Position numbers and translations under genes: made by a program
The notes under the pieces: generated by a model
Told to the model about the DNA's origin: nothing
Seen by the model: the letters and a program-made list of their open reading frames with translations, nothing else
Database searches by the model: none
Origin: Candidatus Krumholzibacteriota bacterium
Lineage (GTDB): Bacteria; Krumholzibacteriota; Krumholzibacteriia; Krumholzibacteriales; Krumholzibacteriaceae
Assembly (NCBI GenBank): GCA_016932415.1
Contig: JAFGCX010000006.1
Location: forward strand, 3,071-67,070
Direction of reading: 5' to 3'
Length of the DNA stretch: 64,000 nt
Part shown: positions 1 to 64,000 of the stretch, piece by piece
Layout: each line of letters begins with the position of its first letter
How positions within the stretch are numbered: position 1 is the first letter of the stretch

Positions 1-183
1 GGCCGCTCCCGCGTCTATATCGACTTTTCCATCCGTATCGAGAATCAGGACACGGACCATTGCAGATTTCGACGAGACCGGTTCTTTCTCGACCTGACGT
101 GAGATGTAACGGGCCGGTTCCTTTCCACAGGAGAGGAACAGGAAGAGCAGGATCAGGCTTGGGGGAAGGAAGGCCTTTCTCAT
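1..183 (-). CDS. SpoIID/LytB-like lipoprotein, N-terminal fragment
   Basis: The reading frame starts at an ATG (183-181) and runs off the left edge, giving about 61 residues. The N-terminus is a lipoprotein signal: a charged MRK, a hydrophobic stretch and the lipobox LFLSC with Cys near residue 19. After a short linker comes MVRVLILDTDGKVDIDAG, which resembles the first strand of SpoIID/LytB domains (typically IRVLL...V.I...G). SpoIID proteins are lytic transglycosylases that cut denuded glycan strands. The gene lies 58 bases downstream of an AnmK-like gene on the same strand, and SpoIID and AnmK genes are known to neighbour each other in peptidoglycan-recycling clusters. The family call rests on a short fragment and on context, so it is tentative; the lipoprotein signal is clear. 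Confidence 0.5.
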   Translation of the reverse strand, partial: MRKAFLPPSLILLFLFLSCGKEPARYISRQVEKEPVSSKSAMVRVLILDTDGKVDIDAGAA

Positions 184-241
184 TAGAATAGATTTCCTTT
201 CGAAAATGGATCAGATCAAACCGGCCATCAAAACTGGTCTT

Positions 242-895
242 TCAGGCGGGGAAAAAGAACTCTCCGGACAGATCGGCATTCCCGCCATCTGAATCCCTTT
301 CGCAGGGGTCTTGCCCTTTGCCATCCGAGCAGAGCGATTCGTTGGCCAGCATCGCGACGCAGACAGCTTCGCGGGATTCCTTATCGAGACCGAACTTTTT
401 CATCGCACCGTCCACTAGACTCTGCAGGATCGCTTCGCTGACAGAGACCGCGGTGCCTTCACTGCCGGACAGTATGGTAAAATGGCTTGCCACAGCCACT
501 CCGGCCATTTCGCTCAGGGCCGAAGGGTCTTCGGGAAATATCCTTCCCGCTATTTCCATGCATTTAAGACCGATAATGTCCACCTCTCCGGAATCGATAT
601 CGACTTTCTCAAACAACTCCTGGTAGAGGCTGATTATCTGGTGAAGGATCAGAAAATTGATCCCCGCTGTATCCTCCGAATCAAAGTCATCAGCAACTTC
701 GAGAGCTTTTAACGCGTTGAGAAGTTCCTGGGGTAATGCCATCGAATGCGTTCCTTTAAGGTCGATCAGGGTATCGTTGCCATACCCGCTGACTTCGACG
801 ATGACAGCTCCAAGCCGCCCCGGCCTGTTACCTGTTTCTATACCGACGATAAGCCTGTTCTTTTTCTTTCTTATTTTTTCCAGGAATTTTTCCAA
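242..895 (-). CDS. Short, degenerate AnmK-like (anhydro-N-acetylmuramic acid kinase-like) protein
   Basis: 217 residues from a TTG start, chosen because a CGGAGG site lies 7 bases upstream. The first 110 residues follow the order of AnmK: RLIVGIETGN where the kinase has the GxMSGTSxDG loop, then a VIVEVSGYG strand, LPQELLNALKAL, a helix with NFLILHQ, and EVDIIGLK where AnmK has vDlIGxHGQT. The last part, REAVCVAMLANESL, matches the EAlaFAxLAxxTL helix near the AnmK C-terminus. True AnmK is about 370 residues. The middle section with the catalytic Asp (DFRxxD), the GGQGAPL loop and the second lobe is missing, and the sugar and phosphate loops are altered. It is therefore probably a non-catalytic relative or a decayed gene kept in frame. 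Adjacency to a SpoIID-like lipoprotein supports a cell-wall recycling origin. Confidence 0.5.
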   Translation of the reverse strand: MEKFLEKIRKKKNRLIVGIETGNRPGRLGAVIVEVSGYGNDTLIDLKGTHSMALPQELLNALKALEVADDFDSEDTAGINFLILHQIISLYQELFEKVDIDSGEVDIIGLKCMEIAGRIFPEDPSALSEMAGVAVASHFTILSGSEGTAVSVSEAILQSLVDGAMKKFGLDKESREAVCVAMLANESLCSDGKGQDPCERDSDGGNADLSGEFFFPA

Positions 896-1113
896 GACGA
901 TACCTCCGTGTATGCGATCACCAAAGCCTTAAAAGCATTCTAGGAAAGAATATCGGAAAAGGTAAAGATATTTCTACCGATTAGTTACCGGAATCGATCT
1001 GTGGAGGGATCGAAATAATGATATCTCCTCTCCACAGGAAGAGACCTGGCTCGAGCCGTAAATTCAGAAAATCGGGATATGGAATTGGGAGTTGGAGATC
1101 TTCAGAAGAAAAC

Positions 1114-4100
1114 TCACTCCAGTTTCACGGAAATCGTCTTTCTGTCTATCTGCTTTCCATCTTTCTCCATACGCAACATAATGATGTAGTTTCCATTGGC
1201 CACTCTGTTGCCAGCGAGGTCGCGGCCATCCCACCAGATATGATTGGGGATATATTCACCCTCCAGAGACCCGCTGAACTGCCCTAGCATACTCGGAGGA
1301 ATCTCTATCTTCCTTATCAATCTCCCCGAGACATTGTAGATCATTATCTTTCCTGAATCGACCGCGATATTATTCGTAAACGATATATTGGTCCCGGAAC
1401 TGAATGGATTGGGAAAACTGAAGAATCCAACTGCCAGCTCTCCACCGGTCACTTCAAAAGCGAACTCCTTGGAATATTCTCCTACCCGAACGGAGAATTC
1501 GTGGCTTCCACCGATAAAATCCCTTGAAAAAGAGACTTCCCAGTGAGTCGAATCTGCTCCGGATGGAACCGACATGACCACCTCCGATAACTCCGTTCCG
1601 TCAAGCAGCAGCAGGGGGGGCTGAGCCAGAAAGACCGGAAAATCTACTTCCAGGCGAAAATCTCCGCTCGGAGGGACCTCTCCACCGGACATTACCTCGT
1701 TATCTCCGTTATAAAACATCCTCATCCGCGTATTTATTACAAGTTCTCTCTGTCCGGCGAGACGGCCTCCTGGCCTATGGATATTGAAAGTCAGACCCCC
1801 GTCTTCAAGCGAGATATCGTATTCGATCTCCGCGTAATACCCTCTCGCCCATGTCGTCGTCTCGGACCCGATCCTTGTTATTGAAAGCTCGCCGCTTCTG
1901 TCCTCGTCGTCGACAAAAAGGGTTATCTCTCCCAGTGATATCACGTCGCTCGCTCTTAAACGAAGTCTGCACATATTTGATCTGTTCTTCGACCTCAGCG
2001 TATCTGATTCCATTTCCTGCCAGCCCTCGCCCCAGTCTGATTCCAGAATCATCATCGGTGGACCCGGATCGACCGTTATCATCGGATCACCCAGAAGAAA
2101 ATATCTGTAACTTTGAAGAAACCCGTAGAATGTCGATCCGATATGTTCTATTTCCGCCTTGGTCAAAGCCTCTCCGAGATTCCAGTGGGCTCCCGTCTCT
2201 TCCATGGCGGGTGGTATCAGATCATCCGGCGGATACTTGAAGATCGTCTCATGCAAGCGGTCAAAGAACGTCTCGTTCTGGTCAAGCAGTTCAAATCCTG
2301 AACTTGCGTAGGCGGAGACCGCCCCGGACCTCGATTTAAACAACATCTGCTCGCTGATACAATCGCCGTTCGGCCCGTCGACCGAGACGCGCGACAACTC
2401 CTGCACGATCGCGTACTGGCTGATATGGCAGCCCGCTCCAAAGAAGATAAAATTCCTGTCGGAAGTCAATTTGTCGAGATCCCTGTACTGGCTGAACATA
2501 GAGAATCCCGATTCCGTGCTTAGATGCGCCCTGTGCGCGTGCCCCTGGAACGAAAAAATCAGGGCTCCTTCATTCAACCGGGCAAGGATATATGGAGTGA
2601 AATACTCTCTCGTCGAATCTGTCACTTCTGAATAGAGATTAATCCCACTGTCCCCGATATCATGAAGGCTGTCTGTCCAGCTTGAAAGAAAAAGCCTCTG
2701 GATATCGAAACCTCCCGGAAGTGAAGATTCGATATCCTGGGCGATCCGTTCCATTCCCTGCTCGAAGTGAAGCTCTGTCGAGTGATATCTGTAATCAGGA
2801 TAACCTGACCACGCGTCGTCGGCAAAGAGAACTGTCCTTCTTCTCCACTGATCGCTCATTTTCGGGTCCTCGAACCGGTACATCTTGATAAGAAGCGCTC
2901 TCAGTTCAAGGTCTCCACCTACCGGCAATCTTCCAACGAAGACGTCCGGATAACCGCTCTGGGGCCATTCTTCATCGAGAAAAGCGTAATACTTGTCTGT
3001 CGCGATCACCTCGTCGTCATAATCAGCACCTATCACGTCGACGCTGTACGTAAATGGTGGTATATAATCGGGAGGCGTTCCCTTTATCGGGGATGGATCA
3101 TAAAAGATCTGTTTGTGGTCCTCGTTTCCATCTCCGACGAGAAGCACGAAATCCACTCCCCAGTTATCATGACCGAACCGGATAAATCTTTTGATCGCTT
3201 CGGTCGATTTCAGGCCGCCGTTGAACTCGTCGTAAATATCCTCGACATCCACCTTCAGGATCCTGAATCCCTGATCTTCCCTCCATGTCTTGTATTCGGT
3301 GAGCGCTGTCACCGAAGGTTCAAGAAAATCACTGTGCGCTATGACAAGAGCGTCGAACGGTCCTGTCTCGGATATATGCGCCGATGGGTTATCTACCGAT
3401 ATCCAGTCGTTATAAATATGCCCGGCTCCGCTTCTTCCCGAGATGACAAACGATTTTTCTGTCATCGCGAGAAGATCCAGGTCTATCGAATAACTGTTTC
3501 CATCGAGATGGTAATCTGCCCCCGGGAGAGTGAGGAATAGTGGCGCTTCAGCGTCTGAAATATCGATAATAAAACCACCTGGCTCTGAAAAACCGGAAAC
3601 GGTGACGGCTTGCGAAGCGATCTTGCCGGCCAGGGAGAATTCGAGGATATCGCCAGCCGCGTTGAACCCGGCGGGATATATTATCTCGAAATCATTTACG
3701 AGAAAACCATAACTCGAACTTCCCGAGATGACCAGTTCATTCGTCCCGTCGGCCAGATAGTTAGATGGTATGCCGGTAAACTCAAGATCAAGATCTCCCG
3801 TACTGCGGAGAATTCCCGTACCTGCCGTATTGGTCCCCGCGGAATTGCGTATCCTTACTGTCACACTCTGGTTCAGGGCACCCCAGATCGAACCTGTGAG
3901 TCTGACCGAAAGGGTAAAAGTGTTCGAAAGGTCGGGAGAATTGATCTCGAAGGGAATCACTGTCTCACCGCTTAGCGGCCCTTCAATGTAGTAAAAATCC
4001 CATTTCCCCGCTAACGTGTACCTGTTGTAATATGTGTCCTTCCTATTCCTGGAGCGCGAGTCGAACAGTGTCGTCGGCATGGCAGGTCCCTGGGCGGGAG

Positions 4101-5178
4101 AAAAATCATCCATCAGAGTGCCCGCCTCATCCTCCTCGAGCCATATGATATTATAATCTGTAAATGTGGCGAACTGGTCCCCTGCCTGAGCGTCATCCTT
4201 TATACCCCTGGCGTAGAAAACGACTATATCGTCTCCTTCGAAGATCGAAGGCGAGGATTGCGTGCCCTTGATTATCCGGTATGGAACGGGGGTCTTACGC
4301 TTCAGGCCCGGCTGTCCCTGGTCAAAATACAATTTATTCAGGGAAAACCCGGTATTGGAGATTGAAGAGGACATCCCCGATGATATCAGGGAATCAGCCC
4401 TTACGGCATATACTCCCGTTTCGGGGATTTTGATCTTCAGGCGTTTTCCCGCTTCGAAAGGGACAGCATCCCTGCGGATATCTTTCGTGCTTTTTATATA
4501 CTTCTCGACATCGCGGGGATTTACGAGGAGATCATCATATATCCTCTGCCATCGCTTTGAAGCCGGCCCATCTGTCGTACTGAATGCTCCAGGCCGTTCG
4601 GTGACTCCTCCAGCGAAAGCTACCCGGACCGTCATCTTTCTGGCGATCCTGTACCGCCCCCCCGAGAGATAGACAGGGCTGACCATGACGGGAAGGACTC
4701 TCTGCCGGCTCATAAACGCGGGCGCGCCTGCTTCCAGAACGCTGATCGCTGACTCACCCTCACCCCTGCCTTCGGGGAGATAATACTCCACCCCGGGGAT
4801 ATCACCTTCATTTTTAACAAAACGGCCCTCTTTGACCCTCTCCAGGTTCAACTCCCCGAGATCATCACTGACGGTGATACTGTAATCTACCGACGCCTTC
4901 CCCTCCGGAGGGATCGCCACATGAAAAGTCTTTCCCGGCAACAAGAAAGAACCGGGGCGAGAGAATGAGCCGTACCCTTCAAGGACTATCCTTACGGCCC
5001 CACCTCCGGACAGTTCGATCCCGGGCTGGGGTATCTCGATCTCGAATACAACTCCTTGCGGGGAAGAAGATACAAGACGCGTGGCAGCATTCAGATGAGC
5101 AGCGCTAAAAGAGAGGAGAATCAATGTTATCAGTAATGACCTTTGAGAGGCCGCTTTGAAGAAAATCGATTCTTTCAA
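1114..5178 (-). CDS. Secreted C25-family (gingipain-like) cysteine peptidase with FlgD-like C-terminal domain
   Basis: 1354 residues from a TTG start preceded by AGGAG at 7 bases. An N-terminal signal peptide (SLLITLILLSFSAAHLNA) is followed by about 600 residues of beta-rich propeptide-like sequence. The peptidase part contains DALVIAHSDF, FVLLVGDGN, GADYDDEV and PDVFVGRLPVG, which are typical of peptidase C25. The likely catalytic pair is His880 in GHAHRAH and Cys917 in FFGAGCHIS; the spacing is similar to that of RgpB. The C-terminus (about 1255-1354) is a FlgD-like Ig domain: FSFPNPFSSGTNISF, VSGRLIRKIEI, WWDGRDLAGNRVANGNYII. Such domains carry proteins across the outer membrane in type IX secretion or anchor them. 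It is probably an extracellular or surface protease. It stands alone, with its own promoter and with divergent function from its neighbours. Confidence 0.85.
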   Translation of the reverse strand: MKESIFFKAASQRSLLITLILLSFSAAHLNAATRLVSSSPQGVVFEIEIPQPGIELSGGGAVRIVLEGYGSFSRPGSFLLPGKTFHVAIPPEGKASVDYSITVSDDLGELNLERVKEGRFVKNEGDIPGVEYYLPEGRGEGESAISVLEAGAPAFMSRQRVLPVMVSPVYLSGGRYRIARKMTVRVAFAGGVTERPGAFSTTDGPASKRWQRIYDDLLVNPRDVEKYIKSTKDIRRDAVPFEAGKRLKIKIPETGVYAVRADSLISSGMSSSISNTGFSLNKLYFDQGQPGLKRKTPVPYRIIKGTQSSPSIFEGDDIVVFYARGIKDDAQAGDQFATFTDYNIIWLEEDEAGTLMDDFSPAQGPAMPTTLFDSRSRNRKDTYYNRYTLAGKWDFYYIEGPLSGETVIPFEINSPDLSNTFTLSVRLTGSIWGALNQSVTVRIRNSAGTNTAGTGILRSTGDLDLEFTGIPSNYLADGTNELVISGSSSYGFLVNDFEIIYPAGFNAAGDILEFSLAGKIASQAVTVSGFSEPGGFIIDISDAEAPLFLTLPGADYHLDGNSYSIDLDLLAMTEKSFVISGRSGAGHIYNDWISVDNPSAHISETGPFDALVIAHSDFLEPSVTALTEYKTWREDQGFRILKVDVEDIYDEFNGGLKSTEAIKRFIRFGHDNWGVDFVLLVGDGNEDHKQIFYDPSPIKGTPPDYIPPFTYSVDVIGADYDDEVIATDKYYAFLDEEWPQSGYPDVFVGRLPVGGDLELRALLIKMYRFEDPKMSDQWRRRTVLFADDAWSGYPDYRYHSTELHFEQGMERIAQDIESSLPGGFDIQRLFLSSWTDSLHDIGDSGINLYSEVTDSTREYFTPYILARLNEGALIFSFQGHAHRAHLSTESGFSMFSQYRDLDKLTSDRNFIFFGAGCHISQYAIVQELSRVSVDGPNGDCISEQMLFKSRSGAVSAYASSGFELLDQNETFFDRLHETIFKYPPDDLIPPAMEETGAHWNLGEALTKAEIEHIGSTFYGFLQSYRYFLLGDPMITVDPGPPMMILESDWGEGWQEMESDTLRSKNRSNMCRLRLRASDVISLGEITLFVDDEDRSGELSITRIGSETTTWARGYYAEIEYDISLEDGGLTFNIHRPGGRLAGQRELVINTRMRMFYNGDNEVMSGGEVPPSGDFRLEVDFPVFLAQPPLLLLDGTELSEVVMSVPSGADSTHWEVSFSRDFIGGSHEFSVRVGEYSKEFAFEVTGGELAVGFFSFPNPFSSGTNISFTNNIAVDSGKIMIYNVSGRLIRKIEIPPSMLGQFSGSLEGEYIPNHIWWDGRDLAGNRVANGNYIIMLRMEKDGKQIDRKTISVKLE

Positions 5179-5249
5179 ACGGGTTCTCCTGTTCCCAGGG
5201 GGTTCGGCAAGCAGGGAAAAACCATATAGATTAATATCGTTACCTTTTT

Positions 5250-5258
5250 ATTATAACA
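5250..5258 (-). promoter_or_regulatory. Extended -10 promoter for the C25 peptidase gene
   Basis: On the minus strand the sequence reads TGTTATAAT, a perfect TATAAT with the TGn extension, 71 bases upstream of the TTG start of the C25 gene. No good -35 is seen at 16-18 bases, which fits an extended -10 promoter. It lies just beyond the terminator of the upstream gene. Confidence 0.5.
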
Positions 5259-5312
5259 AATCGGAAGGGCCGGTACATAGAAAATTAAGACCTGTCATTC
5301 AGTCAGATCGTA

Positions 5313-5345
5313 CAAAAAAAACCGGAGCAGCATCAGCTGCTCCGG
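5313..5345 (-). terminator. Rho-independent terminator of the 5401-5955 gene
   Basis: Perfect 10-bp stem CCGGAGCAGC / GCTGCTCCGG (5322-5345) with a 4-base loop, followed on the minus strand by a run of eight or more T. It lies about 55 bases after the stop codon of the 5401 gene. Confidence 0.9.
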
Positions 5346-5400
5346 TAATCTTTGACGATACCGGGAGATCCCGGTGATCATCGGAGACTTTTCAACGCTC

Positions 5401-5955
5401 TTACTCGTTGATCAGGCTCTTGATAGCTCCCCAGGTGCTCGTTTCGTTGGCGACGACGCCATCCTGGTTGAGACCGAACTTGTTAAGAGGGGTCACTGGT
5501 TCGATCGTACGAAGCGCGTCACAACCGGCGACCTGGACCTGGGTCTCGATAAGATCGTGAGCTACGAGCTCGACATAACCTGCAACACCGTCCATCAGAT
5601 AGAACGGAAGGTCGAAGGTGTAGAACCAGTCGCCCTGGCAAGGACAGCTGACCTTGATACCAGGAGCGCCATAGGGGGCACCGTCGGCAATACCCATGGC
5701 AGGGTTCTTTACGCCGGCGAGGGCTACGAGGTTCGTAGTTCCATCAAGGGCAACCTGATACTCGAGAGCCGTGACACCATTGTCACTGGGCAGACAGTAT
5801 ACATAGATGTGGAAGTTAACGAAAGGCGGAACGAAGATAGCTTCCTGGACTGTCCGTCCGTGATCGGCATAAAGGGCCATGTAAGCAATGGGGCCGGCAT
5901 TGGCAGCGCCTGCCAGCATAGCGAGAGCGATAACCATCATTAATGCTTTTTTCAT
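5401..5955 (-). CDS. Small secreted protein ending in the TWGAIKSL motif
   Basis: About 184 residues. The ATG at 5955 is preferred over a TTG six bases upstream because AGGAG lies 10 bases before the ATG and only 4 before the TTG. It has a clear signal peptide (KKALMMVIALAMLAGAANA) and a mature region of about 165 residues with several Cys. The sequence NGVTALEYQVAL and the last ten residues, TWGAIKSLINE, have counterparts in the next gene upstream (VTAIEYLLL and TWGAIKSLYK), so the two are tandem paralogues. No known catalytic motif is seen. It is exported to the periplasm or beyond; function is unknown. The shared C-terminal motif, at the very end of both proteins, may be a structural cap or a recognition tag. 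It has its own terminator. Confidence 0.8.
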   Translation of the reverse strand: MKKALMMVIALAMLAGAANAGPIAYMALYADHGRTVQEAIFVPPFVNFHIYVYCLPSDNGVTALEYQVALDGTTNLVALAGVKNPAMGIADGAPYGAPGIKVSCPCQGDWFYTFDLPFYLMDGVAGYVELVAHDLIETQVQVAGCDALRTIEPVTPLNKFGLNQDGVVANETSTWGAIKSLINE

Positions 5956-6089
5956 CTTCAAATTACTCCTGCTGATAAGATAATCAACTCTAAATTTAAC
6001 CTACACCTCGTAATCAGGAAGATTTCGGTGTTGAGTAAAAAACAGCTTCTATTCAGTCCCTACTCATCACCTCCTCAACCCGCGGCCCT

Positions 6090-6123
6090 GTGGCTGGATG
6101 ACTGGTTTCACTCACCCAGCCAC
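6090..6123 (-). other. Hairpin after the 6145 gene, possible weak terminator
   Basis: An 8-bp stem GTGGCTGG / CCAGCCAC begins about 20 bases after the stop codon of the 6145 gene on the minus strand. No T-run follows, so it may be a weak or factor-assisted terminator, or part of the leader of the next gene. Confidence 0.35.
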
Positions 6124-6144
6124 TTTATCCGCGATAGTTCTTCC

Positions 6145-6696
6145 CTATTTGTACAAGGACTTAATCGCACCCCAGGTACCATCTTCCACAGCTATCTGGT
6201 CGAGACAGAGGTATGTCGTCAGACCTATGATAGGGAAAGTCTCGTTTTCGGGGTAGTAAGTACCACGTAACTCACCTGATTCAGGATTGACCGTTATTAA
6301 CAGCGGATAATCCGGCATAAGCTCGCAAGGTGCCACGGTTATACAATTCAACGTCGCCATTAAATCGTAACCATCGGGGAACCCGGTCATCGGTGGCCAA
6401 TAGGAAATGGCGTGGCCTTCGAGAGGATCCGTCGGCGAACCGATGGAGACCTGCTGGTTCGAAGGATACTCAACGCTCTGAACCTGGAAATTGGCATCCG
6501 GAGCAAGAAGCAAATACTCGATCGCTGTCACATAATAGTCGCTCTGCACGAGAAAAAGATGCAGCTGGAAAGATGTCAGCATGCTCGGCTGATAATGCAG
6601 CTTTCCATCTGAATACAGACCCAAAGTCGCGTCAGCAGCGCCTAACAGTCCTGGAATCAGGAGAGCAATTGCAACTGTCAGCAGTACTCTCTTCAT
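6145..6696 (-). CDS. Small secreted protein ending in TWGAIKSL, paralogue of the 5401 gene
   Basis: 183 residues from an ATG with GGGAG upstream. The signal peptide is KRVLLTVAIALLIPGLLGA. The mature part begins ADATLGLYSDG, which aligns with AYMALYADHG of the downstream gene. VTAIEYLLLAPDANF aligns with VTALEYQVALDGTTN, and both proteins finish with TWGAIKSL. The overall identity is low but collinear, so this is an old tandem duplication. Between the two genes are 190 bases with a hairpin and no obvious strong promoter. I do not recognise a family with a known activity. It probably lies in the periplasm, on the surface or outside the cell. Confidence 0.8.
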   Translation of the reverse strand: MKRVLLTVAIALLIPGLLGAADATLGLYSDGKLHYQPSMLTSFQLHLFLVQSDYYVTAIEYLLLAPDANFQVQSVEYPSNQQVSIGSPTDPLEGHAISYWPPMTGFPDGYDLMATLNCITVAPCELMPDYPLLITVNPESGELRGTYYPENETFPIIGLTTYLCLDQIAVEDGTWGAIKSLYK

Positions 6697-6780
6697 AATC
6701 TAACTCCCTTATTTTGCAGCCCAAAAGTTGAATGAATTCACTTCACAGGGTCGCCAGATAAAAACAACCTGGTACGCCTA

Positions 6781-7428
6781 TTAGAAGCATTCATGCAGAT
6801 AATGCTCCCCGAAGAACGCAAAATCACTCAGGTTTATAATCTTGTCGCCGTTGTAGTCACAACAGTCATCGTACATTGCATCCCCGTCTGCAGTATTGTA
6901 TGCATCACCGAAGATGGAGAAATCAGACAGATCGACCTCGCCCGTGGGGATAAGGTCGGGGCTGATGATCTGGATATCGACGCATGTGACGTCGACGCAT
7001 CCGGGCATATCTACGATAGTCTTGCCCTGAATAGCCAGATAGATACCACCTGAAAGGATACATCCGCCGCCTGAGATACGGCCGGAGATCTCGGTATAAC
7101 CGAACTCATCCGTAAGGGCATCCGCAGCAAAGGGAGCCGAACAGAGTGAGAGTTCCTGAGCCGGATCGCAAGCGTTCATCCAATAGTCAGTCCAGGGAAT
7201 ACCTTCAATCCCGTTTCCTGATGCGTCTCTGGCATAAAGCCAGATATAGTCGTTGCCATTGCCGCAACCATCATAGATCCACTCGAAATCCCCCGCGGGG
7301 CAGATCGAGACTCTCATACCTGTGCAGCTGACACCGAACTCACTCTGACATGGGTCGACGTCACCAGCATACAGGGATGTTGCGAAAACGAGCAACAAAG
7401 AGAAAAGCAAAACTTTTCCTTTGAACAT
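6781..7428 (-). CDS. Secreted protein with C-terminal dockerin-like EF-hand pair
   Basis: 215 residues from an ATG behind a strong AGGAGG site (7 bases spacing). After a signal peptide (LLFSLLLVFATSLYAGDV) comes a Cys-rich region of about 130 residues (CQSEFGVSCTG, WIYDGCGNGNDYIW, MNACDPAQE) that may be an Ig-like or Ca-binding fold. The last 55 residues hold two LSDF repeats: VDLSDFSIFGDAYN and INLSDFAFFGEHY, the second preceded by DYNGDKI, an EF-hand-like loop. This matches the dockerin type I pattern (two 22-24 residue Ca-binding repeats) common in secreted proteins of these phyla. The dockerin-like tail could bind a cohesin partner on the surface; no cohesin is seen in the window. Confidence 0.7.
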   Translation of the reverse strand: MFKGKVLLFSLLLVFATSLYAGDVDPCQSEFGVSCTGMRVSICPAGDFEWIYDGCGNGNDYIWLYARDASGNGIEGIPWTDYWMNACDPAQELSLCSAPFAADALTDEFGYTEISGRISGGGCILSGGIYLAIQGKTIVDMPGCVDVTCVDIQIISPDLIPTGEVDLSDFSIFGDAYNTADGDAMYDDCCDYNGDKIINLSDFAFFGEHYLHECF

Positions 7429-7731
7429 CTTTTAACCTCCTAAACCTTCGAAAAGGCTTGGGACCTTAAGTTAAAAAGAACAGACGAAACGGGGGTACCA
7501 CTAGCCTCCTTCCGCGGATCAATGTTGGAGATACCTTAACTTACTCGACAATCAGAATTGTAGCATAAATATCGAATCGAAGTCAACAGTAAAGTTCGGA
7601 TCAGCCCATTCGCCTCCTCCCCCTGAGGTTCTCAGGGGGAAAGGCAAAACATGCGTAACCAGCATATATAGCAAAGCATTACAATTATTAATCTGCCGAT
7701 TCTGGATAGACAGCGGCTATAAGAACATCTT
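7429..7731. other. Intergenic region with a perfect GC-rich hairpin
   Basis: 303 bases without a gene, between two minus-strand genes. It contains a perfect 10-bp stem TCCCCCTGAG / CTCAGGGGGA with a 3-base loop at 7618-7640. There is no T-run on either side, so it is not a classic terminator. The part near 7440-7560 should hold the promoter of the dockerin-like gene, but I see no convincing -35/-10 pair. Confidence 0.4.
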
Positions 7732-10700
7732 TCAATAAATATTTTTATTTTTTTTATTTTTTTCTTCTCTTTTTTCCCTTCTCCCCGCGGGAGTAAGCCT
7801 GTCTGCCATAGTATAGATGACAGGTATTATAAAGAGGGTGAATACGGCGGAAAGAAGTACTCCGCCGATCTGGACTACAGCCATCGGAGCCCTGTATTCC
7901 ACTCCAGCCCCCCCGAGAGCCTGGGGGATCATGCCGATCGCTATAGCGAGGTTTGCCATTATGATCGGCCTGAGCCGTGTCGGACACGCTTCAAGAAGAG
8001 CTTCTTTCGCGCTCATCCCCTTTGCGCGCAGCTGTGACGTATAGTCGAGGAGCAGGATCGCGTTATTGACAACGATACCGGTCAGCATGACCATCGCCAT
8101 CAGGGACATGATATTGATCGTCTGACCGGTGAAAAAGAGGGCAAATGAGGTCCCGATCAACCCGAGCGGAAGTGTGATCATAACGGTGAATGGATGGACG
8201 AAACTTTCGAGAATTGCTGCCATAACTATATATATCAACAGGATAGCCAGGATCATCGCCGTCTGGATGGAAGCGAACGACTCATCCTGGATCTCTGCCA
8301 TTCCTGAATATTTCACTATCACTCCCGGCGGGATCTCAAGTCTGCCGAGCCGCTCGTCTATGACAGCCCTTGCTTCACTAACCGTTCCGGTAGCGACGTT
8401 GGCCGATATCTGGATCATCCTCTCCTTGTCCCTGTGCAGGATCTCGGCCGCGCCCCTCTCCCTTTCGATCACGGCGATATCGGAAAGGGGGACAGAGCCC
8501 CCGCCAGGCATGCTGAAAGTGAGATCGCTCAGATATGAAGGATCCTTCCTGTCCTCGAGCGCGTACTGGACCTTGATATCGTATTCTTCTCCCATCTCGC
8601 GATAAACGCCGGAGAGCTCCCCTTCATACGCTGTCCTGAGGATCATTCCGGCAGCGGCCGGAGTGATGCCTCTCCACATCATCTGCCTTCTCCTTGGCCG
8701 TACCCTTATCTCGGGTTTTCCCGCCTTCTCACTCGACATGACTTCTACAAGCCCCGGGGTCTCCCTGACGATCCGAAAAAGCTGGTCTCCGACGAGAGAG
8801 AGTTTTTCCTGGTCACTCGAAAGTACTTCTATAAGAAGGTCAGCTTCGGCTGAACCGCTCTCTCCAGAAGTGGTCACCATGATCTCGGCGTCGGGGATCC
8901 CCGCAAGCGAGGGCCTGATATCATTCATGAATTCCTTGATCGAAAGGTCCCTCTCGCTTCCGTCAATCAATTTGAGCGTTATATTCGCCTCCGCTATACT
9001 CCGCTGACCTCCGCCGATCTTCGTTATCACTCCCTCGACATCGTCTCTCTGTCTCATCAACTTCTCGATCCCCGCCGCCACTTCAGTCGTTCTTTCGATA
9101 CTCGTTCCGGCAGGAAGTTCAACAGCCACGATCACCACATTCTGATCGACTACCGGCATGAACTCCCCCCCGATGAATCTGAAAAGGAACAGGGCAAACA
9201 CAAAAATCATGAATACTCCGACAAGCGGAATCCACCTGCGATCGAGAGATTTTGACAACAGGGATCTGTATCCTCCGGCGAGCCGTCCGTAACCGCTGTC
9301 CCAGGAGTCGGCGAATCTCGTCCATAGATGATCGCTTGAATGGTGACTCCCCGCCCTGGCCCTTATAAGCCGCGCGGAAAGCATGGGGACCATCGTGAAA
9401 CTGACCAGCAGGGATATGACGGTCGCGAAGACCACCGTCACTCCGAACTGCAGGAAGAACCTTCCTATGATACCGCTCATGAAGGCGATCGGCGTGAAGA
9501 CGACAATATTCGTCAGGGTCGAGGCGATCACCGCGATGGCGATCTCAGAGGTGCCCTTCTCGGCCGCCTCGAATGGATCCATACCTTCCTTGACATGGCG
9601 GGAGATGTTCTCGATCACTACGATCGAGTTGGTCACCAGGGTCCCGATCGATATCCCAAGTGCCAGAAGGGTCATTATATTGACTGTGAATCCCGCCTGT
9701 TCTATCAGCAGAAAAGTCGCGATTACCGAGACAGGCATCGAAACAGCCGCGATCAGGGTCTGTCGCCAGTCATGCAGGAATAGAAAGAGTAAAAAAGAAG
9801 TAAGGATTATCCCTATCGCGATATTGGACATGACATCCTTGACCGAGTCCCTGACGAAGATCGAAGGATTATCGGTTATGATCACATCTATATCATCATC
9901 GAGGACACTGTCAAGCTCATCCAACACCTTGTAGACTTCGTTCGCGATCGCCACGGTATTGCCGTCCGATCGTTTCTTGATCGACAGGCCGATTACAGGT
10001 TCGCCGTTCCAGGTCGATGACTCGCGCAGTTCCTCGGTCGTGTCGAGAATATCGGCGACCTCTGAAAGAGGTATCGACTGGCCTGACGGGAGCGGGATCC
10101 GGAAATCGGCAAGCTCTGCCGGATCACTGATCTCGCCTGCCATGCGGAGGGTCACCTCGCTTGCCCCCCTCGTTATATGACCCGCGGGGATATTGAGGTT
10201 CTGTGATGATATCACGCCGATAAGATCGAGCAGGCTCAGCCCGTACGCCCTCAGCCTCTCCGGAGCGACCTCTACCCGTATCTCTCTTTCCCTCTTTCCC
10301 GTGATCTCGACATCAGCTACGCCGTTTATACGGCTGAAACGCTCACGAATCTTCTTGTCCGCTATCTGATAGACTTCCTGAAGAGGCCTCGGCGCCGATA
10401 CCGCTATCTCCATTACCGGTGTCGAAGTCAGATCGAATTTCTGTATCACCGGATCCTCGGCGTCATCGGGAAGAAGGTAACGGATCGCGTCTACCTTCTC
10501 CTTGACGTCCATCGCGTCGAGATCGACATCTGTCTCCAGTTCAAACTCGATTATCACCTGCGACATATTCTCCATAGAGTAGGACTGCAGGTCCTTTACA
10601 TTCGCGATGGTGGAAACCTCGTCTTCGATCTTCTTCGTCACCTGGCTCTCAACTTCGGATGGGGAAGCGCCGGGATAGACCGTGGTGATAATGATCACTG

Positions 10701-10827
10701 GAAAATCGATCCTCGGCATCATCTCCACAGAGAGCCGCTGAAAAGAATATATCCCCATTACGAGCATCAGGATCAGAATCATGCTTGTCAAAACAGGCCG
10801 GCGGACGAATATCCTGATCAGATTCAT
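7732..10827 (-). CDS. RND-family (HAE1) efflux pump inner-membrane subunit
   Basis: 1031 residues, normal length for AcrB-type pumps. It has the first transmembrane helix (RRPVLTSMILILMLVMGIYSF), porter-domain motifs (FPVIIITTVYPGASPSEVESQVTK in part), TM2-6 around residues 330-480, a second-half repeat starting near residue 520, and TM8-12 near 845-1010. The tail is very basic (RREKREEKNKKNKNIY). The TM4 proton-relay motif, normally LVDDAIVVVEN with two Asp, reads LVTNSIVVIEN with Thr399 and Asn400. The Lys of TM10 is Asn921 (VVNNAIL). So the canonical charged relay is absent. It starts 1 base after the stop of the fusion-protein gene and is the last gene of the TetR-TolC-MFP-RND operon. It should form a tripartite pump with the two genes before it; the substrate cannot be told. 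Confidence 0.9.
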   Translation of the reverse strand: MNLIRIFVRRPVLTSMILILMLVMGIYSFQRLSVEMMPRIDFPVIIITTVYPGASPSEVESQVTKKIEDEVSTIANVKDLQSYSMENMSQVIIEFELETDVDLDAMDVKEKVDAIRYLLPDDAEDPVIQKFDLTSTPVMEIAVSAPRPLQEVYQIADKKIRERFSRINGVADVEITGKREREIRVEVAPERLRAYGLSLLDLIGVISSQNLNIPAGHITRGASEVTLRMAGEISDPAELADFRIPLPSGQSIPLSEVADILDTTEELRESSTWNGEPVIGLSIKKRSDGNTVAIANEVYKVLDELDSVLDDDIDVIITDNPSIFVRDSVKDVMSNIAIGIILTSFLLFLFLHDWRQTLIAAVSMPVSVIATFLLIEQAGFTVNIMTLLALGISIGTLVTNSIVVIENISRHVKEGMDPFEAAEKGTSEIAIAVIASTLTNIVVFTPIAFMSGIIGRFFLQFGVTVVFATVISLLVSFTMVPMLSARLIRARAGSHHSSDHLWTRFADSWDSGYGRLAGGYRSLLSKSLDRRWIPLVGVFMIFVFALFLFRFIGGEFMPVVDQNVVIVAVELPAGTSIERTTEVAAGIEKLMRQRDDVEGVITKIGGGQRSIAEANITLKLIDGSERDLSIKEFMNDIRPSLAGIPDAEIMVTTSGESGSAEADLLIEVLSSDQEKLSLVGDQLFRIVRETPGLVEVMSSEKAGKPEIRVRPRRRQMMWRGITPAAAGMILRTAYEGELSGVYREMGEEYDIKVQYALEDRKDPSYLSDLTFSMPGGGSVPLSDIAVIERERGAAEILHRDKERMIQISANVATGTVSEARAVIDERLGRLEIPPGVIVKYSGMAEIQDESFASIQTAMILAILLIYIVMAAILESFVHPFTVMITLPLGLIGTSFALFFTGQTINIMSLMAMVMLTGIVVNNAILLLDYTSQLRAKGMSAKEALLEACPTRLRPIIMANLAIAIGMIPQALGGAGVEYRAPMAVVQIGGVLLSAVFTLFIIPVIYTMADRLTPAGRREKREEKNKKNKNIY

Positions 10828-10828
10828 A

Positions 10829-11941
10829 TCAGTCAGCCTCCCCGCCCGCGATGACCTTCACGAGATCGCCGTCTTTGATCATCGACTGCCCGAATAGAAC
10901 GACTTTCTCTCCATCCGATAATCCGGAGAGGACTTCGACCCTGTCGGAAGTACCAAGGCCTGTATTGATCCTCCTGAGTACTACTCTGGTCTTGCCGCCA
11001 TCGTCTGTTACCAGAGCGAACACTGACTGCCCCATCTCATCCCTGATCACGCACCGGGTGGGGACCGTCAGGACTCCCTTGCGATCACCTGTCAGTACCT
11101 GGAAAGAAAGAAGGAGGCCGGGGATCAGTTTTCCGTCAGCGTTTGGGAAAAGAGCTTCTCCGCTTACAAGATGCGTCTCGGGATCTGCGGCGAGGTCTAT
11201 CCTGCCGATCGATCCCTCCCCTGACCATCCGCTGCCCGCGTCTCTCCACACCGCTTTCTGGCCTTCCGAAAGAGCAATCGCCTGCCTGCTGCCTGCCTCG
11301 AAAGCGACCCTTACAGAGTCGGTACGGGCGATCCAGGCGAGGGGTTTTCCGTTTTCAGCCATCTCCCCCTTTTCAACCATCAGGCTCATGACTACTCCGG
11401 GATGATCGGCTACCAGGTCGATCCCTTCCCTCGCGTCGCGCAGATCGCTTTCCGCTATCTTCAACGCCATTTCCGCCTGGTCGAGGGTCTGCCGCGAGAC
11501 AGCACCCTCGTCGAACAGATTTCTTACCCGCCTGGTCTCCTGGAGAGTGTTTTCATACAGGGCTCTCGACCTTTCATATGAATGAAGCATCGGATTTGCC
11601 GCCGTTTTCTCGAGCCTTATCACGACATCTCCTCCCCTGACCCTGTCCCCTTCGCGCTTGAGGATATCCATCACCTGGATCGAATTCGTCGAAACGATGG
11701 GGTACTGGATGATCCCTTCGACCGTTCCGGCGATCGTCTGCCAGACCTTGATATCGCTTGTCTCAACCGGCACCACTTCGACAGGCCTGCCCTCCTTCTG
11801 GTGGATCGAACCTATACTCTCGATATCGGTGCCGCTGCTCACCGTGTTGAACCGGTAGGCAAAAGCGGCGATAATGATCAAAAACGCCACAATAACAAGA
11901 TATCTCCCGTAAGACACCTTTTTCCTTTTGACATCTTTCAT
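10829..11941 (-). CDS. Periplasmic adaptor (membrane fusion protein) of the RND efflux system
   Basis: 370 residues, starting at the ATG at 11941, 2 bases after the stop of the TolC gene. A longer frame reading back into the TolC gene is not likely to be used. An N-terminal anchor (YLVIVAFLIIIAAFAYRF) is followed by a lipoyl half (VMDILKREGDRVRGGDVVIRLE), an alpha-hairpin (about 110-175, SRALYENTLQETRRVRNLFDEGAVSRQTLDQAEMAL in part), the second lipoyl/beta-barrel region and a C-terminal domain ending GEKVVLFGQSMIKDGDLVKV. This is the HlyD/AcrA order of domains. It links the RND pump to the TolC channel. It is translationally coupled on both sides. Confidence 0.9.
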   Translation of the reverse strand: MKDVKRKKVSYGRYLVIVAFLIIIAAFAYRFNTVSSGTDIESIGSIHQKEGRPVEVVPVETSDIKVWQTIAGTVEGIIQYPIVSTNSIQVMDILKREGDRVRGGDVVIRLEKTAANPMLHSYERSRALYENTLQETRRVRNLFDEGAVSRQTLDQAEMALKIAESDLRDAREGIDLVADHPGVVMSLMVEKGEMAENGKPLAWIARTDSVRVAFEAGSRQAIALSEGQKAVWRDAGSGWSGEGSIGRIDLAADPETHLVSGEALFPNADGKLIPGLLLSFQVLTGDRKGVLTVPTRCVIRDEMGQSVFALVTDDGGKTRVVLRRINTGLGTSDRVEVLSGLSDGEKVVLFGQSMIKDGDLVKVIAGGEAD

Positions 11942-11943
11942 TT

Positions 11944-13371
11944 CTACTCGCTTTCCTTTGTCGATCTCTGAGAATTGTTTGAATCTTCCGCTCCAACAGC
12001 CAGTTCGAGACTGGCTTTTGCCATGTTGCACGCGTAGAGCGCCTGGGCCAGCTGTCCCCTCGCCATCGTCATCGCCAGCTCCGCGTCAAGTCTTTCGACC
12101 GGGGTAGCAAGGCCATTCTTCATCCTGACCAGGGCAAGCCGGTGCGCCTCTTCGGCAAGCGCGACGGTTTCCTCTCTTCCCTTGAGAGCCATAATAGCAT
12201 TCTCCAGGGCGAGAACTGAGACCCTGACTGCCATCTCCTTCTCCCTGAGAGTCTTTTCCAGTTCTATAGAAGCTGATCTGAGATCAGCCCGTGCTCTGTC
12301 TATCCTTGCTTTTGCCTTCAGCCCGTCGAATATCGGTATCTGAAATCCCAGAGTCACCGCCGACGATCTCGCCAGATTCTTCGACTCTGGCATATATGAA
12401 TCCGACCACTGGCCCTGAAGAACAAAATTCACTCCGAGTTGTAGAACTGGATAGCGCTGGGCTCTCTCAAACCCGACGCTATGCCTTAGAGCCTGAAGCT
12501 GATGGTCAAGAGCGCGGACATGTACATTCTCGCTTCTCATAATACCGATATAATGATCAAGCCCCTCTGTCCTTTCGATTGCCCTTAGAGAATCAGTAAG
12601 TGCGATCACTGTTCCGGGATCAAGCCCGCATCTTCTTCTAAGAAGGATGAGAGCCTGCTCGACTGCATTGGCCGCCTCGATCAGCTGGGGAGCTCTGTTC
12701 TTCAGTTCCACCTCCGCGCGGAGAAGATCGAACCTGCTGACCGCCCCTTCCCTGAACCCGGCCCTGCTGATCCGCACAGCCTCTTCTGTCTCCTGGCAGG
12801 CTTTTTCCGCTATCCGGTGGTTTTCCATCGCCAGAAGCACTGAATAATAGGCATCCTTGACCTGGAACTGAAGATAATCGGAGACGGCTGTCTTCTGATA
12901 TTTCATCGCCTCTATCATCTCCCTGGAAGCGCCGATCCCCGAGGATACCCTTCCCGCCGTCCAGAGATTATATGTAAGCTGGGCTGCCGCCGAGAAATCG
13001 TTATCCTCTCCAAGCTCTATCTTCGTCACGCCGCCGAACGCATCCCCCATATCGGAAGGAAGAAACATGACCGGTTTTCTGATATTTCGCCCATACTGTC
13101 CGCTTATAGACATCTCCGGTAATCTTCCCGATCGCGCCTCTTTCAACCCCGCGTAAGCCCCCTCGACCCCAAGCGCGGCCTGCCTGATCGATTCGTCATT
13201 CTCAAGTCCGAGCCTTATTGCTTTTTCAATCGACAGGTCAAGCCGGACAGGCTCTTTCCCCGTCGAGGCGTCTACTTCGTCCGCCAAAGCCGGACCGGCC
13301 AGGTCCGCCAACATTATCAGAATGAAGGATAATGGGATAAACAACCTTATCTTAAGTTCTCGAATCCTCAT
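11944..13371 (-). CDS. TolC-family outer-membrane efflux channel
   Basis: 475 residues from the ATG at 13371-13369, which overlaps the TGA of the TetR gene (TGATG), with AGGAG 5 bases upstream. It has a signal peptide (LFIPLSFILIMLADLAGPALA) followed by two TolC repeats: LSIEKAIRLGLENDESIRQA opens the first, and the second begins around LDHYIGIMRSENVHVRALDHQLQALR. The motif MKNGLATPVERLDAELAM near the C-terminus corresponds to the typical Y..G......LL.A...L helix. It is an outer-membrane channel for the adaptor and pump encoded immediately downstream. Confidence 0.9.
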   Translation of the reverse strand: MRIRELKIRLFIPLSFILIMLADLAGPALADEVDASTGKEPVRLDLSIEKAIRLGLENDESIRQAALGVEGAYAGLKEARSGRLPEMSISGQYGRNIRKPVMFLPSDMGDAFGGVTKIELGEDNDFSAAAQLTYNLWTAGRVSSGIGASREMIEAMKYQKTAVSDYLQFQVKDAYYSVLLAMENHRIAEKACQETEEAVRISRAGFREGAVSRFDLLRAEVELKNRAPQLIEAANAVEQALILLRRRCGLDPGTVIALTDSLRAIERTEGLDHYIGIMRSENVHVRALDHQLQALRHSVGFERAQRYPVLQLGVNFVLQGQWSDSYMPESKNLARSSAVTLGFQIPIFDGLKAKARIDRARADLRSASIELEKTLREKEMAVRVSVLALENAIMALKGREETVALAEEAHRLALVRMKNGLATPVERLDAELAMTMARGQLAQALYACNMAKASLELAVGAEDSNNSQRSTKESE

Positions 13372-14015
13372 CAAAGCTCCTTTGGTGAATTATTTTTCGA
13401 TTTTCCCGTTTCGAATGGCTGAAGAAATATCCTGTCCAGAAGTTCAGCGATCTGTCCGAAAGAATCGGCGTCCCTGTCGGCAAGGACCTCAAGAAGCCTG
13501 TGCCCCGCCCCTTCGATCATCACAGCGTGAATCTCAGGATCGATATCCGCCGAGAACTCGCCCTTGTCTATCGCCTCGCGAAGCATCGCTGCTATCTTCT
13601 CTACGTGCCCCTTCTCTGCTTTTTCAGCGACCGCGTCAACTCTGATCCCGCCTACCTCATGAAAAAGCCTGATAAACGGGATATGATCCTCGAATATCTC
13701 CATGGCGGTCCTTAGACGGATCCTTATCGCTTCGACCGCTGGACACCCCGGTTTGATCGCCGTATCGCATCTCTCGCGCATAAGGTCGACGATATAATCT
13801 ATCACTTCCCTGTAGATCGCTTCCTTTCCCTCGAAATGCGAGTAGATCTTCCCGATTGAAAGATCAGCCCTGTCAGCGATCATCTGCATACTGGTCTTTT
13901 CGAACCCGTGCCTGCCGAAGATATCCGAAGCGGCAATAAGGATCTCCTCCCTGTGCCTCTTCCTTTCCCTTTCCCGCCTGCTTAATTGACTGTCATTATT
14001 CGTGTTATCTGCCAA
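13371..14015 (-). CDS. TetR/AcrR-family transcriptional repressor, likely autoregulator of the efflux operon
   Basis: About 214 residues. The start is set at a TTG (14015) with GGGAG 6 bases upstream; a GTG one codon before is also possible. The frame also opens at an ATG at 14057, but that ATG lies inside the operator palindrome and has no ribosome site. The N-terminal HTH is typical: REEILIAASDIFGRHGFEKTSMQMIADRADLSIGKIYSHFEGKEAIY in part, with the recognition helix around LSIGKIYSHF. The C-terminal ligand domain contains a region similar to TetR_C (FIRLFHEVGG, VMIEGAGHRLLEVLADRD). It precedes TolC with a 1-base overlap, so it is the first gene of the efflux operon. It probably represses its own operon until a pump substrate binds. 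Confidence 0.85.
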   Translation of the reverse strand: MADNTNNDSQLSRRERERKRHREEILIAASDIFGRHGFEKTSMQMIADRADLSIGKIYSHFEGKEAIYREVIDYIVDLMRERCDTAIKPGCPAVEAIRIRLRTAMEIFEDHIPFIRLFHEVGGIRVDAVAEKAEKGHVEKIAAMLREAIDKGEFSADIDPEIHAVMIEGAGHRLLEVLADRDADSFGQIAELLDRIFLQPFETGKSKNNSPKEL

Positions 14016-14041
14016 CACCCACTCCCTGAAACGGATATTCG

Positions 14042-14059
14042 TATATAGAATGATCATTC
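14042..14059 (-). promoter_or_regulatory. Palindromic TetR operator next to the -10 of the efflux operon
   Basis: GAATGATCATTC (14048-14059) is a perfect 12-base palindrome of the kind bound by AcrR-type TetR regulators. On the minus strand it is directly followed by TATATA (14047-14042), a good -10. The operator therefore sits between -10 and -35, where a bound repressor would block polymerase. The -35 is poor (ATTCGG). Confidence 0.6.
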
Positions 14060-14356
14060 ATAATCCGAATTATTATCCTGAATATATGCGGATTTGTGGA
14101 AGTGGCAAGTTAAAAATCGGTTTATTTTTGACAGTTTCAGCAGCAGCTACGGTAACAACTAGGTCAAATACCATCCGTATGACAGGACGCGGCCACAAAG
14201 CCGGTTTTATGTTGCGGACATTTCTGCAAGCGGAATAAAAAAGGTCTCAATATTATTCCCGGCGCTGACGAATAGAAGTACATCGGAATCGTTGGATGAT
14301 TCATGGCCGCAAGCTCTGCCTGTGGCGCAAAAATGTAAAAAAAGGAAAAAACGAAG
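14060..14356 (+). promoter_or_regulatory. Divergent intergenic region with a TTGACA box
   Basis: About 300 bases separate the leftward efflux operon from the rightward signalling operon. A perfect -35 box, TTGACA, lies at 14128-14133 on the plus strand; 17 bases further is GGTAAC, a poor -10. The leader would then be about 200 bases. I see no further gene; a 78-codon open frame across this region lacks a ribosome site and codon bias. Confidence 0.3.
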
Positions 14357-14971
14357 ATGAGGATACTTATTGCCGAGGATGATCTTACATCGCGGATGGT
14401 CCTTGAGAAGACCCTGGAGAAATCGGGTTACGAGGTGATCTCCACTATCAACGGCAAGGAGGCTTTCGAGAAGCTCTCCCGCGATGATTCACCGATGCTC
14501 GCTATCGTAGACTGGATGATGCCGGAGATCGACGGACCTGAATTATGCAATCTTGTCAAAGCGCAGGAGAGGGAAAACCCGATCTATATGATCCTTCTTA
14601 CCGCTAAAGATTCGACGGAAGATATTATTTCAGGACTCGAGTCGGGCGCGGACGACTATGTCATCAAACCATTCAAGAAAAGCGAACTTCTTGCCAGGAT
14701 CCGGGTCGGCAAAAGGATGATAGATCTGCAACTTGCCCTGATCAGGAAGATCGAGGAGACCCGAAAGGCAAATGAGCACGTATCGACTCTCCAGGGATTG
14801 ATACCGATATGCATGTATTGCCACAAGATAGGGACTAACGAGGACGGTTGGGATAAACTGGAAAGCTATATCGAGCAGCACTCTACCGCCGAATTCAGCC
14901 ATAGTATCTGTCCCCAGTGCCTTGAGGAAAAATTCCCTGAAGATGTGAATGAAGAGGAATACGTGAAATGA
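14357..14971 (+). CDS. Response regulator with C-terminal CxxC...CxxC domain
   Basis: 204 residues from an ATG with AAGGA upstream. Residues 1-120 form a receiver domain: acidic pocket EDD at 7-9, phospho-acceptor Asp52 (IVDWMMP), Thr82 and Lys104 (VIKPF). After a short coiled linker, residues 148-190 carry ICMYCHKIG with Cys152 and Cys155, and SICPQCLEE with Cys185 and Cys188. This tail, with GWDKLESYIEQHS and FSHSICPQC, is widespread in response regulators and kinases of deltaproteobacteria and related phyla and probably binds a metal, though its role is unknown. There is no DNA-binding domain, so output is likely by protein contact. First gene of the signalling operon. Confidence 0.85.
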   Translation: MRILIAEDDLTSRMVLEKTLEKSGYEVISTINGKEAFEKLSRDDSPMLAIVDWMMPEIDGPELCNLVKAQERENPIYMILLTAKDSTEDIISGLESGADDYVIKPFKKSELLARIRVGKRMIDLQLALIRKIEETRKANEHVSTLQGLIPICMYCHKIGTNEDGWDKLESYIEQHSTAEFSHSICPQCLEEKFPEDVNEEEYVK

Positions 14972-15059
14972 GACAGCCGGAAACAGACAAAAGACTTCAG
15001 CGCGGTAAAATAATCGGATTGACTGCTGGATCCTGTCGCATCCGGTAAAATGAGGCAGT

Positions 15060-16979
15060 ATGGAATCAACAGAGGAGATCGTTCTTTTTACGGAAGAAAG
15101 TGATCTGACCCCTCGATCGGGCAGAGACGATCGAAGTTCAGAGACCCTTGATCTGCTCCTGTATATGACGGCGGCCGATCTGATCGATAAGTTCGATTGC
15201 GATATAGTCATCGTGATGCTCACCGAGGGAAAAGACCTCGTCGTCGAAACGATCCTCGGGATCGAGGACGAAGCTCAAGTCCCCAATTCAATAGCTATCG
15301 GGACAAGTTTTTCCGGAAGTCTTGCCGGCAGAACCGAAGCGGTCATTATCGAAGATTTCGAGGAATATTCCAGGTCGATCCCTGACAATATCGAAAAGTT
15401 CTATTCCGGAACAGTCGCCTCTTCTCCCTTGATGATAGGAAACGATCTGATCGGTCTTGTCAATATCTGCAGGCATGATAGAACGAATAAATTCTCGAAA
15501 GAAGAGATCGAGCGTCTTTTTATAATCGCGGGAAGCGCCGCGCTGACGATCAACAGCCAGATGATGGTTGATTTCCAGACAAACCAGCTTAAATCGGCGC
15601 ATGCTGATATGGTGGCGATGACAGACAAGCTCAAGACAGAGCTCGAAGCAAGAAAAAAAGCTGAAAAAGAGATCCATGAGCAGAACAGGAAACTGACTGA
15701 CGCAAACAGCAAACTCGCCAGGATTACCAGCGATCTTGCCGAAAGCGAGGAAAAATTCCGTAATCTTGTCGAGAAATCAAATGGCGGGATCGTGATCATC
15801 GTCGACGGGATGATTCATTACGCCAACCCGTATTTTATAGAAAGACTATTCACAGAGGAATCTGAAGCCACAGGCAGATCGATACTCTCCCTCTGTACTC
15901 CCGAAGAATCGCTTCGTCTTAAAAAATACCTCGATCGGCGCGAACCATCCTGTGGCGATGAGAACGCCCTCGAGACTGTGATGGTCGACCAGCACGGAAA
16001 CCGGATATACATGGAACTTACATGCGGGAATACGACCTTCCAGGGAAAGGATGCCGTCCTTCTGTTCATTCGAGATGTGACCAGCCAGAAAAAACTGCTT
16101 CTCGAACTCCAGCATAAGGAAAAACTCGAATCAATAGGCCGGCTGGCAGCCGGCATCGCGCACGAGATAAATACACCGACCCAGTATGTTGGAGACAACA
16201 CCCGTTTCATCTCTGATTCGTTCAAAGATATCGACTCTCTGCTTGACGAGTTCGGCGCTATGCTCGACGGGGTCGAGAAGGGATTACCGGCAGGCGACTT
16301 CATCGACCGGGTAAAAGAGACGATCGAAAGGATCGATCTTCAGTATCTGAAAGAGGAGATCCCGACCGCGATATCCCAGACGATCGAGGGGATAGAAAGG
16401 ATATCGAAGATCGTTCGCTCGATGAAAGAATTCTCTCATCCCGGAAGCAGGGATATCTCCCAGGTCGATCTCAACAAGGCGATTGAAACGACTGTGACGA
16501 TAGCTAGAAACGAATGGAAATATATTGCCGATATGGAACTCGATCTCGACAAGGACCTCTCCCCGGTAAGGTGCGTTCCGGACCAGATAAACCAGGTGAT
16601 CCTCAATATAATCATCAACGCTTCGCACGCCATCGCTGATGTGATAGAGAAAGATCCGGGGCAAAAGGGAAAAATAACGATCACAACGAGCGAAACGGAA
16701 AAGAATGTCGAGATAAGGATTTCCGATACGGGATGCGGCATTCCGGAAGAGATCAGGGAAAGAGTATTCGATCCATTCTTTACGACAAAAGAGACAGGAA
16801 AAGGCACGGGGCAGGGACTGGCTATCGCCAGCAAGATAATAGTCAAGGACCATGGCGGCAAAATAACGATAGAGTCTGAAGTAGGAAAGGGAACAACTAT
16901 GTGCGTACTGCTGCCGAAGTCTGCAGATACGATCAAAGAGGATTCAATAGATGAAGAAAAAGATTCTGTTTGTAGATGA
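15060..16979 (+). CDS. GAF-PAS histidine kinase
   Basis: 639 residues, cytoplasmic (no membrane segment). A GAF domain spans about 20-170 (LYMTAADLIDKFDCDIVIVM, SPLMIGNDLIGLVNI), then a coiled coil (175-225, KTELEARKKAEKEIHEQNRK), and a PAS domain (about 228-345, FRNLVEKSNGGIVIIVDG). The kinase core has His368 in GIAHEINTP, an N box (NQVILNIIINASHAI), G1 (DTGCGIPEEI), F box (FDPFFTTKE) and G2 (GKGTGQGLAI). The H-box type with GIAHEINTP followed by a long linker is typical of kinases that work with HDOD regulators. Its last 29 bases overlap the start of the next gene, so kinase and the receiver-HDOD protein are likely a pair. The signal is unknown; the GAF domain suggests a small soluble ligand. 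Confidence 0.88.
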   Translation: MESTEEIVLFTEESDLTPRSGRDDRSSETLDLLLYMTAADLIDKFDCDIVIVMLTEGKDLVVETILGIEDEAQVPNSIAIGTSFSGSLAGRTEAVIIEDFEEYSRSIPDNIEKFYSGTVASSPLMIGNDLIGLVNICRHDRTNKFSKEEIERLFIIAGSAALTINSQMMVDFQTNQLKSAHADMVAMTDKLKTELEARKKAEKEIHEQNRKLTDANSKLARITSDLAESEEKFRNLVEKSNGGIVIIVDGMIHYANPYFIERLFTEESEATGRSILSLCTPEESLRLKKYLDRREPSCGDENALETVMVDQHGNRIYMELTCGNTTFQGKDAVLLFIRDVTSQKKLLLELQHKEKLESIGRLAAGIAHEINTPTQYVGDNTRFISDSFKDIDSLLDEFGAMLDGVEKGLPAGDFIDRVKETIERIDLQYLKEEIPTAISQTIEGIERISKIVRSMKEFSHPGSRDISQVDLNKAIETTVTIARNEWKYIADMELDLDKDLSPVRCVPDQINQVILNIIINASHAIADVIEKDPGQKGKITITTSETEKNVEIRISDTGCGIPEEIRERVFDPFFTTKETGKGTGQGLAIASKIIVKDHGGKITIESEVGKGTTMCVLLPKSADTIKEDSIDEEKDSVCR

Positions 16980-18147
16980 TGAACCGAACGTGCTTCTCGG
17001 ATTGAAGCGGATGATGAGGGTCCACAGGGCGGAATTCGATATTGCCTTCGCTGAAAGCGGGATCGAGGCGATCGAAAAGTTGACGCAGGACCGGTTTGAC
17101 GCGGTGATATCTGACCTCCGCATGCCGGGGATGAACGGCAATGAACTTCTAGAGAAGATATCTGTGAATGATCCCCGAATCATCAGAATGATCCTGTCTG
17201 GCCAGTCCGATCACGGTTCGGTGACCGGCTCGATCGGAAAAACCCACCAGTATTTCTCAAAACCGTGCAACCCGGCGAAACTGGTCGAACTGATCGGCAA
17301 GATAGGCAAGATACTGGGGACTCTCAATGACAGCGGTTTTTGCCAGTACGCGGCCATGACGGCTCCGATGCGATGTCTTCCCCGCACCCTTTCGATCCTC
17401 GAGTCGGAACTCGAAAAAAACGACCCCGATATCGATATCGTCAACGGAGCGATATCGAGCGATATACTCGCTTCGTCAGTCTTTCTTCAGCTTGTGAATA
17501 CTGAGTATTTCGGAACGTACTCTCATATAAAAGATATCGATGAAGCTGTCTCGATAATAGGGATAGATGTAATAAAGAAAATAATCATTGATACCGGCCT
17601 GTTCGTCCCCTTCAGCGGGGAAAGCCTCGATCTCATCGATTTCGAGGAGATCCAGGCTCACAGCAACAGATCTAGAGATATCGCGCAAAGAACCCCAAAC
17701 TCAATATTCAGTGATTCGAAGCAGAAGGACAATTGCGTCCTTGCCGCATTCATTCATGATATCGGAAAACTCCTGATGATCGATTACGATCCGGTGAAGT
17801 ACAGGTCACTTATCTCGGGGATGAACGGCGACATGTCGGCAAGAGCTGATACGGAAAGAAATATCTTCGGCTTCACGCATCAGGAGGCGGGAGACTATTT
17901 CCTGAAACTCCGCGGGTTTGGTGATGAGATAACAGAAGCTGTGGCCAGTCATCATGATCCTGACAAAGATTCTCCCGTCTCCAGGGTCACATACTATTCC
18001 AACATCATCGCAAGGACTGAAAAAAACAGTACGGGCCACCTCCCCGATTGGATACTGAAAGAGGTCACCGCCGCGGGACTTGGGAAATGGGCGGAGAGTC
18101 TCATCGAATCGGACGGACTGGATCCCGTCGAGGAATTGACATTATGA
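16951..18147 (+). CDS. Response regulator with HDOD output domain
   Basis: 398 residues, ATG inside the end of the kinase gene with GAGG upstream. Receiver domain 1-120 with acidic pocket at 9-10, Asp55 (VISDLRMPG) and the KP loop (YFSKPCNP). The rest is an HDOD domain: LPRTLSILESELEKN opens it, followed by SDILASSVFLQLVNTEYFG, AVSIIGIDVIKKIII and AFIHDIGKLLMIDYDP, where a bona fide HDIGK motif survives. HDOD domains usually lack the metal residues of HD hydrolases and act as signalling adaptors; here the HD pair remains, but the second part of the metal site cannot be judged by eye. It overlaps the next gene by ATGA. Confidence 0.85.
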   Translation: MKKKILFVDDEPNVLLGLKRMMRVHRAEFDIAFAESGIEAIEKLTQDRFDAVISDLRMPGMNGNELLEKISVNDPRIIRMILSGQSDHGSVTGSIGKTHQYFSKPCNPAKLVELIGKIGKILGTLNDSGFCQYAAMTAPMRCLPRTLSILESELEKNDPDIDIVNGAISSDILASSVFLQLVNTEYFGTYSHIKDIDEAVSIIGIDVIKKIIIDTGLFVPFSGESLDLIDFEEIQAHSNRSRDIAQRTPNSIFSDSKQKDNCVLAAFIHDIGKLLMIDYDPVKYRSLISGMNGDMSARADTERNIFGFTHQEAGDYFLKLRGFGDEITEAVASHHDPDKDSPVSRVTYYSNIIARTEKNSTGHLPDWILKEVTAAGLGKWAESLIESDGLDPVEELTL

Positions 18148-19310
18148 AACACAGAATAATATGCGTCGATGACGAACCGAATATCCTTTCCGCTTACAAG
18201 CGCCAGTTGAAAGGGAAATACGAGATCGAGACCGCCCTGGGAGCGCAGGAAGCCCTCGGCAAGATCGAAAAATCAGCTCCGTTCGCCCTTGTAATAAGCG
18301 ATCTTCGGATGCCGCAGATCAACGGCATCCAATTCCTTACGATGGTAAAGACCCGCTCGCCGGAATCGGTTAGAGTCATGATCACAGGAAATGCCGATCT
18401 TGAAACGGCGATGGCCGCCGTCAACAAAGGGAGCATCTTCAGGATACTTACGAAACCGGTCGATCCATGGGTCCTCAACAAGACGATAGAAGCGGCGATA
18501 GAACAGCACCAGTTGATAGTGGCTGAAAAGGAACTGCTTGAAGACACCCTCAACGGAAGTATACGGGTGCTGACCGAGATGCTTTCGATAATCAACCCGA
18601 TGGCTTTCAGCAGCGCTTCAAGAATCAAGGGGTACGCCTCATTTCTCGCCGGAAAACTCGAGGTCGCCGATCGATGGCAGATAGAGCTTGCCGCCATGCT
18701 TTCGCATATAGGGTGCGTCACCCTCCATCCTGATACCCTTGAAAAGATATACGCTGAAAGCGAACTGACCCGTGATGAGAAGGAAGCATTTGAATCGCAC
18801 CCGGAGACAGGTTGTAATCTTCTGATCAATATCCCCCGCATGGAGACTGTGGCAAGGATCATCAAGGATCAGCTCAGGCCCTTCTCACAGATGGGATCTG
18901 TTGATGATCCGAAGCTCAGGGATCAGGTAGAGGCTGGAGCGCAGATCCTCGGCGTTGCGATCGAATTCGACAGGTGGATAATGCGGGGCGTATCTAAAAA
19001 GGCGACTATCGCCAGATTGAAGACCAAGCCGGAGAGGTTCGATCCGGTCATAGTCGCGGCCCTCGAAGGAATCGAGACGGCTCAGTCGACATGCGAGATA
19101 AAGACTATTGAGATCAACAAACTCATAACCGGTATGATCCTCGATCAGGATGTCAGGACAAAGAAAGACCTGCTCCTCGTTGCCAAGGGACAGGAAGTCA
19201 CCGCATCGGTTATAACGAAACTCCACAGGTTCGTCATAATGTCTGATATAGATGAAAAAATCCGGGTGATGATTCCGAAATATGACGAAAAGATCGCCGT
19301 CCCGGTCTAG
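18144..19310 (+). CDS. Response regulator with degenerate HD-GYP-like domain
   Basis: 388 residues from the ATG at 18144, which overlaps the previous stop (ATGA); a longer frame within the previous gene is not needed. Receiver with DD at 9-10, Asp53 (VISDLRMPQ) and RILTKPVDPW. The second half follows the RpfG/HD-GYP layout: a helix with LAAMLSHIGCVTLHPDTLEKI, where active proteins have HDIGK, then LTRDEKEAFESHPETGCNLLINIPRMETVARII, ending in KDQLRP where HHE..DGxGYP is expected. The HD pair, the Lys and the GYP loop are all missing, so c-di-GMP hydrolysis is unlikely. A C-terminal section of about 110 residues (VRTKKDLLLVAKGQEVTASVITKL in part) is shared by related regulators. Probably a phospho-dependent adaptor working with the kinase and HDOD protein. 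Confidence 0.75.
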   Translation: MKHRIICVDDEPNILSAYKRQLKGKYEIETALGAQEALGKIEKSAPFALVISDLRMPQINGIQFLTMVKTRSPESVRVMITGNADLETAMAAVNKGSIFRILTKPVDPWVLNKTIEAAIEQHQLIVAEKELLEDTLNGSIRVLTEMLSIINPMAFSSASRIKGYASFLAGKLEVADRWQIELAAMLSHIGCVTLHPDTLEKIYAESELTRDEKEAFESHPETGCNLLINIPRMETVARIIKDQLRPFSQMGSVDDPKLRDQVEAGAQILGVAIEFDRWIMRGVSKKATIARLKTKPERFDPVIVAALEGIETAQSTCEIKTIEINKLITGMILDQDVRTKKDLLLVAKGQEVTASVITKLHRFVIMSDIDEKIRVMIPKYDEKIAVPV

Positions 19311-19404
19311 AATATCCCGTTGAAAGAAAGTATTCCCGCGAGTATGTCCTTTCCTGGTCGGCGTGAAGACCGCTGCCTCGTGAATCGGTTTTTTAACCAC
19401 AAAG

Positions 19405-20367
19405 TCATTTTACCGGATCATCTTCTTCGGGTGAGAAAAGCTTCTCCGCCCCTTTGATTATCTGCTCAGCCTTCCACTTCGACAGGAAAAACGGGTACTC
19501 ACTCTGCGTGGAGACTGCAGGATATCTCTCTTCATCCCCCTCGTAAAGCGACAACGTTTGAGCTATACCGGTATTTACCGTTACTGAAAAGACCGGAACG
19601 GAAAAGTCATCTTTCTTAATATCGTTGATATAGCTGTCGCACCTGATGCTCGCGATCGAGGAGATGATCCTCGATACAGTTGCCTCGTCGATCACGCTTC
19701 CATCCCCGCCCTGCCACTTGCCGGCCGATCCGGGAGCTTCCTCGCCGGAGTCGCCCGTACCGGGAGGAATATAGCCGGGATTCCTGATAATGTCGAAAGG
19801 CTCGCTGCCTTTGAGCACCTTCAGGGAAACTACCTCATCCTTGTTAACAGTAAAGACTGTCTTGTCTCTCAGCTTCTCTCTGTCCTGGTCAAAAACGTTC
19901 CTGATATTTCCCTTTGCCTGATATATCTCGGATCTACCCTCGAGCCGGACGAATGTATGCCTGTTGGTCGAAGCCTTTTTACCCACTTCGACAGAAAGCC
20001 GCTTTTCCTCTCCTGAATAGACCTCGAGACTGATCTTCTGATCATCCTCGAGGTCGTAGGTCGCGTAATTACCCGATTCTGCAACCAGAGTAGTGATAGA
20101 GAATCCTGACGCCGCTTCGATCATCCTGTCGACGAGCGATCTGTCGGCGATATATCCTTCAGGCAGTATCCTCCATTTGTCATCGTTCCTTTCGAGGACG
20201 ACAGTATCTTCAGCCGATGAAAAAACAAATTTGCTGATCTCGCCAGAAGCGGGAGGTGTTATCCCGGGAAGCTCATAATGGGTCCTGTCTTTTTTCCTTG
20301 CTATCAGAAAGACGGAAATAACCGCTATTATCAGAATAAGAATCGAGTATTCCTTCTTTATCTTCAT
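19405..20367 (-). CDS. DUF4340 membrane-anchored periplasmic protein
   Basis: 320 residues with an N-terminal anchor (YSILILIIAVISVFLIARKK) and a large exported part. The pattern is typical of DUF4340: ELPGITPPASGEISKFVF, VVLERNDDKWRILPEGYIADRSLVDRM in part, SLEVYSGEEKRLSVEVGK, TFVRLEGRSEIYQAKG and LRDKTVFTVNKDEVVSLKV. DUF4340 genes are regularly found after GldG-type ABC genes, as here: it starts 19 bases after the stop of the GldG-like gene and is last in the operon. It probably acts at the outer face of the inner membrane as part of the same transporter. Confidence 0.85.
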   Translation of the reverse strand: MKIKKEYSILILIIAVISVFLIARKKDRTHYELPGITPPASGEISKFVFSSAEDTVVLERNDDKWRILPEGYIADRSLVDRMIEAASGFSITTLVAESGNYATYDLEDDQKISLEVYSGEEKRLSVEVGKKASTNRHTFVRLEGRSEIYQAKGNIRNVFDQDREKLRDKTVFTVNKDEVVSLKVLKGSEPFDIIRNPGYIPPGTGDSGEEAPGSAGKWQGGDGSVIDEATVSRIISSIASIRCDSYINDIKKDDFSVPVFSVTVNTGIAQTLSLYEGDEERYPAVSTQSEYPFFLSKWKAEQIIKGAEKLFSPEEDDPVK

Positions 20368-20386
20368 CTTATGTCCTCCGAACCTA

Positions 20387-22573
20387 TCATCTGAACATCA
20401 TCTCAATAGTCCGTTTTCTTGTTTTTCTTCTGAACCACACAGAAATACCCATCACGGCGACAAATACGGGCAGGCCGGCTATATTGAAACTCTTCACGAA
20501 CGTCTTGAGTCCTCCCGAACTTTCCTGGAGAGGGTTGTACCGCTGCATTTTGCTCCGCATCGCTGCGTATTCATCCCTGCCATTGAGGTGATCGAGCACG
20601 TTCATCACAAAAGTCGCGTTGGTCGATCTGCCCGCCTCATCGAGAACATTGTTTCCCAGAAGAGCAGCTGAACCTATGACGAAAAGCTTTCCCGGCTTTC
20701 CCTTATTCACGATAACACCTTCATCCGATATATTGCCAAAAGAGCTTTCTTCCGGACTCTCTGCTATCTGCTGTTCCTCGCCGGCATTCTCTTTCATCGG
20801 CTTTTCCGGTATTTCCCTTCCAGCGAAATAACTTGGGAACTCCCCGCTGATCATCACAGCCATCGGAAGACTCTTCATTTCGGCAGGATCATCGGGAGGC
20901 CTGATCATCATCGGGTTCAGATCTATCCGCCCTGCCATCTCCCATGAACGTTTCGACGAGGAAAAGAGGAGATCGCCCCGAAGCCCGTTTGTAGTGAGCC
21001 TGTCTGTCTTCATCTCTACCGGTGATGAGATCACAGATACCATCTCCTTGATATTTTTCAGGAAAGGTATTCTATCGTTGATATTCTCGTTCAAGATGAT
21101 GGGAGCAAAATATATCGGCTGTGTTCCTCCGCCGTACATCTGGGGCAGTTTCTGTTCGAAACAGTTTTCGTCAAGTATATACGATTTTTTGACTTCTACG
21201 CCGTAATGTGCCAGCAGTTTTTCCAGGCCGGTATTGACTGGCCTGAAAACAGGCCCCTGATTGTAATTCATCTGCGGCTGACCTGGATTCTGTTCGATCT
21301 GCTCGAATGGATCGAGGAACAGAGCTACCGATTTGCCCTTCATGAGAAACTGGTCGATCTGAAAAAGGTCATACTCGTCAAACTGTTCCTTGGGTCCCGC
21401 TATAATAAGACAATCTATCCCCTCGGGAAGAGGCTCTCCCCCCATGGCGACACTGCTTACCGAATAATCCTCGGAGACCAGAGCGCTGAAATTGGAAAGC
21501 GATTCCTGCTGGGGGGGCTGGTCAGGCATCTGCCTCGACTGTGAAAGCGGTACCGCCCCATATCCTGAAAGATAGCCGATCTTCTTGTTGACATCGAGGA
21601 CATCGTCTATCGATTCGGAAAGCCTCTCGGGCATATTGTTCATGTCAGCCAGCTGATACTGCGTACCGAACAGTGGTATCCTCACCACATCTATGAGGGG
21701 AATCGCGAGGAAAGTCCCTTTATTGTCTATCACGATCCCCGCGGAACCGCGCATCTCGGCGTCACCCCCCCCTCCCGGAACAGGCCATCTCAGCGTCAGG
21801 ACGCCATAATCGTGCGCTTCGCTCTCATGAGCCGGATCAGCGGTCGGATCGATGAAGGTGAACCTGAGCCTGTTATAATATTTCTGGTTGAGATCTTTTA
21901 TCATCGATTCGATCCTGCCCGGAATACCGGCCATATCCGAAATCCTGAGCTGGGACTGGACGCCCTGGAGCGAACTGGAAAGGAAGAGTTTTATTTCGAC
22001 ATCTTTTTCAAGATTGAGCAGCACGCTGATCTTGCTGTTCATCTTTTCGATCTTCGAGGTTATCGTATATTCTAGCCCCTCTGTATCGGTAATGGATGGT
22101 ATCTTGTCTATGACATCCCCATGGATCATCACCATACCCATATAGGCCTTCTTGAATTTCACTTCATCCTGCTCGATATTCTGTATCTGGACCGGATATA
22201 TCCCGTAATCCATGGCGAGCTGCTGATTTTTCTTTGCTTTCTCGCTTATATCTCCCTCCTCGGCGCTGACATCATAGAACCTGAAATTGAAATATCTGTT
22301 TGAATGAGCGGCATACTCTTCAAGCAGATCATGCAGGTAGCGCTCGGTATTATTGTGCGGAGCGGGAAGGTCCTTGGTGAAAAAGACATTTATGGTAAGA
22401 GGTTCCGAAAGGGTGGCGACAGCTTTTTTACTTGCTTCAGAGAGCGAATAGAGTCCGTTTGACGTCAGATCGATCCTGAAAAAAAGCGACAACCCGGCAA
22501 TGTTGATCAGTATCGTGACTATAAGATAGACGATAAACCTGTAGTATTTGGTATATCCCTTTATAGAAGTCAT
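20387..22573 (-). CDS. GldG-like ABC transporter auxiliary membrane protein
   Basis: About 728 residues. The ATG at 22573 with GAGGAGG 6 bases upstream is chosen over an upstream ATG inside the permease gene. A membrane segment near the N-terminus (FIVYLIVTILINIAGLSLFF) and one at the C-terminus (FNIAGLPVFVAVMGISVWF) bracket a periplasmic domain. It contains LTSNGLYSLSEASKKAVATL, LTINVFFTKDLPAP, and a GATase-like ABC_transp_aux fold (DCLIIAGPKEQFDEYDLFQIDQFLMKG in part). This is the Gld-type auxiliary component family (PF09822-like). Together with the permease and ATPase it forms a complex of the GldAFG kind, required for gliding and possibly secretion in Bacteroidetes; the substrate is unknown. 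Confidence 0.85.
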   Translation of the reverse strand: MTSIKGYTKYYRFIVYLIVTILINIAGLSLFFRIDLTSNGLYSLSEASKKAVATLSEPLTINVFFTKDLPAPHNNTERYLHDLLEEYAAHSNRYFNFRFYDVSAEEGDISEKAKKNQQLAMDYGIYPVQIQNIEQDEVKFKKAYMGMVMIHGDVIDKIPSITDTEGLEYTITSKIEKMNSKISVLLNLEKDVEIKLFLSSSLQGVQSQLRISDMAGIPGRIESMIKDLNQKYYNRLRFTFIDPTADPAHESEAHDYGVLTLRWPVPGGGGDAEMRGSAGIVIDNKGTFLAIPLIDVVRIPLFGTQYQLADMNNMPERLSESIDDVLDVNKKIGYLSGYGAVPLSQSRQMPDQPPQQESLSNFSALVSEDYSVSSVAMGGEPLPEGIDCLIIAGPKEQFDEYDLFQIDQFLMKGKSVALFLDPFEQIEQNPGQPQMNYNQGPVFRPVNTGLEKLLAHYGVEVKKSYILDENCFEQKLPQMYGGGTQPIYFAPIILNENINDRIPFLKNIKEMVSVISSPVEMKTDRLTTNGLRGDLLFSSSKRSWEMAGRIDLNPMMIRPPDDPAEMKSLPMAVMISGEFPSYFAGREIPEKPMKENAGEEQQIAESPEESSFGNISDEGVIVNKGKPGKLFVIGSAALLGNNVLDEAGRSTNATFVMNVLDHLNGRDEYAAMRSKMQRYNPLQESSGGLKTFVKSFNIAGLPVFVAVMGISVWFRRKTRKRTIEMMFR

Positions 22574-22583
22574 CTGGCCTCCT

Positions 22584-23297
22584 CTATTTCTTTTCCTCGA
22601 CAACCAGGTGCGCGCCAAAGAGCGCGATAAAGATCAGGCTGACGAAATAAAGCAGATCCCTTGAGTCCAGGACACCCCTGGCGACATTCTGAAAATGATA
22701 ATCAGCCCCGATATACTGGAAAAATCCCAGCATCGATTCGGGAAGAAAAAACAAAAGCTTGTCGATCAACGTCAGTGCGATGCAGATGATCATCCCGACA
22801 ATGAAAGCGATTATCTGGTTTCTCGTAAGAGCCGAAGCAAAGATGCCGACGGCGCTGAACGCACCACCAAGAAGGATCGCTCCGATATATCCTCCGATCA
22901 CAGGTCCCCAGTCGAGATCCCCGAGAAAAGCAATAAATACCGCGTAGCTTAGCGTCGGCAGGAGCATCATCGCGACAAATGACACGGCGGCGAGAAATTT
23001 CCCCGCGATGATCTCCCCGAAAGTCACCGGCAGGGTTGCGAGTATCTCGTAAGAACCCGTATTGAATTCTTCTGAAAAGAGGCGCATCGTGACTGTCGGG
23101 ATAATAAAGGAAAAGATTATCGGAAGAAGCGAGAAAAAATCCCTCATCTGCGCCTGATTGTAAAGGAAGAATGTCGAGAAGAAAAACCAGCCGGTGAGAA
23201 TCAGGAATACCGATATCACGATATACGCTATCGGAGATATAAAGTAAACCTTGAATTCCCTCCTGAAGATATAAGAAAAATTTCCGGTCCCAACCAT
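22584..23297 (-). CDS. GldF-like ABC transporter permease
   Basis: 237 residues from an ATG at 23297 located 2 bases after the stop of the ATPase gene, with AGGAG upstream. Six membrane helices are visible, starting with FISPIAYIVISVFLILTGWFFF, then FFSLLPIIFSFIIPTVTMRLFSEE, AAVSFVAMMLLPTLSYAVFIAFL, GGYIGAILLGGAFSAVGIFASAL and two more. RLFSEEFNTGSYEILATLP is a signature of ABC-2 permeases of the GldF/NosY type. An ATG further upstream falls in the ATPase gene and is not used. It is the membrane partner of the ATPase and of the GldG-like protein. Confidence 0.88.
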   Translation of the reverse strand: MVGTGNFSYIFRREFKVYFISPIAYIVISVFLILTGWFFFSTFFLYNQAQMRDFFSLLPIIFSFIIPTVTMRLFSEEFNTGSYEILATLPVTFGEIIAGKFLAAVSFVAMMLLPTLSYAVFIAFLGDLDWGPVIGGYIGAILLGGAFSAVGIFASALTRNQIIAFIVGMIICIALTLIDKLLFFLPESMLGFFQYIGADYHFQNVARGVLDSRDLLYFVSLIFIALFGAHLVVEEKK

Positions 23298-23299
23298 TT

Positions 23300-24235
23300 C
23301 TAGTTCTCCTTTGTCAGTTCTCTGAATATGTGTTCCAGGCTCTTCGATTCCTGCCGGTACTCGAGTAGAAGCCATTCTGTCCCTCTGATGCTGCGGTAGA
23401 CTTCGCTTCGGATATCCTTTTCGGTATCGCAATGAAGGAGATATGCCACTCCATCAGATCTCGGTTCTCCCCTGCCGACCGAAGATACTCCGGCGATCTT
23501 TGAAAGTCTTTTTTCCACCTCTTCGGCCGGAGCCTGGTCGATCACAAGGTTGAGCGTGTATTCCGACATCGAAGAACGTTTGAGGTCCTCGGTGCTTCCG
23601 TCGGCGACTATTTTCCCCCTGTTTATCACCACGACCCTGTCGCAGGTCGCTTCGACCTCGCTCAGGATATGCGTCGACAGTATGACGGTCTTCTCTTTTC
23701 CTATCTTCCTGATTATATCCCTTATATCGACGATCTGGTTCGGATCGAGTCCCGACGTCGGCTCGTCGAGCACAAGTATCTCCGGATCGCTTATCATCGC
23801 GTGCGCCAGACCCACGCGCTGTTTGTACCCTTTCGACAGTTCATGAAGAGTCCGGTGCATAACGTCCCTCAGACCGCAGACGTCGGCAAGTTCGCTGATC
23901 TTGTCGCCCCTTGCCTTTTCATCGAGTCCGTGTATCTGCGAGACATATACAAGATAGTCATACACGATCATCTCCTGGTAGATCGGCGCGGACTCGGGGA
24001 GATAACCTATCATCTGTTTGATCCCGAGAGGGTCTTCCACCACGGAGATCCCTTTTGCCGTCACCGTTCCGGATGAAGGGGAGAGAAACCCCGTCATGAT
24101 CCTCATCGCTGTGGTCTTCCCCGCTCCGTTAGGTCCGAGAAGCCCGAGGATCTTCCCCTTCTCGATCGTCAGGTTAATATGATCGAGGGCGCATAGATCG
24201 CCATAGTATTTTGTCAAATCCGTTATCTCGATCAC
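23300..24235 (-). CDS. GldA-like ABC transporter ATP-binding protein
   Basis: 311 residues. Walker A GPNGAGKTT (about 34-42), Q-loop (IGYLPES), signature LSKGYKQRVGLA, Walker B ILVLDEPTSGLDP, and H-loop (LSTHIL) are all intact. A C-terminal extension of about 90 residues (SEYTLNLVIDQAPAEEVEKRL) is typical of GldA/CcmA-like ATPases working with ABC-2 permeases. It is the first gene of the Gld-like operon and should power the GldF/GldG-like complex. Confidence 0.92.
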   Translation of the reverse strand: MIEITDLTKYYGDLCALDHINLTIEKGKILGLLGPNGAGKTTAMRIMTGFLSPSSGTVTAKGISVVEDPLGIKQMIGYLPESAPIYQEMIVYDYLVYVSQIHGLDEKARGDKISELADVCGLRDVMHRTLHELSKGYKQRVGLAHAMISDPEILVLDEPTSGLDPNQIVDIRDIIRKIGKEKTVILSTHILSEVEATCDRVVVINRGKIVADGSTEDLKRSSMSEYTLNLVIDQAPAEEVEKRLSKIAGVSSVGRGEPRSDGVAYLLHCDTEKDIRSEVYRSIRGTEWLLLEYRQESKSLEHIFRELTKEN

Positions 24236-24283
24236 AGATCGCTCCTTTCGAATCAGTTCAATCAGATATTAAACCACGCGAAA

Positions 24284-24326
24284 ATGGTATCACTGAATCA
24301 GTTTATCAACTGTTAAAGGATACCAT
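24284..24326. repeat. Inverted repeat upstream of the Gld-like operon
   Basis: ATGGTATC (24284-24291) and GATACCAT (24319-24326) are perfect 8-base arms separated by 27 bases. Inside is a smaller imperfect palindrome (ACTGAATCAGT). It lies 49 bases before the ATPase start, where promoter or operator elements are expected. It could be a regulator site or an RNA structure in the leader. Confidence 0.35.
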
Positions 24327-24447
24327 CAATATCGGTTTAGAATTATACGGTGAAAGGATAAAATAATTCCCTCCCGCCCGTCAATATTAAAAAATTTTTT
24401 TGGAAAGACCAGTGTGCTGCATGGAAAATCAGTAGAACGGCGCTTTA

Positions 24448-26073
24448 TCAGATCTCCCTTACATTGATATCGACAGTCCCGAAACTGAAACGGTAACTGC
24501 CCGCGTTGCGGATCGGCCTGTCATCCAGCTCCGACGGATCGAACTTTCTTCCTCTCCTGAGAAGGTAGTATATAAGCTGGTCATCCCTGTAGCCGATCTG
24601 TTTGATATCGTAGTTAGTCCTGATGTAATCCATGACCGGCTGGTCCTTTTTCAACCATTCACTGTCGTACAACAGTATCCACTCGAAATTATGCTCGAAC
24701 TCGGCGGAGATTATCTTTTTGTAATCGTTCGGAAGAAGATTCCCCCTTTTCCCAGATGCCCACAACGTTCCGTAGAGCTGCGTCCTGTAGCCATCGAATC
24801 TATTGTCTGACGGAGAGGCGAATGATATAAATACCCTGCCATCCTCGCTTCCATGATCCCTTATATATTCGCCAGCTATGTCGCTGCCAAGCGCCAGGAC
24901 ATCAAAATGCCTGTAATACCGGTTCCTCAGCGAAGGAACAGCGGCAAGGATCAGGATTATGACGACGATCGTCTTTACATGTTTCCTTTTCATCAGGTCG
25001 GTCAGCGAAGCCGCTTCGACGACGCCTGCCGCCGCGGCAAGACATACAGCTGGAAGAAAAGGCATATGGTAATAGCTGTGCCTCGTGGCGAAATCTGACA
25101 GAATGACGAAATAAACGGGCGCGGCGGCCACAGCGCCGAGAATATATCGAGCCATCTTCGTCCGGGAGTTCATCAGGCTCCATAACAGGCCGACGCAGGC
25201 GAAAGAGAAATAAATATACGTATAATTATCGCCGACGTGCTCCCAGATCACCGGCAGCACTGCATTCCAGAACGATAATGAGAAAGCCTGCGGCAGAAAG
25301 ATCCTTTCAAGAGGAAAGAGATCGTCGGAATAGACGAGAGTCAGGCGGGTAATCACCAACCACGCCGCGACGACGATCGCGCCTGCCGCCGGCCATACTG
25401 TCTGCCTCGCAATTTTTCTCCTCTCTACCCTGTCGCCAAGGACCGCCCAGGGAAAGAGAAAAAACAGCGGCAGGACCAGGATGAGAAAAGTCCCCTTCAC
25501 CAGCGCGACCGCGCACAGAGCGACAGAGAATACAACAAGATCCCTCCCTCTGAACGAACTGATCCATCTGAGGAAGAAGAGAGTCGCGAGAAGAAGGAAA
25601 AACAAAGCGGGCGCGTCCGGCTGGATATTTCTTCCGAAAAAGACCGGGAGGGGCATGATTGCCATAAAGAATGCCGTCAGCATCGCCGTACCATCATCGG
25701 CCTCGAGCTCCCTCGCTACCAGCCAGGAAAGCACTGCCGACGCGAGCGAGAAGACGATCACGACCAGCCTGGCGATCCACAGATGGACCCCGAAAAAACT
25801 CCATATAGCGTAGTAGATCAACGGCAGAAAAGGAAACTGGGGGAAAGATTCCATATACCCTTCACCTCTCGACGTCCCCGAGTAGAGGACTCTCTTGTGG
25901 AGAAGATCTCCATGGTCGAGATACCCTTTCGCCACGGACAGGTAATGGACCTCTTTCATCGAATGATACCCGATAGGTGGATAATCGATATGGTACGCCC
26001 TGAGCAGAAATCCAGCGAGTACGATCGCGCAGAGGATAATAATGACAAGAACGCCTGGTCTGTTTCTTTTCAT
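24448..26073 (-). CDS. GT-C (ArnT/PMT-like) membrane glycosyltransferase
   Basis: 541 residues with about ten membrane helices, starting with VLVIIILCAIVLAGFLLRAY. The first periplasmic loop reads YPPIGYHSMKEVHYLSVAKGYLDHGD, in the place where ArnT/PMT enzymes have the catalytic DE..Y...A..m...gd; here the acidic residue is the Glu of KEVHY. Helices such as RLVVIVFSLASAVLSWLVARELE and NIQPDAPALFFLLLATLFFL (typical N.QPD/E of the family) follow. The C-terminus (about 380-541) is a soluble domain. Such enzymes transfer sugars from polyprenyl phosphate to lipid A, proteins or polysaccharide outside the inner membrane. It stands alone between two operons; the acceptor is unknown. Confidence 0.75.
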   Translation of the reverse strand: MKRNRPGVLVIIILCAIVLAGFLLRAYHIDYPPIGYHSMKEVHYLSVAKGYLDHGDLLHKRVLYSGTSRGEGYMESFPQFPFLPLIYYAIWSFFGVHLWIARLVVIVFSLASAVLSWLVARELEADDGTAMLTAFFMAIMPLPVFFGRNIQPDAPALFFLLLATLFFLRWISSFRGRDLVVFSVALCAVALVKGTFLILVLPLFFLFPWAVLGDRVERRKIARQTVWPAAGAIVVAAWLVITRLTLVYSDDLFPLERIFLPQAFSLSFWNAVLPVIWEHVGDNYTYIYFSFACVGLLWSLMNSRTKMARYILGAVAAAPVYFVILSDFATRHSYYHMPFLPAVCLAAAAGVVEAASLTDLMKRKHVKTIVVIILILAAVPSLRNRYYRHFDVLALGSDIAGEYIRDHGSEDGRVFISFASPSDNRFDGYRTQLYGTLWASGKRGNLLPNDYKKIISAEFEHNFEWILLYDSEWLKKDQPVMDYIRTNYDIKQIGYRDDQLIYYLLRRGRKFDPSELDDRPIRNAGSYRFSFGTVDINVREI

Positions 26074-26173
26074 GAAAAGGTTCCGAATCGGCTAAAGCGC
26101 GTATAACGAAAGCTCATCGAATCAACCTGCCGGAAATCATCGTTCATTTCGAGAGGAATATCGGCTTCGCGGT

Positions 26174-27529
26174 TCAACCGTCGATGATCCGGGCGAGCCT
26201 TTCGAGCGATATTCCAAGTTCGCCGGCTGCCAGATCCCTGTCGCCTCCAAAATGCTGAAGCGTCACAAGTACATGATCCCTTATCACCGAATCGAGTTTC
26301 CTCGATACATAAGGTTCCTCGTCAGCCGTATCGACCGGTTCGATCCTGCCTTTGATGTAGCTCGACATCGCTTCGACCTGGATGATGTCAGATACTTCGT
26401 TGGCAACGGCGGTCTCAATTATCGTCCTCAGATCCTGTACGTTATTGGGAAAGTCATAGTTTTCAAGGACTTCGAGAAAATCATCCGAGAATCCCTTTAT
26501 ATCCTTTCCTGTCCTTTCGACCTCTTCTTCGAGAAAGACCTGCGCGAGCACCGGGATATCGGCTGCCCGCTCCCTTAAGGAAGGGATCCTTATCGAATTG
26601 ACCATAAGGTGGTAAAGGAGATCCCTGGAGAAGGTGTCCTTGTACTCGATCCTGGTGAGATCATGCGTCGAAGATACTATAAGGCGCACGTCGGCGTTCC
26701 TTATCCTGGTCGAGTTCTCCTGGTAATACTCACCCTTCTGGATCAGGCGCTTGAGCCTGACCTGCATCGGCAGGGTCAACTGGTCAATATTATTTAAAAA
26801 TACCGTTCCATGATCGGCCCTGTCAATGAGCCCGGGGTTCTCCTTCTGTGAACCGCTCCAGTCTCCCGCCTGGCCGAAAAAGAACGATGGCAACGTCTCG
26901 GGATCGAGGCTGTCCGCGTCGAGGGCGGCGAAAAGTTTACCGCTTCTCGGGCTGGCCTGATGAATCGCCCTTGCCAGAGTTTCTTTTCCAGTTCCGCTCT
27001 CGCCCCATATAAATATACTCAGATCGCTGAGCGCTACTTTTTCGGCATGGTGAAAGAGCCTAATCATGCCCGGATCCTTCGTCTTGAACGGTTCAAAAGC
27101 CGCTTCGTGGGTCAGGCTCTCCCTTGTCAGCTTTGGAGGAAGGTCGCCGATCGTCTTTTCGATAACGCTCTGTTCGATCGCCCGGTCGAGGACTTCGAGA
27201 AGCTTGTCGTCCTCAACCGGTTTGATGAGATAATCGAAAGCTCCCAGTTTCATCGCTTTCACGGCAAGGTCAACGTCGCTTACTCCGGTGAGTATGATGA
27301 CGGGGGTGTTGTCACCCTTTCCCCTCATTGTTCTGAGTATGTCCATGCCGCTTACGCCTGGCATATCCATATCGAGGATAACGACATCGAACCTGTTTTT
27401 GTCCAGAAGCGCTTCGACTTCAATCGAATTATTTATGATGGTAGGATTGAAAAGATCCGTCTGCACGAGAAAGACCATAAGATAATTGGTCACAGCTACG
27501 TCATCATCGACTATCAGTATCTCTTTCAA
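26174..27529 (-). CDS. NtrC-like response regulator with degenerate AAA+ domain
   Basis: 451 residues: receiver (Asp53 in VILDMDMPG, Lys103 in LIKPVE), a linker, an AAA+ domain (about 150-385) and a Fis-type HTH (GGDRDLAAGELGISLERLARI). The AAA+ part has a normal Walker A (GESGTGKE, 176-183) and an arginine near FSRDLLY. However, Walker B reads GTVFLNNID where GTLFLDEI is expected, with both acidic residues replaced by Asn246 and Asn247. The sigma-54 contact loop GAFTGA reads GDWSGS (222-227). So ATP hydrolysis and sigma-54 activation look impaired, while nucleotide and DNA binding may remain. It overlaps the kinase gene by ATGA, so it is probably the partner of that kinase and the last gene of the redox operon. 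Confidence 0.85.
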   Translation of the reverse strand: MKEILIVDDDVAVTNYLMVFLVQTDLFNPTIINNSIEVEALLDKNRFDVVILDMDMPGVSGMDILRTMRGKGDNTPVIILTGVSDVDLAVKAMKLGAFDYLIKPVEDDKLLEVLDRAIEQSVIEKTIGDLPPKLTRESLTHEAAFEPFKTKDPGMIRLFHHAEKVALSDLSIFIWGESGTGKETLARAIHQASPRSGKLFAALDADSLDPETLPSFFFGQAGDWSGSQKENPGLIDRADHGTVFLNNIDQLTLPMQVRLKRLIQKGEYYQENSTRIRNADVRLIVSSTHDLTRIEYKDTFSRDLLYHLMVNSIRIPSLRERAADIPVLAQVFLEEEVERTGKDIKGFSDDFLEVLENYDFPNNVQDLRTIIETAVANEVSDIIQVEAMSSYIKGRIEPVDTADEEPYVSRKLDSVIRDHVLVTLQHFGGDRDLAAGELGISLERLARIIDG

Positions 27530-29514
27530 TTCTTCCCTTTCGCGTTTCCTCCATGTTCTTTCGCCGCCGGCAGTTTGATCGAGAAGGTAGTTCCCTCGCC
27601 AGGTCGGCTTTTGACGGAGATTATCCCGCCATGCTCCTCTACAATCCGGAATACTATCGGCAGCCCGAGCCCCGTCCCGCCCCGAGCCCTTTTGGTCGTG
27701 AAAAACGGATCGAATATCTGCTTGAGGGTGCTCTCATTCATTCCCAGTCCGTCATCGATCACATCTATGTGAATAAAACCATCCTGCAGAGAAGTCCTCA
27801 CGGTCACCGTACCCTTGACGTCATCATGCATCGCGTCGCCCGCGTTGACGATAAGGTTTACCAGCACCTGTTCGATCTTCTGTGAGTTTCCCGTAAAGGT
27901 CGGAATATTTTCAGCAAGATCGAGCTTGATATCGGCCCTCTTGTTTACCTGGTTGTGGACGAGCCTCGCGCTCGCCTCTATGATAGTGTTGATATCGACC
28001 TTGTCGACCAGCAACCCCTCGTCCTTGCGGACAAAAGTCCGAAGTCCCTCGACGATCCCCTTTATCCTGTCAGAACCATGGGCCATATCATCCACGAGAG
28101 TCATGATATGCTCCCTGAAGAAATCGTATTTGAGTCTCGCTATCTTCAGGTCCTGGTGCGCCGCCTGATACTGATCGACTATCGGCAGCATATCCTCCAG
28201 AGCCTGTTTAATTATCTTGATATTACCCCTGATAAACTGGTTCGGATTGTTTATCTCGTGCCCGATACCGCTGACCAGCTGACCCAGCGATGCGAGTTTG
28301 TCCGCCTGCTGAAGTTGCTGGTCGTACGTCTTCTCAAGTGTGATGTCCCTGTAGAATTCAAGTATGCCGTCGACCTCATGCTCCTGGTCGTAGACGGGGA
28401 GCGCCTGGACATGAGTATATTTCTCCCCCTGCTTCATCGTAAGCGTCAGCGGTCTTTTTTCCCGGAGGATTCTCGCGAGCCGGCAATCCTCGCACGGTTT
28501 GTCCCTGTCGAAGAACTCCTTGTAGCAGAATTCTCCTGGCTCGACATTCTCCCTGTTCGTCATCACTATCCGGTGCATCTTGTCTATCAATACTACGTCA
28601 TCGGGTATCGCCTCGAAAATAGTCTCAAGTCTGCCTCTCGCTTCTTCCCATCCGCCCCTTACGCGATCGAGATAGGAGTTTACGATCTTAAGATTATTTT
28701 TCTGTTCCTCTATTTCCTCTGTCCTTTCGGCGATCTCCCTTTTGAGCTCGGCAAGCCGGGCGTTGTAATCGGCCTCTTCCTCCTGCTTGAGTGTAAGCCT
28801 GTTCTTCAGCGCTTTCCTTTCAAGGGCGACATTGAGCATCCTGCCGATCTCATCGAGCATCTTCTGTTCTTCGGGAAGCAGTTTGAATGTATTATCAAGA
28901 TATCCCGCCCGGATCTCCCCCTTTTGAGTACTGCCCGTCCACAATTTCACAGATATATAATTATCCTCGCTCGGCTTCTGACCATATTCTACGTCCTGGT
29001 ATTCCGAATAGATGATTATCTCTTCCGGATGGAGCATCCCCGGGCCAAGGACCCTCGGCAGCCTGTTAAAGAATTCTTCTATCGAAGAAGTGACCTCTAT
29101 AAGTTCAGATACATTGTAGATGCAGGCCAGTTCCTTGATCCTTTCGTCCTTTTCCCACTCTTCCTGGTTCTTGCGGCCGAGAAGGCGGCTTCCGAAAAAG
29201 ATATATATCTCTCCTTCGTCGGTATTCAACAATCCAGCCTTCAGGGGTATCGAGACGGGTTTCTCTCCCTTCGGCGAGAAGATCGCTATCCCCCTCCCGT
29301 TTGAACGGACCTGCCTGATAGCCGATCCAAACGTCATGAACGATGATTTATCCAGTATATCGGGAAGCCTTTTGTTTATTACGGAGAGAAACAGTGGGAA
29401 ACACTCCGCGAGAAGTACCTCGCTTATATGTATGATCCTGTCTTCGCCATCGACTACCATCAGGTAATCAAAGTTACCCTCCATGAAGTTTATAAGGTCC
29501 TTCGATTGAAACAT
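27526..29514 (-). CDS. PAS-domain histidine kinase, putative redox sensor
   Basis: 662 residues from the ATG at 29514, chosen for GGAGAG 8 bases upstream. No membrane segment. An N-terminal PAS-like domain (LINFMEGNFDYLMVVDGEDR) is followed by a GAF-like region (about 110-225), a long coiled coil (about 235-290), and a second PAS (IFEAIPDDVVLIDKMHRIV) that carries Cys residues in FCYKEFFDRDKPCEDCRL, a CxxC-containing loop seen in other PAS domains that could bind metal or react with thiols. The kinase core has His419 (GIGHEINNP), N box (IEQVLVNLIVNAGDAM), DDGLGM, FDPFFTTK and GGTGLGLPI. It is 63 bases downstream of the NuoG-like gene and overlaps the regulator gene by 4 bases. Probably senses redox or metabolic state connected with the oxidoreductase. 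Confidence 0.85.
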   Translation of the reverse strand: MFQSKDLINFMEGNFDYLMVVDGEDRIIHISEVLLAECFPLFLSVINKRLPDILDKSSFMTFGSAIRQVRSNGRGIAIFSPKGEKPVSIPLKAGLLNTDEGEIYIFFGSRLLGRKNQEEWEKDERIKELACIYNVSELIEVTSSIEEFFNRLPRVLGPGMLHPEEIIIYSEYQDVEYGQKPSEDNYISVKLWTGSTQKGEIRAGYLDNTFKLLPEEQKMLDEIGRMLNVALERKALKNRLTLKQEEEADYNARLAELKREIAERTEEIEEQKNNLKIVNSYLDRVRGGWEEARGRLETIFEAIPDDVVLIDKMHRIVMTNRENVEPGEFCYKEFFDRDKPCEDCRLARILREKRPLTLTMKQGEKYTHVQALPVYDQEHEVDGILEFYRDITLEKTYDQQLQQADKLASLGQLVSGIGHEINNPNQFIRGNIKIIKQALEDMLPIVDQYQAAHQDLKIARLKYDFFREHIMTLVDDMAHGSDRIKGIVEGLRTFVRKDEGLLVDKVDINTIIEASARLVHNQVNKRADIKLDLAENIPTFTGNSQKIEQVLVNLIVNAGDAMHDDVKGTVTVRTSLQDGFIHIDVIDDGLGMNESTLKQIFDPFFTTKRARGGTGLGLPIVFRIVEEHGGIISVKSRPGEGTTFSIKLPAAKEHGGNAKGKN

Positions 29515-29577
29515 GCGCGCAACTCTCCAGTTTGTACAGTCGGTGATCACGGCCAGAGCTCTATCGAAAACCAGAGA

Positions 29578-32500
29578 TCAGATCTTGACCCGGAACCTCT
29601 CCGTGCCTACCTCCCTGACTTCCTTCTTGTAGCGGGCGCCATGAGTCAGGGGCGGAAGAATAACGACCTTTTTCAATTCCCGGTCGACGGGAACAAGTCG
29701 CAAACCGTTGATCTGTGACTTTTTCTCGCCAGTGTTCCAGTAATACGGTTTCATACTTCCAAGAGATTCTTTTACCAGTTCATCGATCTCGATTCCGATC
29801 TCTTTCTTTATCGAGATCCCGAACTCTCCGGCCAGGGTTGACAGGATATCGATCCCCGATGATCCTGAAGGCGGTCTGACAGCCTGGGAATATTCCACCA
29901 GGTTGCCCAGGTAATCGCACCTGTGACCTGAGGTCTCGAGATATGTCGATCCTGGAAGGACAACATCGGCATATTCGACCGTCTCCGTCGCTGTCCAATC
30001 CATCGCCGCGAGAAATTCGATATTATGGAACCATGCCGCCGTCTGATTCCATGCCAGAGGATCCTCACCGATGACCAGGGCGGCTTTGAGCTCTCCCTTT
30101 TCCAGAAGGCCGAGAAGCTCCTCCCTGCAATGAGTCTTCGAAAGCGAAGGTTCGATCCTCTTTCTGCCAGGCATGAAAGCAGGATCAGCTCCGAGGACTT
30201 CAAGGGCGGCGCTGTTCGAAATGATCCGTGGAAGCAGAAGATCCGCCTTTTTACCGGCCGACCTGAGAAGCACGACAAGATTGGCCAGAGCTTCCATATC
30301 GCCGGAAGACTGGTCCTGCTGCCTGTCGGGGCTGTGGATGATCACCACGTTATTAGCCGTCGTAATGATCGTAGTGATCTTTTTTATAGTCTCCGTGTCG
30401 ACTCCCGTCAACTCGGCGACCGTATGGGGGTCAAAATCCATCGAATCGAGGAACTCTTTCGATCCGGGGATACTGTCAAGGCTACCCCCGCCGATTAGAC
30501 CGTCATCGAGCATCTGCTGGATTATCCCGTTAAACAGTACCGATGATCTTCCACGCATCGGATCGATCGTCTGTTCGGCAAGAAGCTGGTCAGTCGTGTC
30601 GAGTGTCGAATTGGAGACGATCAGTTTCGCTCCCTTGCGGACAGCCTCAATGACATCTACAGCCAGGATCAGGTGGTCCGATTCCAGGGAAGTATTGTTA
30701 CAGATGATAAGATCGGCGTCGCCGATGCAGCCGCTGTCGGCTGTCGACGCGGTAAAACCGAAAGACCGGTCGAGGACTCCGTCAGGCCTGTTACTGCCAA
30801 GCACCGACAGGGAAGATATATTACCGGTCCCGATTCCTTCTCTCGCGATCCTTCCGGCGAGATATATCTCCTCGTTAGTCAATTCTGGCGACACGAAGAC
30901 TCCCGTCTTGTCGGCGCCGTATTTCTCCGCGGCTTTCCTCATCCCGCTTACTATCTTTCCGGCCGCCTCCTCGATGGTGACTCTATCGGGGCTCTCCCCT
31001 TTTCTGACGCGCGGCGCGGTTATCCTTCCCTTTTTGATGAACAGTTCATGTCCAAAACGGCCGTACCTGCAGAGATAATCGCCGGCTTTCCCCGATGGTT
31101 CTATATAATATCTTGTGTCGCTCACTTTGCGCACTTTAATGGGACAGGCCAGCGAACAGAATCCGCAATGAGTCTCGACCGTGTCGGATTCCAGAGCTGC
31201 CCGACCGTTGAAGGGATATTTGACCGTAAGAGCGCCGGTAGGACATGAATCGACGCAGTTGCCGCAACTGACGCAACTCGTTTCGACCAGAGGATCGTTC
31301 ATCGCCGGCCTGACTTCAGTCTTGAAACCACGGCCGACAAGCCCTATCGCCGAGATCGGGAGGACTCTGGCGCAGGTCCTTATGCAACGGGCGCATAGAA
31401 CACATTTATTCGGATCGTATATGATATATGGATGGCGTTCATCGACCTTGTGCTTTCTCACCTGTCCCTTGAACCTCTCCATATCTACACCGTATTCCTC
31501 GCCGTAGAGCCGAAGGTCGCAGTCGTAATATCTTACGCAGCCGCAAGAGAGGCATCTATCGCATTCATGCGTATTGTCCTCGAATTCAAATCCAGTGGCG
31601 ACCTCGTCAAGATTACCCTTTCTTGATTCGACATCGCTCATATGCACTTCGTGTCGCGGACTCTCCTTGATATCACCCAGTTCGAGTCTTCCAGGTTTGC
31701 TCCAGAATTCTTTCCTTACGATAAACGGTTTTCGCGCCATCTCCTCTCCGCGCAGGAAAGCGTCGATAGCCTTTGCAGCCCTCTGCCCGTCCCTTACAGC
31801 GTCGATCACGACGGTTGGTCCGTCATCAGCATTATCGCCGCCGGCGAAGAGTCCTTCTATGTTAGTCTTCATCGTCTCATTATCTGTGACTACGGTATTC
31901 CATTTCGTAAGCTCGAGTTCCCTGCCGGCGACTGTCGAGACGCCATCAAGGACCGGAGCCTGTCCGATCGCGGAGATCGCGGTCTGACATGGGAGATCGA
32001 ACTCTGAACCCTCCATCGGGACCGGTCTGCGCCGCCCCGATTCATCCGGTTCCCCAAGTTTCATCCTCAGGCATCTGAGCGCTTTCAATTTCCCGTTTTC
32101 GGAGATTATCCCGACTGGAGCGGCAAGCTCCATGATCTCTATGCTTTCTTCCAGGCACTCCTCGATCTCCATCCTGTCAGCCGGCATCTCATCCCTGGTC
32201 CTGCGATAGAGGACAATCACCTTGTCTGCGCCTAGCCTCCAGGATAGCCTGGCGACATCCATCGCTGTGTTACCGCCACCCACGACGACGATAGTGCCGG
32301 TGATAGGCTGCGGATCTTCATTCATCCTGGGCAGGAATTCAGCACCCGTCTCTATCCCTTCCGTCTCGAATTCTCCCTCGACCCTCATCGGCTTTCCGGC
32401 CCACGCTCCCGTTCCCAGGAAAACGGCGTCATGCTTTTTCATCAGCTCATCGATGCTGATATCTGACCCTACGGAAGTATTGTACCTGATCTCTCCGCCT

Positions 32501-33264
32501 GCCTTGAGGATATGAGCGACCTCCGCGTCGATGACATCATCGGGGAGTCTGTAGACCGGTATCCCGTAGCGCAGCATGCCGCCCGATCTCGGCTGGGCTT
32601 CGTAAATGACAGGTTTGTGGCCCTTCTTCCCAAGGAACCATGCCGCGGTAAGACCGGCGGGGCCCGCGCCGACGATCCCGACGCTTTTCCCCGTTTCCGC
32701 CTCACGCTCCGGCTGTCCGTCATAGACTCCAGGCTGATCGGTCACGAATCTTTTTATGGCGTTTATTCCAACTGCTGCGTCGATGTCGATCCTGCGGCAG
32801 ACCACTTCGCATTTCCTGACGCAGACTCTCCCGCAGATGGCGGGAAGAGGGTTCGTCTCCCGGATCAGATCGACTGCCCTGGCGTACTGCCCCATCGCGG
32901 AAAGGGCTATGTACCCCTGGGCATCCACTCCCGCGGGGCATCCTTCCATGCATGGAGAGACGCAGTCAGCGTAATGATTGGAAAGAAGCAGTTCGAGAGC
33001 GGTCTTTCTCGAAGCGATCACCCGTTCGTTCCTTGTCTCGATCTCCATCCCCGGCGAGATCCTCGTGGCGCATGCCGGGACAAGATTGTTTCTTCCCTTG
33101 ACCTCGACAACGCACAGAAAACACGATCCGTAAGGTTCAAGCTCCTCCGAATGGCAAAGAGTGGGAATGTCATCGATCTGATATTCCCTGACTACTTCCA
33201 GGATCGTCTTGCCAGGAACGGCTTCGACCTCCCGGCCATTGATAATTATCCTGATCTTTTCCAC
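29578..33264 (-). CDS. NuoG/formate-dehydrogenase-like iron-sulfur protein with inserted NfnB/GltD-like flavoprotein module
   Basis: 1228 residues from a GTG start with AAGGGAAGG upstream. In order: an N-terminal [2Fe-2S] domain (Cys37, 48, 51, 65); a GltD/NfnB-like module with Cys101, 105, 109 and Cys144, 148, 152, 156, an FAD loop GIVGAGPAGL (196-205), a second dinucleotide loop VGGGNTAMD (328-336) and AIGQAP; a Cys-rich link (568-582); two [4Fe-4S] ferredoxin clusters (Cys621, 624, 627, 631 and Cys664, 667, 670, 674); and a molybdopterin-oxidoreductase-like domain with its own cluster (Cys700, 703, 707, 732). The Cys or Sec that ligates Mo/W in formate dehydrogenase is not seen, so this looks like NuoG rather than an active formate dehydrogenase. 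With NuoE and NuoF it should pass electrons between NAD(H), probably NADP(H) or ferredoxin, and another carrier. Confidence 0.85.
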   Translation of the reverse strand: MEKIRIIINGREVEAVPGKTILEVVREYQIDDIPTLCHSEELEPYGSCFLCVVEVKGRNNLVPACATRISPGMEIETRNERVIASRKTALELLLSNHYADCVSPCMEGCPAGVDAQGYIALSAMGQYARAVDLIRETNPLPAICGRVCVRKCEVVCRRIDIDAAVGINAIKRFVTDQPGVYDGQPEREAETGKSVGIVGAGPAGLTAAWFLGKKGHKPVIYEAQPRSGGMLRYGIPVYRLPDDVIDAEVAHILKAGGEIRYNTSVGSDISIDELMKKHDAVFLGTGAWAGKPMRVEGEFETEGIETGAEFLPRMNEDPQPITGTIVVVGGGNTAMDVARLSWRLGADKVIVLYRRTRDEMPADRMEIEECLEESIEIMELAAPVGIISENGKLKALRCLRMKLGEPDESGRRRPVPMEGSEFDLPCQTAISAIGQAPVLDGVSTVAGRELELTKWNTVVTDNETMKTNIEGLFAGGDNADDGPTVVIDAVRDGQRAAKAIDAFLRGEEMARKPFIVRKEFWSKPGRLELGDIKESPRHEVHMSDVESRKGNLDEVATGFEFEDNTHECDRCLSCGCVRYYDCDLRLYGEEYGVDMERFKGQVRKHKVDERHPYIIYDPNKCVLCARCIRTCARVLPISAIGLVGRGFKTEVRPAMNDPLVETSCVSCGNCVDSCPTGALTVKYPFNGRAALESDTVETHCGFCSLACPIKVRKVSDTRYYIEPSGKAGDYLCRYGRFGHELFIKKGRITAPRVRKGESPDRVTIEEAAGKIVSGMRKAAEKYGADKTGVFVSPELTNEEIYLAGRIAREGIGTGNISSLSVLGSNRPDGVLDRSFGFTASTADSGCIGDADLIICNNTSLESDHLILAVDVIEAVRKGAKLIVSNSTLDTTDQLLAEQTIDPMRGRSSVLFNGIIQQMLDDGLIGGGSLDSIPGSKEFLDSMDFDPHTVAELTGVDTETIKKITTIITTANNVVIIHSPDRQQDQSSGDMEALANLVVLLRSAGKKADLLLPRIISNSAALEVLGADPAFMPGRKRIEPSLSKTHCREELLGLLEKGELKAALVIGEDPLAWNQTAAWFHNIEFLAAMDWTATETVEYADVVLPGSTYLETSGHRCDYLGNLVEYSQAVRPPSGSSGIDILSTLAGEFGISIKKEIGIEIDELVKESLGSMKPYYWNTGEKKSQINGLRLVPVDRELKKVVILPPLTHGARYKKEVREVGTERFRVKI

Positions 33265-33275
33265 GAGACCTTCCC

Positions 33276-35054
33276 TTATTCCTTGTAAACAGCGTCAAAG
33301 TTACAACTGGTTATGCATTTTCCGCATTTGACACAGATCGATCCGTCGATGACATGGACCTCTTTGGACTTTCCGGTGATCGCGTCGACCGGACAATTTT
33401 TTGCGCAGATGGTGCATCCGGTGCACTTGTCCGGATCGATCATGAAATCGACCAGGGCCGAGCAACTTGCTGCCGGACATTTTTTATCATTGATGTGTGC
33501 TTCATACTCATCGCGGTAATATCTTATCGTCGAAAGGACCGGATTGGGCGCCGTCTGACCGAGGCCGCACAGGCTCGCCTCCTTGATCTGTTCTCCGAGG
33601 ACAAGCAGTTTGTCTATATCTTCCGGTTCGCCTTCACCCTTTGTGATCCTCGTCAGTATCTCCAGCATCCTGAGCGTACCGATCCTGCAGAAAGTGCATT
33701 TTCCGCATGATTCTTCCTGAGTGAACTCGAGGAAAAATCTTGCTATCTCGACCATGCAGGTCCTGTCATCAAGAACGACCATCCCGCCTGATCCCATGAT
33801 CGCCCCCGTTGCCGGGATCGATTCAAAGTCAACCGGAGTATAGTCAAGATGGGCCGGGATACATCCCCCCGACGGGCCGCCCATCTGAACAGCCTTGAAT
33901 TTTCGCCCGTCCTTGATCCCTCCTCCGATATTGAAAACGAGATCATGGATCGAGGTTCCCATCGGGACCTCGGCGAGACCTCCGCGGACTACTTTTCCCG
34001 CCAGGGCAAAGACCTTCGTCCCCCTGCTCTTTTCCGTTCCGAACGCCGCGTAGGCGCTGGCTCCGTTATCTATGATCCATGGCACATTGGCATATGTCTC
34101 CACGTTATTGTTATTCGTCGGTTTCGCCCACAACCCCTTCTCCGCGGGAAAGGGAGGCCTTATCCTCGGCATCCCCCTCTGGCCTTCTATCGAGGCGAAA
34201 AGAGCCGTCTCCTCGCCGCAAACGAAAGCTCCGGCTCCCTGTTTGATCTCTATATCGAATGAAAACCCTGATTGGAGGATATCCTTACCGAGATATCCCT
34301 TTTCCCTTGCCGCCCCGATCGCGATATTCAGCCTGCGGATGGCGAGAGGATATTCCGCCCTGCAGTAGATAAATCCCCTGGACGCGCCTATCGCCTTTCC
34401 GCATATCACCATCCCCTCGAGCACTGAGTGCGGGTCACCCTCAAGGACCGACCGGTCCATAAAAGCCCCCGGGTCCCCTTCATCGGCGTTACAGACTACA
34501 TATTTAATATCTGACTTGTAACCGGCGGCAAAAGACCATTTCAATCCGGTGGGGAACCCCGCCCCTCCGCGCCCCCTCAATCCCGATTCCTTGATCACGG
34601 CGATTATCTCTTCCGGCGTCATCGATCGGAGGGCTTTGCGGACTGATTCGTATCCCCGCTTCGCTTCATATTCGCTTATTGATTCGGGGTCGATCGTCCC
34701 GCAGTTTCTGAGCACGATCTTATCCTGCGGGGAATAGAATTCGGTTTCCGATCCCTCGACGGCAGATCCTTTGCCAAGCCTGAGGGCGATATGTTCCTCA
34801 AGGAGTTCACCTTTTATTATATGTCTCTCATAGATCTCATCGACCAGTTCGGGAGTGACCTCTCCGTAAAGTACCCTTTCTTCCCCCTCCCTTATCTCGA
34901 CGAGAGGCTCTCTGTAGCACATCCCGATGCAACTCGTCTGGGCAAGCTCGAACTTTCCCGGAGCGTCTGAGAGCAGTTCATTGAACCTGTCATACGTCTG
35001 CCGGGCTCCCGCGGACAGGCCGCACGTGCCCATCCCCACGATCACTTTCTTCAT
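33276..35054 (-). CDS. NuoF/HydB-like NADH-binding flavoprotein subunit
   Basis: 592 residues, ATG with GGAG upstream. It has a thioredoxin-like ferredoxin domain at the N-terminus (Cys11, Cys42, Cys46 in GTCGLSAGA and SCIGMCYREP). Next comes the NuoF core with the FMN/NADH glycine-rich loop GLRGRGGAGFPTGLKW, GEETALFASIEGQRG and the cluster motif ESCGKCTFCRIGT. Two [4Fe-4S] motifs (DKCTGCTICAKNCP and CVKCGKCITSCN) lie at the C-terminus. This three-part layout is that of HydB/HndC and other bifurcating-type NuoF subunits, and is longer than respiratory NuoF (about 430-450). It accepts or donates electrons as NADH. It is 11 bases before the NuoG-like gene and 66 after NuoE. Confidence 0.9.
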   Translation of the reverse strand: MKKVIVGMGTCGLSAGARQTYDRFNELLSDAPGKFELAQTSCIGMCYREPLVEIREGEERVLYGEVTPELVDEIYERHIIKGELLEEHIALRLGKGSAVEGSETEFYSPQDKIVLRNCGTIDPESISEYEAKRGYESVRKALRSMTPEEIIAVIKESGLRGRGGAGFPTGLKWSFAAGYKSDIKYVVCNADEGDPGAFMDRSVLEGDPHSVLEGMVICGKAIGASRGFIYCRAEYPLAIRRLNIAIGAAREKGYLGKDILQSGFSFDIEIKQGAGAFVCGEETALFASIEGQRGMPRIRPPFPAEKGLWAKPTNNNNVETYANVPWIIDNGASAYAAFGTEKSRGTKVFALAGKVVRGGLAEVPMGTSIHDLVFNIGGGIKDGRKFKAVQMGGPSGGCIPAHLDYTPVDFESIPATGAIMGSGGMVVLDDRTCMVEIARFFLEFTQEESCGKCTFCRIGTLRMLEILTRITKGEGEPEDIDKLLVLGEQIKEASLCGLGQTAPNPVLSTIRYYRDEYEAHINDKKCPAASCSALVDFMIDPDKCTGCTICAKNCPVDAITGKSKEVHVIDGSICVKCGKCITSCNFDAVYKE

Positions 35055-35120
35055 TTACTGACTCCATGATTTTGTAGAAGATGCACCAGTCCACCTCGAA
35101 TATATCCTCTGCCGGTGCGA

Positions 35121-35621
35121 TCACGCTGCCGATTCATCGCCCCGGGGTGATTTTTCCCTGCGCTTGTAGCTTCTCAGCAATTTTCTCAACGAGGCGGGGG
35201 TCAGTCGCCCGTGAGTATCGTCATTGATCATGATCACCGGAGCGAGCGAACAGCAACCGATGCAGGCAACGGTATTAAGGGTAAACAAGCCGTCACCGGT
35301 AGTGCCACCCACTTCTATCCCGAGCTCGTCCTCGATTGTCTCGATTATCATCTTCGAGTTTGACACGTGACACGCTGTCCCGGCGCACGCCTTGATCACG
35401 TACTTGCCCATCGGCTGCAGTCTGAACTGGCTGTAAAAGGTGATCACTCCGTATATCTCCGACTCGGGGATACCTGTCACGCCGGAGATATAACTTATCG
35501 CCTTGCGCGGAATATATCCGAAATGATCCTGGGCCGATTGAAGCAACGGAATTAGCTCTCCCGGTTCCCCATCATAGCGCCACAGGCGGTAACTGAAATT
35601 ATCTTCTCTCTGTCCAGTCAA
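35121..35621 (-). CDS. NuoE/HydC-like [2Fe-2S] thioredoxin-like subunit
   Basis: About 166 residues from a TTG at 35621 with GAGGG 6 bases upstream; a longer frame would overlap the regulator gene before it. The helical N-terminus (GELIPLLQSAQDHFGYIP) and SGVTGIPESEIYGVITFYSQF are typical of NuoE. The [2Fe-2S] ligands are Cys in CAGTACHV and in CIGCCSLAP. It forms the NADH-oxidising module with the NuoF-like protein. Encoded 19 bases after the receiver-RAM regulator. Confidence 0.88.
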   Translation of the reverse strand: MTGQREDNFSYRLWRYDGEPGELIPLLQSAQDHFGYIPRKAISYISGVTGIPESEIYGVITFYSQFRLQPMGKYVIKACAGTACHVSNSKMIIETIEDELGIEVGGTTGDGLFTLNTVACIGCCSLAPVIMINDDTHGRLTPASLRKLLRSYKRREKSPRGDESAA

Positions 35622-35640
35622 TTTGATCCCTCTGTCCTGT

Positions 35641-36627
35641 CTACTCGACCAGCTTGATGATCTTCGCTTCACGCACCCTGAGGACTCCGTCTATCTCGCT
35701 CAGTTTCGCTATGACTTTCGGCGTCCTGCCCATCGACCCGCCCGTGATCATACCGACAAGTTTCGAACCGTCTTCGATCACATCGCAGAAGACCACTTCA
35801 TCGATAAAGAATACCGTCGTGAAAATCTGCTGGATCGCGTTCTTGTCTATATCCACGATGATATAGCTCGTCGTACCCGGTTGTTTTCCCGACGTCACCT
35901 GGCCGGGCTGCTTTACCGCGTCAGAATATATCTTTACGAATTCATCGATATCCCTGTCGAGTTTGGGCCTTTCGACTTCAGCGAGAGAGGCGACCTCGAT
36001 CCCTTCGATCCTGCCGATCTTCTCGTGAAGCGCCTTGATCTTTTCAACGGAAGTGGTCTGAAGAAGCACTATTATATCGAATTCTCCCCTTACCGCTTCA
36101 CATCGCTGGACGCCCTCCATCTGGTAGAGTTCATTGAAGATCTCCATGCTTCTGTCCGGATCGGTTATCCTTATCGTCAGGTAAGCGCTCATCGACTCGC
36201 GCATATCCGGTTCGATCTCTTCGGCAGTACCGGCGTTTCCCGCGTCGGTCGAACCGGGAGAGAGTTCTTCGAGGGCTTCGACAAGATCAGGTATCTCGAA
36301 CGGTTTGTTTAGATAACCTGTATTCTCCTCGGAAAGGGCGGTCGCCTCAAGAGATTCATCTCCAAACCCCGTTATAACGAGAACGGGGAGTTCGGGATAC
36401 TGGATCTTGATCACCTTGAGGATCTTCAGTCCGTCTATATCAGGCATGAAGATATCGGTTACCAGATAATCATATGTTATTCCCTTGTCCCTGGAAGAGT
36501 TAAGCTCATGAATGGCTGAGATCCCGTCAGGGCATGTGACTACGCTGAATCCTTCCTGCGTCAGGCCTACGGTCAGGTTCCGTCTGATCTCGGCCTCATC
36601 ATCGATTACTAGTACCCGGCCTTTCAA
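35641..36627 (-). CDS. Response regulator fused to two RAM (AsnC ligand-binding) domains
   Basis: 328 residues from a TTG with GGGAGG 6 bases upstream. Residues 1-120 are a receiver domain (DDE at 9-11, Asp58 in LVTDIFMP, LNKPFE). After a linker, two Lrp/AsnC-type ligand domains follow: one at about 160-235 (AYLTIRITDPDRSMEIFNEL, VRGEFDIIVLLQT) and one at about 250-328 (SYIIVDIDKN, GMITGGSMGRTPKVIAKL). No HTH is seen, so it does not bind DNA in the usual way. RAM domains bind amino acids or other small ligands. As the first gene of the operon, next to the promoter, it may couple phosphorylation and metabolite binding to the oxidoreductase or to the kinase at the end of the operon. Confidence 0.8.
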   Translation of the reverse strand: MKGRVLVIDDEAEIRRNLTVGLTQEGFSVVTCPDGISAIHELNSSRDKGITYDYLVTDIFMPDIDGLKILKVIKIQYPELPVLVITGFGDESLEATALSEENTGYLNKPFEIPDLVEALEELSPGSTDAGNAGTAEEIEPDMRESMSAYLTIRITDPDRSMEIFNELYQMEGVQRCEAVRGEFDIIVLLQTTSVEKIKALHEKIGRIEGIEVASLAEVERPKLDRDIDEFVKIYSDAVKQPGQVTSGKQPGTTSYIIVDIDKNAIQQIFTTVFFIDEVVFCDVIEDGSKLVGMITGGSMGRTPKVIAKLSEIDGVLRVREAKIIKLVE

Positions 36628-36700
36628 TTGTACCCTCCCATTCTAGAAAACGCTCCGGCAGCAAACTTTTGATACTGCTTGAGTAATGATATTTATTTTC

Positions 36701-36719
36701 ACCTGTTAACAATACAGGT
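36701..36719. promoter_or_regulatory. Inverted repeat over the -10 of the redox operon, putative operator
   Basis: ACCTGT (36701-36706) and ACAGGT (36714-36719) form a perfect 6-base inverted repeat with 7 bases between. It covers the -10 box of the promoter, so a bound protein would repress. The regulator is not known. Confidence 0.5.
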
Positions 36720-36737
36720 CATAATATCTGTTGTCAA
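36709..36737 (-). promoter_or_regulatory. Promoter of the redox operon
   Basis: On the minus strand, TTGACA (36737-36732) and TATTGT (36714-36709) are separated by 17 bases. The -35 is perfect and the -10 matches four of six. It is about 80 bases upstream of the TTG start of the receiver-RAM gene and should drive all six genes down to 26174. Confidence 0.65.
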
Positions 36738-37001
36738 ATTATTTCGATATATCTGAATAAGTAAATTACACCTTATCGTAATTTAAATCTTTTCACCAGG
36801 TTACATCATTATTAATACCGGCTTCCGCTACGAAAAACCCCGGTGTCGGCTGGGATTCGCGCCGCCGGGTCGGAAAAAGATCGAACATCACTTCTCATCG
36901 GGATTAATCGCCTCATCGAGGTGCTCATCATCTCTTGACTGGCGCGGCACAAACTGATAATTTGGATCGACTTCTATCGATTCCTTTAAAAGGTGCCGAA
37001 A
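36738..37001. other. Divergent intergenic region before yidD
   Basis: 264 bases between the redox-operon promoter and the YidD gene. It is AT-rich in its first third and GC-rich after 36830. No gene, no clear plus-strand promoter and no strong hairpin were seen. Confidence 0.3.
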
Positions 37002-37382
37002 ATGGATTTTATCTGCGCGATCCTCATTTCCAATCTCTTTTTGTCCGCTCAGGTTCAAAACGGCCCGATGAACGCTCCGGTCGACCCTCTCGAGGACTCC
37101 GGCCGGATCGAGAATTGCCGCCGCGTTACGAGCGACAGTGGCTCGACGCCGGCAGGCCTGCTCTTTACCGGATACCAGATGCTGATAAGCCCGGCGCGGG
37201 GAGGACGATGCCCGATGTATCCAAGCTGTTCGGCCTATTCAAGGATCGCGCTGTCGGAAAAAGGGCTTATCCGCGGTATGGTCTCTACGGCTGACCGGCT
37301 TTTAAGATGCGGAAATGAACCGGCCTATTACGACCTGATCCTGACGCCGGGGGGGGTGTCGTTCTATGATCCGCCCCGTTAG
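37002..37382 (+). CDS. yidD: YidD-family membrane protein insertion efficiency factor
   Basis: 126 residues from the ATG at 37002; a GTG three codons before lacks a ribosome site. The N-terminal 40 residues form an extra signal-like segment and linker. The family core is GYQMLISPARGGRCPMYPSCSAYSRIALSEKG in part, with the conserved Cys pattern (CPMYPSCSAY) and RLLRCG, as in YidD (YQ..iSP..g..CrF.PtCS.Ya...i...G...G......Rl.rC). YidD helps YidC insert membrane proteins. It usually sits between rnpA and yidC near dnaA; here it is paired with a TPR protein and overlaps it by 17 bases. This may be a secondary copy with a special client. Confidence 0.8.
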   Translation: MDFICAILISNLFLSAQVQNGPMNAPVDPLEDSGRIENCRRVTSDSGSTPAGLLFTGYQMLISPARGGRCPMYPSCSAYSRIALSEKGLIRGMVSTADRLLRCGNEPAYYDLILTPGGVSFYDPPR

Positions 37383-38280
37383 GCGAAGGTTCGCCGGAGG
37401 ATATCTCCTTTTTCTATGCCTGGCCATTCTCTCGACCGGTCTTTACGCCGGGGATGCCGAAATTACGGAAAACAAAGCTTCTCTCGAACGAAGCGGTGAA
37501 TATGAAGCGGCCAGGATCCTCGCTTTCGGTGATTTTCTTCTGGGCAGGGGGGAATATTACAGAGCGATAACGGAATATTACAGAACGATCCATCTTCTTA
37601 GTGACCGATCCTCCGATCTCTCATTGAAAGCATCTGTCGGTATCGGCAGGGCGTATTACCTCGGCAGCGATTTCATCAGGGCCGGTGACTGGCTCTTCGC
37701 GATCAGAAGGGAGATCCTCTCTTCCGGCAGCAATGAGGACAGAGACCTCCTCTTCCACTCCCTGATCCTCGGCGCCAGGACCAGGGAGGCTCTTGAGATA
37801 CTGGGCGAGTATGACGGCGAGGGAAGGTTCTTCTTCGCCGGCATGGCGTATGCCGCCGAGATGGACTGGAAAGAGGCGGCGGGATCTTTCCTGCGGGTCC
37901 CACCCTCAGATCTTTATCACGATAGCTCGGTATACAATACCGGGGTATGCGAGAGCGCCCTTGCCGCCGGCTCAAAAAGCCCGGCGGTCGCCGGTTTCCT
38001 GGCAATTGTTCCAGGAGCGGGATATTTATACGCCGGGCACAAAAGAAGCGCCTTCGCTTCGCTGCTGGTAAATTCCCTCTTTATCGCCGCTTCGATACAG
38101 GCATTCGACCATGAGGAATATTTCCTTGGAGGATTTCTTACAGCCATCGGTTCGACCTGGTACGCCGGCAACATAAAAGGTTCTGTCGATTCGGCCGGAA
38201 GATACAACAGGATCGTCGGCAGGCGGTATTTCACTGGACTCTCGTTAAAAAAGGACCTGCCGGAAAGCCATGGAGACTGA
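37366..38280 (+). CDS. TPR-containing membrane protein co-encoded with YidD
   Basis: 304 residues with a signal peptide (YLLFLCLAILSTGLYAGDA). Residues 35-190 form TPR-like helices (AARILAFGDFLLGRGEYYRAITEYYRTIHL in part, ASVGIGRAYYLGSDFIRAGDW). The last third has two hydrophobic stretches: SPAVAGFLAIVPGAGYLYAGHKRSAFASLLVNSLFIAASI in part, and FLGGFLTAIGSTWYAGNIKGSVDSA in part. The PGAGYLYAG motif is shared with TM2/DUF5683-like domains. The overlap with yidD points to coupled translation and a shared role in the cell envelope. Function unproven. Confidence 0.6.
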   Translation: MIRPVRRRFAGGYLLFLCLAILSTGLYAGDAEITENKASLERSGEYEAARILAFGDFLLGRGEYYRAITEYYRTIHLLSDRSSDLSLKASVGIGRAYYLGSDFIRAGDWLFAIRREILSSGSNEDRDLLFHSLILGARTREALEILGEYDGEGRFFFAGMAYAAEMDWKEAAGSFLRVPPSDLYHDSSVYNTGVCESALAAGSKSPAVAGFLAIVPGAGYLYAGHKRSAFASLLVNSLFIAASIQAFDHEEYFLGGFLTAIGSTWYAGNIKGSVDSAGRYNRIVGRRYFTGLSLKKDLPESHGD

Positions 38281-38353
38281 CCGGCAGGCTATTTATATCT
38301 TCATATATCCCTTCCGTCACCTCGGCAGCCGGCGGGAAGAGAGATCCAGGCCG

Positions 38354-38989
38354 TCAATCGAGTCCTATTATCAGGACTCCCATCAAGCTGAAATAATTAT
38401 TCGTGGAAGAAGTATCTTCGAAGCCTTCGTCGTCATCACTGTCGCTACCGTTGCTGAAGAAATTCATCTGACCCCTTACTCCTATCTTCATTATCGGAGT
38501 GATCGGCATCGCTACGCCCGCGTGGATATATCCGCCCAGCTTGTTCTCGCTCTCGAACGTCAACGAATCTTCACCGTCTGTGAGATCTGATAGGCTGTAA
38601 TGAAAAAGCCCCAGTCCCGCTCCTCCGAAAACATACGCCTTTTCCATCGCTCCGGCGTGGAGCCTTATCTCTCCGCATGCGCTGATGACCGAAAGGTCTC
38701 CCCCCGAGAGGTCGATATCCGGCGGCGCGTCCATAGCATCAAGAAATGCCTCGTGATCGAACCCCATTTTGGAGAATCCGATATTGGCTCCGACGCTGAT
38801 GAATGGAGTAGCGGGAAAGAGGATCGTTCCGGACAAAGCCGGTCCCATCCCCCAGTAATCGTTAAGATCGCCGGTCGGCGCGGCGATCCCGCCGCCTATG
38901 TCGAAGTGGACCTGCGCCTGAAGAGGGCTGAAAGGCAGCGCTGCCAGAAGGCAGAAGGCCAGCGCGGCGAAGAATTTTTTTGTCACCAT
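38354..38989 (-). CDS. Outer-membrane beta-barrel protein
   Basis: 211 residues with a signal peptide (FFAALAFCLLAALPFSPLQA) and alternating strands typical of an eight-stranded porin-like barrel: VHFDIGGGIAAPTGDL, ISVGANIGFSKMGF, AYVFGGAGLGLFHYSL, KLGGYIHAGVAM, MKIGVRGQMNFF, and a last strand NYFSLMGVLIIGLD. A long acidic loop (SDSDDDEGFEDTSS) lies before the last strand. It resembles small OmpW/OmpA-type barrels; no precise function. Its ATG has AAGGAATC upstream. Convergent with the YidD-TPR operon. Confidence 0.7.
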   Translation of the reverse strand: MVTKKFFAALAFCLLAALPFSPLQAQVHFDIGGGIAAPTGDLNDYWGMGPALSGTILFPATPFISVGANIGFSKMGFDHEAFLDAMDAPPDIDLSGGDLSVISACGEIRLHAGAMEKAYVFGGAGLGLFHYSLSDLTDGEDSLTFESENKLGGYIHAGVAMPITPIMKIGVRGQMNFFSNGSDSDDDEGFEDTSSTNNYFSLMGVLIIGLD

Positions 38990-39014
38990 GACCGATTCCT
39001 TCCGTTGAAGTCGA

Positions 39015-39452
39015 CTATCTCTTTTCCTTACCCAGTCTTATATGGAACTGATATCCCACGCCCTCCTTCTTCAGGCAGAGGCGGTGATAATGAAAATCCT
39101 CATGAGGATTTATCGTCGCCGGAGTCCACGTATCGGCCGCTGTCTCGATCGTACCGCCGTACTTGTCCTTGAAATAGGTCCGTATCTCTATCTGGAGCGT
39201 TTTGCCCCCCTTGTTCCTCAGGATGATATGCGGCTCGATGAATCCGTTCTTGTCCTCGACCCATTCCTTCTGCCGCGACAGCTGCGTCGTCACCCATGTA
39301 TCGAGCATCACCACCGTCTCGGAATCAAGTACGTCATTGTGGTCCTCTGGCCTCGGCCGCGCCGGAGCGCACCCCGAGAAGGCGCCGACTGCGTATAAGA
39401 CCATCGAGAGAGACGCCGCAAGCAACAGCCCCCTTACCGTTATTCTCTTCAT
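39015..39452 (-). CDS. YcfL-like lipoprotein (DUF1425)
   Basis: 145 residues from the ATG at 39452 with GGAGG 5 bases upstream. A lipoprotein signal ends in AFSGC. The mature part, LSRQKEWVEDKNGFIEPHIILRNKGGKTLQIEIRTYFKD in part with TPATINPHEDFHYHRLCLKK, fits the YcfL family. In enterobacteria ycfL is next to lpoB; here it is the last gene of an operon that contains a LpoB-like gene two positions upstream. Probably an outer-membrane lipoprotein supporting cell-wall synthesis. Confidence 0.65.
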   Translation of the reverse strand: MKRITVRGLLLAASLSMVLYAVGAFSGCAPARPRPEDHNDVLDSETVVMLDTWVTTQLSRQKEWVEDKNGFIEPHIILRNKGGKTLQIEIRTYFKDKYGGTIETAADTWTPATINPHEDFHYHRLCLKKEGVGYQFHIRLGKEKR

Positions 39453-39462
39453 CGAGTCCTCC

Positions 39463-40707
39463 TTACTGTTCTTCCCCAACTACAGGTTCCTTTATCCGTA
39501 CCGCGCTGACAGATCCGAATGAGTTCATCACCAGGAGAGTCCTCGTAATATCCTTCACTTCTATCCCTTCCCAGAGGTCTCCCGTACCTGGATAGCACCA
39601 CTTCTGGTCGACCCCGGAAACGGCGATAGAATAGCTCCCCGGCATGACTGGCATGTACGCGACATGGAAAGCCCCCGGAACGGTCACCCAGTATCTCAGA
39701 TCGGCATCGGTGCTTGGAGCAAAGGCGGAAAGACATGGAACCGCCTTCATCCCCTGGGAGACCATCGCTCTTGTCATCTGTTTTTTAGCTTCATCCCCCG
39801 CGCCGCCCTGGTCCTTGAAATGATCGTGCATCTTGTCGGTGAGATAAAGGTCAAACTGACCCCGGCCCTTGTCTATCCTGATCTTCCAATCGGAAGAGGG
39901 CTGCTTGAACTCATCCCTTTTTCTGAAAGCTCCGATGAAGCCATCTGCGCTCACCTTTGACGCCCTGCCGGCCATCATGATCAGCGTCAGGCCACTGCCG
40001 CCCGTCTCTTTCACGCTGTCAAAATACCGCTGCCCTCCCAGGCTGACGATCTGCTCCTCGATCAACCCCAGGTCCGAGGTCCGGTTAAGAAGCACGTTCG
40101 ACTGGTACATCCCCGCGTAAGCGGGAAGAAGGCTTTTTTTGTAATCGGCCGCCCTTTTGAAAGCGACCGCCGCGTCGTCGTACCTGCCTGTGCGAAAGAA
40201 AGCCTCACCCATAAGGTAATTGGTGATACCTATATCTCCCTGCCTCGCCATATCCTTGCTTATATCCTCTTCGAGGCTTCTTCGAAACCCCACCAGGGCG
40301 TTCTGGTAGTCCCCGATCATATAGTAAGAGAGCCCCAGGTAGAAGTAGGCGATAGACACCTCGATCGGATCCCCGGCGTATCTCTGCGACGACGCGCTCG
40401 TTAAAGCCGCTCCCGCAGTCTCGCCGGCGCTGTGCAGCATATCGGCATCGACGACGCTCGCCTTGAAACTCTCAATCGCTCCGTCATAATTGCCCTGAAA
40501 AAACCTGTATACGCCAAGGTCCCACAGGTAGAGGTTCTGGTTTCTTCCAGACTTCTCTACTTCCTTTTCGACGAGCGGAGTAAGTATCTCTTCGGCCCCG
40601 ACCGGATCCCCTTTGAAATACTTGAACTGAGCCTGGGAATATGGAGCAGCGCATCCGAAAAGAAATCCACTCAAAGCGATAAGGCATAGAATGTTTATCT
40701 TTTTCAA
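39463..40707 (-). CDS. COG3014-like TPR lipoprotein
   Basis: 414 residues from a TTG with AAAGGG 6 bases upstream. The N-terminus is a lipoprotein signal (LIALSGFLFGC). TPR-like helices run from about 30 to 215 (LYLWDLGVYRFFQGNYDGAIESFKASV in part, YFYLGLSYYMIGDYQNALVGF, YLMGEAFFRTGRYDDAAVAF). The second half is a beta-rich domain (GLTLIMMAGRASKV, FDLYLTDKMHDHFKD, FHVAYMPVMPGSYSI). This matches the layout of COG3014 proteins, which I recall lying with LpoB and YcfL genes in gammaproteobacteria. Function unknown; probably an outer-membrane envelope factor. Confidence 0.6.
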   Translation of the reverse strand: MKKINILCLIALSGFLFGCAAPYSQAQFKYFKGDPVGAEEILTPLVEKEVEKSGRNQNLYLWDLGVYRFFQGNYDGAIESFKASVVDADMLHSAGETAGAALTSASSQRYAGDPIEVSIAYFYLGLSYYMIGDYQNALVGFRRSLEEDISKDMARQGDIGITNYLMGEAFFRTGRYDDAAVAFKRAADYKKSLLPAYAGMYQSNVLLNRTSDLGLIEEQIVSLGGQRYFDSVKETGGSGLTLIMMAGRASKVSADGFIGAFRKRDEFKQPSSDWKIRIDKGRGQFDLYLTDKMHDHFKDQGGAGDEAKKQMTRAMVSQGMKAVPCLSAFAPSTDADLRYWVTVPGAFHVAYMPVMPGSYSIAVSGVDQKWCYPGTGDLWEGIEVKDITRTLLVMNSFGSVSAVRIKEPVVGEEQ

Positions 40708-40725
40708 ATCAAACCCTTTCGAAAA

Positions 40726-41325
40726 TTACTGCATCCAGCCCTTTTTAGAACTCTTTCTAATATCCTCGTTCGCGATCCATACAACGGTATTCCGTTCCGT
40801 ATCGACAAGGCGGAGCGAAAGCTTGTAATACCTCTGGTCGACGCTTCTCGTGTTCGTCCTTATCGATGTCAGTTCGCCTGTCATAAGAAGGGTCACTCCG
40901 GCGGCGCGTCCGAGTTTTGTCGCCTCGTTCTGCGAGACAAGCCCGTCGGCGGCAAGCTGCGCTTCCTTGATCGTCTCATCGAGAAGCGCCCTGTCGACGA
41001 ATTCGAACGTGCCGGCCCCGCTGTTGATTATCGCTTCCATGATCTTCTCGCCGAACAGCGCGTCGGTGTTCACGTATTCCGATGTGCTGTTGACTATGGG
41101 AAGAAGAGAGATCGTGACCGGCTTGTTATAGCGCTCTATAAAAGGCGACGCGAGAAGCTCCTCTATTATCGAGTTGGCAAGCAGCTTTACGTCAGTGTCG
41201 CTTACCCCCCTGGTCATATCGTCGACCTGGTCGGTTCCCACGTAACGCGAGGATCCTGAACACCCCGTCAGGAAAAAGACCGCGAGCATGAGAGCCGGAA
41301 TGACGGTTCTGGAAAATTTATTCAT
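40726..41325 (-). CDS. LpoB-like penicillin-binding protein activator lipoprotein
   Basis: 199 residues from the ATG at 41325 with GGAGGAG upstream. Lipobox LTGC near residue 20. The fold is that of LpoB/CsgG N-domain-like proteins: NSIIEELLASPFIERY, PVTISLLPIVNSTSEYVNTDAL in part, FEFVDRALLDETIKEAQLAA, KLGRAAGVTLLMTGELTSI, and YYKLSLRLVDTERNTVVW. LpoB in E. coli is an outer-membrane lipoprotein that activates PBP1B through the peptidoglycan layer. No PBP1B is in the window. Neighbours YcfL-like and COG3014-like strengthen the call. Confidence 0.75.
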   Translation of the reverse strand: MNKFSRTVIPALMLAVFFLTGCSGSSRYVGTDQVDDMTRGVSDTDVKLLANSIIEELLASPFIERYNKPVTISLLPIVNSTSEYVNTDALFGEKIMEAIINSGAGTFEFVDRALLDETIKEAQLAADGLVSQNEATKLGRAAGVTLLMTGELTSIRTNTRSVDQRYYKLSLRLVDTERNTVVWIANEDIRKSSKKGWMQ

Positions 41326-41347
41326 CAAACTCCTCCATATCGATAGA

Positions 41348-42013
41348 TTAAAATTCACCGCTGAGGTCATCAGCTATCGCCTTACAGATATTGACGACTG
41401 CTTCATCAAAAGTGACGCGCGGATCGAACCCCGCCGTCACCGACCTGTAAGTCTTCGCCCACTCGACTGATTCTCCCTTTACCGTCATCAGTCTGAGATT
41501 CGCCACGACCGTTACAGATCCGAGTTTTCGATTGCTCGAATTCGTATCGGCTATGTATCCCGAAAAATCGCCGAAGAGCACCTTGTCGAGTCCCCTTTCA
41601 GTGGCATCCTTGATAATCTTTTCGTGGTCTATATGCCAGGTAAGGTCCTTGAACTTGATCGCGTCATCGGCAAATGTCAGGGTAGGCGATGAGATCACTC
41701 CTCCGGACAACCAGGTGTGGATCGAGGTCACAGTCACCTTTCTGTCTTTAGTCATCTCGTCGAGAATCCTCACCGTCTCATTCGATTCGAGCGGTACTTT
41801 GTCGATGACAGAGACTTTCCTGAACGACCCGAGAAGCGTATTGGTCAGTTCGGTTCCGGCAGTCGACGATACGGTATGCGCTCCCTCGATATTCTCATAG
41901 ATGTACAATCCTATCGAGCCCGCCTTCTCTCCTGCCCTTGACAGGCCCGGAATCATCGCGGTCAGAACGCACACGATCAACACAAGCCGGCATAATCGTT
42001 TCAGATCACGCAT
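41348..42013 (-). CDS. CsgG/LpoB-like exported protein
   Basis: 221 residues from the ATG at 42013 behind a GGGGGG stretch. Signal peptide LVLIVCVLTAMIPGLSRA. The mature part has the same general plan as the next gene (ELTNTLLGSFRKVSVIDKVPL, TERGLDKVLFGDFSGYI, SVTVVANLRLMTVKGESVEW, TFDEAVVNICKAIADDL), which resembles CsgG-like N-terminal domains that form a ring or bind to peptidoglycan-associated proteins. No lipobox Cys is seen, so it is periplasmic. First gene of the four-gene envelope operon. Confidence 0.6.
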   Translation of the reverse strand: MRDLKRLCRLVLIVCVLTAMIPGLSRAGEKAGSIGLYIYENIEGAHTVSSTAGTELTNTLLGSFRKVSVIDKVPLESNETVRILDEMTKDRKVTVTSIHTWLSGGVISSPTLTFADDAIKFKDLTWHIDHEKIIKDATERGLDKVLFGDFSGYIADTNSSNRKLGSVTVVANLRLMTVKGESVEWAKTYRSVTAGFDPRVTFDEAVVNICKAIADDLSGEF

Positions 42014-42050
42014 TTTGCCCCCCTTGTTACAAAATTGAGTTCTGCGGCCT

Positions 42051-42078
42051 ATCTTATCAGCAGACGCAGCCAAGTCAA
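42051..42078 (-). promoter_or_regulatory. Promoter of the LpoB/YcfL envelope operon
   Basis: Minus strand: TTGACT (42078-42073), 16-base spacer, TAAGAT (42056-42051) preceded by TGA, an extended -10. It lies 38 bases before the ATG of the CsgG-like gene. Confidence 0.65.
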
Positions 42079-42153
42079 GGGAATTTCAGTTACAAAGATA
42101 TTCGATTGTCTTTTTATATTTTTATCTCATCCCATCGCTAAAGTTCTCACTGG

Positions 42154-42182
42154 TTGACTAAATACAACTTATCCGGTAACGT
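42154..42182 (+). promoter_or_regulatory. Possible promoter of the P-type ATPase gene
   Basis: TTGACT at 42154-42159, 17 bases, then TAACGT at 42177-42182. The -10 is poor. Located 25 bases before the start codon. Confidence 0.35.
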
Positions 42183-42206
42183 ACCCTCAACGAGGAGCGT
42201 AATGTC

Positions 42207-45002
42207 ATGGAAAAAGTTGAATATTATCGCATGAAAACAAGTGAAGTCTTCACCTCTCTGGGAACGACGGAAAAGGGCCTGGATGGCGGTGAGGCGGATA
42301 GCCGGCTCGCTGAATACGGACCGAACGAACTCACCGCCGATATCGGCATGCCGAAATGGCTTCTATTCCTTTCCCAGTTCAGGGACCTGCTTGTCATTGT
42401 CCTTATCGTTGCGGCGGCGATCTCTTTCGCAATAGGCAGCTACCGCGACGCCACAGTCATGGTGATCATAGTCCTTATAAATGCCGGGATCGGTTTCGCC
42501 CAGGAGTACAAGGTGACAAGAATACTGGAGAGCCTCAGGAACCTTATAGACTCTCCCGCCAAAGTGATACGCGGCGGCGAGTTCGCTGAACTGCCGCAGG
42601 ACCGGCTCGTCCCCGGGGATATCATTCAGCTCGAAGCGGGGGACAAGATACCCGCTGACGTTCGAATATTCGAATCATTCGACATGCGGACCGAGGAATT
42701 CGCCCTGACCGGCGAATCGATGCCTGTCGGCAAGACAACGAAAGCAATCGCGGCCGAATCAGTGATCGGGGACCGTGAGAATATGGCGTTTACGGGAACG
42801 ACCGTCACATCGGGAAGCGCCAAGGGTATTGTAGTCAGGACGGGAATGAATACCGAGATGGGAAAGATCGCCGGTATGACGGAAGCTACGGAAGATCTGC
42901 CCTCTCCTCTTGAACGCGAGTTTACCGGCCTGGCTAGGCTCCTTACGATTACAGTCGTTGTCATAAGCTCGATCCTCTTCGGAGTGGCGATGTGGCAGGG
43001 ATTCAGTTTTCTGACGAGCATGATCTACGCCCTCGGCATCGCTGTCGCTATGGTTCCACAGGCGCTTCCGGCCCAGGTGACTGTCGCCCTTTCCACGACG
43101 AGCAAGCGCCTGGCCGATCTGAACGCTGTTGTCAAAAACCTTCCGTCGGTCGAGACACTCGGATCGACCAGCGTGATAAGCACCGACAAGACTGGTACGT
43201 TGACGAAGAACGAGATGACAGTGACAAAGATCTGGTTCGAGGGCAGGCAGTTCAAGATGACCGGCACCGGTTATAAACCGGAAGGCCACATCCAGGATGA
43301 CTCGGGAAAGGACCTCGATCAATCTGAAGTCGACGCGATAGAGATAATGATGGACGCGGCAACGATGGCATCGAACGCCGAGATCCACCAGCCTGACGAT
43401 GACCACCCGGGATGGTACCCGGTGGGCGATCCGACAGAAGCGGCCCTCGTTACGATGTCGACGAAACTCGGCACCCGCTCCCCGACAGAGGACGAGGAAA
43501 ACCCCGAACTCCAGGAATTCCCTTTTGATTCAGAGCGAAAAAGGATGAACTCGGTGCGCCAGTTCGGGGATAAATTGCAGCTCGCGATGAAAGGCGCGCC
43601 GGACAGCATCCTTTTAATCAGCCGCTTCATATATCGCGGAGGAAAAGCCGTACCGATCACAGACGAAGACAGAAAGACGATAATCGCGGTTTACGAACAG
43701 TTTTCCAGGGAGGCGCTGCGCGTTCTCGCCATAGCCTATCGACCCCTCGACTCCGATGGCCGCGACTACACGATGGAAGAGGCCGAAAAGGATGTTATAT
43801 TTCTCGGCCTTACAGGGATGATCGATCCTCCCCGCGATGGTGTCAGGGAAGCATTCACCCTCTGCCATGACGCTGGAATCAGGACTTTCATCATGACTGG
43901 CGACCACGCGATAACGGCCCAGGCGATCGGCGACCAGATAGGCCTGTCCGGTTCAGGCGATAAATCGCCTACGATAACAGGGAGTGAGCTGAAGCAGATC
44001 TCCGATGAGCAGCTGGCTGTCCTGATGACCGAACACAATTCGATCATATTTTCCCGGGTCGATCCGGAAGACAAGCTTAGGATCGTCAGCCTTCTCGAGG
44101 ATAACGGTGAAGTCGTGGCCGTTACCGGAGACGGAGTGAACGACGCTCCGGCGCTCAAGAAAGCCGATATCGGAGTCGCGATGGGAAGGATCGGCACTGA
44201 TGTGGCAAAGGAGGCGTCGGAACTTGTCCTGCTTGACGACAGTTTTCCCACCCTTGTCGAAGCTGTCCGCGAAGGGAGGACTATTTACAGGAACCTGAAA
44301 AAAACAGTCCTTGCCTCGCTGACGACGAACCTTGCCGAACTCTTTGTAGTCCTTCTCGGACTCGCAGCGGTAAGCATGCGGGGCTGGGCGATCCCGATCC
44401 TCGCCATCCAGATCCTCGCGATAGACCTTCTCGCCGAGATAATGCCCCTGACCTTTCTTACCTATGATCCTCCGACCGAGGATATCATGAGAAGGCCTCC
44501 ACGCAACCAATCGGAACATATAGTAGGAAAATGGTCTTTTCTCGAGGTTGTTCTTTTCGGACTGGCGATAGGCGCCCTTTCGTTCGTGAACTACGCGCTC
44601 TTCATGTCCAGGAGTGGAACGGTTTTTTCTGTCGACGCTCCCGGATCGCTCCTCTACCCGACGGCGACGACAATAGCCTACCTGACAATCGCCTTCTGCC
44701 AGTTCGTCAATATATTGTCACGCCGTGACGAATCGAGGTCGATCTTCTCGAAGAATTTCTTCTCCAACAGGATACTCCTCTATTCCATCCTCGGTTCGAT
44801 CGTCATCACGCTGACTGTCATCTATACGCCGATCGTCCAGGACTTCCTCCAGTTCAAAGGACCAGGAGTCGTCGACTGGATCTACATCCTTGGAGCCGCG
44901 GTCGTTTATCTTGTGATATTCGAGACGATGAAGATATTCAAAAGGATGCGGCGAAAGGAGATCGCCCGTGACAATGCCGCCGCTGAAAGAAAAGCGGCGT
45001 AG
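42207..45002 (+). CDS. P2-like cation-transporting P-type ATPase with altered ion-site residues
   Basis: 931 residues. Cation ATPase N-domain (1-65), actuator with LTGES, phosphorylation site Asp327 (STDKTGTLTKNE), nucleotide domain (KGAPDSI), GDGVNDAPALKKADIG hinge, and ten membrane helices. It is similar to Ca/Na-type P2 ATPases in length and order. In M4 the motif PEGLP, whose Glu binds Ca in SERCA, reads PQALP with Gln285. In M6 the ion-binding NLVTDG reads DLLAEI (Asn to Asp, Thr to Ala, Asp to Glu). The M5 motif NLAEL keeps Asn and Glu. So the transported ion cannot be inferred from SERCA. A monocistronic gene, ATG with GGAG 9 bases before, followed by a strong terminator. Confidence 0.85.
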   Translation: MEKVEYYRMKTSEVFTSLGTTEKGLDGGEADSRLAEYGPNELTADIGMPKWLLFLSQFRDLLVIVLIVAAAISFAIGSYRDATVMVIIVLINAGIGFAQEYKVTRILESLRNLIDSPAKVIRGGEFAELPQDRLVPGDIIQLEAGDKIPADVRIFESFDMRTEEFALTGESMPVGKTTKAIAAESVIGDRENMAFTGTTVTSGSAKGIVVRTGMNTEMGKIAGMTEATEDLPSPLEREFTGLARLLTITVVVISSILFGVAMWQGFSFLTSMIYALGIAVAMVPQALPAQVTVALSTTSKRLADLNAVVKNLPSVETLGSTSVISTDKTGTLTKNEMTVTKIWFEGRQFKMTGTGYKPEGHIQDDSGKDLDQSEVDAIEIMMDAATMASNAEIHQPDDDHPGWYPVGDPTEAALVTMSTKLGTRSPTEDEENPELQEFPFDSERKRMNSVRQFGDKLQLAMKGAPDSILLISRFIYRGGKAVPITDEDRKTIIAVYEQFSREALRVLAIAYRPLDSDGRDYTMEEAEKDVIFLGLTGMIDPPRDGVREAFTLCHDAGIRTFIMTGDHAITAQAIGDQIGLSGSGDKSPTITGSELKQISDEQLAVLMTEHNSIIFSRVDPEDKLRIVSLLEDNGEVVAVTGDGVNDAPALKKADIGVAMGRIGTDVAKEASELVLLDDSFPTLVEAVREGRTIYRNLKKTVLASLTTNLAELFVVLLGLAAVSMRGWAIPILAIQILAIDLLAEIMPLTFLTYDPPTEDIMRRPPRNQSEHIVGKWSFLEVVLFGLAIGALSFVNYALFMSRSGTVFSVDAPGSLLYPTATTIAYLTIAFCQFVNILSRRDESRSIFSKNFFSNRILLYSILGSIVITLTVIYTPIVQDFLQFKGPGVVDWIYILGAAVVYLVIFETMKIFKRMRRKEIARDNAAAERKAA

Positions 45003-45027
45003 CCAAGCGCCAGAGCGCTCTTAATAA

Positions 45028-45068
45028 AATAACGGGCCGGGAGTCATATCCCGACCCGTTATTTTTTC
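45028..45068 (+). terminator. Terminator of the P-type ATPase gene, probably bidirectional
   Basis: Stem AATAACGGGCCGGGA / TCCCGACCCGTTATT with one mismatch and a 6-base loop, followed by TTTTTT. On the minus strand it is followed by ATTTTATT, so it can also serve the convergent C69 gene ending at 45142. Confidence 0.9.
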
Positions 45069-45141
45069 TCTCCGCCTTCTTACCTCGAACTGCTCCGGCA
45101 ATCAAGGTCGGATGATGGCTCAACAATCCAGCTACTCCGGA

Positions 45142-46770
45142 TCATTCGCCCTTTTCAAGTTCAAGATACCTCAGGTGGTCTCCCGTTTCATCGACGACCT
45201 TCCTGTACCACGATTCGGGATACCCCGGATGGCTGACATTTCCCAGCTCGTCCTTGAGGTTTCCGTCCATATATTTTACAAGAAGTTCCTCACCGAGTTT
45301 GCGCCAGCGCTTTACGGTGCCATCGGCTGCTGAACATGAATAATCGGTGAGATAATCTATCGCCAGTCCTGGAGACTGCTCGTAGAGGGTGAGAGCAGAT
45401 TCGTCTATCCTTTTCTGGTCTGCCAGATACTTCCCTTCCAGGTCCCTCTGGACGACCTGTATATCGGGGATGATCTCGCTGTAGCGCGAGTAGGCGTAAT
45501 TCGAGACCCAGTTGAACACCCAGAACGCTGAATCCCACGAAAAATTGTTAAAATCAGCTGTTCCAACGGCGTACGATCGGGGGATCCTGTTTATTCCGCA
45601 ATAGATCGGATTATAGACTGTGCTGTAGGTGTCATCGACTCCGAACCAGATCACTCCGCCAACCGGTCCCGGCATCCAGGATCTGGCCTGTGTTATGAAT
45701 GAGAATCCCGTCTGCTGGGTCGATGTCGCCCTTTCGTTGAGATATTCGACATCGTCCACTTTCCAGGTAAGAGGCCTCCACCTGTACGGACACGAGTATG
45801 GCCCGCCGCCGACATCTTTCGTCATGTCAAATTCTGTCCCTTCAAAATGATCGCGCATGAATTCCATCATATCGTGGACCGATATCTTCCTGTCAGGTTT
45901 TATCCAGAGAGGCATAGGTTCGGCTCCGGCCACTCCCTTGACATAGTCGATCGAAAGGTTCATCGATGGCGCGGCGCGGTTGAACATCGCGTAAACCCGC
46001 GCTTCGCAGAATCGCAGCGCGCCGTAATCGAGAGGCGCGTAGGCGTCGGTGAAGCTGAAATCCTTGTCGGACCCTTCGTAATAACCCATTTCCCGGGCAA
46101 AGTCGATCACATCGGGGGCGTAAAGGCAGTTCTTTTTGTCTTTCAGTGGAAACTGCCTGATCCTCGCCTGGTTGGCATGCGCCGATATATATCCATCAGG
46201 GACTTTTCTGGCGACCCAGACCGCTCCACTGTTACCGGCCACCTTGCCGATAAGGTCCATGAACCAGACCTCTTTGGGATCGCATATCGAAAAAGACTCG
46301 CCCGAGCTGGCATAGCCGTATTTCGCGACAAGGCTCGTCATGACTTCTATAGCCTCACGGGCTGTACTTGCCCGCTGGAGAGCGAGAAACATCAGGCTTC
46401 CGTAATCTATTACCGCTGTGCTGTCACGAAGCTCCGACCTTCCGCCCCATGTCGTCTCCCCTATAGAGACCTGGTGCTCGTTCATGAATCCGACCACCGA
46501 ATAGGTGTGTTCGACCTGGGGGATCTGTCCGAGGAATTTCCCGGTATCCCACTCGTATATATTCATCATCGTCCCTGGAATATGATCGCGGGCGGGCCAG
46601 TAATATAATTCGCCGTACAGGACATGAGCGTCGGCGGCGTACGAAATCATTGTTGAGCCGTCTGTAGACGCCCCGGCAGTTATAAGAAAATTAGTACAGG
46701 AATATGAAGGGGTGCCTGCCGCCGGCACCAGAACGATTATGGTGATCAGGAATAAAAAGACCTTCTTCAT
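45142..46770 (-). CDS. C69-family (PepD/U34) dipeptidase, secreted
   Basis: 542 residues from the ATG at 46770 with GGGAGG 10 bases upstream. A signal peptide (VFLFLITIIVLVPAAGTPSYS) ends directly before Cys25 in CTNFLITAGASTDGSTMISY; in C69 enzymes this Cys is the N-terminal nucleophile exposed by cleavage. Other family segments are HTYSVVGFMNEHQVSIGETTWGG in part, GSLMFLALQRASTAREAIEVM, WMPGPVGGVIWFGVDDT and WDSAFWVFNWVSNYAY. The length matches. It would cut dipeptides or short peptides in the periplasm or outside. Stands alone. Confidence 0.85.
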   Translation of the reverse strand: MKKVFLFLITIIVLVPAAGTPSYSCTNFLITAGASTDGSTMISYAADAHVLYGELYYWPARDHIPGTMMNIYEWDTGKFLGQIPQVEHTYSVVGFMNEHQVSIGETTWGGRSELRDSTAVIDYGSLMFLALQRASTAREAIEVMTSLVAKYGYASSGESFSICDPKEVWFMDLIGKVAGNSGAVWVARKVPDGYISAHANQARIRQFPLKDKKNCLYAPDVIDFAREMGYYEGSDKDFSFTDAYAPLDYGALRFCEARVYAMFNRAAPSMNLSIDYVKGVAGAEPMPLWIKPDRKISVHDMMEFMRDHFEGTEFDMTKDVGGGPYSCPYRWRPLTWKVDDVEYLNERATSTQQTGFSFITQARSWMPGPVGGVIWFGVDDTYSTVYNPIYCGINRIPRSYAVGTADFNNFSWDSAFWVFNWVSNYAYSRYSEIIPDIQVVQRDLEGKYLADQKRIDESALTLYEQSPGLAIDYLTDYSCSAADGTVKRWRKLGEELLVKYMDGNLKDELGNVSHPGYPESWYRKVVDETGDHLRYLELEKGE

Positions 46771-46918
46771 GTTGCCGTTACCTCCCGGGAAGTTGAATAT
46801 ACCGTCACCTCTACTCACTCATACCATACTATAATAATCCGTGATCAAAAAAGCGAATCCGCGAAGCTGGAAAATGAAAAGGGCGGACAGCCCAATGAGA
46901 ATTCCTCTTCAGGGCCGA

Positions 46919-48103
46919 TCAGTGATCGACCATCTTTTCAAGACGTTCCAGGGCCGATTCAAGCTCCTTTCTTGTGGTGAGATCGTTCTCTGAATCGATA
47001 GCCAGCCTGATATCCCCTGTCGCCGCGGTATATTCCTCTTCAGCAAGGGTCTTAGCCGCGAGGGCTCTTACCTCCGGTGACCTGTCTCTAAGCATCCCGA
47101 CAGCCCATCTTATGCCGTTGCGATACCGTTTTTCGACGAGACTTCCGAGAGCGTCGATCCTTGCTCGGGGAGATCCGGCGAACAGCTTCCAGAAAAGCTC
47201 CATCTCCACTTCATCGTCGTGCATGATCTCGCGATCATTCAGAGACACCCTGACCACATCGGGAGAATAGGGAATAAGCTCGCGGCGGGCAGCCCACCTT
47301 GCCATCCTCGGGACGATCCATCTCATCCCGGGTGTCGATTCGGGATGTCCGGCGCAGGCAAAGACTCTTCCCTTCCCCGATTCAGCGCAGATGAGAAACG
47401 CTTTTCCCGCGGTAATACCTGAAGGCGCGCCTCCGGTATGATGCACATCGCTTTCGTTTACCGCCAGGGTGGTGAACTTTCCCGCATCGCTTTCGGGCGA
47501 TACGACGAAAAGGGGACCGTCATGATACTGGATAAATCCTGACCGGGAACCGCACATCTCTGGAAATACAGAGAGCCCCTCCCCCGTAAACGACACCCTT
47601 ACCAGGGCGCTTCCGCGCTTGTCATGCTCCCTGTCGACAGTATCGGCTCCGATCAGCGAAAGAGACGGATATCCTTTTGAATCTGAAAGAAGATATCCCC
47701 CCGCGCAGATGCCCACCGCTCCCTTTCCCCGGCTGATCACAAATTCCCTGATCCGGTCATGCGAGAGCGGGCCTATGCTGTTACTCTGCCTGCTTCCGCT
47801 CCCCCCCGGGAATACTATGACATCGATGCCGTCGAGGATCCCCGAAACGATCTCCTTAGGGTCTACCGTTAAGACCTTTATACCCGGATCGATCCGCAAA
47901 GCCTCAACCGTCTCGATCACGCAGAGTTCGCTTGCGCCCTGCCCGCAATAGACGCCGGCGACAATCGGCCTGTCATCTTCGGAAAACCTGCCTGTATTTT
48001 CAGCCCGCGCTCTGTCTTCTCCTGCTACGGACTGTGATATCGCCGCCGCAAGAATAAGGAGCATACAAACAGCCAAAAATGACTTTCTCGATCTCATTCT
48101 CAT
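46919..48103 (-). CDS. BPL_N (class I amidotransferase-like) protein with C-terminal HEAT repeats
   Basis: 394 residues with a signal peptide (FLAVCMLLILAAAISQSVA). Residues 45-265 are a class I glutamine-amidotransferase-like fold of the BPL_N type: IVAGVYCGQGASELC, VIVFPGGSGSRQSNS, GAVGICAGGYLLSD with nucleophile-like Cys133, and FACAGHPEST with a possible His. The tail (about 300-394) looks like HEAT repeats (MLRDRSPEVRALAAKTLAEEE). BPL_N proteins with this pattern are secreted and their activity is not known. The gene has AAAGGACGA before its ATG and lies after a terminator, so it is transcribed separately. Confidence 0.75.
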   Translation of the reverse strand: MRMRSRKSFLAVCMLLILAAAISQSVAGEDRARAENTGRFSEDDRPIVAGVYCGQGASELCVIETVEALRIDPGIKVLTVDPKEIVSGILDGIDVIVFPGGSGSRQSNSIGPLSHDRIREFVISRGKGAVGICAGGYLLSDSKGYPSLSLIGADTVDREHDKRGSALVRVSFTGEGLSVFPEMCGSRSGFIQYHDGPLFVVSPESDAGKFTTLAVNESDVHHTGGAPSGITAGKAFLICAESGKGRVFACAGHPESTPGMRWIVPRMARWAARRELIPYSPDVVRVSLNDREIMHDDEVEMELFWKLFAGSPRARIDALGSLVEKRYRNGIRWAVGMLRDRSPEVRALAAKTLAEEEYTAATGDIRLAIDSENDLTTRKELESALERLEKMVDH

Positions 48104-48153
48104 TCGTCCTTTCGATATGACACCCTACAAAAGTGCGCTCCTTACGATCCAAG

Positions 48154-48186
48154 AAAAAAAGGGCAGATGCATAATAACATCTGCCC
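48154..48186 (-). terminator. Rho-independent terminator of the 48216 gene
   Basis: Perfect stem GGGCAGATG / CATCTGCCC (48161-48186) with an 8-base loop, followed on the minus strand by TTTTTTTCTT. It lies 30 bases after the stop codon of the 48216 gene. Confidence 0.9.
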
Positions 48187-48215
48187 GCTTTATACTCAAC
48201 TGTCAGAATCGTCAT

Positions 48216-49283
48216 CTATTTATCGCACCACGTAGAATCACCGCCATCGAGATGCCACGGCACCGTTATGATCCTGTCGGAGGCTTCAAAATAAACTCCG
48301 CCGTATGTCCATCCGGAAAGGGTCGCGATCGTGTCTCCGTACGCTATGCCTGTCTTGTATCCCCGGAAATGAAAAACGAGATCGATGTCTCCGTCAAGAT
48401 CGACATCTTCCTCATGGCGTTTCATCCCGTACTTGTTGAAATGTTCTTCACTAGCTCCGAGAGGGCCGAATTTCACTGTCGTATGATTGACCTCGGTGGC
48501 GTCAAAACACCCGGTTGAAAGTATCGCGACCGGGATCACCCCATTCATCTTTTTGCAATTTACCGGATTTCTGTCGCTGCCAGGCTTGATATCAATTACA
48601 ACATGGCAACTGTCCTCGACATGACTGGTATAGACTCCCCAGAACTCTAGGTACATGCAATCTGAGGAATCGGCCCGCGCGGCAGGGACACCGTAATAGC
48701 CGGTTCCGGTATTCATCACCTTGAAAAGAAGAGTATTGATACCTTCGGCAAAGAGATCTTCGTCGTCGATATCAAATTCCCATATCTCCCTCACACCCGG
48801 CTCAGACGGGGAGTAAAGATCGATCTGATCGATAAAGATGCCGTTCAGGAAGATCTGGGCCGCGTCATCGGCAATGACTGAGAGTATCAGATGGACATCT
48901 GTAAATCCTGCGGGGAGCTCGAAATATGTCAAAAATTCAGCGGTACTGTCTTCACGGGAATGCGTCGTTATCGCAAGGGAGGGAGAATCTGGATCTCCAG
49001 CCTTCTCACAGGAACAGCTCACCGAATCGCTGCCTCCTCCGATAAGAGCGCTGATAAAGGCCTGCCCGCATGCCGCTCTGACTGAGACAAGAGAATCGAT
49101 CCCGCCGCATACTCCGTTGCCGCTGAATATACTCACCGTATCGATAAGGACGGAACCAGGAAGATCTTCCGTGACCGGTATTTCTACGGTATCGACCAGG
49201 CCGGTACCATTCTCACACCCGGCGATCAGTATGATCGAGACCGAAATGACGAGATTGATAAATAACACGCCGCGCCTGATCAT
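48216..49283 (-). CDS. Lipoprotein with IDIKPGSD-type C-terminal domain
   Basis: 355 residues, ATG with GGAGG 8 bases upstream. The lipobox is LIAGC. The middle (about 85-220) may be a jelly-roll carbohydrate-binding-like domain (YFELPAGFTDVHLIL, AAQIFLNGIFIDQIDL, NTLLFKVMNTGTGYYGV). The last 130 residues carry a module seen in many secreted environmental proteins: VVIDIKPGSDRNPVN, GVIPVAILSTGCFDATEV, VKFGPLGA, DVDLDGDIDLVFHFR and GDTIATLSGWTYGG. The function of this module is unknown. Surface- or periplasm-facing lipoprotein. Confidence 0.7.
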   Translation of the reverse strand: MIRRGVLFINLVISVSIILIAGCENGTGLVDTVEIPVTEDLPGSVLIDTVSIFSGNGVCGGIDSLVSVRAACGQAFISALIGGGSDSVSCSCEKAGDPDSPSLAITTHSREDSTAEFLTYFELPAGFTDVHLILSVIADDAAQIFLNGIFIDQIDLYSPSEPGVREIWEFDIDDEDLFAEGINTLLFKVMNTGTGYYGVPAARADSSDCMYLEFWGVYTSHVEDSCHVVIDIKPGSDRNPVNCKKMNGVIPVAILSTGCFDATEVNHTTVKFGPLGASEEHFNKYGMKRHEEDVDLDGDIDLVFHFRGYKTGIAYGDTIATLSGWTYGGVYFEASDRIITVPWHLDGGDSTWCDK

Positions 49284-49437
49284 GAAAATCCTCCGGAACC
49301 ATCTTTATTCGAATTGTATCCAGGGTCGATTCATCTACCATTCTACCATATTATCAGGCTGCGGGTCAATCGGACGATACAGGACAGAGACTGCTTCCCG
49401 ATCTTATCGATAATATTTGATGCTGCCGGAAAATGTT

Positions 49438-52119
49438 CTACCTCAAGAGAACAGCTTTTCGAGTGAATAGATGATCTCCCGCCCTGTACTTTATGAAATA
49501 TATCCCTGATGAGACATCGCTCCCGCTTTCATTCTTCCCATCCCATTTTGCCGTGTATCTGGATGGTTCGTGCTCGCTGTCCACAAGCGTCCGGACCCTT
49601 TGCCCCTTCACGTCAAAGACCGCGATTGTCACGTGGGTCTGTTCAGCGACTGAATATCCAATTACGGTGGCCGGATTGAAAGGATTCGGATAGTTCTGAT
49701 CCATTCCGAAGACCAGAGGCGGATTATCATCGTCACCGGTAAGGGTGACGTTGACGGAAGCTCTTATCGAAGCCATCTTTTCGGGAGCCGATTTGCCATG
49801 CTCGACCCATGAATTATAGAGATCCTGGCCCGTGCTGTTCGTCACATTCTCGTCACGAAGAAACTCGACGTATTCCCTTGTGGTTGTCTGGTAGAAAAGA
49901 GTCACTATGACCGAATCGCTCTCGAGAGGCAGGTTGTAGGGAGTAATATCCCAGTACTGCCCGTCCTCATATTGACAGGCTACCGCCGGAGATTGTATTT
50001 CCTCGAACGCGGTATTCGTGAAACCCCTCGGAGGGATCCTGTTATCGCTGTAGATGGTGTCATTAAGGACAAAATGGAACGATTTCCCTTCCGGAAGGCC
50101 AAGAGCAGAAGCGAGTGATGGACTGAGCCCTGGATGTATCTCATAGATCTTGATCCTGGGATCTTCAATCAAAAGAGCTTCAGCATAGTCGTATCTGCCT
50201 GATTCATAAATGGTCTGACCAGTCACGTCGAGCGCCTTGATATTGATCCAGATCCTTCTTCCCTCGGGATATCCCGAAGGTAACTTGTGAGCGGTCTCAT
50301 TCGTCACCTTAACCGAAATACCGAAATCTTCCGGGATTACTTCAAGAGTCGCGGCTTTTTCAAGCATCGATCGCGCTCTGGTCACCGCGTCATTGAGCTG
50401 GGCTGCGTCTACCTCGTCGGGGAAATAATCAGAAATCATCTTCGGAATAAAAGTGTTCCCTCCCGTGAGATCATGAAGCGCCAGGTCTGCCCTGTCGTTG
50501 ACGCCGGTCTGGTTAGCCCCTTTCGCGTAGACATCCCTCATATGGCAATCCTGGCATGAAGAGACTATCCCATCAGGTTTATTGCCGGCGAACTGGGGAG
50601 CAAAGACTCCGGATGAAGCATATTCACTCATTTTCCATTCACTGTAGGTCCTCTCGATCGGCATCATATTCCTGATCGACATATCCGGGTGTTTTTCATC
50701 GAATCCGGATGGCGTATAATCATCTGACGAGGTTTGAGTGAAAACGGGGCTGCTTACATCATGGCATGTACCGCACAGGTCCCCGGATCTGTGTATCGGC
50801 GACTCGACGAAATCATGACTCGCCTCGGCATCTGAATATGGACCTCTCTTGACCGGACCGGGATCATTGATGAACTGGCCATTACCGTATTGCAGAGGTA
50901 GCGGGTCGACAGTCGCGAGGACTCCGACATCCGCCTGAGGACTGACACCCTCTTTATAATCGAAGTCGACTATCCGGTGGCAGAAATCGCAATGGACTCC
51001 ATGCCTGTCCCTGACAGTCAACATCTCGCCGCTTGTATCGACCGATCTGCCCTCCTGCCAGCCTCCGGGGAAATGACACCTGATACAAAGGTCGCCGACC
51101 GAAGGCGCGTCCTGTTCAGCAACCGTCATGCAGGCGAGGAAGAGGGGATCACGGGCAGCCTGGCCCATCATGCTTCCCCTCCAGTTGTACCACGGTTCAG
51201 CTTCCGGATCGTAATTGCCATGGCATGTGGCGCATGAGATATCGGGATCTTCCAGTATAGCTCCCTCGTGAGGCTGCGTGCCGGGCATCTCCATATCCCT
51301 GAGGGTCGATGGGACATACCCTGCCGGAGTCGCGGTTATGGAAAAATCTCCAAGGCTGAAATCCGAACCCCGATTTCCCGCGTTGTCAAAGGCTTCGACC
51401 TTTATCCTGTTCGATATCCCCGGATAGTTCGGCACAAACCAGGAGAACCCTGTTCCCGTGGGTTCATTGCTTCCGACAGGAACGAAAGTCGTACCACCGT
51501 CGTCGGAATGATAGATATTGATATGCGATATTCCACTTGGGTCATCGGCGGTAAAATTAACCGAATAATATGATCCTGCCTGCATCACCTCGGCACCATC
51601 CGGATCAATCAAGTCTACCGACGGAGATATCGTATCGGTAGCTCCCGACGGGGTCAGATAGGGTATGATATCGGCGATATCCACATTCAGTACGTTGTTC
51701 CTGTTTCCTTCGTACAGACCCGGGAATGTCGGTGTATTTGAAAAATTGACTATATCGCCAGCTTCTATATAGTTTTTGTACCCGTCGGAATCCGAATCAA
51801 GATTATGGGCGGCAAGAATTGCCTCCTCATTGCTCAAACCGTTATTAAGACCGATCTCGACAGCCAGTCCATACGGATTCCTCTGCCCTCCCCCCCCGAA
51901 ATCAAAGTGGCAGACCCCGCAATGTCCGCTGTTACTGGGCAGATTGTCGAGCGCCGTTCCTTCCGCCGCGGGATAGGTCGAAAAGAAGGTCTTTCTGATC
52001 GGATTTCGGGCTTGAAGTTCCGATCCTGGAGTGACCATCGAGACCACGATGAATAATATCACAAGGGCAAGTCCAATCCTTGCCGCGAAAAGTGAATCGG
52101 AGAAACATAGCTTTTTCAC
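49438..52119 (-). CDS. Secreted six-heme c-type cytochrome with FlgD-like C-terminal domain
   Basis: About 893 residues from a GTG at 52119, chosen because GGAG lies 9 bases upstream; ATGs further upstream have no or abutting ribosome sites. After an uncleaved-looking signal (GLALVILFIVVSMVTPGSELQA) come six heme motifs: CGVCH, CATCH, CIRCH, CDFCH, CGTCH and CQDCH, in a cytochrome c554-like arrangement. Between the first and second is an Ig-like domain (DPDGAEVMQAGSYYSVNFTA) and a Ca-binding-like loop (DSDSDGYKNYIE). The C-terminus is a FlgD-like sorting domain: NYPNPFNPATVIGY, VFDVKGQRVRTLVD, AKWDGKNESGSDVSSGIYF. It suggests an extracellular or surface electron carrier. The electron partner is not in the window. 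Confidence 0.85.
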   Translation of the reverse strand: MKKLCFSDSLFAARIGLALVILFIVVSMVTPGSELQARNPIRKTFFSTYPAAEGTALDNLPSNSGHCGVCHFDFGGGGQRNPYGLAVEIGLNNGLSNEEAILAAHNLDSDSDGYKNYIEAGDIVNFSNTPTFPGLYEGNRNNVLNVDIADIIPYLTPSGATDTISPSVDLIDPDGAEVMQAGSYYSVNFTADDPSGISHINIYHSDDGGTTFVPVGSNEPTGTGFSWFVPNYPGISNRIKVEAFDNAGNRGSDFSLGDFSITATPAGYVPSTLRDMEMPGTQPHEGAILEDPDISCATCHGNYDPEAEPWYNWRGSMMGQAARDPLFLACMTVAEQDAPSVGDLCIRCHFPGGWQEGRSVDTSGEMLTVRDRHGVHCDFCHRIVDFDYKEGVSPQADVGVLATVDPLPLQYGNGQFINDPGPVKRGPYSDAEASHDFVESPIHRSGDLCGTCHDVSSPVFTQTSSDDYTPSGFDEKHPDMSIRNMMPIERTYSEWKMSEYASSGVFAPQFAGNKPDGIVSSCQDCHMRDVYAKGANQTGVNDRADLALHDLTGGNTFIPKMISDYFPDEVDAAQLNDAVTRARSMLEKAATLEVIPEDFGISVKVTNETAHKLPSGYPEGRRIWINIKALDVTGQTIYESGRYDYAEALLIEDPRIKIYEIHPGLSPSLASALGLPEGKSFHFVLNDTIYSDNRIPPRGFTNTAFEEIQSPAVACQYEDGQYWDITPYNLPLESDSVIVTLFYQTTTREYVEFLRDENVTNSTGQDLYNSWVEHGKSAPEKMASIRASVNVTLTGDDDNPPLVFGMDQNYPNPFNPATVIGYSVAEQTHVTIAVFDVKGQRVRTLVDSEHEPSRYTAKWDGKNESGSDVSSGIYFIKYRAGDHLFTRKAVLLR

Positions 52120-52287
52120 TTGAATCATCTCCAGTCGGATCATCCTTTTATTGCAATTACGCGGAAACATCCGGCATGACGGTAATATATAAATGATAAT
52201 TGATATCACTTGAGAAATAGTATCATATTTGCGGAAATAATTCAATCCTCTTGATCACTGACCTCAAGAAAGGTTTGCCTGACCATA

Positions 52288-52614
52288 TCACTTCTGCCAG
52301 ACGCCGTATCCCTTGCGCCGGAGTATCCGGGCCAGCTCGATCTCCATTTCGCAGGCGTCGCGATATGACAGAGGATTATATTCTTCGTAGAGGAGCGGGC
52401 AAAGTCTTATTCCGAACCGGCGCACATACCGGTTCGATTTGTAACCGGCAAGGTGGTTCTCAAATCTTTTTTCGGGATCGAGTCCGGTCATGCCTACATA
52501 GAGGCACTTCATCCCCTCTTTATGCCCGGGGTTTTCATTACTGAACTTCTCATCCCTGAGTATTTCATCGCTCAGTTCGATGACATAGACGTTATGGTGT
52601 TTCTTTCCTCTCAC
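52288..52614 (-). CDS. GIY-YIG-like nuclease-fold protein
   Basis: 108 residues from a GTG located 2 bases after the stop of the ABC-F gene, so translation is probably coupled. It carries VYVIEL (9-14) and CLYVGMT (37-43), which correspond to the GIY and YIG strands, Arg50 in the helix that follows, and a Glu (91 or 93) in ACEMEIELARIL, typical catalytic positions. The C-terminal WQK is short. This small stand-alone group is often of unknown role. It may act in DNA repair or be a helper of the ABC-F protein. Confidence 0.65.
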   Translation of the reverse strand: MRGKKHHNVYVIELSDEILRDEKFSNENPGHKEGMKCLYVGMTGLDPEKRFENHLAGYKSNRYVRRFGIRLCPLLYEEYNPLSYRDACEMEIELARILRRKGYGVWQK

Positions 52615-52616
52615 TG

Positions 52617-54476
52617 TTACCGCGCCTGGTCGTCAAGCTTTTCCAGCGACCGCCTGAAAAATTCCCTCTGCTTTTCCAGCTCGACGCTGACAGATTCAAG
52701 CCTGTCGAACGATTCATCGATCTCGGTCCTGCACCTGTGAATATTTCTTGAGATCGCGGCAATTGCTTCAGCTTCCCCCTCGCGCGAAGCGCTGGCGATC
52801 TCGGAATGATAATCTTCCATCCGCGCTTCAGCCTCTATGATCCTCTTTTCCAGCTCATCGAAGAGCCTTTCCAGCGGCTTTAATATCCTGTTCTTTTCCC
52901 TGTTTATCTCCTGCCTCTTCTGCCTGATCTCTTTCCTCGATTCGGATGTCCTCTGTTTTTTTTCTTCCCCTTCCGGCAAGGGCGGCACCCGTTCTTCCTC
53001 CCACCCTCTTGTTTCAAGGAAACGCTCATACGAACCCTCGAATAGACCGGCGCATGATCCCTGGAATACGATGAGCCTTTCGGCGAGACCATGCAGAAAC
53101 ATCTCGTTATGCGTCACCATAATTACCGCGCCCTTGAAATCTATCAGCGCCTCGAGCAGCGCGTCGCATGATTCCATGTCCAGATGGTTGGTAGGTTCAT
53201 CGAGAATAAGCAGATTGACCGGAGTCGCTATTATCTTGCCGAGCATCACCCTGCTTTTCTCTCCTCCGCTGAGGACCCTGATCTTTTTCAGTGCTCCATC
53301 CCCTTCGAACATCATCATCGCGCTGATATCCCTGGCCTTCTGTTGACCCGTCTCGGGATTCGAGATCATTATCTCGTCAAGGACAGTCCTTTGATCATCG
53401 AGACTAGATGTATTTGCCTGTTCGTAGAAGGTGTATTCCACCGTTGGATTGAAGTTTATCTCCCCGGAATCGACCTGAAGGTCCCCGGCAAGCGTCCTGA
53501 GCATCGTGCTTTTTCCTTTTCCGTTTTGCCCTATAACGCATATCCTGTCGTAAGGCCCGACCGAGAAAGACAGGTCGGAAAAGAGGGGCTTCGCCGGATC
53601 GAAACCGAAAGATATCCGGTCGACATTCAAAACCGGTTTTCCGTTGAACAGTCTGGACATGAAAGAAAAATCGAGATCCCTCGCTTTTTCGAGTTTCTCG
53701 AGTTTCTCCTGTTTTGCCAGAGTCTTTATCCTTGATTGGACCATATTGGCAAGCCGCGCTTTTGCCCTGAATCTCCTGATGAATTCCTCGGTTTTTTTCC
53801 TCTTTTTTTCATCGTTGATACGCGTCTTTTCGTAGACCTCTTCCTCCATCGCGAACTGCGAATAGAGTTTTTCAGTATTCCCCTTTATCTTTCTCAGAGT
53901 CTTGCGGTATATCCCCATCGTGTGCGTCACGACATTATCCATGAAAGACCGGTCGTGAGTGATAAGAATAAGCTCTCCGTGCCAGCTTCCAAGGAACCGG
54001 GTCAGCCATCTTATCGAAGTTATGTCGAGGTAGTTGTTCGGTTCATCGAGCAGGAGAAGGTCGACGTCCCTGACAAGGACCTTCGCTAGATTAAGCCTTA
54101 CCTGGAACCCTCCGGAGAGTTCGCCTGGCTCTTTCTTCATATCTTCTTCGCTGAAGCCGAGACCCGCCAGGACCTTCTCCACCTTCCAGAAATGGTCTTT
54201 TTCCCGCTCGCTCAGACCTCTGCACCCTTCGCGAAGAACTGAACTTTCAGTGAATTCCGTCTCCTGGTGGACATAACCGATAGTATATCCCTTTGGAATC
54301 GTGATAGTCCCGGAATCGGCCTCTTCCTCCCCGCTGATCAGCCTGAAAAGGGTGGTCTTTCCTTCCCCGTTCCTTCCCACCAGCCCGAGCCTCTCGCGCG
54401 TGTTCAGCTTGAAACCCGTTTCTCGAAAGAGTTCCTGCGTGCCATAGCTTTTTGATATGCCGTCTACTATGATCAT
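52617..54476 (-). CDS. ABC-F family ATPase
   Basis: 619 residues, two ABC domains and no membrane helices. Domain 1: GRNGEGKTTL, LSGGFQVRLNLA, LLLLDEPNNYLD. Linker with charged helices (about 195-285). Domain 2: GQNGKGKSTM, LSGGEKSRVMLG, LLILDEPTNHLD. The C-terminal 110 residues form a coiled coil (KEIRQKRQEINREKNRILKP), as in Uup/YheS. ABC-F proteins act on ribosomes, in translation, recycling or antibiotic protection. Starts with ATG and weak ribosome site. Its neighbour, a GIY-YIG gene, is probably co-transcribed. Confidence 0.9.
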   Translation of the reverse strand: MIIVDGISKSYGTQELFRETGFKLNTRERLGLVGRNGEGKTTLFRLISGEEEADSGTITIPKGYTIGYVHQETEFTESSVLREGCRGLSEREKDHFWKVEKVLAGLGFSEEDMKKEPGELSGGFQVRLNLAKVLVRDVDLLLLDEPNNYLDITSIRWLTRFLGSWHGELILITHDRSFMDNVVTHTMGIYRKTLRKIKGNTEKLYSQFAMEEEVYEKTRINDEKKRKKTEEFIRRFRAKARLANMVQSRIKTLAKQEKLEKLEKARDLDFSFMSRLFNGKPVLNVDRISFGFDPAKPLFSDLSFSVGPYDRICVIGQNGKGKSTMLRTLAGDLQVDSGEINFNPTVEYTFYEQANTSSLDDQRTVLDEIMISNPETGQQKARDISAMMMFEGDGALKKIRVLSGGEKSRVMLGKIIATPVNLLILDEPTNHLDMESCDALLEALIDFKGAVIMVTHNEMFLHGLAERLIVFQGSCAGLFEGSYERFLETRGWEEERVPPLPEGEEKKQRTSESRKEIRQKRQEINREKNRILKPLERLFDELEKRIIEAEARMEDYHSEIASASREGEAEAIAAISRNIHRCRTEIDESFDRLESVSVELEKQREFFRRSLEKLDDQAR

Positions 54477-54535
54477 CCCGGGATCGATCCGCCTTCATCG
54501 TTCAGGTCGCGTCAGTTCTGAATACAGAACAGCCC

Positions 54536-54571
54536 TGCCGGACCATCTGTGTTTTCACAGCTGGTCCGGCA
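54536..54571. other. Long hairpin between the pilin operon and the ABC-F gene
   Basis: Arms TGCCGGACCA / TGGTCCGGCA (10 bp) enclose a second stem CTGTG / CACAG around TTTT, with one mismatch between. About 15 paired bases in all. No T-run on either strand; it may still end transcription of the pilin operon (PilX stop at 54664) or insulate the ABC-F gene. Confidence 0.5.
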
Positions 54572-54663
54572 TCATTGAAGTATATAGAGATATGCCACTG
54601 AATTCAATCACGCTGAGAACAAATGGAAAAAATCCCAGCAGGCTTTTCCGCGCCGCTATGCCT

Positions 54664-56007
54664 CTACCAGAAGTTACGCGACAGATCGGTAGAGGGATCG
54701 ATCTCGTTCCACGCGATTTTTTCCACCTGCCCCGTAGTCGGAAAAGCGGGAGGAGGCGTATCCATCAACCTGCTGTCATAGTTGTAGTCTTTGTTATACC
54801 CGGTGCTTATACCGTAAGACCCGAATGTTCCGACAGCACCTCTCTGCTTCTGTATGATCCCGCCATAGACGACCAGGTCGCCCCGCGGGCTTCCTGAACT
54901 GTAGTTCTCGACTCCCCACGACGTATCGAGAGCCATTATAGCCGCCATGACGGTCTCGTCAGCAGAGTCGCGGTTCGCCGTATTGTCAGCCATCGTCACG
55001 TTTCCTTCCGCGACAAGCCCGCAGAGGTCTGTCGACGTCGGATCGGTCCTCGGATCGGTATCATAGACAAGATTGTCGGTTATGAAGATATCCCCGCTGC
55101 ACCCGACAGTGACCTGTCCCTTGATCCTTCCCTTGACCTCTGCCCTTCCGGAGACATAGATGACGCCATTGGCGGGATAGCTCATGTCGTTGGTCGTGCC
55201 ACCGATCTTCACCCTGAGATACGGATTGCCCCCTCCATCGACCATAAATTCAATCGCGACCGGATTCCCGGTCAGCGCAAGCCCTCCGCTCGCTGTAGCG
55301 GCGTTTAAAAGCATGCTCGTATCGGTCGGAAGGTCTATGCGTGAGGCATTGAGAGTCAACCCCTTGTGAAACTGCGGGTCGTCCTGGGGAGGACCGCCAT
55401 GATAATAATCAATATCGGCTGCCGCGCTTGACGCTTCACCGTAAAAATCGGGGTTTCCGTATATATGCATCTGGTCATTCGTATGGACCGGGCCATGAAA
55501 TTCATCATTCTCGTAAAACCATATAGTCGATCCGCTCGGAGATTTTTCCATATCAGAGAAATAGGCGTACCTGGAAAAATTCTGCTGTCCCACCTGTACC
55601 TGCAAAACCTTCGATATACCTGTTCCGTTAAGAGTCGCCCGCACCGTAGCCATTACAAACCGCGACGGATTCCCGGTATTGGAATCGAGAGGATCGAGAT
55701 AGACCGTCACAGTCCCCTTGCCATAGAGATCGGCTTTGTCATAGAGTTCGACAGGCTGGTCCTTGTTCGTCCCGGAACCGGTAAACGGCACTGTCAACTC
55801 ACTGAGGTGCCGCAGGCTTTTTTCCACTCCCGCTTCGGCAAGATAGAATACCTGCTTGTCAAGCATCTCGTTCGAAGCGAGCTGCGTCTCGTTGACTGAC
55901 AACGAGCTGAGGCCGAAAGCTATCCCGGTCAGCGCCACCATGATAAGGATGACGATCACGAGAGCCGAGCCCTCTTCGTTTCCGCCGTTGAATCTGAATA
56001 TACTCAT
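54664..56007 (-). CDS. PilX-like minor pilin assembly protein with DUF4900-like region
   Basis: About 447 residues. ATG at 56007 preceded by GAGAG at 5 bases; a GTG two codons before is also possible. The N-terminus is PilX-like: EEGSALVIVILIMVALTGIAFGLSSLSVNETQLASNE in part, a single membrane helix with a short leader. FHGPVHTNDQMHIYGNPDF and GVIYVSGRAEVKGRIKGQVTVG are typical of DUF4900-like proteins found with PilX. The rest is beta-rich. Ends RNFW. Last gene of the FimT-PilV-PilW-PilX operon; minor pilins of this kind prime type IV pilus or type II pseudopilus assembly. Confidence 0.75.
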   Translation of the reverse strand: MSIFRFNGGNEEGSALVIVILIMVALTGIAFGLSSLSVNETQLASNEMLDKQVFYLAEAGVEKSLRHLSELTVPFTGSGTNKDQPVELYDKADLYGKGTVTVYLDPLDSNTGNPSRFVMATVRATLNGTGISKVLQVQVGQQNFSRYAYFSDMEKSPSGSTIWFYENDEFHGPVHTNDQMHIYGNPDFYGEASSAAADIDYYHGGPPQDDPQFHKGLTLNASRIDLPTDTSMLLNAATASGGLALTGNPVAIEFMVDGGGNPYLRVKIGGTTNDMSYPANGVIYVSGRAEVKGRIKGQVTVGCSGDIFITDNLVYDTDPRTDPTSTDLCGLVAEGNVTMADNTANRDSADETVMAAIMALDTSWGVENYSSGSPRGDLVVYGGIIQKQRGAVGTFGSYGISTGYNKDYNYDSRLMDTPPPAFPTTGQVEKIAWNEIDPSTDLSRNFW

Positions 56008-56033
56008 ATCCACTCTCTTTCCCGCGGCTAACT

Positions 56034-59000
56034 TTACGGAGTCGCGGCATTTTCCCTTACTACGACATCATCGATATTCCAGCCGGAATATGCCGAACCT
56101 CCATCAGTCTTCAACCTGAACCTGATCGCTACATCTGCCTCTCCATCAGCCCATTCCGCAATATCGAGTTCGACGAATGTCCACTCATCATCGGTTATTT
56201 CAGTCGGATTCCGCCAGATCCTCGTCCATGGGCCGGCTGTGCCGGCGATGCTTATATATATGCTCGCCTGGTCATAGGCAGGTGCTTCGATATTGAGCCA
56301 CCTGTAGAACTGAAGTACGACATTCGAGCTCGATGAACAGTCGATCGCTCCCGAAGGAGTTATGAGTTCGTTATCGGTATTATTCTTATACTGGCCATTC
56401 CACCCGTCTTCACCGAGATCGTTTCCGTAGCAGTAATTTCCCGAATGGGCAGAGGCAGGATCATCGTTACCGTTATTTTCTCCGCCTTTTCCGGCGGGAG
56501 TCCCTCTCTGCCAGTCGTCCTGCGTCCTCAGCATGTTGTGAGTCCACCCCTTGTCGCCCTCAAAATCGTCCTCGAAGACGATATACGACGAAGCTTCCTG
56601 ACAGATCGAGAATACGGGACCGAATACGTTGGAGTTGACCGATTCCTCTCCGCTCGTCTCCACCGCCCTCACTGAATAATAATAGGCGACTCCGTCCAGC
56701 GGAGGATCGAGGCCGAAGAGTTCGTCATCTGTGAAAGTGTAGCTGACAGATCCCACAGCTGTTATCTCACCGACGATGTGATCGAAAGCGCCGATAGCGC
56801 TCTCCTCCCTGTATATCCTGTAAACGATGACATTGTCGGTGCAATGTCCGTCATCGGCAGACCTGTCGAAGACGACAGTGATACTACCGCCCGCGTCGAC
56901 CGGCGTATCATAAGCTGAAGTTATCCTCGGAGCTCCCGGCTCTCCATCCGACATCGTGTACCCTTCATTGGACGGAGAAGATTCCCTGCTGTTATCAGAG
57001 TCGTAGGCTGTAGCCTGATAATAATAGAACTCTCCGATAACGGGAGGATCTGATGGATTCGTTGAAGGTCCATCGACAAAGAGATACGTATCAGAACCGG
57101 TCGCCTCTACTTCTGCGATCTGGAAGTATCCTCCAAATTCGACCTTCCGGTATATACGGTAGTAGTCGACAGACCCTGCCGGGGCTATGTCCTGCGGGGC
57201 GTTCTCGAAGGTGACGTTCACCGAACCGGTCGCGTCGCAAAGGATATCGTTGGCAGCGAGATTCTCCGGAGGATCGAGTTCCGTATTTCTCAATGGCACA
57301 CCGGTCATCTCGTTGGACGGCACTTCCGATCCCTCGAAAGAGCGCGTTATCACGCGATATGTATATTCGGCGCCTCTCGTCAGATCAACGTCGATATGGC
57401 TGAAGCTTGTCCCCTCGTCCGGCAGGCAGGCAAAAACGGGAGTCCAAGCAGGTTCAAATATCGACTTACGTTCCACTATATATCCCGAGACGACAGCGGG
57501 AACGCACGCTTCAGATGGAGATTCAGCCCATGTAAGGACAAGTGATTCTCCCTCGTCATCAGGATAATCGAAGACATTTGTCAGCTGGCACGCCGAGACA
57601 TCGCCGGCGCCCGAGTAAAAGACTCCTCCATATTCATTCGAATTCACTGACGGGATCGTGTCAGGCGCGCCGCTGAGCGCCCTTGCGACATAATAGTAGT
57701 AGTTGTTCGCCTCGGGAGGCTGTCCGGCAAGGTTGCCTGCCTGGCTGTCGAGGAAATTATAGTATTCAGATCCGTCGGCATTGATTATTCCGACGAGAGT
57801 CTTTGACAGGATCCCTCCACCACCTTCGTTGCTGCGATAGACCTCATACCGGTCGACAAGAGTACTCGCTCCGCCGAGATCATCGATCGACCTTTTGACG
57901 ACCACCGTTACCTCATCAACGTTGTCGCAGGGAGTATCAAAAGCGTCGGTAATGACTGGCGGGTCCGGTCCATTCGGAACAGCCTGGACTGGCCCGGCTA
58001 TATTCGACATCACAGATTCCTGCGGCCGGCAGTCCCACGCGGTGACGTAATAATAGTACGACGTACCGATCTGCGGCCCTCCGGCGGGGGAGGACGCGTC
58101 ATCTACATAGACATAGGAAGAGATACCCTTTGGCACGCTCATCCCGATACATTCCCATTCCGACATCCCCTCTATCCTGCGGTAGACGTTATAGCTGGTA
58201 AGGTCCTCTTCACCGCCCGATTCGTCGAACGAAGCGTCAAATCCAAGGGTTATGCTTTCACCGGCATCTTTTGGAGTATCGACGGCGGTAAGACTCGATG
58301 GCGCTCCGGGGGGATTACCGCACGCGTGAAGGTTGGCGCTTCCCGTTCCGACATTCCTTGGACGGATCTTGCTCGTCATCGTCACGGAGCGATAGTTGCG
58401 CGGAGCGCTCGGAGCGCTGTGGCGCCCTGAATACCCGGCCTGCATGGTCGCCGACTCCGCTTCAATAGTGACCTGGACCTCGATGATCCTGCTCAGCATA
58501 TTCTGGGAGACAGGCGTCACCGAGGCGATCTCGGCCTGGCTCAACCGGCCGTCGCCATTATTGTCGCCCCAGAGAGTGATCACTCCGGTACCTGAATAAT
58601 CACCGTAATATTTGAAAACCGGTTCTGGAAATGTCCCGTCGGGGTAGTTGTTCCTTCCGCGTATCCCGGAGGCGATCATATCCTTCTTGTATCCGTTCTC
58701 TTCCCTGTAGATCGCGTAATCGTCGGGATTCTGAGTAATCGTATATACGTCCGTCGCGTCGACGATACCGTTATCATCATGGTCGAGAGTATACCTGATC
58801 GTCTCGGCATTATTATTATACCTTGAAAGGGCGCCGATACTCTCTCCGGGCAACATCCCCGGAGTATACGACGTGCCATCGCTGAGAGGGACGCTCTCGC
58901 TCGTACTCATCCCCTGGACTCCATTGATCCCCGATGAGATATCGGCATTGAAGATCACCTGGTATGGAGCAGCGTCGATAAAAACCGGCTGCCCGTTAAA

Positions 59001-59222
59001 ATCGTCAATGTTCAATCCCGCGAGCCTCAGATCCTTCTGCATCGTCTCGAGCGCGACTCTCCCGTTCTGCTGAGCGTCGATATAGCTGTTTTCCGCGTCA
59101 GACGCCTTCTTCTGAGATATCAGAACGCCGTACGCTCCTATGATAAGAAGCCCTACCACGAGCAATCCTATCATCATCTCGACAAGGGTGAACCCCGATC
59201 TGCTGTTTCTTTTTTTCATCAT
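56034..59222 (-). CDS. Giant PilW-like prepilin with five fibronectin-like repeats and a C-terminal MAM/jelly-roll domain
   Basis: 1062 residues, ATG-ATG start behind GGAG. The leader and cleavage site are normal: RSGFTLVEMMIGLLVVGLLIIG with Gly before FTLVE. PilW features follow (NGRVALETMQKDLRLAGLNI). A PilW is usually 250-400 residues. Here, after about residue 300, five fibronectin type III-like repeats of about 110-120 residues occur (openers: SSLTAVDTPKDAGESITLGF, ITDAFDTPCDN, LTNVFDYPDDEGESLVLTW, NLAANDILCDATGSVNV, ITSAYDTPVDAGGSITVVF). The last 180 residues (FEDDFEGDKGWTHN, SSNVVLQFYRWLNIE, FVELDIAEWADGEADVAIRF, YSGWNIDDVVV) resemble MAM-like jelly-roll domains of peptidases and adhesins. 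It is likely an adhesive tip or surface pilin. Confidence 0.8.
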   Translation of the reverse strand: MMKKRNSRSGFTLVEMMIGLLVVGLLIIGAYGVLISQKKASDAENSYIDAQQNGRVALETMQKDLRLAGLNIDDFNGQPVFIDAAPYQVIFNADISSGINGVQGMSTSESVPLSDGTSYTPGMLPGESIGALSRYNNNAETIRYTLDHDDNGIVDATDVYTITQNPDDYAIYREENGYKKDMIASGIRGRNNYPDGTFPEPVFKYYGDYSGTGVITLWGDNNGDGRLSQAEIASVTPVSQNMLSRIIEVQVTIEAESATMQAGYSGRHSAPSAPRNYRSVTMTSKIRPRNVGTGSANLHACGNPPGAPSSLTAVDTPKDAGESITLGFDASFDESGGEEDLTSYNVYRRIEGMSEWECIGMSVPKGISSYVYVDDASSPAGGPQIGTSYYYYVTAWDCRPQESVMSNIAGPVQAVPNGPDPPVITDAFDTPCDNVDEVTVVVKRSIDDLGGASTLVDRYEVYRSNEGGGGILSKTLVGIINADGSEYYNFLDSQAGNLAGQPPEANNYYYYVARALSGAPDTIPSVNSNEYGGVFYSGAGDVSACQLTNVFDYPDDEGESLVLTWAESPSEACVPAVVSGYIVERKSIFEPAWTPVFACLPDEGTSFSHIDVDLTRGAEYTYRVITRSFEGSEVPSNEMTGVPLRNTELDPPENLAANDILCDATGSVNVTFENAPQDIAPAGSVDYYRIYRKVEFGGYFQIAEVEATGSDTYLFVDGPSTNPSDPPVIGEFYYYQATAYDSDNSRESSPSNEGYTMSDGEPGAPRITSAYDTPVDAGGSITVVFDRSADDGHCTDNVIVYRIYREESAIGAFDHIVGEITAVGSVSYTFTDDELFGLDPPLDGVAYYYSVRAVETSGEESVNSNVFGPVFSICQEASSYIVFEDDFEGDKGWTHNMLRTQDDWQRGTPAGKGGENNGNDDPASAHSGNYCYGNDLGEDGWNGQYKNNTDNELITPSGAIDCSSSSNVVLQFYRWLNIEAPAYDQASIYISIAGTAGPWTRIWRNPTEITDDEWTFVELDIAEWADGEADVAIRFRLKTDGGSAYSGWNIDDVVVRENAATP

Positions 59223-59242
59223 GATCCATCTCCAGCGTTTCT

Positions 59243-59680
59243 TTACAGGTTGATATCCTTGAACCGGCTTATGCTCGATTTTAATTCAACGTTTCGCACC
59301 CTGTCCGCCTGCCGCCATTCGACTCTCACCGTGATTTCTTTCATAACGCTGTTTCCTACGGCGTTCAGCGAATCGGAGATAGCGACAGTCCTTTTGAATA
59401 TCCTGTACTCCGGATCGGCAACGTTTACCTGTTCGAAATCTTCACTCGGAAAATTAGTCGAATTGATCGCGCTGTATCTGATCGAACCGATCACCTCTTC
59501 CATTTTCTCATGTGCGAGGTTGGTCGCTACCACGGTATGTTTTGAATTCATGTTGGCATGCATCGCCCTGAACATCACCCTGCTGAGACCGAGCACGCCT
59601 ATAGCGAATACTGTCAGCGCGACAATGACCTCCACGAGAGTCATTCCTTTTTGCGACCGCGGCAAAATCTTGTCAAACAT
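59243..59680 (-). CDS. PilV-like minor prepilin
   Basis: 145 residues from the ATG at 59680 with GGAGG upstream. Leader MFDKILPRSQKG ends in Gly before MTLVEVIVALTVFAIGVLGLSRV, the type IV N-terminal helix with Glu5. Further typical PilV text: MHANMNSKHTVVATNLAHEKMEEVIGSIR in part. Mature protein is short and ends SSISRFKDINL. It lies between FimT and PilW, the usual order of the minor pilin cluster. Confidence 0.85.
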   Translation of the reverse strand: MFDKILPRSQKGMTLVEVIVALTVFAIGVLGLSRVMFRAMHANMNSKHTVVATNLAHEKMEEVIGSIRYSAINSTNFPSEDFEQVNVADPEYRIFKRTVAISDSLNAVGNSVMKEITVRVEWRQADRVRNVELKSSISRFKDINL

Positions 59681-59699
59681 ACCGTCCTCCAGGCGTTCT

Positions 59700-60296
59700 T
59701 TAATCATAATTCGGTCTCTGGACCGATACACTTCCGGTCGATCTCCTTACGACCATCATTCTGTCTGTCCCTTTTTCCTGCTGGCGAAATTCGAGCTCGG
59801 GCATCACGAATATCAGGCCTTCCTCATTCGAGGAGCCGTTCGGATGAAAGATCACCCTTGGCGGACTACCCGAGAACGTCACCGGTTTTGTGACGTAAGC
59901 TCCCTCTTCATCGGTAGAACCGGCGATCATCCCGAATACCTGGCCGCTTGGAAGCTGGTAAGGTCCGTAGACCTTCTCTCCCGCGTCGGCCCTCCCGTTG
60001 CCTCTCGCTGTCGGATCGAAACCGCCGCTCGCCGGATCGCCGTTACCCCCGCCATCATCGTCGAGTATGATCACATTCGAGCGATCGAGATCGAAGAAGA
60101 CTATATAATCATTTTTTTCGTGAATGGCGCTGCTGCGCGCTTTCCTCAGCGCTCCCATCACTATTCCCGCGGCATCTTTCGATTGATGTCGCCTGAGAAA
60201 CTTTATCAGGGGTGGAGTCGCTACCGTCATTACGATCCCGAAGATCGAGATAGCTACCATCATTTCTACCAGGGTAAATCCATAATTTTTTTTCAT
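59700..60296 (-). CDS. FimT/GspH-like minor prepilin
   Basis: 198 residues from the ATG at 60296 with GAGG upstream. Leader KKNYG, then FTLVEMMVAISIFGIVMTVATPPL, a type IV pilin helix. A GspH-like body follows: MGALRKARSSAIHEKNDYIVFFDLDRSNVIILDDDGGG in part, PRVIFHPNGSSNEEGLIFV, MMVVRRSTGSVSV. First gene of the pilin operon; FimT/GspH proteins prime pilus or pseudopilus assembly and can bind DNA. Confidence 0.85.
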   Translation of the reverse strand: MKKNYGFTLVEMMVAISIFGIVMTVATPPLIKFLRRHQSKDAAGIVMGALRKARSSAIHEKNDYIVFFDLDRSNVIILDDDGGGNGDPASGGFDPTARGNGRADAGEKVYGPYQLPSGQVFGMIAGSTDEEGAYVTKPVTFSGSPPRVIFHPNGSSNEEGLIFVMPELEFRQQEKGTDRMMVVRRSTGSVSVQRPNYD

Positions 60297-60724
60297 CTTT
60301 CGATCCTCTTCGCGCATCTGTTTTCTCATCAGACAAAACTATTCGTAATGAGTGCAAACGCTTAAATTGTGCCATATTCGATTAAATCATAACTCTCACT
60401 GACCATTCATGTTATCTCTGTCGTGACACACTCTGGGACAATCAATACTTCTCAGAATGCAACCAGTTATTGCATTTGGAAAGGTGTAAATAGCATAACA
60501 ACCTGTTAAACAATCAGTTATAACAAGCAAACATAAGGTCTGATACAGCGCTATAATGTGTCACAGGGTACTATTCGGAATTATTATTGACAGGGGAATA
60601 AATAGAAATACTCACTCATATTGTGGGGATAATTCCCCACATCGCCGGGACATCCGCTTTTCAGTGTATCATGGCCGGTTATCCAGCTATTCCCGGAATT
60701 CTTCCTGAGAAGCCCTGGTTCCCA
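60297..60724. other. Upstream region of the pilin operon with a perfect GC-rich palindrome
   Basis: 428 bases without a gene between the stop of the 60725 gene and the FimT gene. At 60622-60641 TGTGGGGA / TCCCCACA forms a perfect 8-base inverted repeat around TAAT. An AT-rich stretch (60400-60600) should hold the pilin promoter but no clear -35/-10 pair stands out. A GTGACACA / TGTGTCAC pair is seen about 130 bases apart (near 60423 and 60557). Confidence 0.4.
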
Positions 60725-62668
60725 TCAGCGGACAAGTATCATCTTTCTCGTAATAGACACCTTGCCGCCATCGAGGCGGTAGAAATAAACTCCCGAACTG
60801 ACCTTGCCGCCGCCGGTGTTGGTTCCATCCCATTTTACCTTGTGCATCCCGGCCCCCTGCGGAGAATCGACAAGTTTTTTTATCAATCGTCCCTGGACAT
60901 CATAGACTATTATCGAGACAGAAGACTGGCCTGGAAGATAATAACCGATCATCGTCGATGGATTGAACGGGTTCGGGTAGTTCTGCATAAGCATGATCTG
61001 GGCTTCGGGAAGTTCGATCTCTTCCGTCTGCAGGAGGATTTTTCTGTCATCCCCCGAAGTATAAAGAATGTTGTACCTGTAAACCGTTCCAGGCACGCAT
61101 TCGCGATCGATGAATGTGAATGTCATCGCCTGCCTGAGAACCTCTGAGGAGGAGAGGACTGTAAATATCCCGGTTCCGCCGCTTGAGCGTTCGACTATGA
61201 ACCGCGCGTCGTCATCGATCTCGCTCAGCGTCCATGAAAGCTCGATCTCCCTGCCACTCGCGACGAGCGAATAACTCTGCAGCAATGTCGCGACAAGAGT
61301 GCTTCCGTCAGCGTCTATCCTCTGCAGATAAAGATCGACGTCGCTCCCCTTGCGGCTGTCTTCCCATATTATCATCGCCCCGCCTTCGCCATCCGTCGCG
61401 GCTGAATGGATCCACTGCGTATTTTCCGCGCTGCAGATCACTTCACCGTTGCCAGTCCACATCGGATTTCCTGCCGCGTCGACCCTCTGAGCGAATATGT
61501 CGTAATTTCCATTCCTGTAGTCGTACCAGGAGATGATCGCCCCCCCCTCACCGTCCGAGACGATCTTCGGACTCCACTGTTTTGAAGCGACGGAACAGAC
61601 TTCAACGCCATTCGTTTCCCACAGAAAAGAACCGTCAGATAATATTCTCTGGGCATATATGAAATTCTCGCCGTACCGGCTGTCTTCCCAGGCCAGGATC
61701 GCTCCACCTTCGCCATCGGAGATCATATTTGGAGAATCAAGACCAAAACCGTTTGAACAGACGGCTATCCCGTTATCGCTCCATAGCATATTCCCCGTCG
61801 TATCGACCCGCTGAACGAACAGATCGGAATGCCCTGACCGCTGATCCACCCAGGCTATGATCGCCCCGCACGAATTATCGGAGATTACCTCAGGCGCGTA
61901 CTGATTTCCCGATGAAACGCACACCGCGACTCCATCGCTTCCCCACAGATCGATCCCGTTTTTGTCGATCCTCTGCGCAAAGATATCGCGCTGGCCGTTC
62001 CGGCGGTCCTCCCAGCTGACAAGGATTCCACCTTCCCTGTCCGAAGCTGCATCGATATGATCCTGCCTTCCGGTGTCGGAACAAACGACTATACCATTCG
62101 ATTCCCAGAGCAGCTGCCCGTCAGCCCCCACCCTCTGGGCGAAGATATCGAAGTTATTATACCGAAAATCCACCCAGCAGATGATCGATCCCCCCGCGCC
62201 GTCTTCGACGATACAGGGAGTCGTCTGGTCCATTGTGGAGCCACATACGGCGATACCGTCAGCGGGCCAGAGGCTGACGCCTTCGTCGCTGACCCTCTGG
62301 GCGTATATATCAAAATTGTTGCCCCGCCAGTCCGCCCAGGCGACTATTGCTCCACCCTCCAGGTCGGATACTAGCGTTGGAGTCCACTGGTCATTCGTGG
62401 CCCGGCAAGCCGCCACTCCTTCGACGCTCCAGGCGACCGAACCTTCCAGATCGTACTTTTGCATATAGATATCGGTATTGCTCCCTCTCCCGTCTTCCCA
62501 TACCACTATGATTCCTGACTGGACGGGAATGATCACCGGTGATCTCTGTCCTCCCGCCTCGGTGCAGACAGGGATCCCGTTTTCGCTCCACTGCGCCGAC
62601 GCGGAAAGAAAAAAAGCTGCTGACATCGTGACGATCAGCATTATTATTACACGTTTATAGATTCCCAT
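60725..62668 (-). CDS. Secreted eight-repeat propeller-like protein with FlgD-like C-terminal domain
   Basis: 647 residues from the ATG at 62668. Signal peptide VIIMLIVTMSAAFFLSASA. Eight repeats of about 53 residues follow (roughly 20-450), each with a Cys, a Q..P core, GG(A/S)II(A/S)W.D.R.G..D(I/L)(Y/F)AQR(V/I) and a G..LW end. For example WADWRGNNFDIYAQRV, WVDFRYNNFDIFAQRV and WYDYRNGNYDIFAQRV. The regular Trp and Asp pattern suggests a beta-propeller with one blade per repeat. After a fibronectin-like part comes the FlgD-like tail: NYPNPFNPSTMIGYYL, VYDVQGRLIKKLVD, VKWDGTNTGGGKVSSGVYF, ending MILVR. An extracellular protein without a recognised catalytic motif. Confidence 0.8.
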   Translation of the reverse strand: MGIYKRVIIMLIVTMSAAFFLSASAQWSENGIPVCTEAGGQRSPVIIPVQSGIIVVWEDGRGSNTDIYMQKYDLEGSVAWSVEGVAACRATNDQWTPTLVSDLEGGAIVAWADWRGNNFDIYAQRVSDEGVSLWPADGIAVCGSTMDQTTPCIVEDGAGGSIICWVDFRYNNFDIFAQRVGADGQLLWESNGIVVCSDTGRQDHIDAASDREGGILVSWEDRRNGQRDIFAQRIDKNGIDLWGSDGVAVCVSSGNQYAPEVISDNSCGAIIAWVDQRSGHSDLFVQRVDTTGNMLWSDNGIAVCSNGFGLDSPNMISDGEGGAILAWEDSRYGENFIYAQRILSDGSFLWETNGVEVCSVASKQWSPKIVSDGEGGAIISWYDYRNGNYDIFAQRVDAAGNPMWTGNGEVICSAENTQWIHSAATDGEGGAMIIWEDSRKGSDVDLYLQRIDADGSTLVATLLQSYSLVASGREIELSWTLSEIDDDARFIVERSSGGTGIFTVLSSSEVLRQAMTFTFIDRECVPGTVYRYNILYTSGDDRKILLQTEEIELPEAQIMLMQNYPNPFNPSTMIGYYLPGQSSVSIIVYDVQGRLIKKLVDSPQGAGMHKVKWDGTNTGGGKVSSGVYFYRLDGGKVSITRKMILVR

Positions 62669-62851
62669 ATTCAACCATCCATGTTCTGTGCGCGGACGAT
62701 CGGGATCAGTACTTTTTATATTGTTTTCTCTTTCCCACAGATCTCCGCTTCTATCGCTCGAGCGTAAAAGCATAAATCATTCCATAGATAAATTCCCCTA
62801 GATACCCTCGTGTACTTGGAGATTATTGATTATGTCCTTTGATTTCCTTTC

Positions 62852-62860
62852 TGATACAAT
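62852..62860 (+). promoter_or_regulatory. Extended -10 promoter for the small membrane-protein gene
   Basis: TGATACAAT contains TACAAT (five of six) with the TGn extension, 48 bases before the start codon at 62909. No good -35. Confidence 0.4.
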
Positions 62861-62908
62861 GCTTCCGCCCCCTTTCCGGGATCGATAAAACAGGAGGATT
62901 AGGCGCGC

Positions 62909-63253
62909 ATGGTCAAGTATATCAGATGGATAGCGAGGATATGGAGCCTTTTGAGCATAGCTTTCGTCCTGGTATTTTTTGTCGGTGAAGGATTCGACCC
63001 TCGTGCTTTCAGCGGGATCGAATGGCTGATGTTTTTTTTCTTTCCAATAGGAACGCTTGCAGGACTGGTGCAGGGATGGAAGAAAGAAGCTATCGGGGGA
63101 AGCGTCACTCTTTTCAGTTTTGCAGCTTTCTATATCGTCGATTTCATAAGTACAAGGTCATTTCCGAAGGGGCCTTACTTTTTCCTTATAATGGCGCCTG
63201 GATTGCTATTCTTGCTCTGCTGGTTTCTGACGCATGACCAGAGGACCAGCTGA
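62909..63253 (+). CDS. Small integral membrane protein, DUF7670-like
   Basis: 114 residues from ATG with AGGAGG 11 bases upstream. Four hydrophobic segments: WSLLSIAFVLVFFVGEGF, WLMFFFFPIGTLAGLVQG, VTLFSFAAFYIVDFI and YFFLIMAPGLLFLLCWFL. Layout with a conserved-looking FFPIG and PGLLFLL fits small DUF7670-type proteins common in environmental bacteria. Function unknown. Alone, with its own promoter. Confidence 0.6.
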   Translation: MVKYIRWIARIWSLLSIAFVLVFFVGEGFDPRAFSGIEWLMFFFFPIGTLAGLVQGWKKEAIGGSVTLFSFAAFYIVDFISTRSFPKGPYFFLIMAPGLLFLLCWFLTHDQRTS

Positions 63254-63358
63254 CGATCTGTCCGATGAGGGATTTTTCGGAAAAATCACCTGTGTCATTT
63301 TTTTATTGGACAAGTCCTGTCAAGTATGGAAAATAAATCATCTGAAGGATAACGCGTG

Positions 63359-63381
63359 CGTGCCATCTTTTAGATGGCACG
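63359..63381 (+). promoter_or_regulatory. 5' leader hairpin before the lipoprotein gene
   Basis: CGTGCCATC / GATGGCACG, a perfect 9-bp stem with a 5-base loop, ends 18 bases before the start codon of the 63400 gene and next to its AAGGAG site. Possible translation-control or RNA-stability element; no T-run, so not a standard terminator. Confidence 0.4.
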
Positions 63382-63399
63382 GTCAAAAAGGAGCGAAGC

Positions 63400-63858
63400 A
63401 TGAAATATTTACTTATCGTGTCATTAGTGCTGTCTCTTTCCCTTGCGGCGTGTTTCGACGACAACCCTTCGAAACCCAAGGACGGTGATGAAGAAGATAT
63501 CTCCCCCTATACGGGGACCTTCACCCTTGATTTTGAACTCCTTTCAAATACCTGCGCCATACCCGCGCCGCCAGGGAATACGGTCAATATCACCATCATC
63601 GGGGATTCATTGATCACATTCGGTACGGTAGCTGGAGACTGGGATTCCCTGACGACAAGCGGATCGGGCGTTTCAGATGAGACTACTGTCCCGGTGATAC
63701 CTCCCGACTGTTATTCGTACTACACCGTCACATTCAATATCACATTCAGCGATCTGGATAATTTTACCGGTACATATGGAGCTTCGTACAGAAAAGACGA
63801 GGAATGTCCCAATCCTGATCCGTGCAGTTTCGAATATTCGATAACGGGAACGAGATGA
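63400..63858 (+). CDS. Small lipoprotein
   Basis: 152 residues, ATG with AAGGAG 6 bases upstream. The signal peptide and lipobox are LLIVSLVLSLSLAAC, Cys18. The mature part begins with a polar linker (DDNPSKPKDGDEED) and has one beta-rich domain of about 110 residues (YTGTFTLDFELLSN, VNITIIGDSLITFGTV, YTVTFNITFSDLDNFTGTYGASY) with several Cys that may form disulfides (NTC, PDC, EEC, DPC). I do not recognise the family. Outer membrane or periplasm. Confidence 0.75.
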   Translation: MKYLLIVSLVLSLSLAACFDDNPSKPKDGDEEDISPYTGTFTLDFELLSNTCAIPAPPGNTVNITIIGDSLITFGTVAGDWDSLTTSGSGVSDETTVPVIPPDCYSYYTVTFNITFSDLDNFTGTYGASYRKDEECPNPDPCSFEYSITGTR

Positions 63859-63863
63859 TCCCC

Positions 63864-63899
63864 GCGTGAGCGGCTGGCGGATACCTCAGCCGCTCACGC
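63864..63899 (+). terminator. GC-rich hairpin, probable terminator between convergent genes
   Basis: Stem GCGTGAGCGGCTG / CAGCCGCTCACGC, 13 perfect base pairs with a 10-base loop, 6 bases after the stop of the 63400 gene. Followed by TTGC only, so a weak T-run. It probably serves both convergent genes. Confidence 0.6.
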
Positions 63900-63911
63900 T
63901 TGCGGATCGAA

Positions 63912-64000
63912 TCATCGAAGCAGTATCATCTTTTTCGTCTTGTCTATATCGTCGGATCTCAGGCGGTAGAAGTAGACTCCGCTCGACACCTGGCTGCCGC
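63912..64000 (-). CDS. C-terminal end of a FlgD-tailed secreted protein (partial)
   Basis: The last 28 codons are visible and read into the window from the right. They translate to GSQVSSGVYFYRL...KKMILLR and a stop (TCA at 63912-63914 on the plus strand). This is the end of a FlgD-like C-terminal domain, as in the cytochrome and the propeller-like protein. The rest of the protein lies outside the window. Confidence 0.8.
   Translation of the reverse strand, partial: GSQVSSGVYFYRLRSDDIDKTKKMILLR

Follow-up and report, generated by a model that had tools for sequence, protein, structure and literature searches.

Bifurcating transhydrogenases set the balance of NADH, NADPH and ferredoxin in anaerobes. 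The Stn (Nfn-Bfu) transhydrogenase has been characterised in Sporomusa ovata and Thermococcus sibiricus (PMC7483475, PMC10482914, PMC9304861), and StnABC (8OH5; PMC7483475, PMC10482914) corresponds to Nfn-Bfu Type 1 (PMC9304861). The S. ovata Stn cluster lies between metVF and pabAB, with no mention of a kinase or receiver there (PMC7483475). Regulation of bifurcating transhydrogenases is barely covered in the literature that we found, and a search of the open-licence literature returned no description of an Stn- or Bfu-linked two-component system.

Three groups of described systems bear comparison with the locus analyzed here. HydABC and NiFe-HydABCSL accompanied by hisK or BfuT share its Bfu core, and some of their clusters hold kinase- or PAS-bearing genes, but they use another third substrate, and either a hydrogenase-like protein or a single hisK gene provides the sensor; a receiver-RAM or NtrC-like partner is not mentioned in the excerpts of these sources (PMC9304861, PMC11406978). 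The NtrB/NtrC family (AtoSC, ZraSR) likewise combines a PAS kinase with an adjoining receiver-AAA+ protein, whereas in our locus GAFTGA is lost, Walker B is often lost, the HTH is shortened and the operon has no sigma54 promoter. FixT, which controls FixL (PMC7078487), is also a receiver protein without a DNA-binding domain in a redox/oxygen circuit; in contrast, the receiver-RAM protein described below (RR-RAM) has two RAM domains and is linked to an enzyme operon.

The locus is a block of six open ORFs on the minus strand (26174-36737) of a 64,000-nt stretch of DNA, hereafter the window, from Candidatus Krumholzibacteriota bacterium (JAFGCX010000006.1). Judging from sequence comparison, we consider it fairly probable that a dedicated two-component circuit, consisting of a kinase, a degenerate NtrC-like protein (pseudo-NtrC) and RR-RAM, controls a complete Stn-type bifurcating transhydrogenase. 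StnABC would couple NADPH, ferredoxin and NAD+ by reversible electron bifurcation, and a soluble kinase would sense the redox state of the cell via its PAS-GAF-PAS region, with the C-x10-C-x2-C motif in the second PAS as the likeliest sensing site; this might hold an Fe-S cluster or a metal, or switch by thiol chemistry. Phosphate would then pass to two receivers, pseudo-NtrC and RR-RAM. Pseudo-NtrC, apparently no longer a functional sigma54 activator of the usual kind, is likely to act back on the sigma70 promoter of the operon, possibly via an element beside the −35 box, or might alternatively be a phosphate-loaded partner of the kinase; the two RAM domains of RR-RAM probably serve to act on the enzyme or on its assembly. 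The novelty is the linkage of the enzyme to signalling genes, not the enzyme.

The six-gene block and its transhydrogenase

Table 1 Genes and upstream elements of the locus in window coordinates.
Feature	Position	Strand	Notes
RR-RAM	35641-36627	-	Pfam Response_reg 2e-23, AsnC_trans_reg 6.5e-7; AlphaFold model
StnA / BfuC, NuoE-like [2Fe-2S] subunit	35121-35621	-	TTG start; 2Fe-2S_thioredx (PF01257) 3e-50
StnB / BfuB, NuoF-like	33276-35054	-	Complex1_51K + NADH_4Fe-4S + Fer4
StnC / BfuA, NuoG/GltD/FdhF-like	29578-33264	-	Fer2_4 + Fer4_20 + Pyr_redox_2 + Fer4_Nqo3 + Molybdopterin
Histidine kinase	27526-29514	-	ATG start; PAS_4 + HisKA + HATPase_c
NtrC-like (pseudo-NtrC)	26174-27529	-	Response_reg + Sigma54_activat
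Sigma70-like promoter, TTGACA-17-TATTGT	36709..36737	-	110 nt ahead of first gene
Near-palindromic element ATTCAGATATATCGAAA	36742..36758	-	directly upstream of −35 box; candidate regulator site

With the starts listed in Table 1, the intergenic gaps from RR-RAM to the NtrC-like gene are 19, 66, 11, 63 and −4; these gaps and the coordinates, reproduced here from the ORFs, agree with the initial annotation of six minus-strand genes, and its domain calls for the six proteins are upheld by Pfam and NCBIfam. GTG at 35672 is an alternative start of NuoE, and an in-frame GTG at 29550 is a second possible start of the kinase. The upper boundary of the annotated interval, 36737, coincides with the edge of the sigma70-like promoter (36737..36709).

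On domain content and structure matches, NuoE-NuoF-NuoG/GltD is a Sporomusa-type (StnABC, "Nfn-Bfu") electron-bifurcating transhydrogenase, that is, an already known enzyme type. The nearest PDB entries are 8OH5 and 9BOV, with key residues retained: the window NuoF matches 8oh5_B over its full length (E = 4e-254), and the best structure matches of StnC are 9bov_A (E = 4e-231) and 8oh5_C (E = 5e-219). NuoE matches PF01257, as expected of the BfuC subunit of Stn / Nfn-Bfu enzymes. StnB, the bifurcating core, comprises an FMN and NAD(H) site, an N-terminal thioredoxin-like [2Fe-2S] domain and a C-terminal 2[4Fe-4S] domain, whereas StnC consists of a NuoG-like arm, an inserted GltD/NfnB NADPH-FAD module and an FdhF-like tail. 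The cluster cysteines of StnC, K171 and R239 are invariant in 20 loci, with the Lys/Arg near C7 and FAD. StnABC and the window enzyme share three subunits, the domain order of StnC, a match over the full length of StnB and most of StnC, the cluster cysteines and the K170/R239 equivalents; they differ at StnC C114, where 18 of the 20 loci have Ala, Val or Ile. The initial comparison of the enzyme with the HydABC/Bfu type carrying an NfnB-like module is supported by the domains and by the 8OH5 and 9BOV matches, but the suggestion of an undescribed system does not extend to the enzyme, which is already characterised as Stn / Nfn-Bfu.

Other identities fit less well. StnC lacks the H-cluster domain (Fe_hyd_lg_C) of HydABC hydrogenases, and both formate dehydrogenase and hydrogenase were rejected on domain content. 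The operon does not encode NfnAB, given that the domain search detected no PyrK-like NfnA subunit; a separate NfnAB pair is present on another contig, so that this genome has Stn plus NfnAB, in contrast to acetogens, in which Stn and Nfn hardly ever occur together.

Distribution and shared inheritance

The initial annotation had proposed looking for the same gene order in other genomes. The order RR-RAM, NuoE, NuoF, StnC, kinase, NtrC-like recurs in tens of genomes, namely MAGs of uncultured bacteria labelled as about 13 phyla; it is therefore not unique to this contig, which would have counted against the initial proposal, and the block is not a chance arrangement. Among 44 informative loci (those with contigs long enough), the kinase gene immediately follows StnC in 27, with 2 more at short distance and 1 convergent. 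A whole-genome search of 11 of the remaining or gapped genomes, mostly Fermentibacteria, recovered the kinase in 10, with the NtrC-like gene beside it in all 10, and in 9 of these 10 the pair is located on the contig and strand of StnC, 3-25 kb downstream. In most Fermentibacteria, kilobases separate the enzyme genes from those of the kinase and pseudo-NtrC, so that one transcript is not required. The NtrC-like gene always neighbours that of the kinase (4 bp overlap in the window), and when the two halves of the cassette separate, RR-RAM remains by the enzyme genes, not the kinase.

In the phylum of the window, RR-RAM and the StnC clade co-occur in 32 genomes; the 4 discordant genomes are fragmented bins in which the match lies close to the end of a contig. 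Protein distance matrices are strongly correlated (r = 0.91 for StnC-HK, 0.89 for RR-RAM-StnC and 0.87 for RR-RAM-HK), and 0 of 999 permutations reached values as high. By this measure, the six proteins are inherited as one set, although genes that are physically linked and have long resided together can also show such shared inheritance. A disfavoured and rather improbable explanation would be a functionless neighbourhood, in which chance or joint transfer has kept a generic NtrB/NtrC-like pair next to a transhydrogenase operon. The position of the Sporomusa Stn genes between metVF and pabAB (PMC7483475) indicates that the regulators are dispensable for enzyme chemistry, and the distribution is partly due to shared descent or block transfer; however, the order is held at protein identities down to about 50%, under many phylum labels and with near-complete co-occurrence, and the phospho-sites of the NtrC-like protein are retained while its other parts decay. 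A dedicated sensor and two receivers retained next to the enzyme across many uncultured phyla would allow its regulation to be tested directly with expressed proteins, and the cassette would serve as a gene-order marker of Stn-dependent metabolism in MAGs.

In an association confounded by phylogeny, the cassette goes with the absence of haem-copper oxidase in the phylum of the window: COX1 is missing (Fisher p = 6e-9, uncorrected for kinship) in 25 of 35 cassette carriers vs. 4 of 45 non-carriers.

Sensor kinase and receiver proteins

In the AlphaFold domain layout, the kinase has the architecture PAS-GAF-coil-PAS(CxxC)-DHp-CA, the PAS-GAF-PAS assignment being based on the secondary-structure order of the model. 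In Pfam/NCBIfam, the PAS_4 and HisKA matches are weak, below cut-off, and HATPase_c is matched as well; a Foldseek search with the whole model gave a weak match to phytochrome-type PAS-GAF proteins (TM-score ~0.2). The kinase looks cytosolic, and its sensor is unique in its genome. C143, C342, C353, C356 and H431 (numbering from the GTG at 29550) are invariant in 19 sequences, including the C-x10-C-x2-C site in the second PAS; the CxxC loop of the initial annotation is thus a conserved feature, although the motif may be structural.

The NtrC-like protein has an intact receiver, a degenerate AAA+ domain and a shortened C-terminal HTH. The GAFTGA position reads GDWSGS in the window copy and is often RDWSGA-like in others, GAFTGA itself being absent from every aligned copy (23 + 10 copies). 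In the window, Walker A is intact but Walker B is FLNNID, and the Walker B Asp position is Asn in 12 of 21 copies; the early description of a degenerate NtrC-type protein is confirmed by both losses. While the rest of the protein decays, the receiver residues D9/D10, D53, T/S81 and K103 are kept in 21 of 21 copies. Because the decay of Walker B and the HTH is lineage-dependent and the loop is RDWSGA-like, some copies might still be weakly active as activators. We regard as very improbable a scenario in which the NtrC-like protein remains an activator of sigma54 promoters at other sites in the genome, with Stn just one passenger of the regulon: this would accord with the presence of sigma54 in the genome and the retention of Walker A and B in some copies, but not with the absence of GAFTGA from all aligned copies, the lost Walker B of the window copy or the HTH truncated in several copies. 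In NCBIfam, the kinase and NtrC-like protein score best against AtoS and AtoC, with every score well short of the cut-off. The family would be a clear example of NtrC-type proteins that drop sigma54 function and retain phospho-signalling.

The two-component signature is complete, with H431 in 19 kinases and the phospho-Asp, Thr/Ser and Lys in both receivers; across all copies of the two receivers, phospho-Asp and Lys are always kept and Thr in all but one. In RR-RAM, D9, D10, D58, T86 and K108 are invariant (44 of 44 sequences). This protein consists of a receiver followed by two RAM/ferredoxin-fold domains, modelled by AlphaFold as beta-alpha-beta-beta-alpha-beta units at 146-219 and 253-324, without a DNA-binding domain; compared to Lrp/AsnC regulators, the RAM domain is present but the HTH is absent. 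Among the matches listed by Foldseek and VIA-align, only the receiver half was matched and the RAM pair had no fold-search placement, the RAM call being based on Pfam, predicted secondary structure and two AsnC stretches (Pfam) in a distant homologue. The lack of a DNA-binding domain, together with the persistence beside the enzyme genes, suggests action on the enzyme or its assembly. More tentatively, RR-RAM could be a phosphorylation-gated regulatory subunit through which the kinase directly sets the direction or rate of bifurcation; in that case, a two-component system would control a bifurcating enzyme at the post-translational level.

Promoter and upstream element

The ATTCAGATATATCGAAA element carries 0.96 bits per column, compared to 0.17 in the flank and 0.39 in the spacer, in 12 aligned Krumholzibacteriota-type loci, and such a palindrome-like element beside the −35 box is conserved in one family. 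It could be an UP element or a site for an unrelated regulator. This conserved element, the invariable adjacency of the kinase and NtrC-like genes with their overlap in the window, and the precedent of FixT, a free-standing, single-domain receiver that acts as inhibitor of its kinase FixL (PMC7078487), are all compatible with solely transcriptional control, whereby the kinase and pseudo-NtrC govern the operon promoter, perhaps along with others, and RR-RAM modulates the kinase or draws off its phosphate, leaving the enzyme untouched. We consider this unlikely, given that upon separation RR-RAM travels with the enzyme genes rather than the kinase and that a phosphate sink has no need of two RAM domains.

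A genome-wide regulon marked by ATTCAGATATATCGAAA was rejected, as the other copies in this genome (up to 2 mismatches) are all intragenic, within coding sequence. Sigma54 is encoded in the genome of the window; no −24/−12 site exceeds the shuffled background upstream of about 70 RR-RAM genes, and sigma54 control of the operon was rejected on this ground. No Rfam family matches within the window. Stem-loop-like sequences before RR-RAM in Fermentibacteria were considered as a leader RNA and dismissed, because the alignment shows −35/−10 promoters; −35/−10 pairs are similarly placed in most other loci.

Enzyme identity and operon control

All six open reading frames of the initial annotation, with their order and spacing, were borne out on re-examination of the window, and the block is headed by a sigma70-like promoter. 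The genome (a MAG of ~3.1 Mb, 95% complete) has its closest named relatives in Candidatus Krumholzibacteriota, its RR-RAM being 89% identical to that of JAFGBF010000012, and it is assigned to that phylum on the strength of this kinship. By sequence match, NuoE is the counterpart of StnA, NuoF of StnB (8oh5_B, full length, E=4e-254) and the 1228-aa NuoG/GltD/FdhF-like protein of StnC, the best solved relatives of this large subunit being 9bov_A (E=4e-231) and Sporomusa ovata StnC, 8oh5_C (E=5e-219). Two residues from a mutation study of S. ovata StnC, K170 at cluster C7 and R239 near FAD (PMC10482914), have their equivalents in K171 and R239, which do not vary across 20 loci. In 18 of these 20, C114 of the S. 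ovata protein gives way to Ala, Val or Ile. Thus, judging from the subunit matches and the key residues of StnC, the enzyme is a Stn/Nfn-Bfu transhydrogenase, an already known kind (PMC7483475, PMC9304861).

No sigma54 site above background was found in about 70 upstream regions; sigma54 itself is encoded in the genome. A near-palindromic stretch with the consensus TTTTCAGATATAnCGAAA immediately precedes the −35 box in 12 Krumholzibacteriota-type loci; it is much better conserved there than its flanks (0.96 vs. 0.17 bits per column) and is a candidate autoregulation site. Downstream of the operon lies a PMT_2-type glycosyltransferase-like gene, into which transcription could read through; it occupies the same place in a same-genus genome and was not seen there in the other loci compared.

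Coordinates of features in the window and in compared loci (L), and on contigs (C) of the window's genome (G000)
Feature	Location	Strand	Remarks
Sigma70-like promoter TTGACA-17-TATTGT	36737..36709	-	110 nt 5' of RR-RAM
Glycosyltransferase-like gene, PMT_2-type	24448-26073	same as operon	~100 nt downstream of operon
Separate GltD/NfnB-like gene	L071, L073, L076, L080, L082-L085, L087, L088, L091-L094, L097, L098, L099, L103, L107, L110, L112-L114, L117, L124, L134	same as RR-RAM	just upstream of RR-RAM
Kinase and NtrC-like genes	L135 8022-11290	convergent to Stn genes	Phycisphaerae-labelled MAG
NtrC-like match limited to receiver	L042 4890-6009 (= L064 19161-20280)		residues 1-106, then GltD-like frame
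Solitary receiver-RAM-RAM protein	L058 3114-4118		distant, 32-33% identical
NfnAB pair	G000:C16:83650-85950 (L194 1650-3948)		separate from operon
AFOR_N-NuoE-NuoF fusion	G000:C30:52300-57500 (L192 2301-7501)		1067 aa; outside window; interval also takes in the 666-aa protein
Fer2-Fer4-AFOR_C fusion			666 aa; adjoins the 1067-aa protein

Gene order and inheritance of the cassette

Across 20 loci of relatives and 80 named loci, the order RR-RAM, NuoE, NuoF, StnC is fixed wherever the contig reaches, and breaks are rare. Among the 44 loci extending far enough past StnC, 27 have the kinase directly 3' of it, 2 have it a short way off and 1 has it in convergent orientation; the other 14, nearly all of them Fermentibacteria, have none in the fetched flank. 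Whole-genome search of such or gapped genomes recovered a kinase orthologue in 10 of 11, adjoined in all 10 by the NtrC-like gene; in nine, the pair lies on the strand and contig of StnC, 3 to about 25 kb downstream, beyond transposase-like, ABC-transporter and other unrelated genes, and in the tenth (G106) on a different contig. The pair is kept together even at this distance, so the kinase and NtrC-like genes travel as a unit, with RR-RAM staying with the enzyme. The convergent arrangement in L135 implies separate transcription from Stn there. In Candidatus Sabulitectum silens (G105; L117, L190), the NuoF, StnC and kinase frames are broken, by sequencing errors or decay. Fermentibacteria and one Krumholzibacteriota group carry an additional GltD/NfnB-like gene upstream of RR-RAM, 35-43% identical to the middle part of StnC.

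Depositors' labels, which can be wrong for MAGs, assign the cassette loci to about 13 phyla, including Krumholzibacteriota, Fermentibacterota, Eiseniibacteriota, Latescibacterota, Acidobacteriota, Elusimicrobiota, Planctomycetota, Spirochaetota and Fibrobacterota; on the tree, the label 'Krumholzibacteriota' requires several changes. One group so labelled (L097, L107, L110, L112) nests, with good branch support, inside Fermentibacteria and has the extra GltD-like gene in common with them, suggesting that the cassette was transferred as one block. The six proteins are co-inherited: in 21 complete loci their distances correlate in all pairs (r 0.51-0.91; 0/999 permutations as high). Among 80 genomes of the phylum, RR-RAM and this StnC clade occur together in 32; StnC without RR-RAM (G014, G067) and RR-RAM without StnC (G004, G063) come from fragmented bins in which, to judge by the coordinates, the match lies close to the end of a contig, and G047 has a distant RR-RAM homologue that stands alone. 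Other genera have StnC-like proteins of lower score (about 700-1060 bits), and these lack RR-RAM. The solitary protein of L058, in which Pfam recognises two AsnC/RAM stretches, comes from a bin where a search for StnC found none. Haem-copper oxidase is missing in 25 of 35 cassette carriers vs. 4 of 45 non-carriers, among related genomes in which the association is not independent of kinship; this enrichment is consistent with anaerobic life, but in ten carriers the oxidase is present.

Signalling proteins and the proposed circuit

RR-RAM consists of a receiver and two RAM-like ferredoxin folds and has no HTH; the receiver is the most conserved part (mean pairwise identity 77%, vs. 68% for RAM2 and 56% for RAM1). 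Conservation of the NtrC-like protein likewise declines from the receiver (65%) through AAA+ (58%) and lid (46%) to the C-terminus (36%). GAFTGA is present in none of the 23 copies aligned, nor in 10 of Fermentibacteria type, Walker B is gone in most copies and some lack the HTH, so that a normal sigma54 activator is unlikely. The bare receiver in L042/L064 is either a natural reduction or an assembly artefact.

In the kinase, inspection of the sequence revealed no membrane segment, and the predicted layout starts with PAS (about 16-120) and GAF-like (about 131-245) domains, continues through a long coil to a second PAS (about 301-402) and ends with DHp and CA. The GAF-like part has one invariant cysteine (C143) and the second PAS three (C342-x10-C353-x2-C356), the latter motif being kept in Fermentibacteria copies too; no other protein of the window's genome has this sensor arrangement. 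These observations are best read as a redox two-component circuit dedicated to the Stn transhydrogenase. The kinase would respond to a redox signal and pass phosphate to the pseudo-NtrC, which would bind DNA in an expression arm, and, possibly, to RR-RAM, which would contact the enzyme itself. For a kinase linked to a bifurcating enzyme there are precedents, in that published Bfu clusters include hisK genes or hydrogenase-like sensors (PMC9304861, PMC11406978); the open-licence papers searched contained no description of a receiver-RAM plus pseudo-NtrC arrangement with Stn.

Other redox enzymes of the genome

Stn and Nfn are reported to be almost mutually exclusive in acetogens, whereas the window's genome encodes NfnAB as well as Stn. 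It also encodes Rnf; thus, Stn is not the sole route between the electron carriers concerned. An aldehyde:ferredoxin oxidoreductase (AFOR) is apparently split in two, the halves being fused to different Bfu-like subunits, and near-full-length copies of the larger fusion occur in eleven related genomes among those searched.
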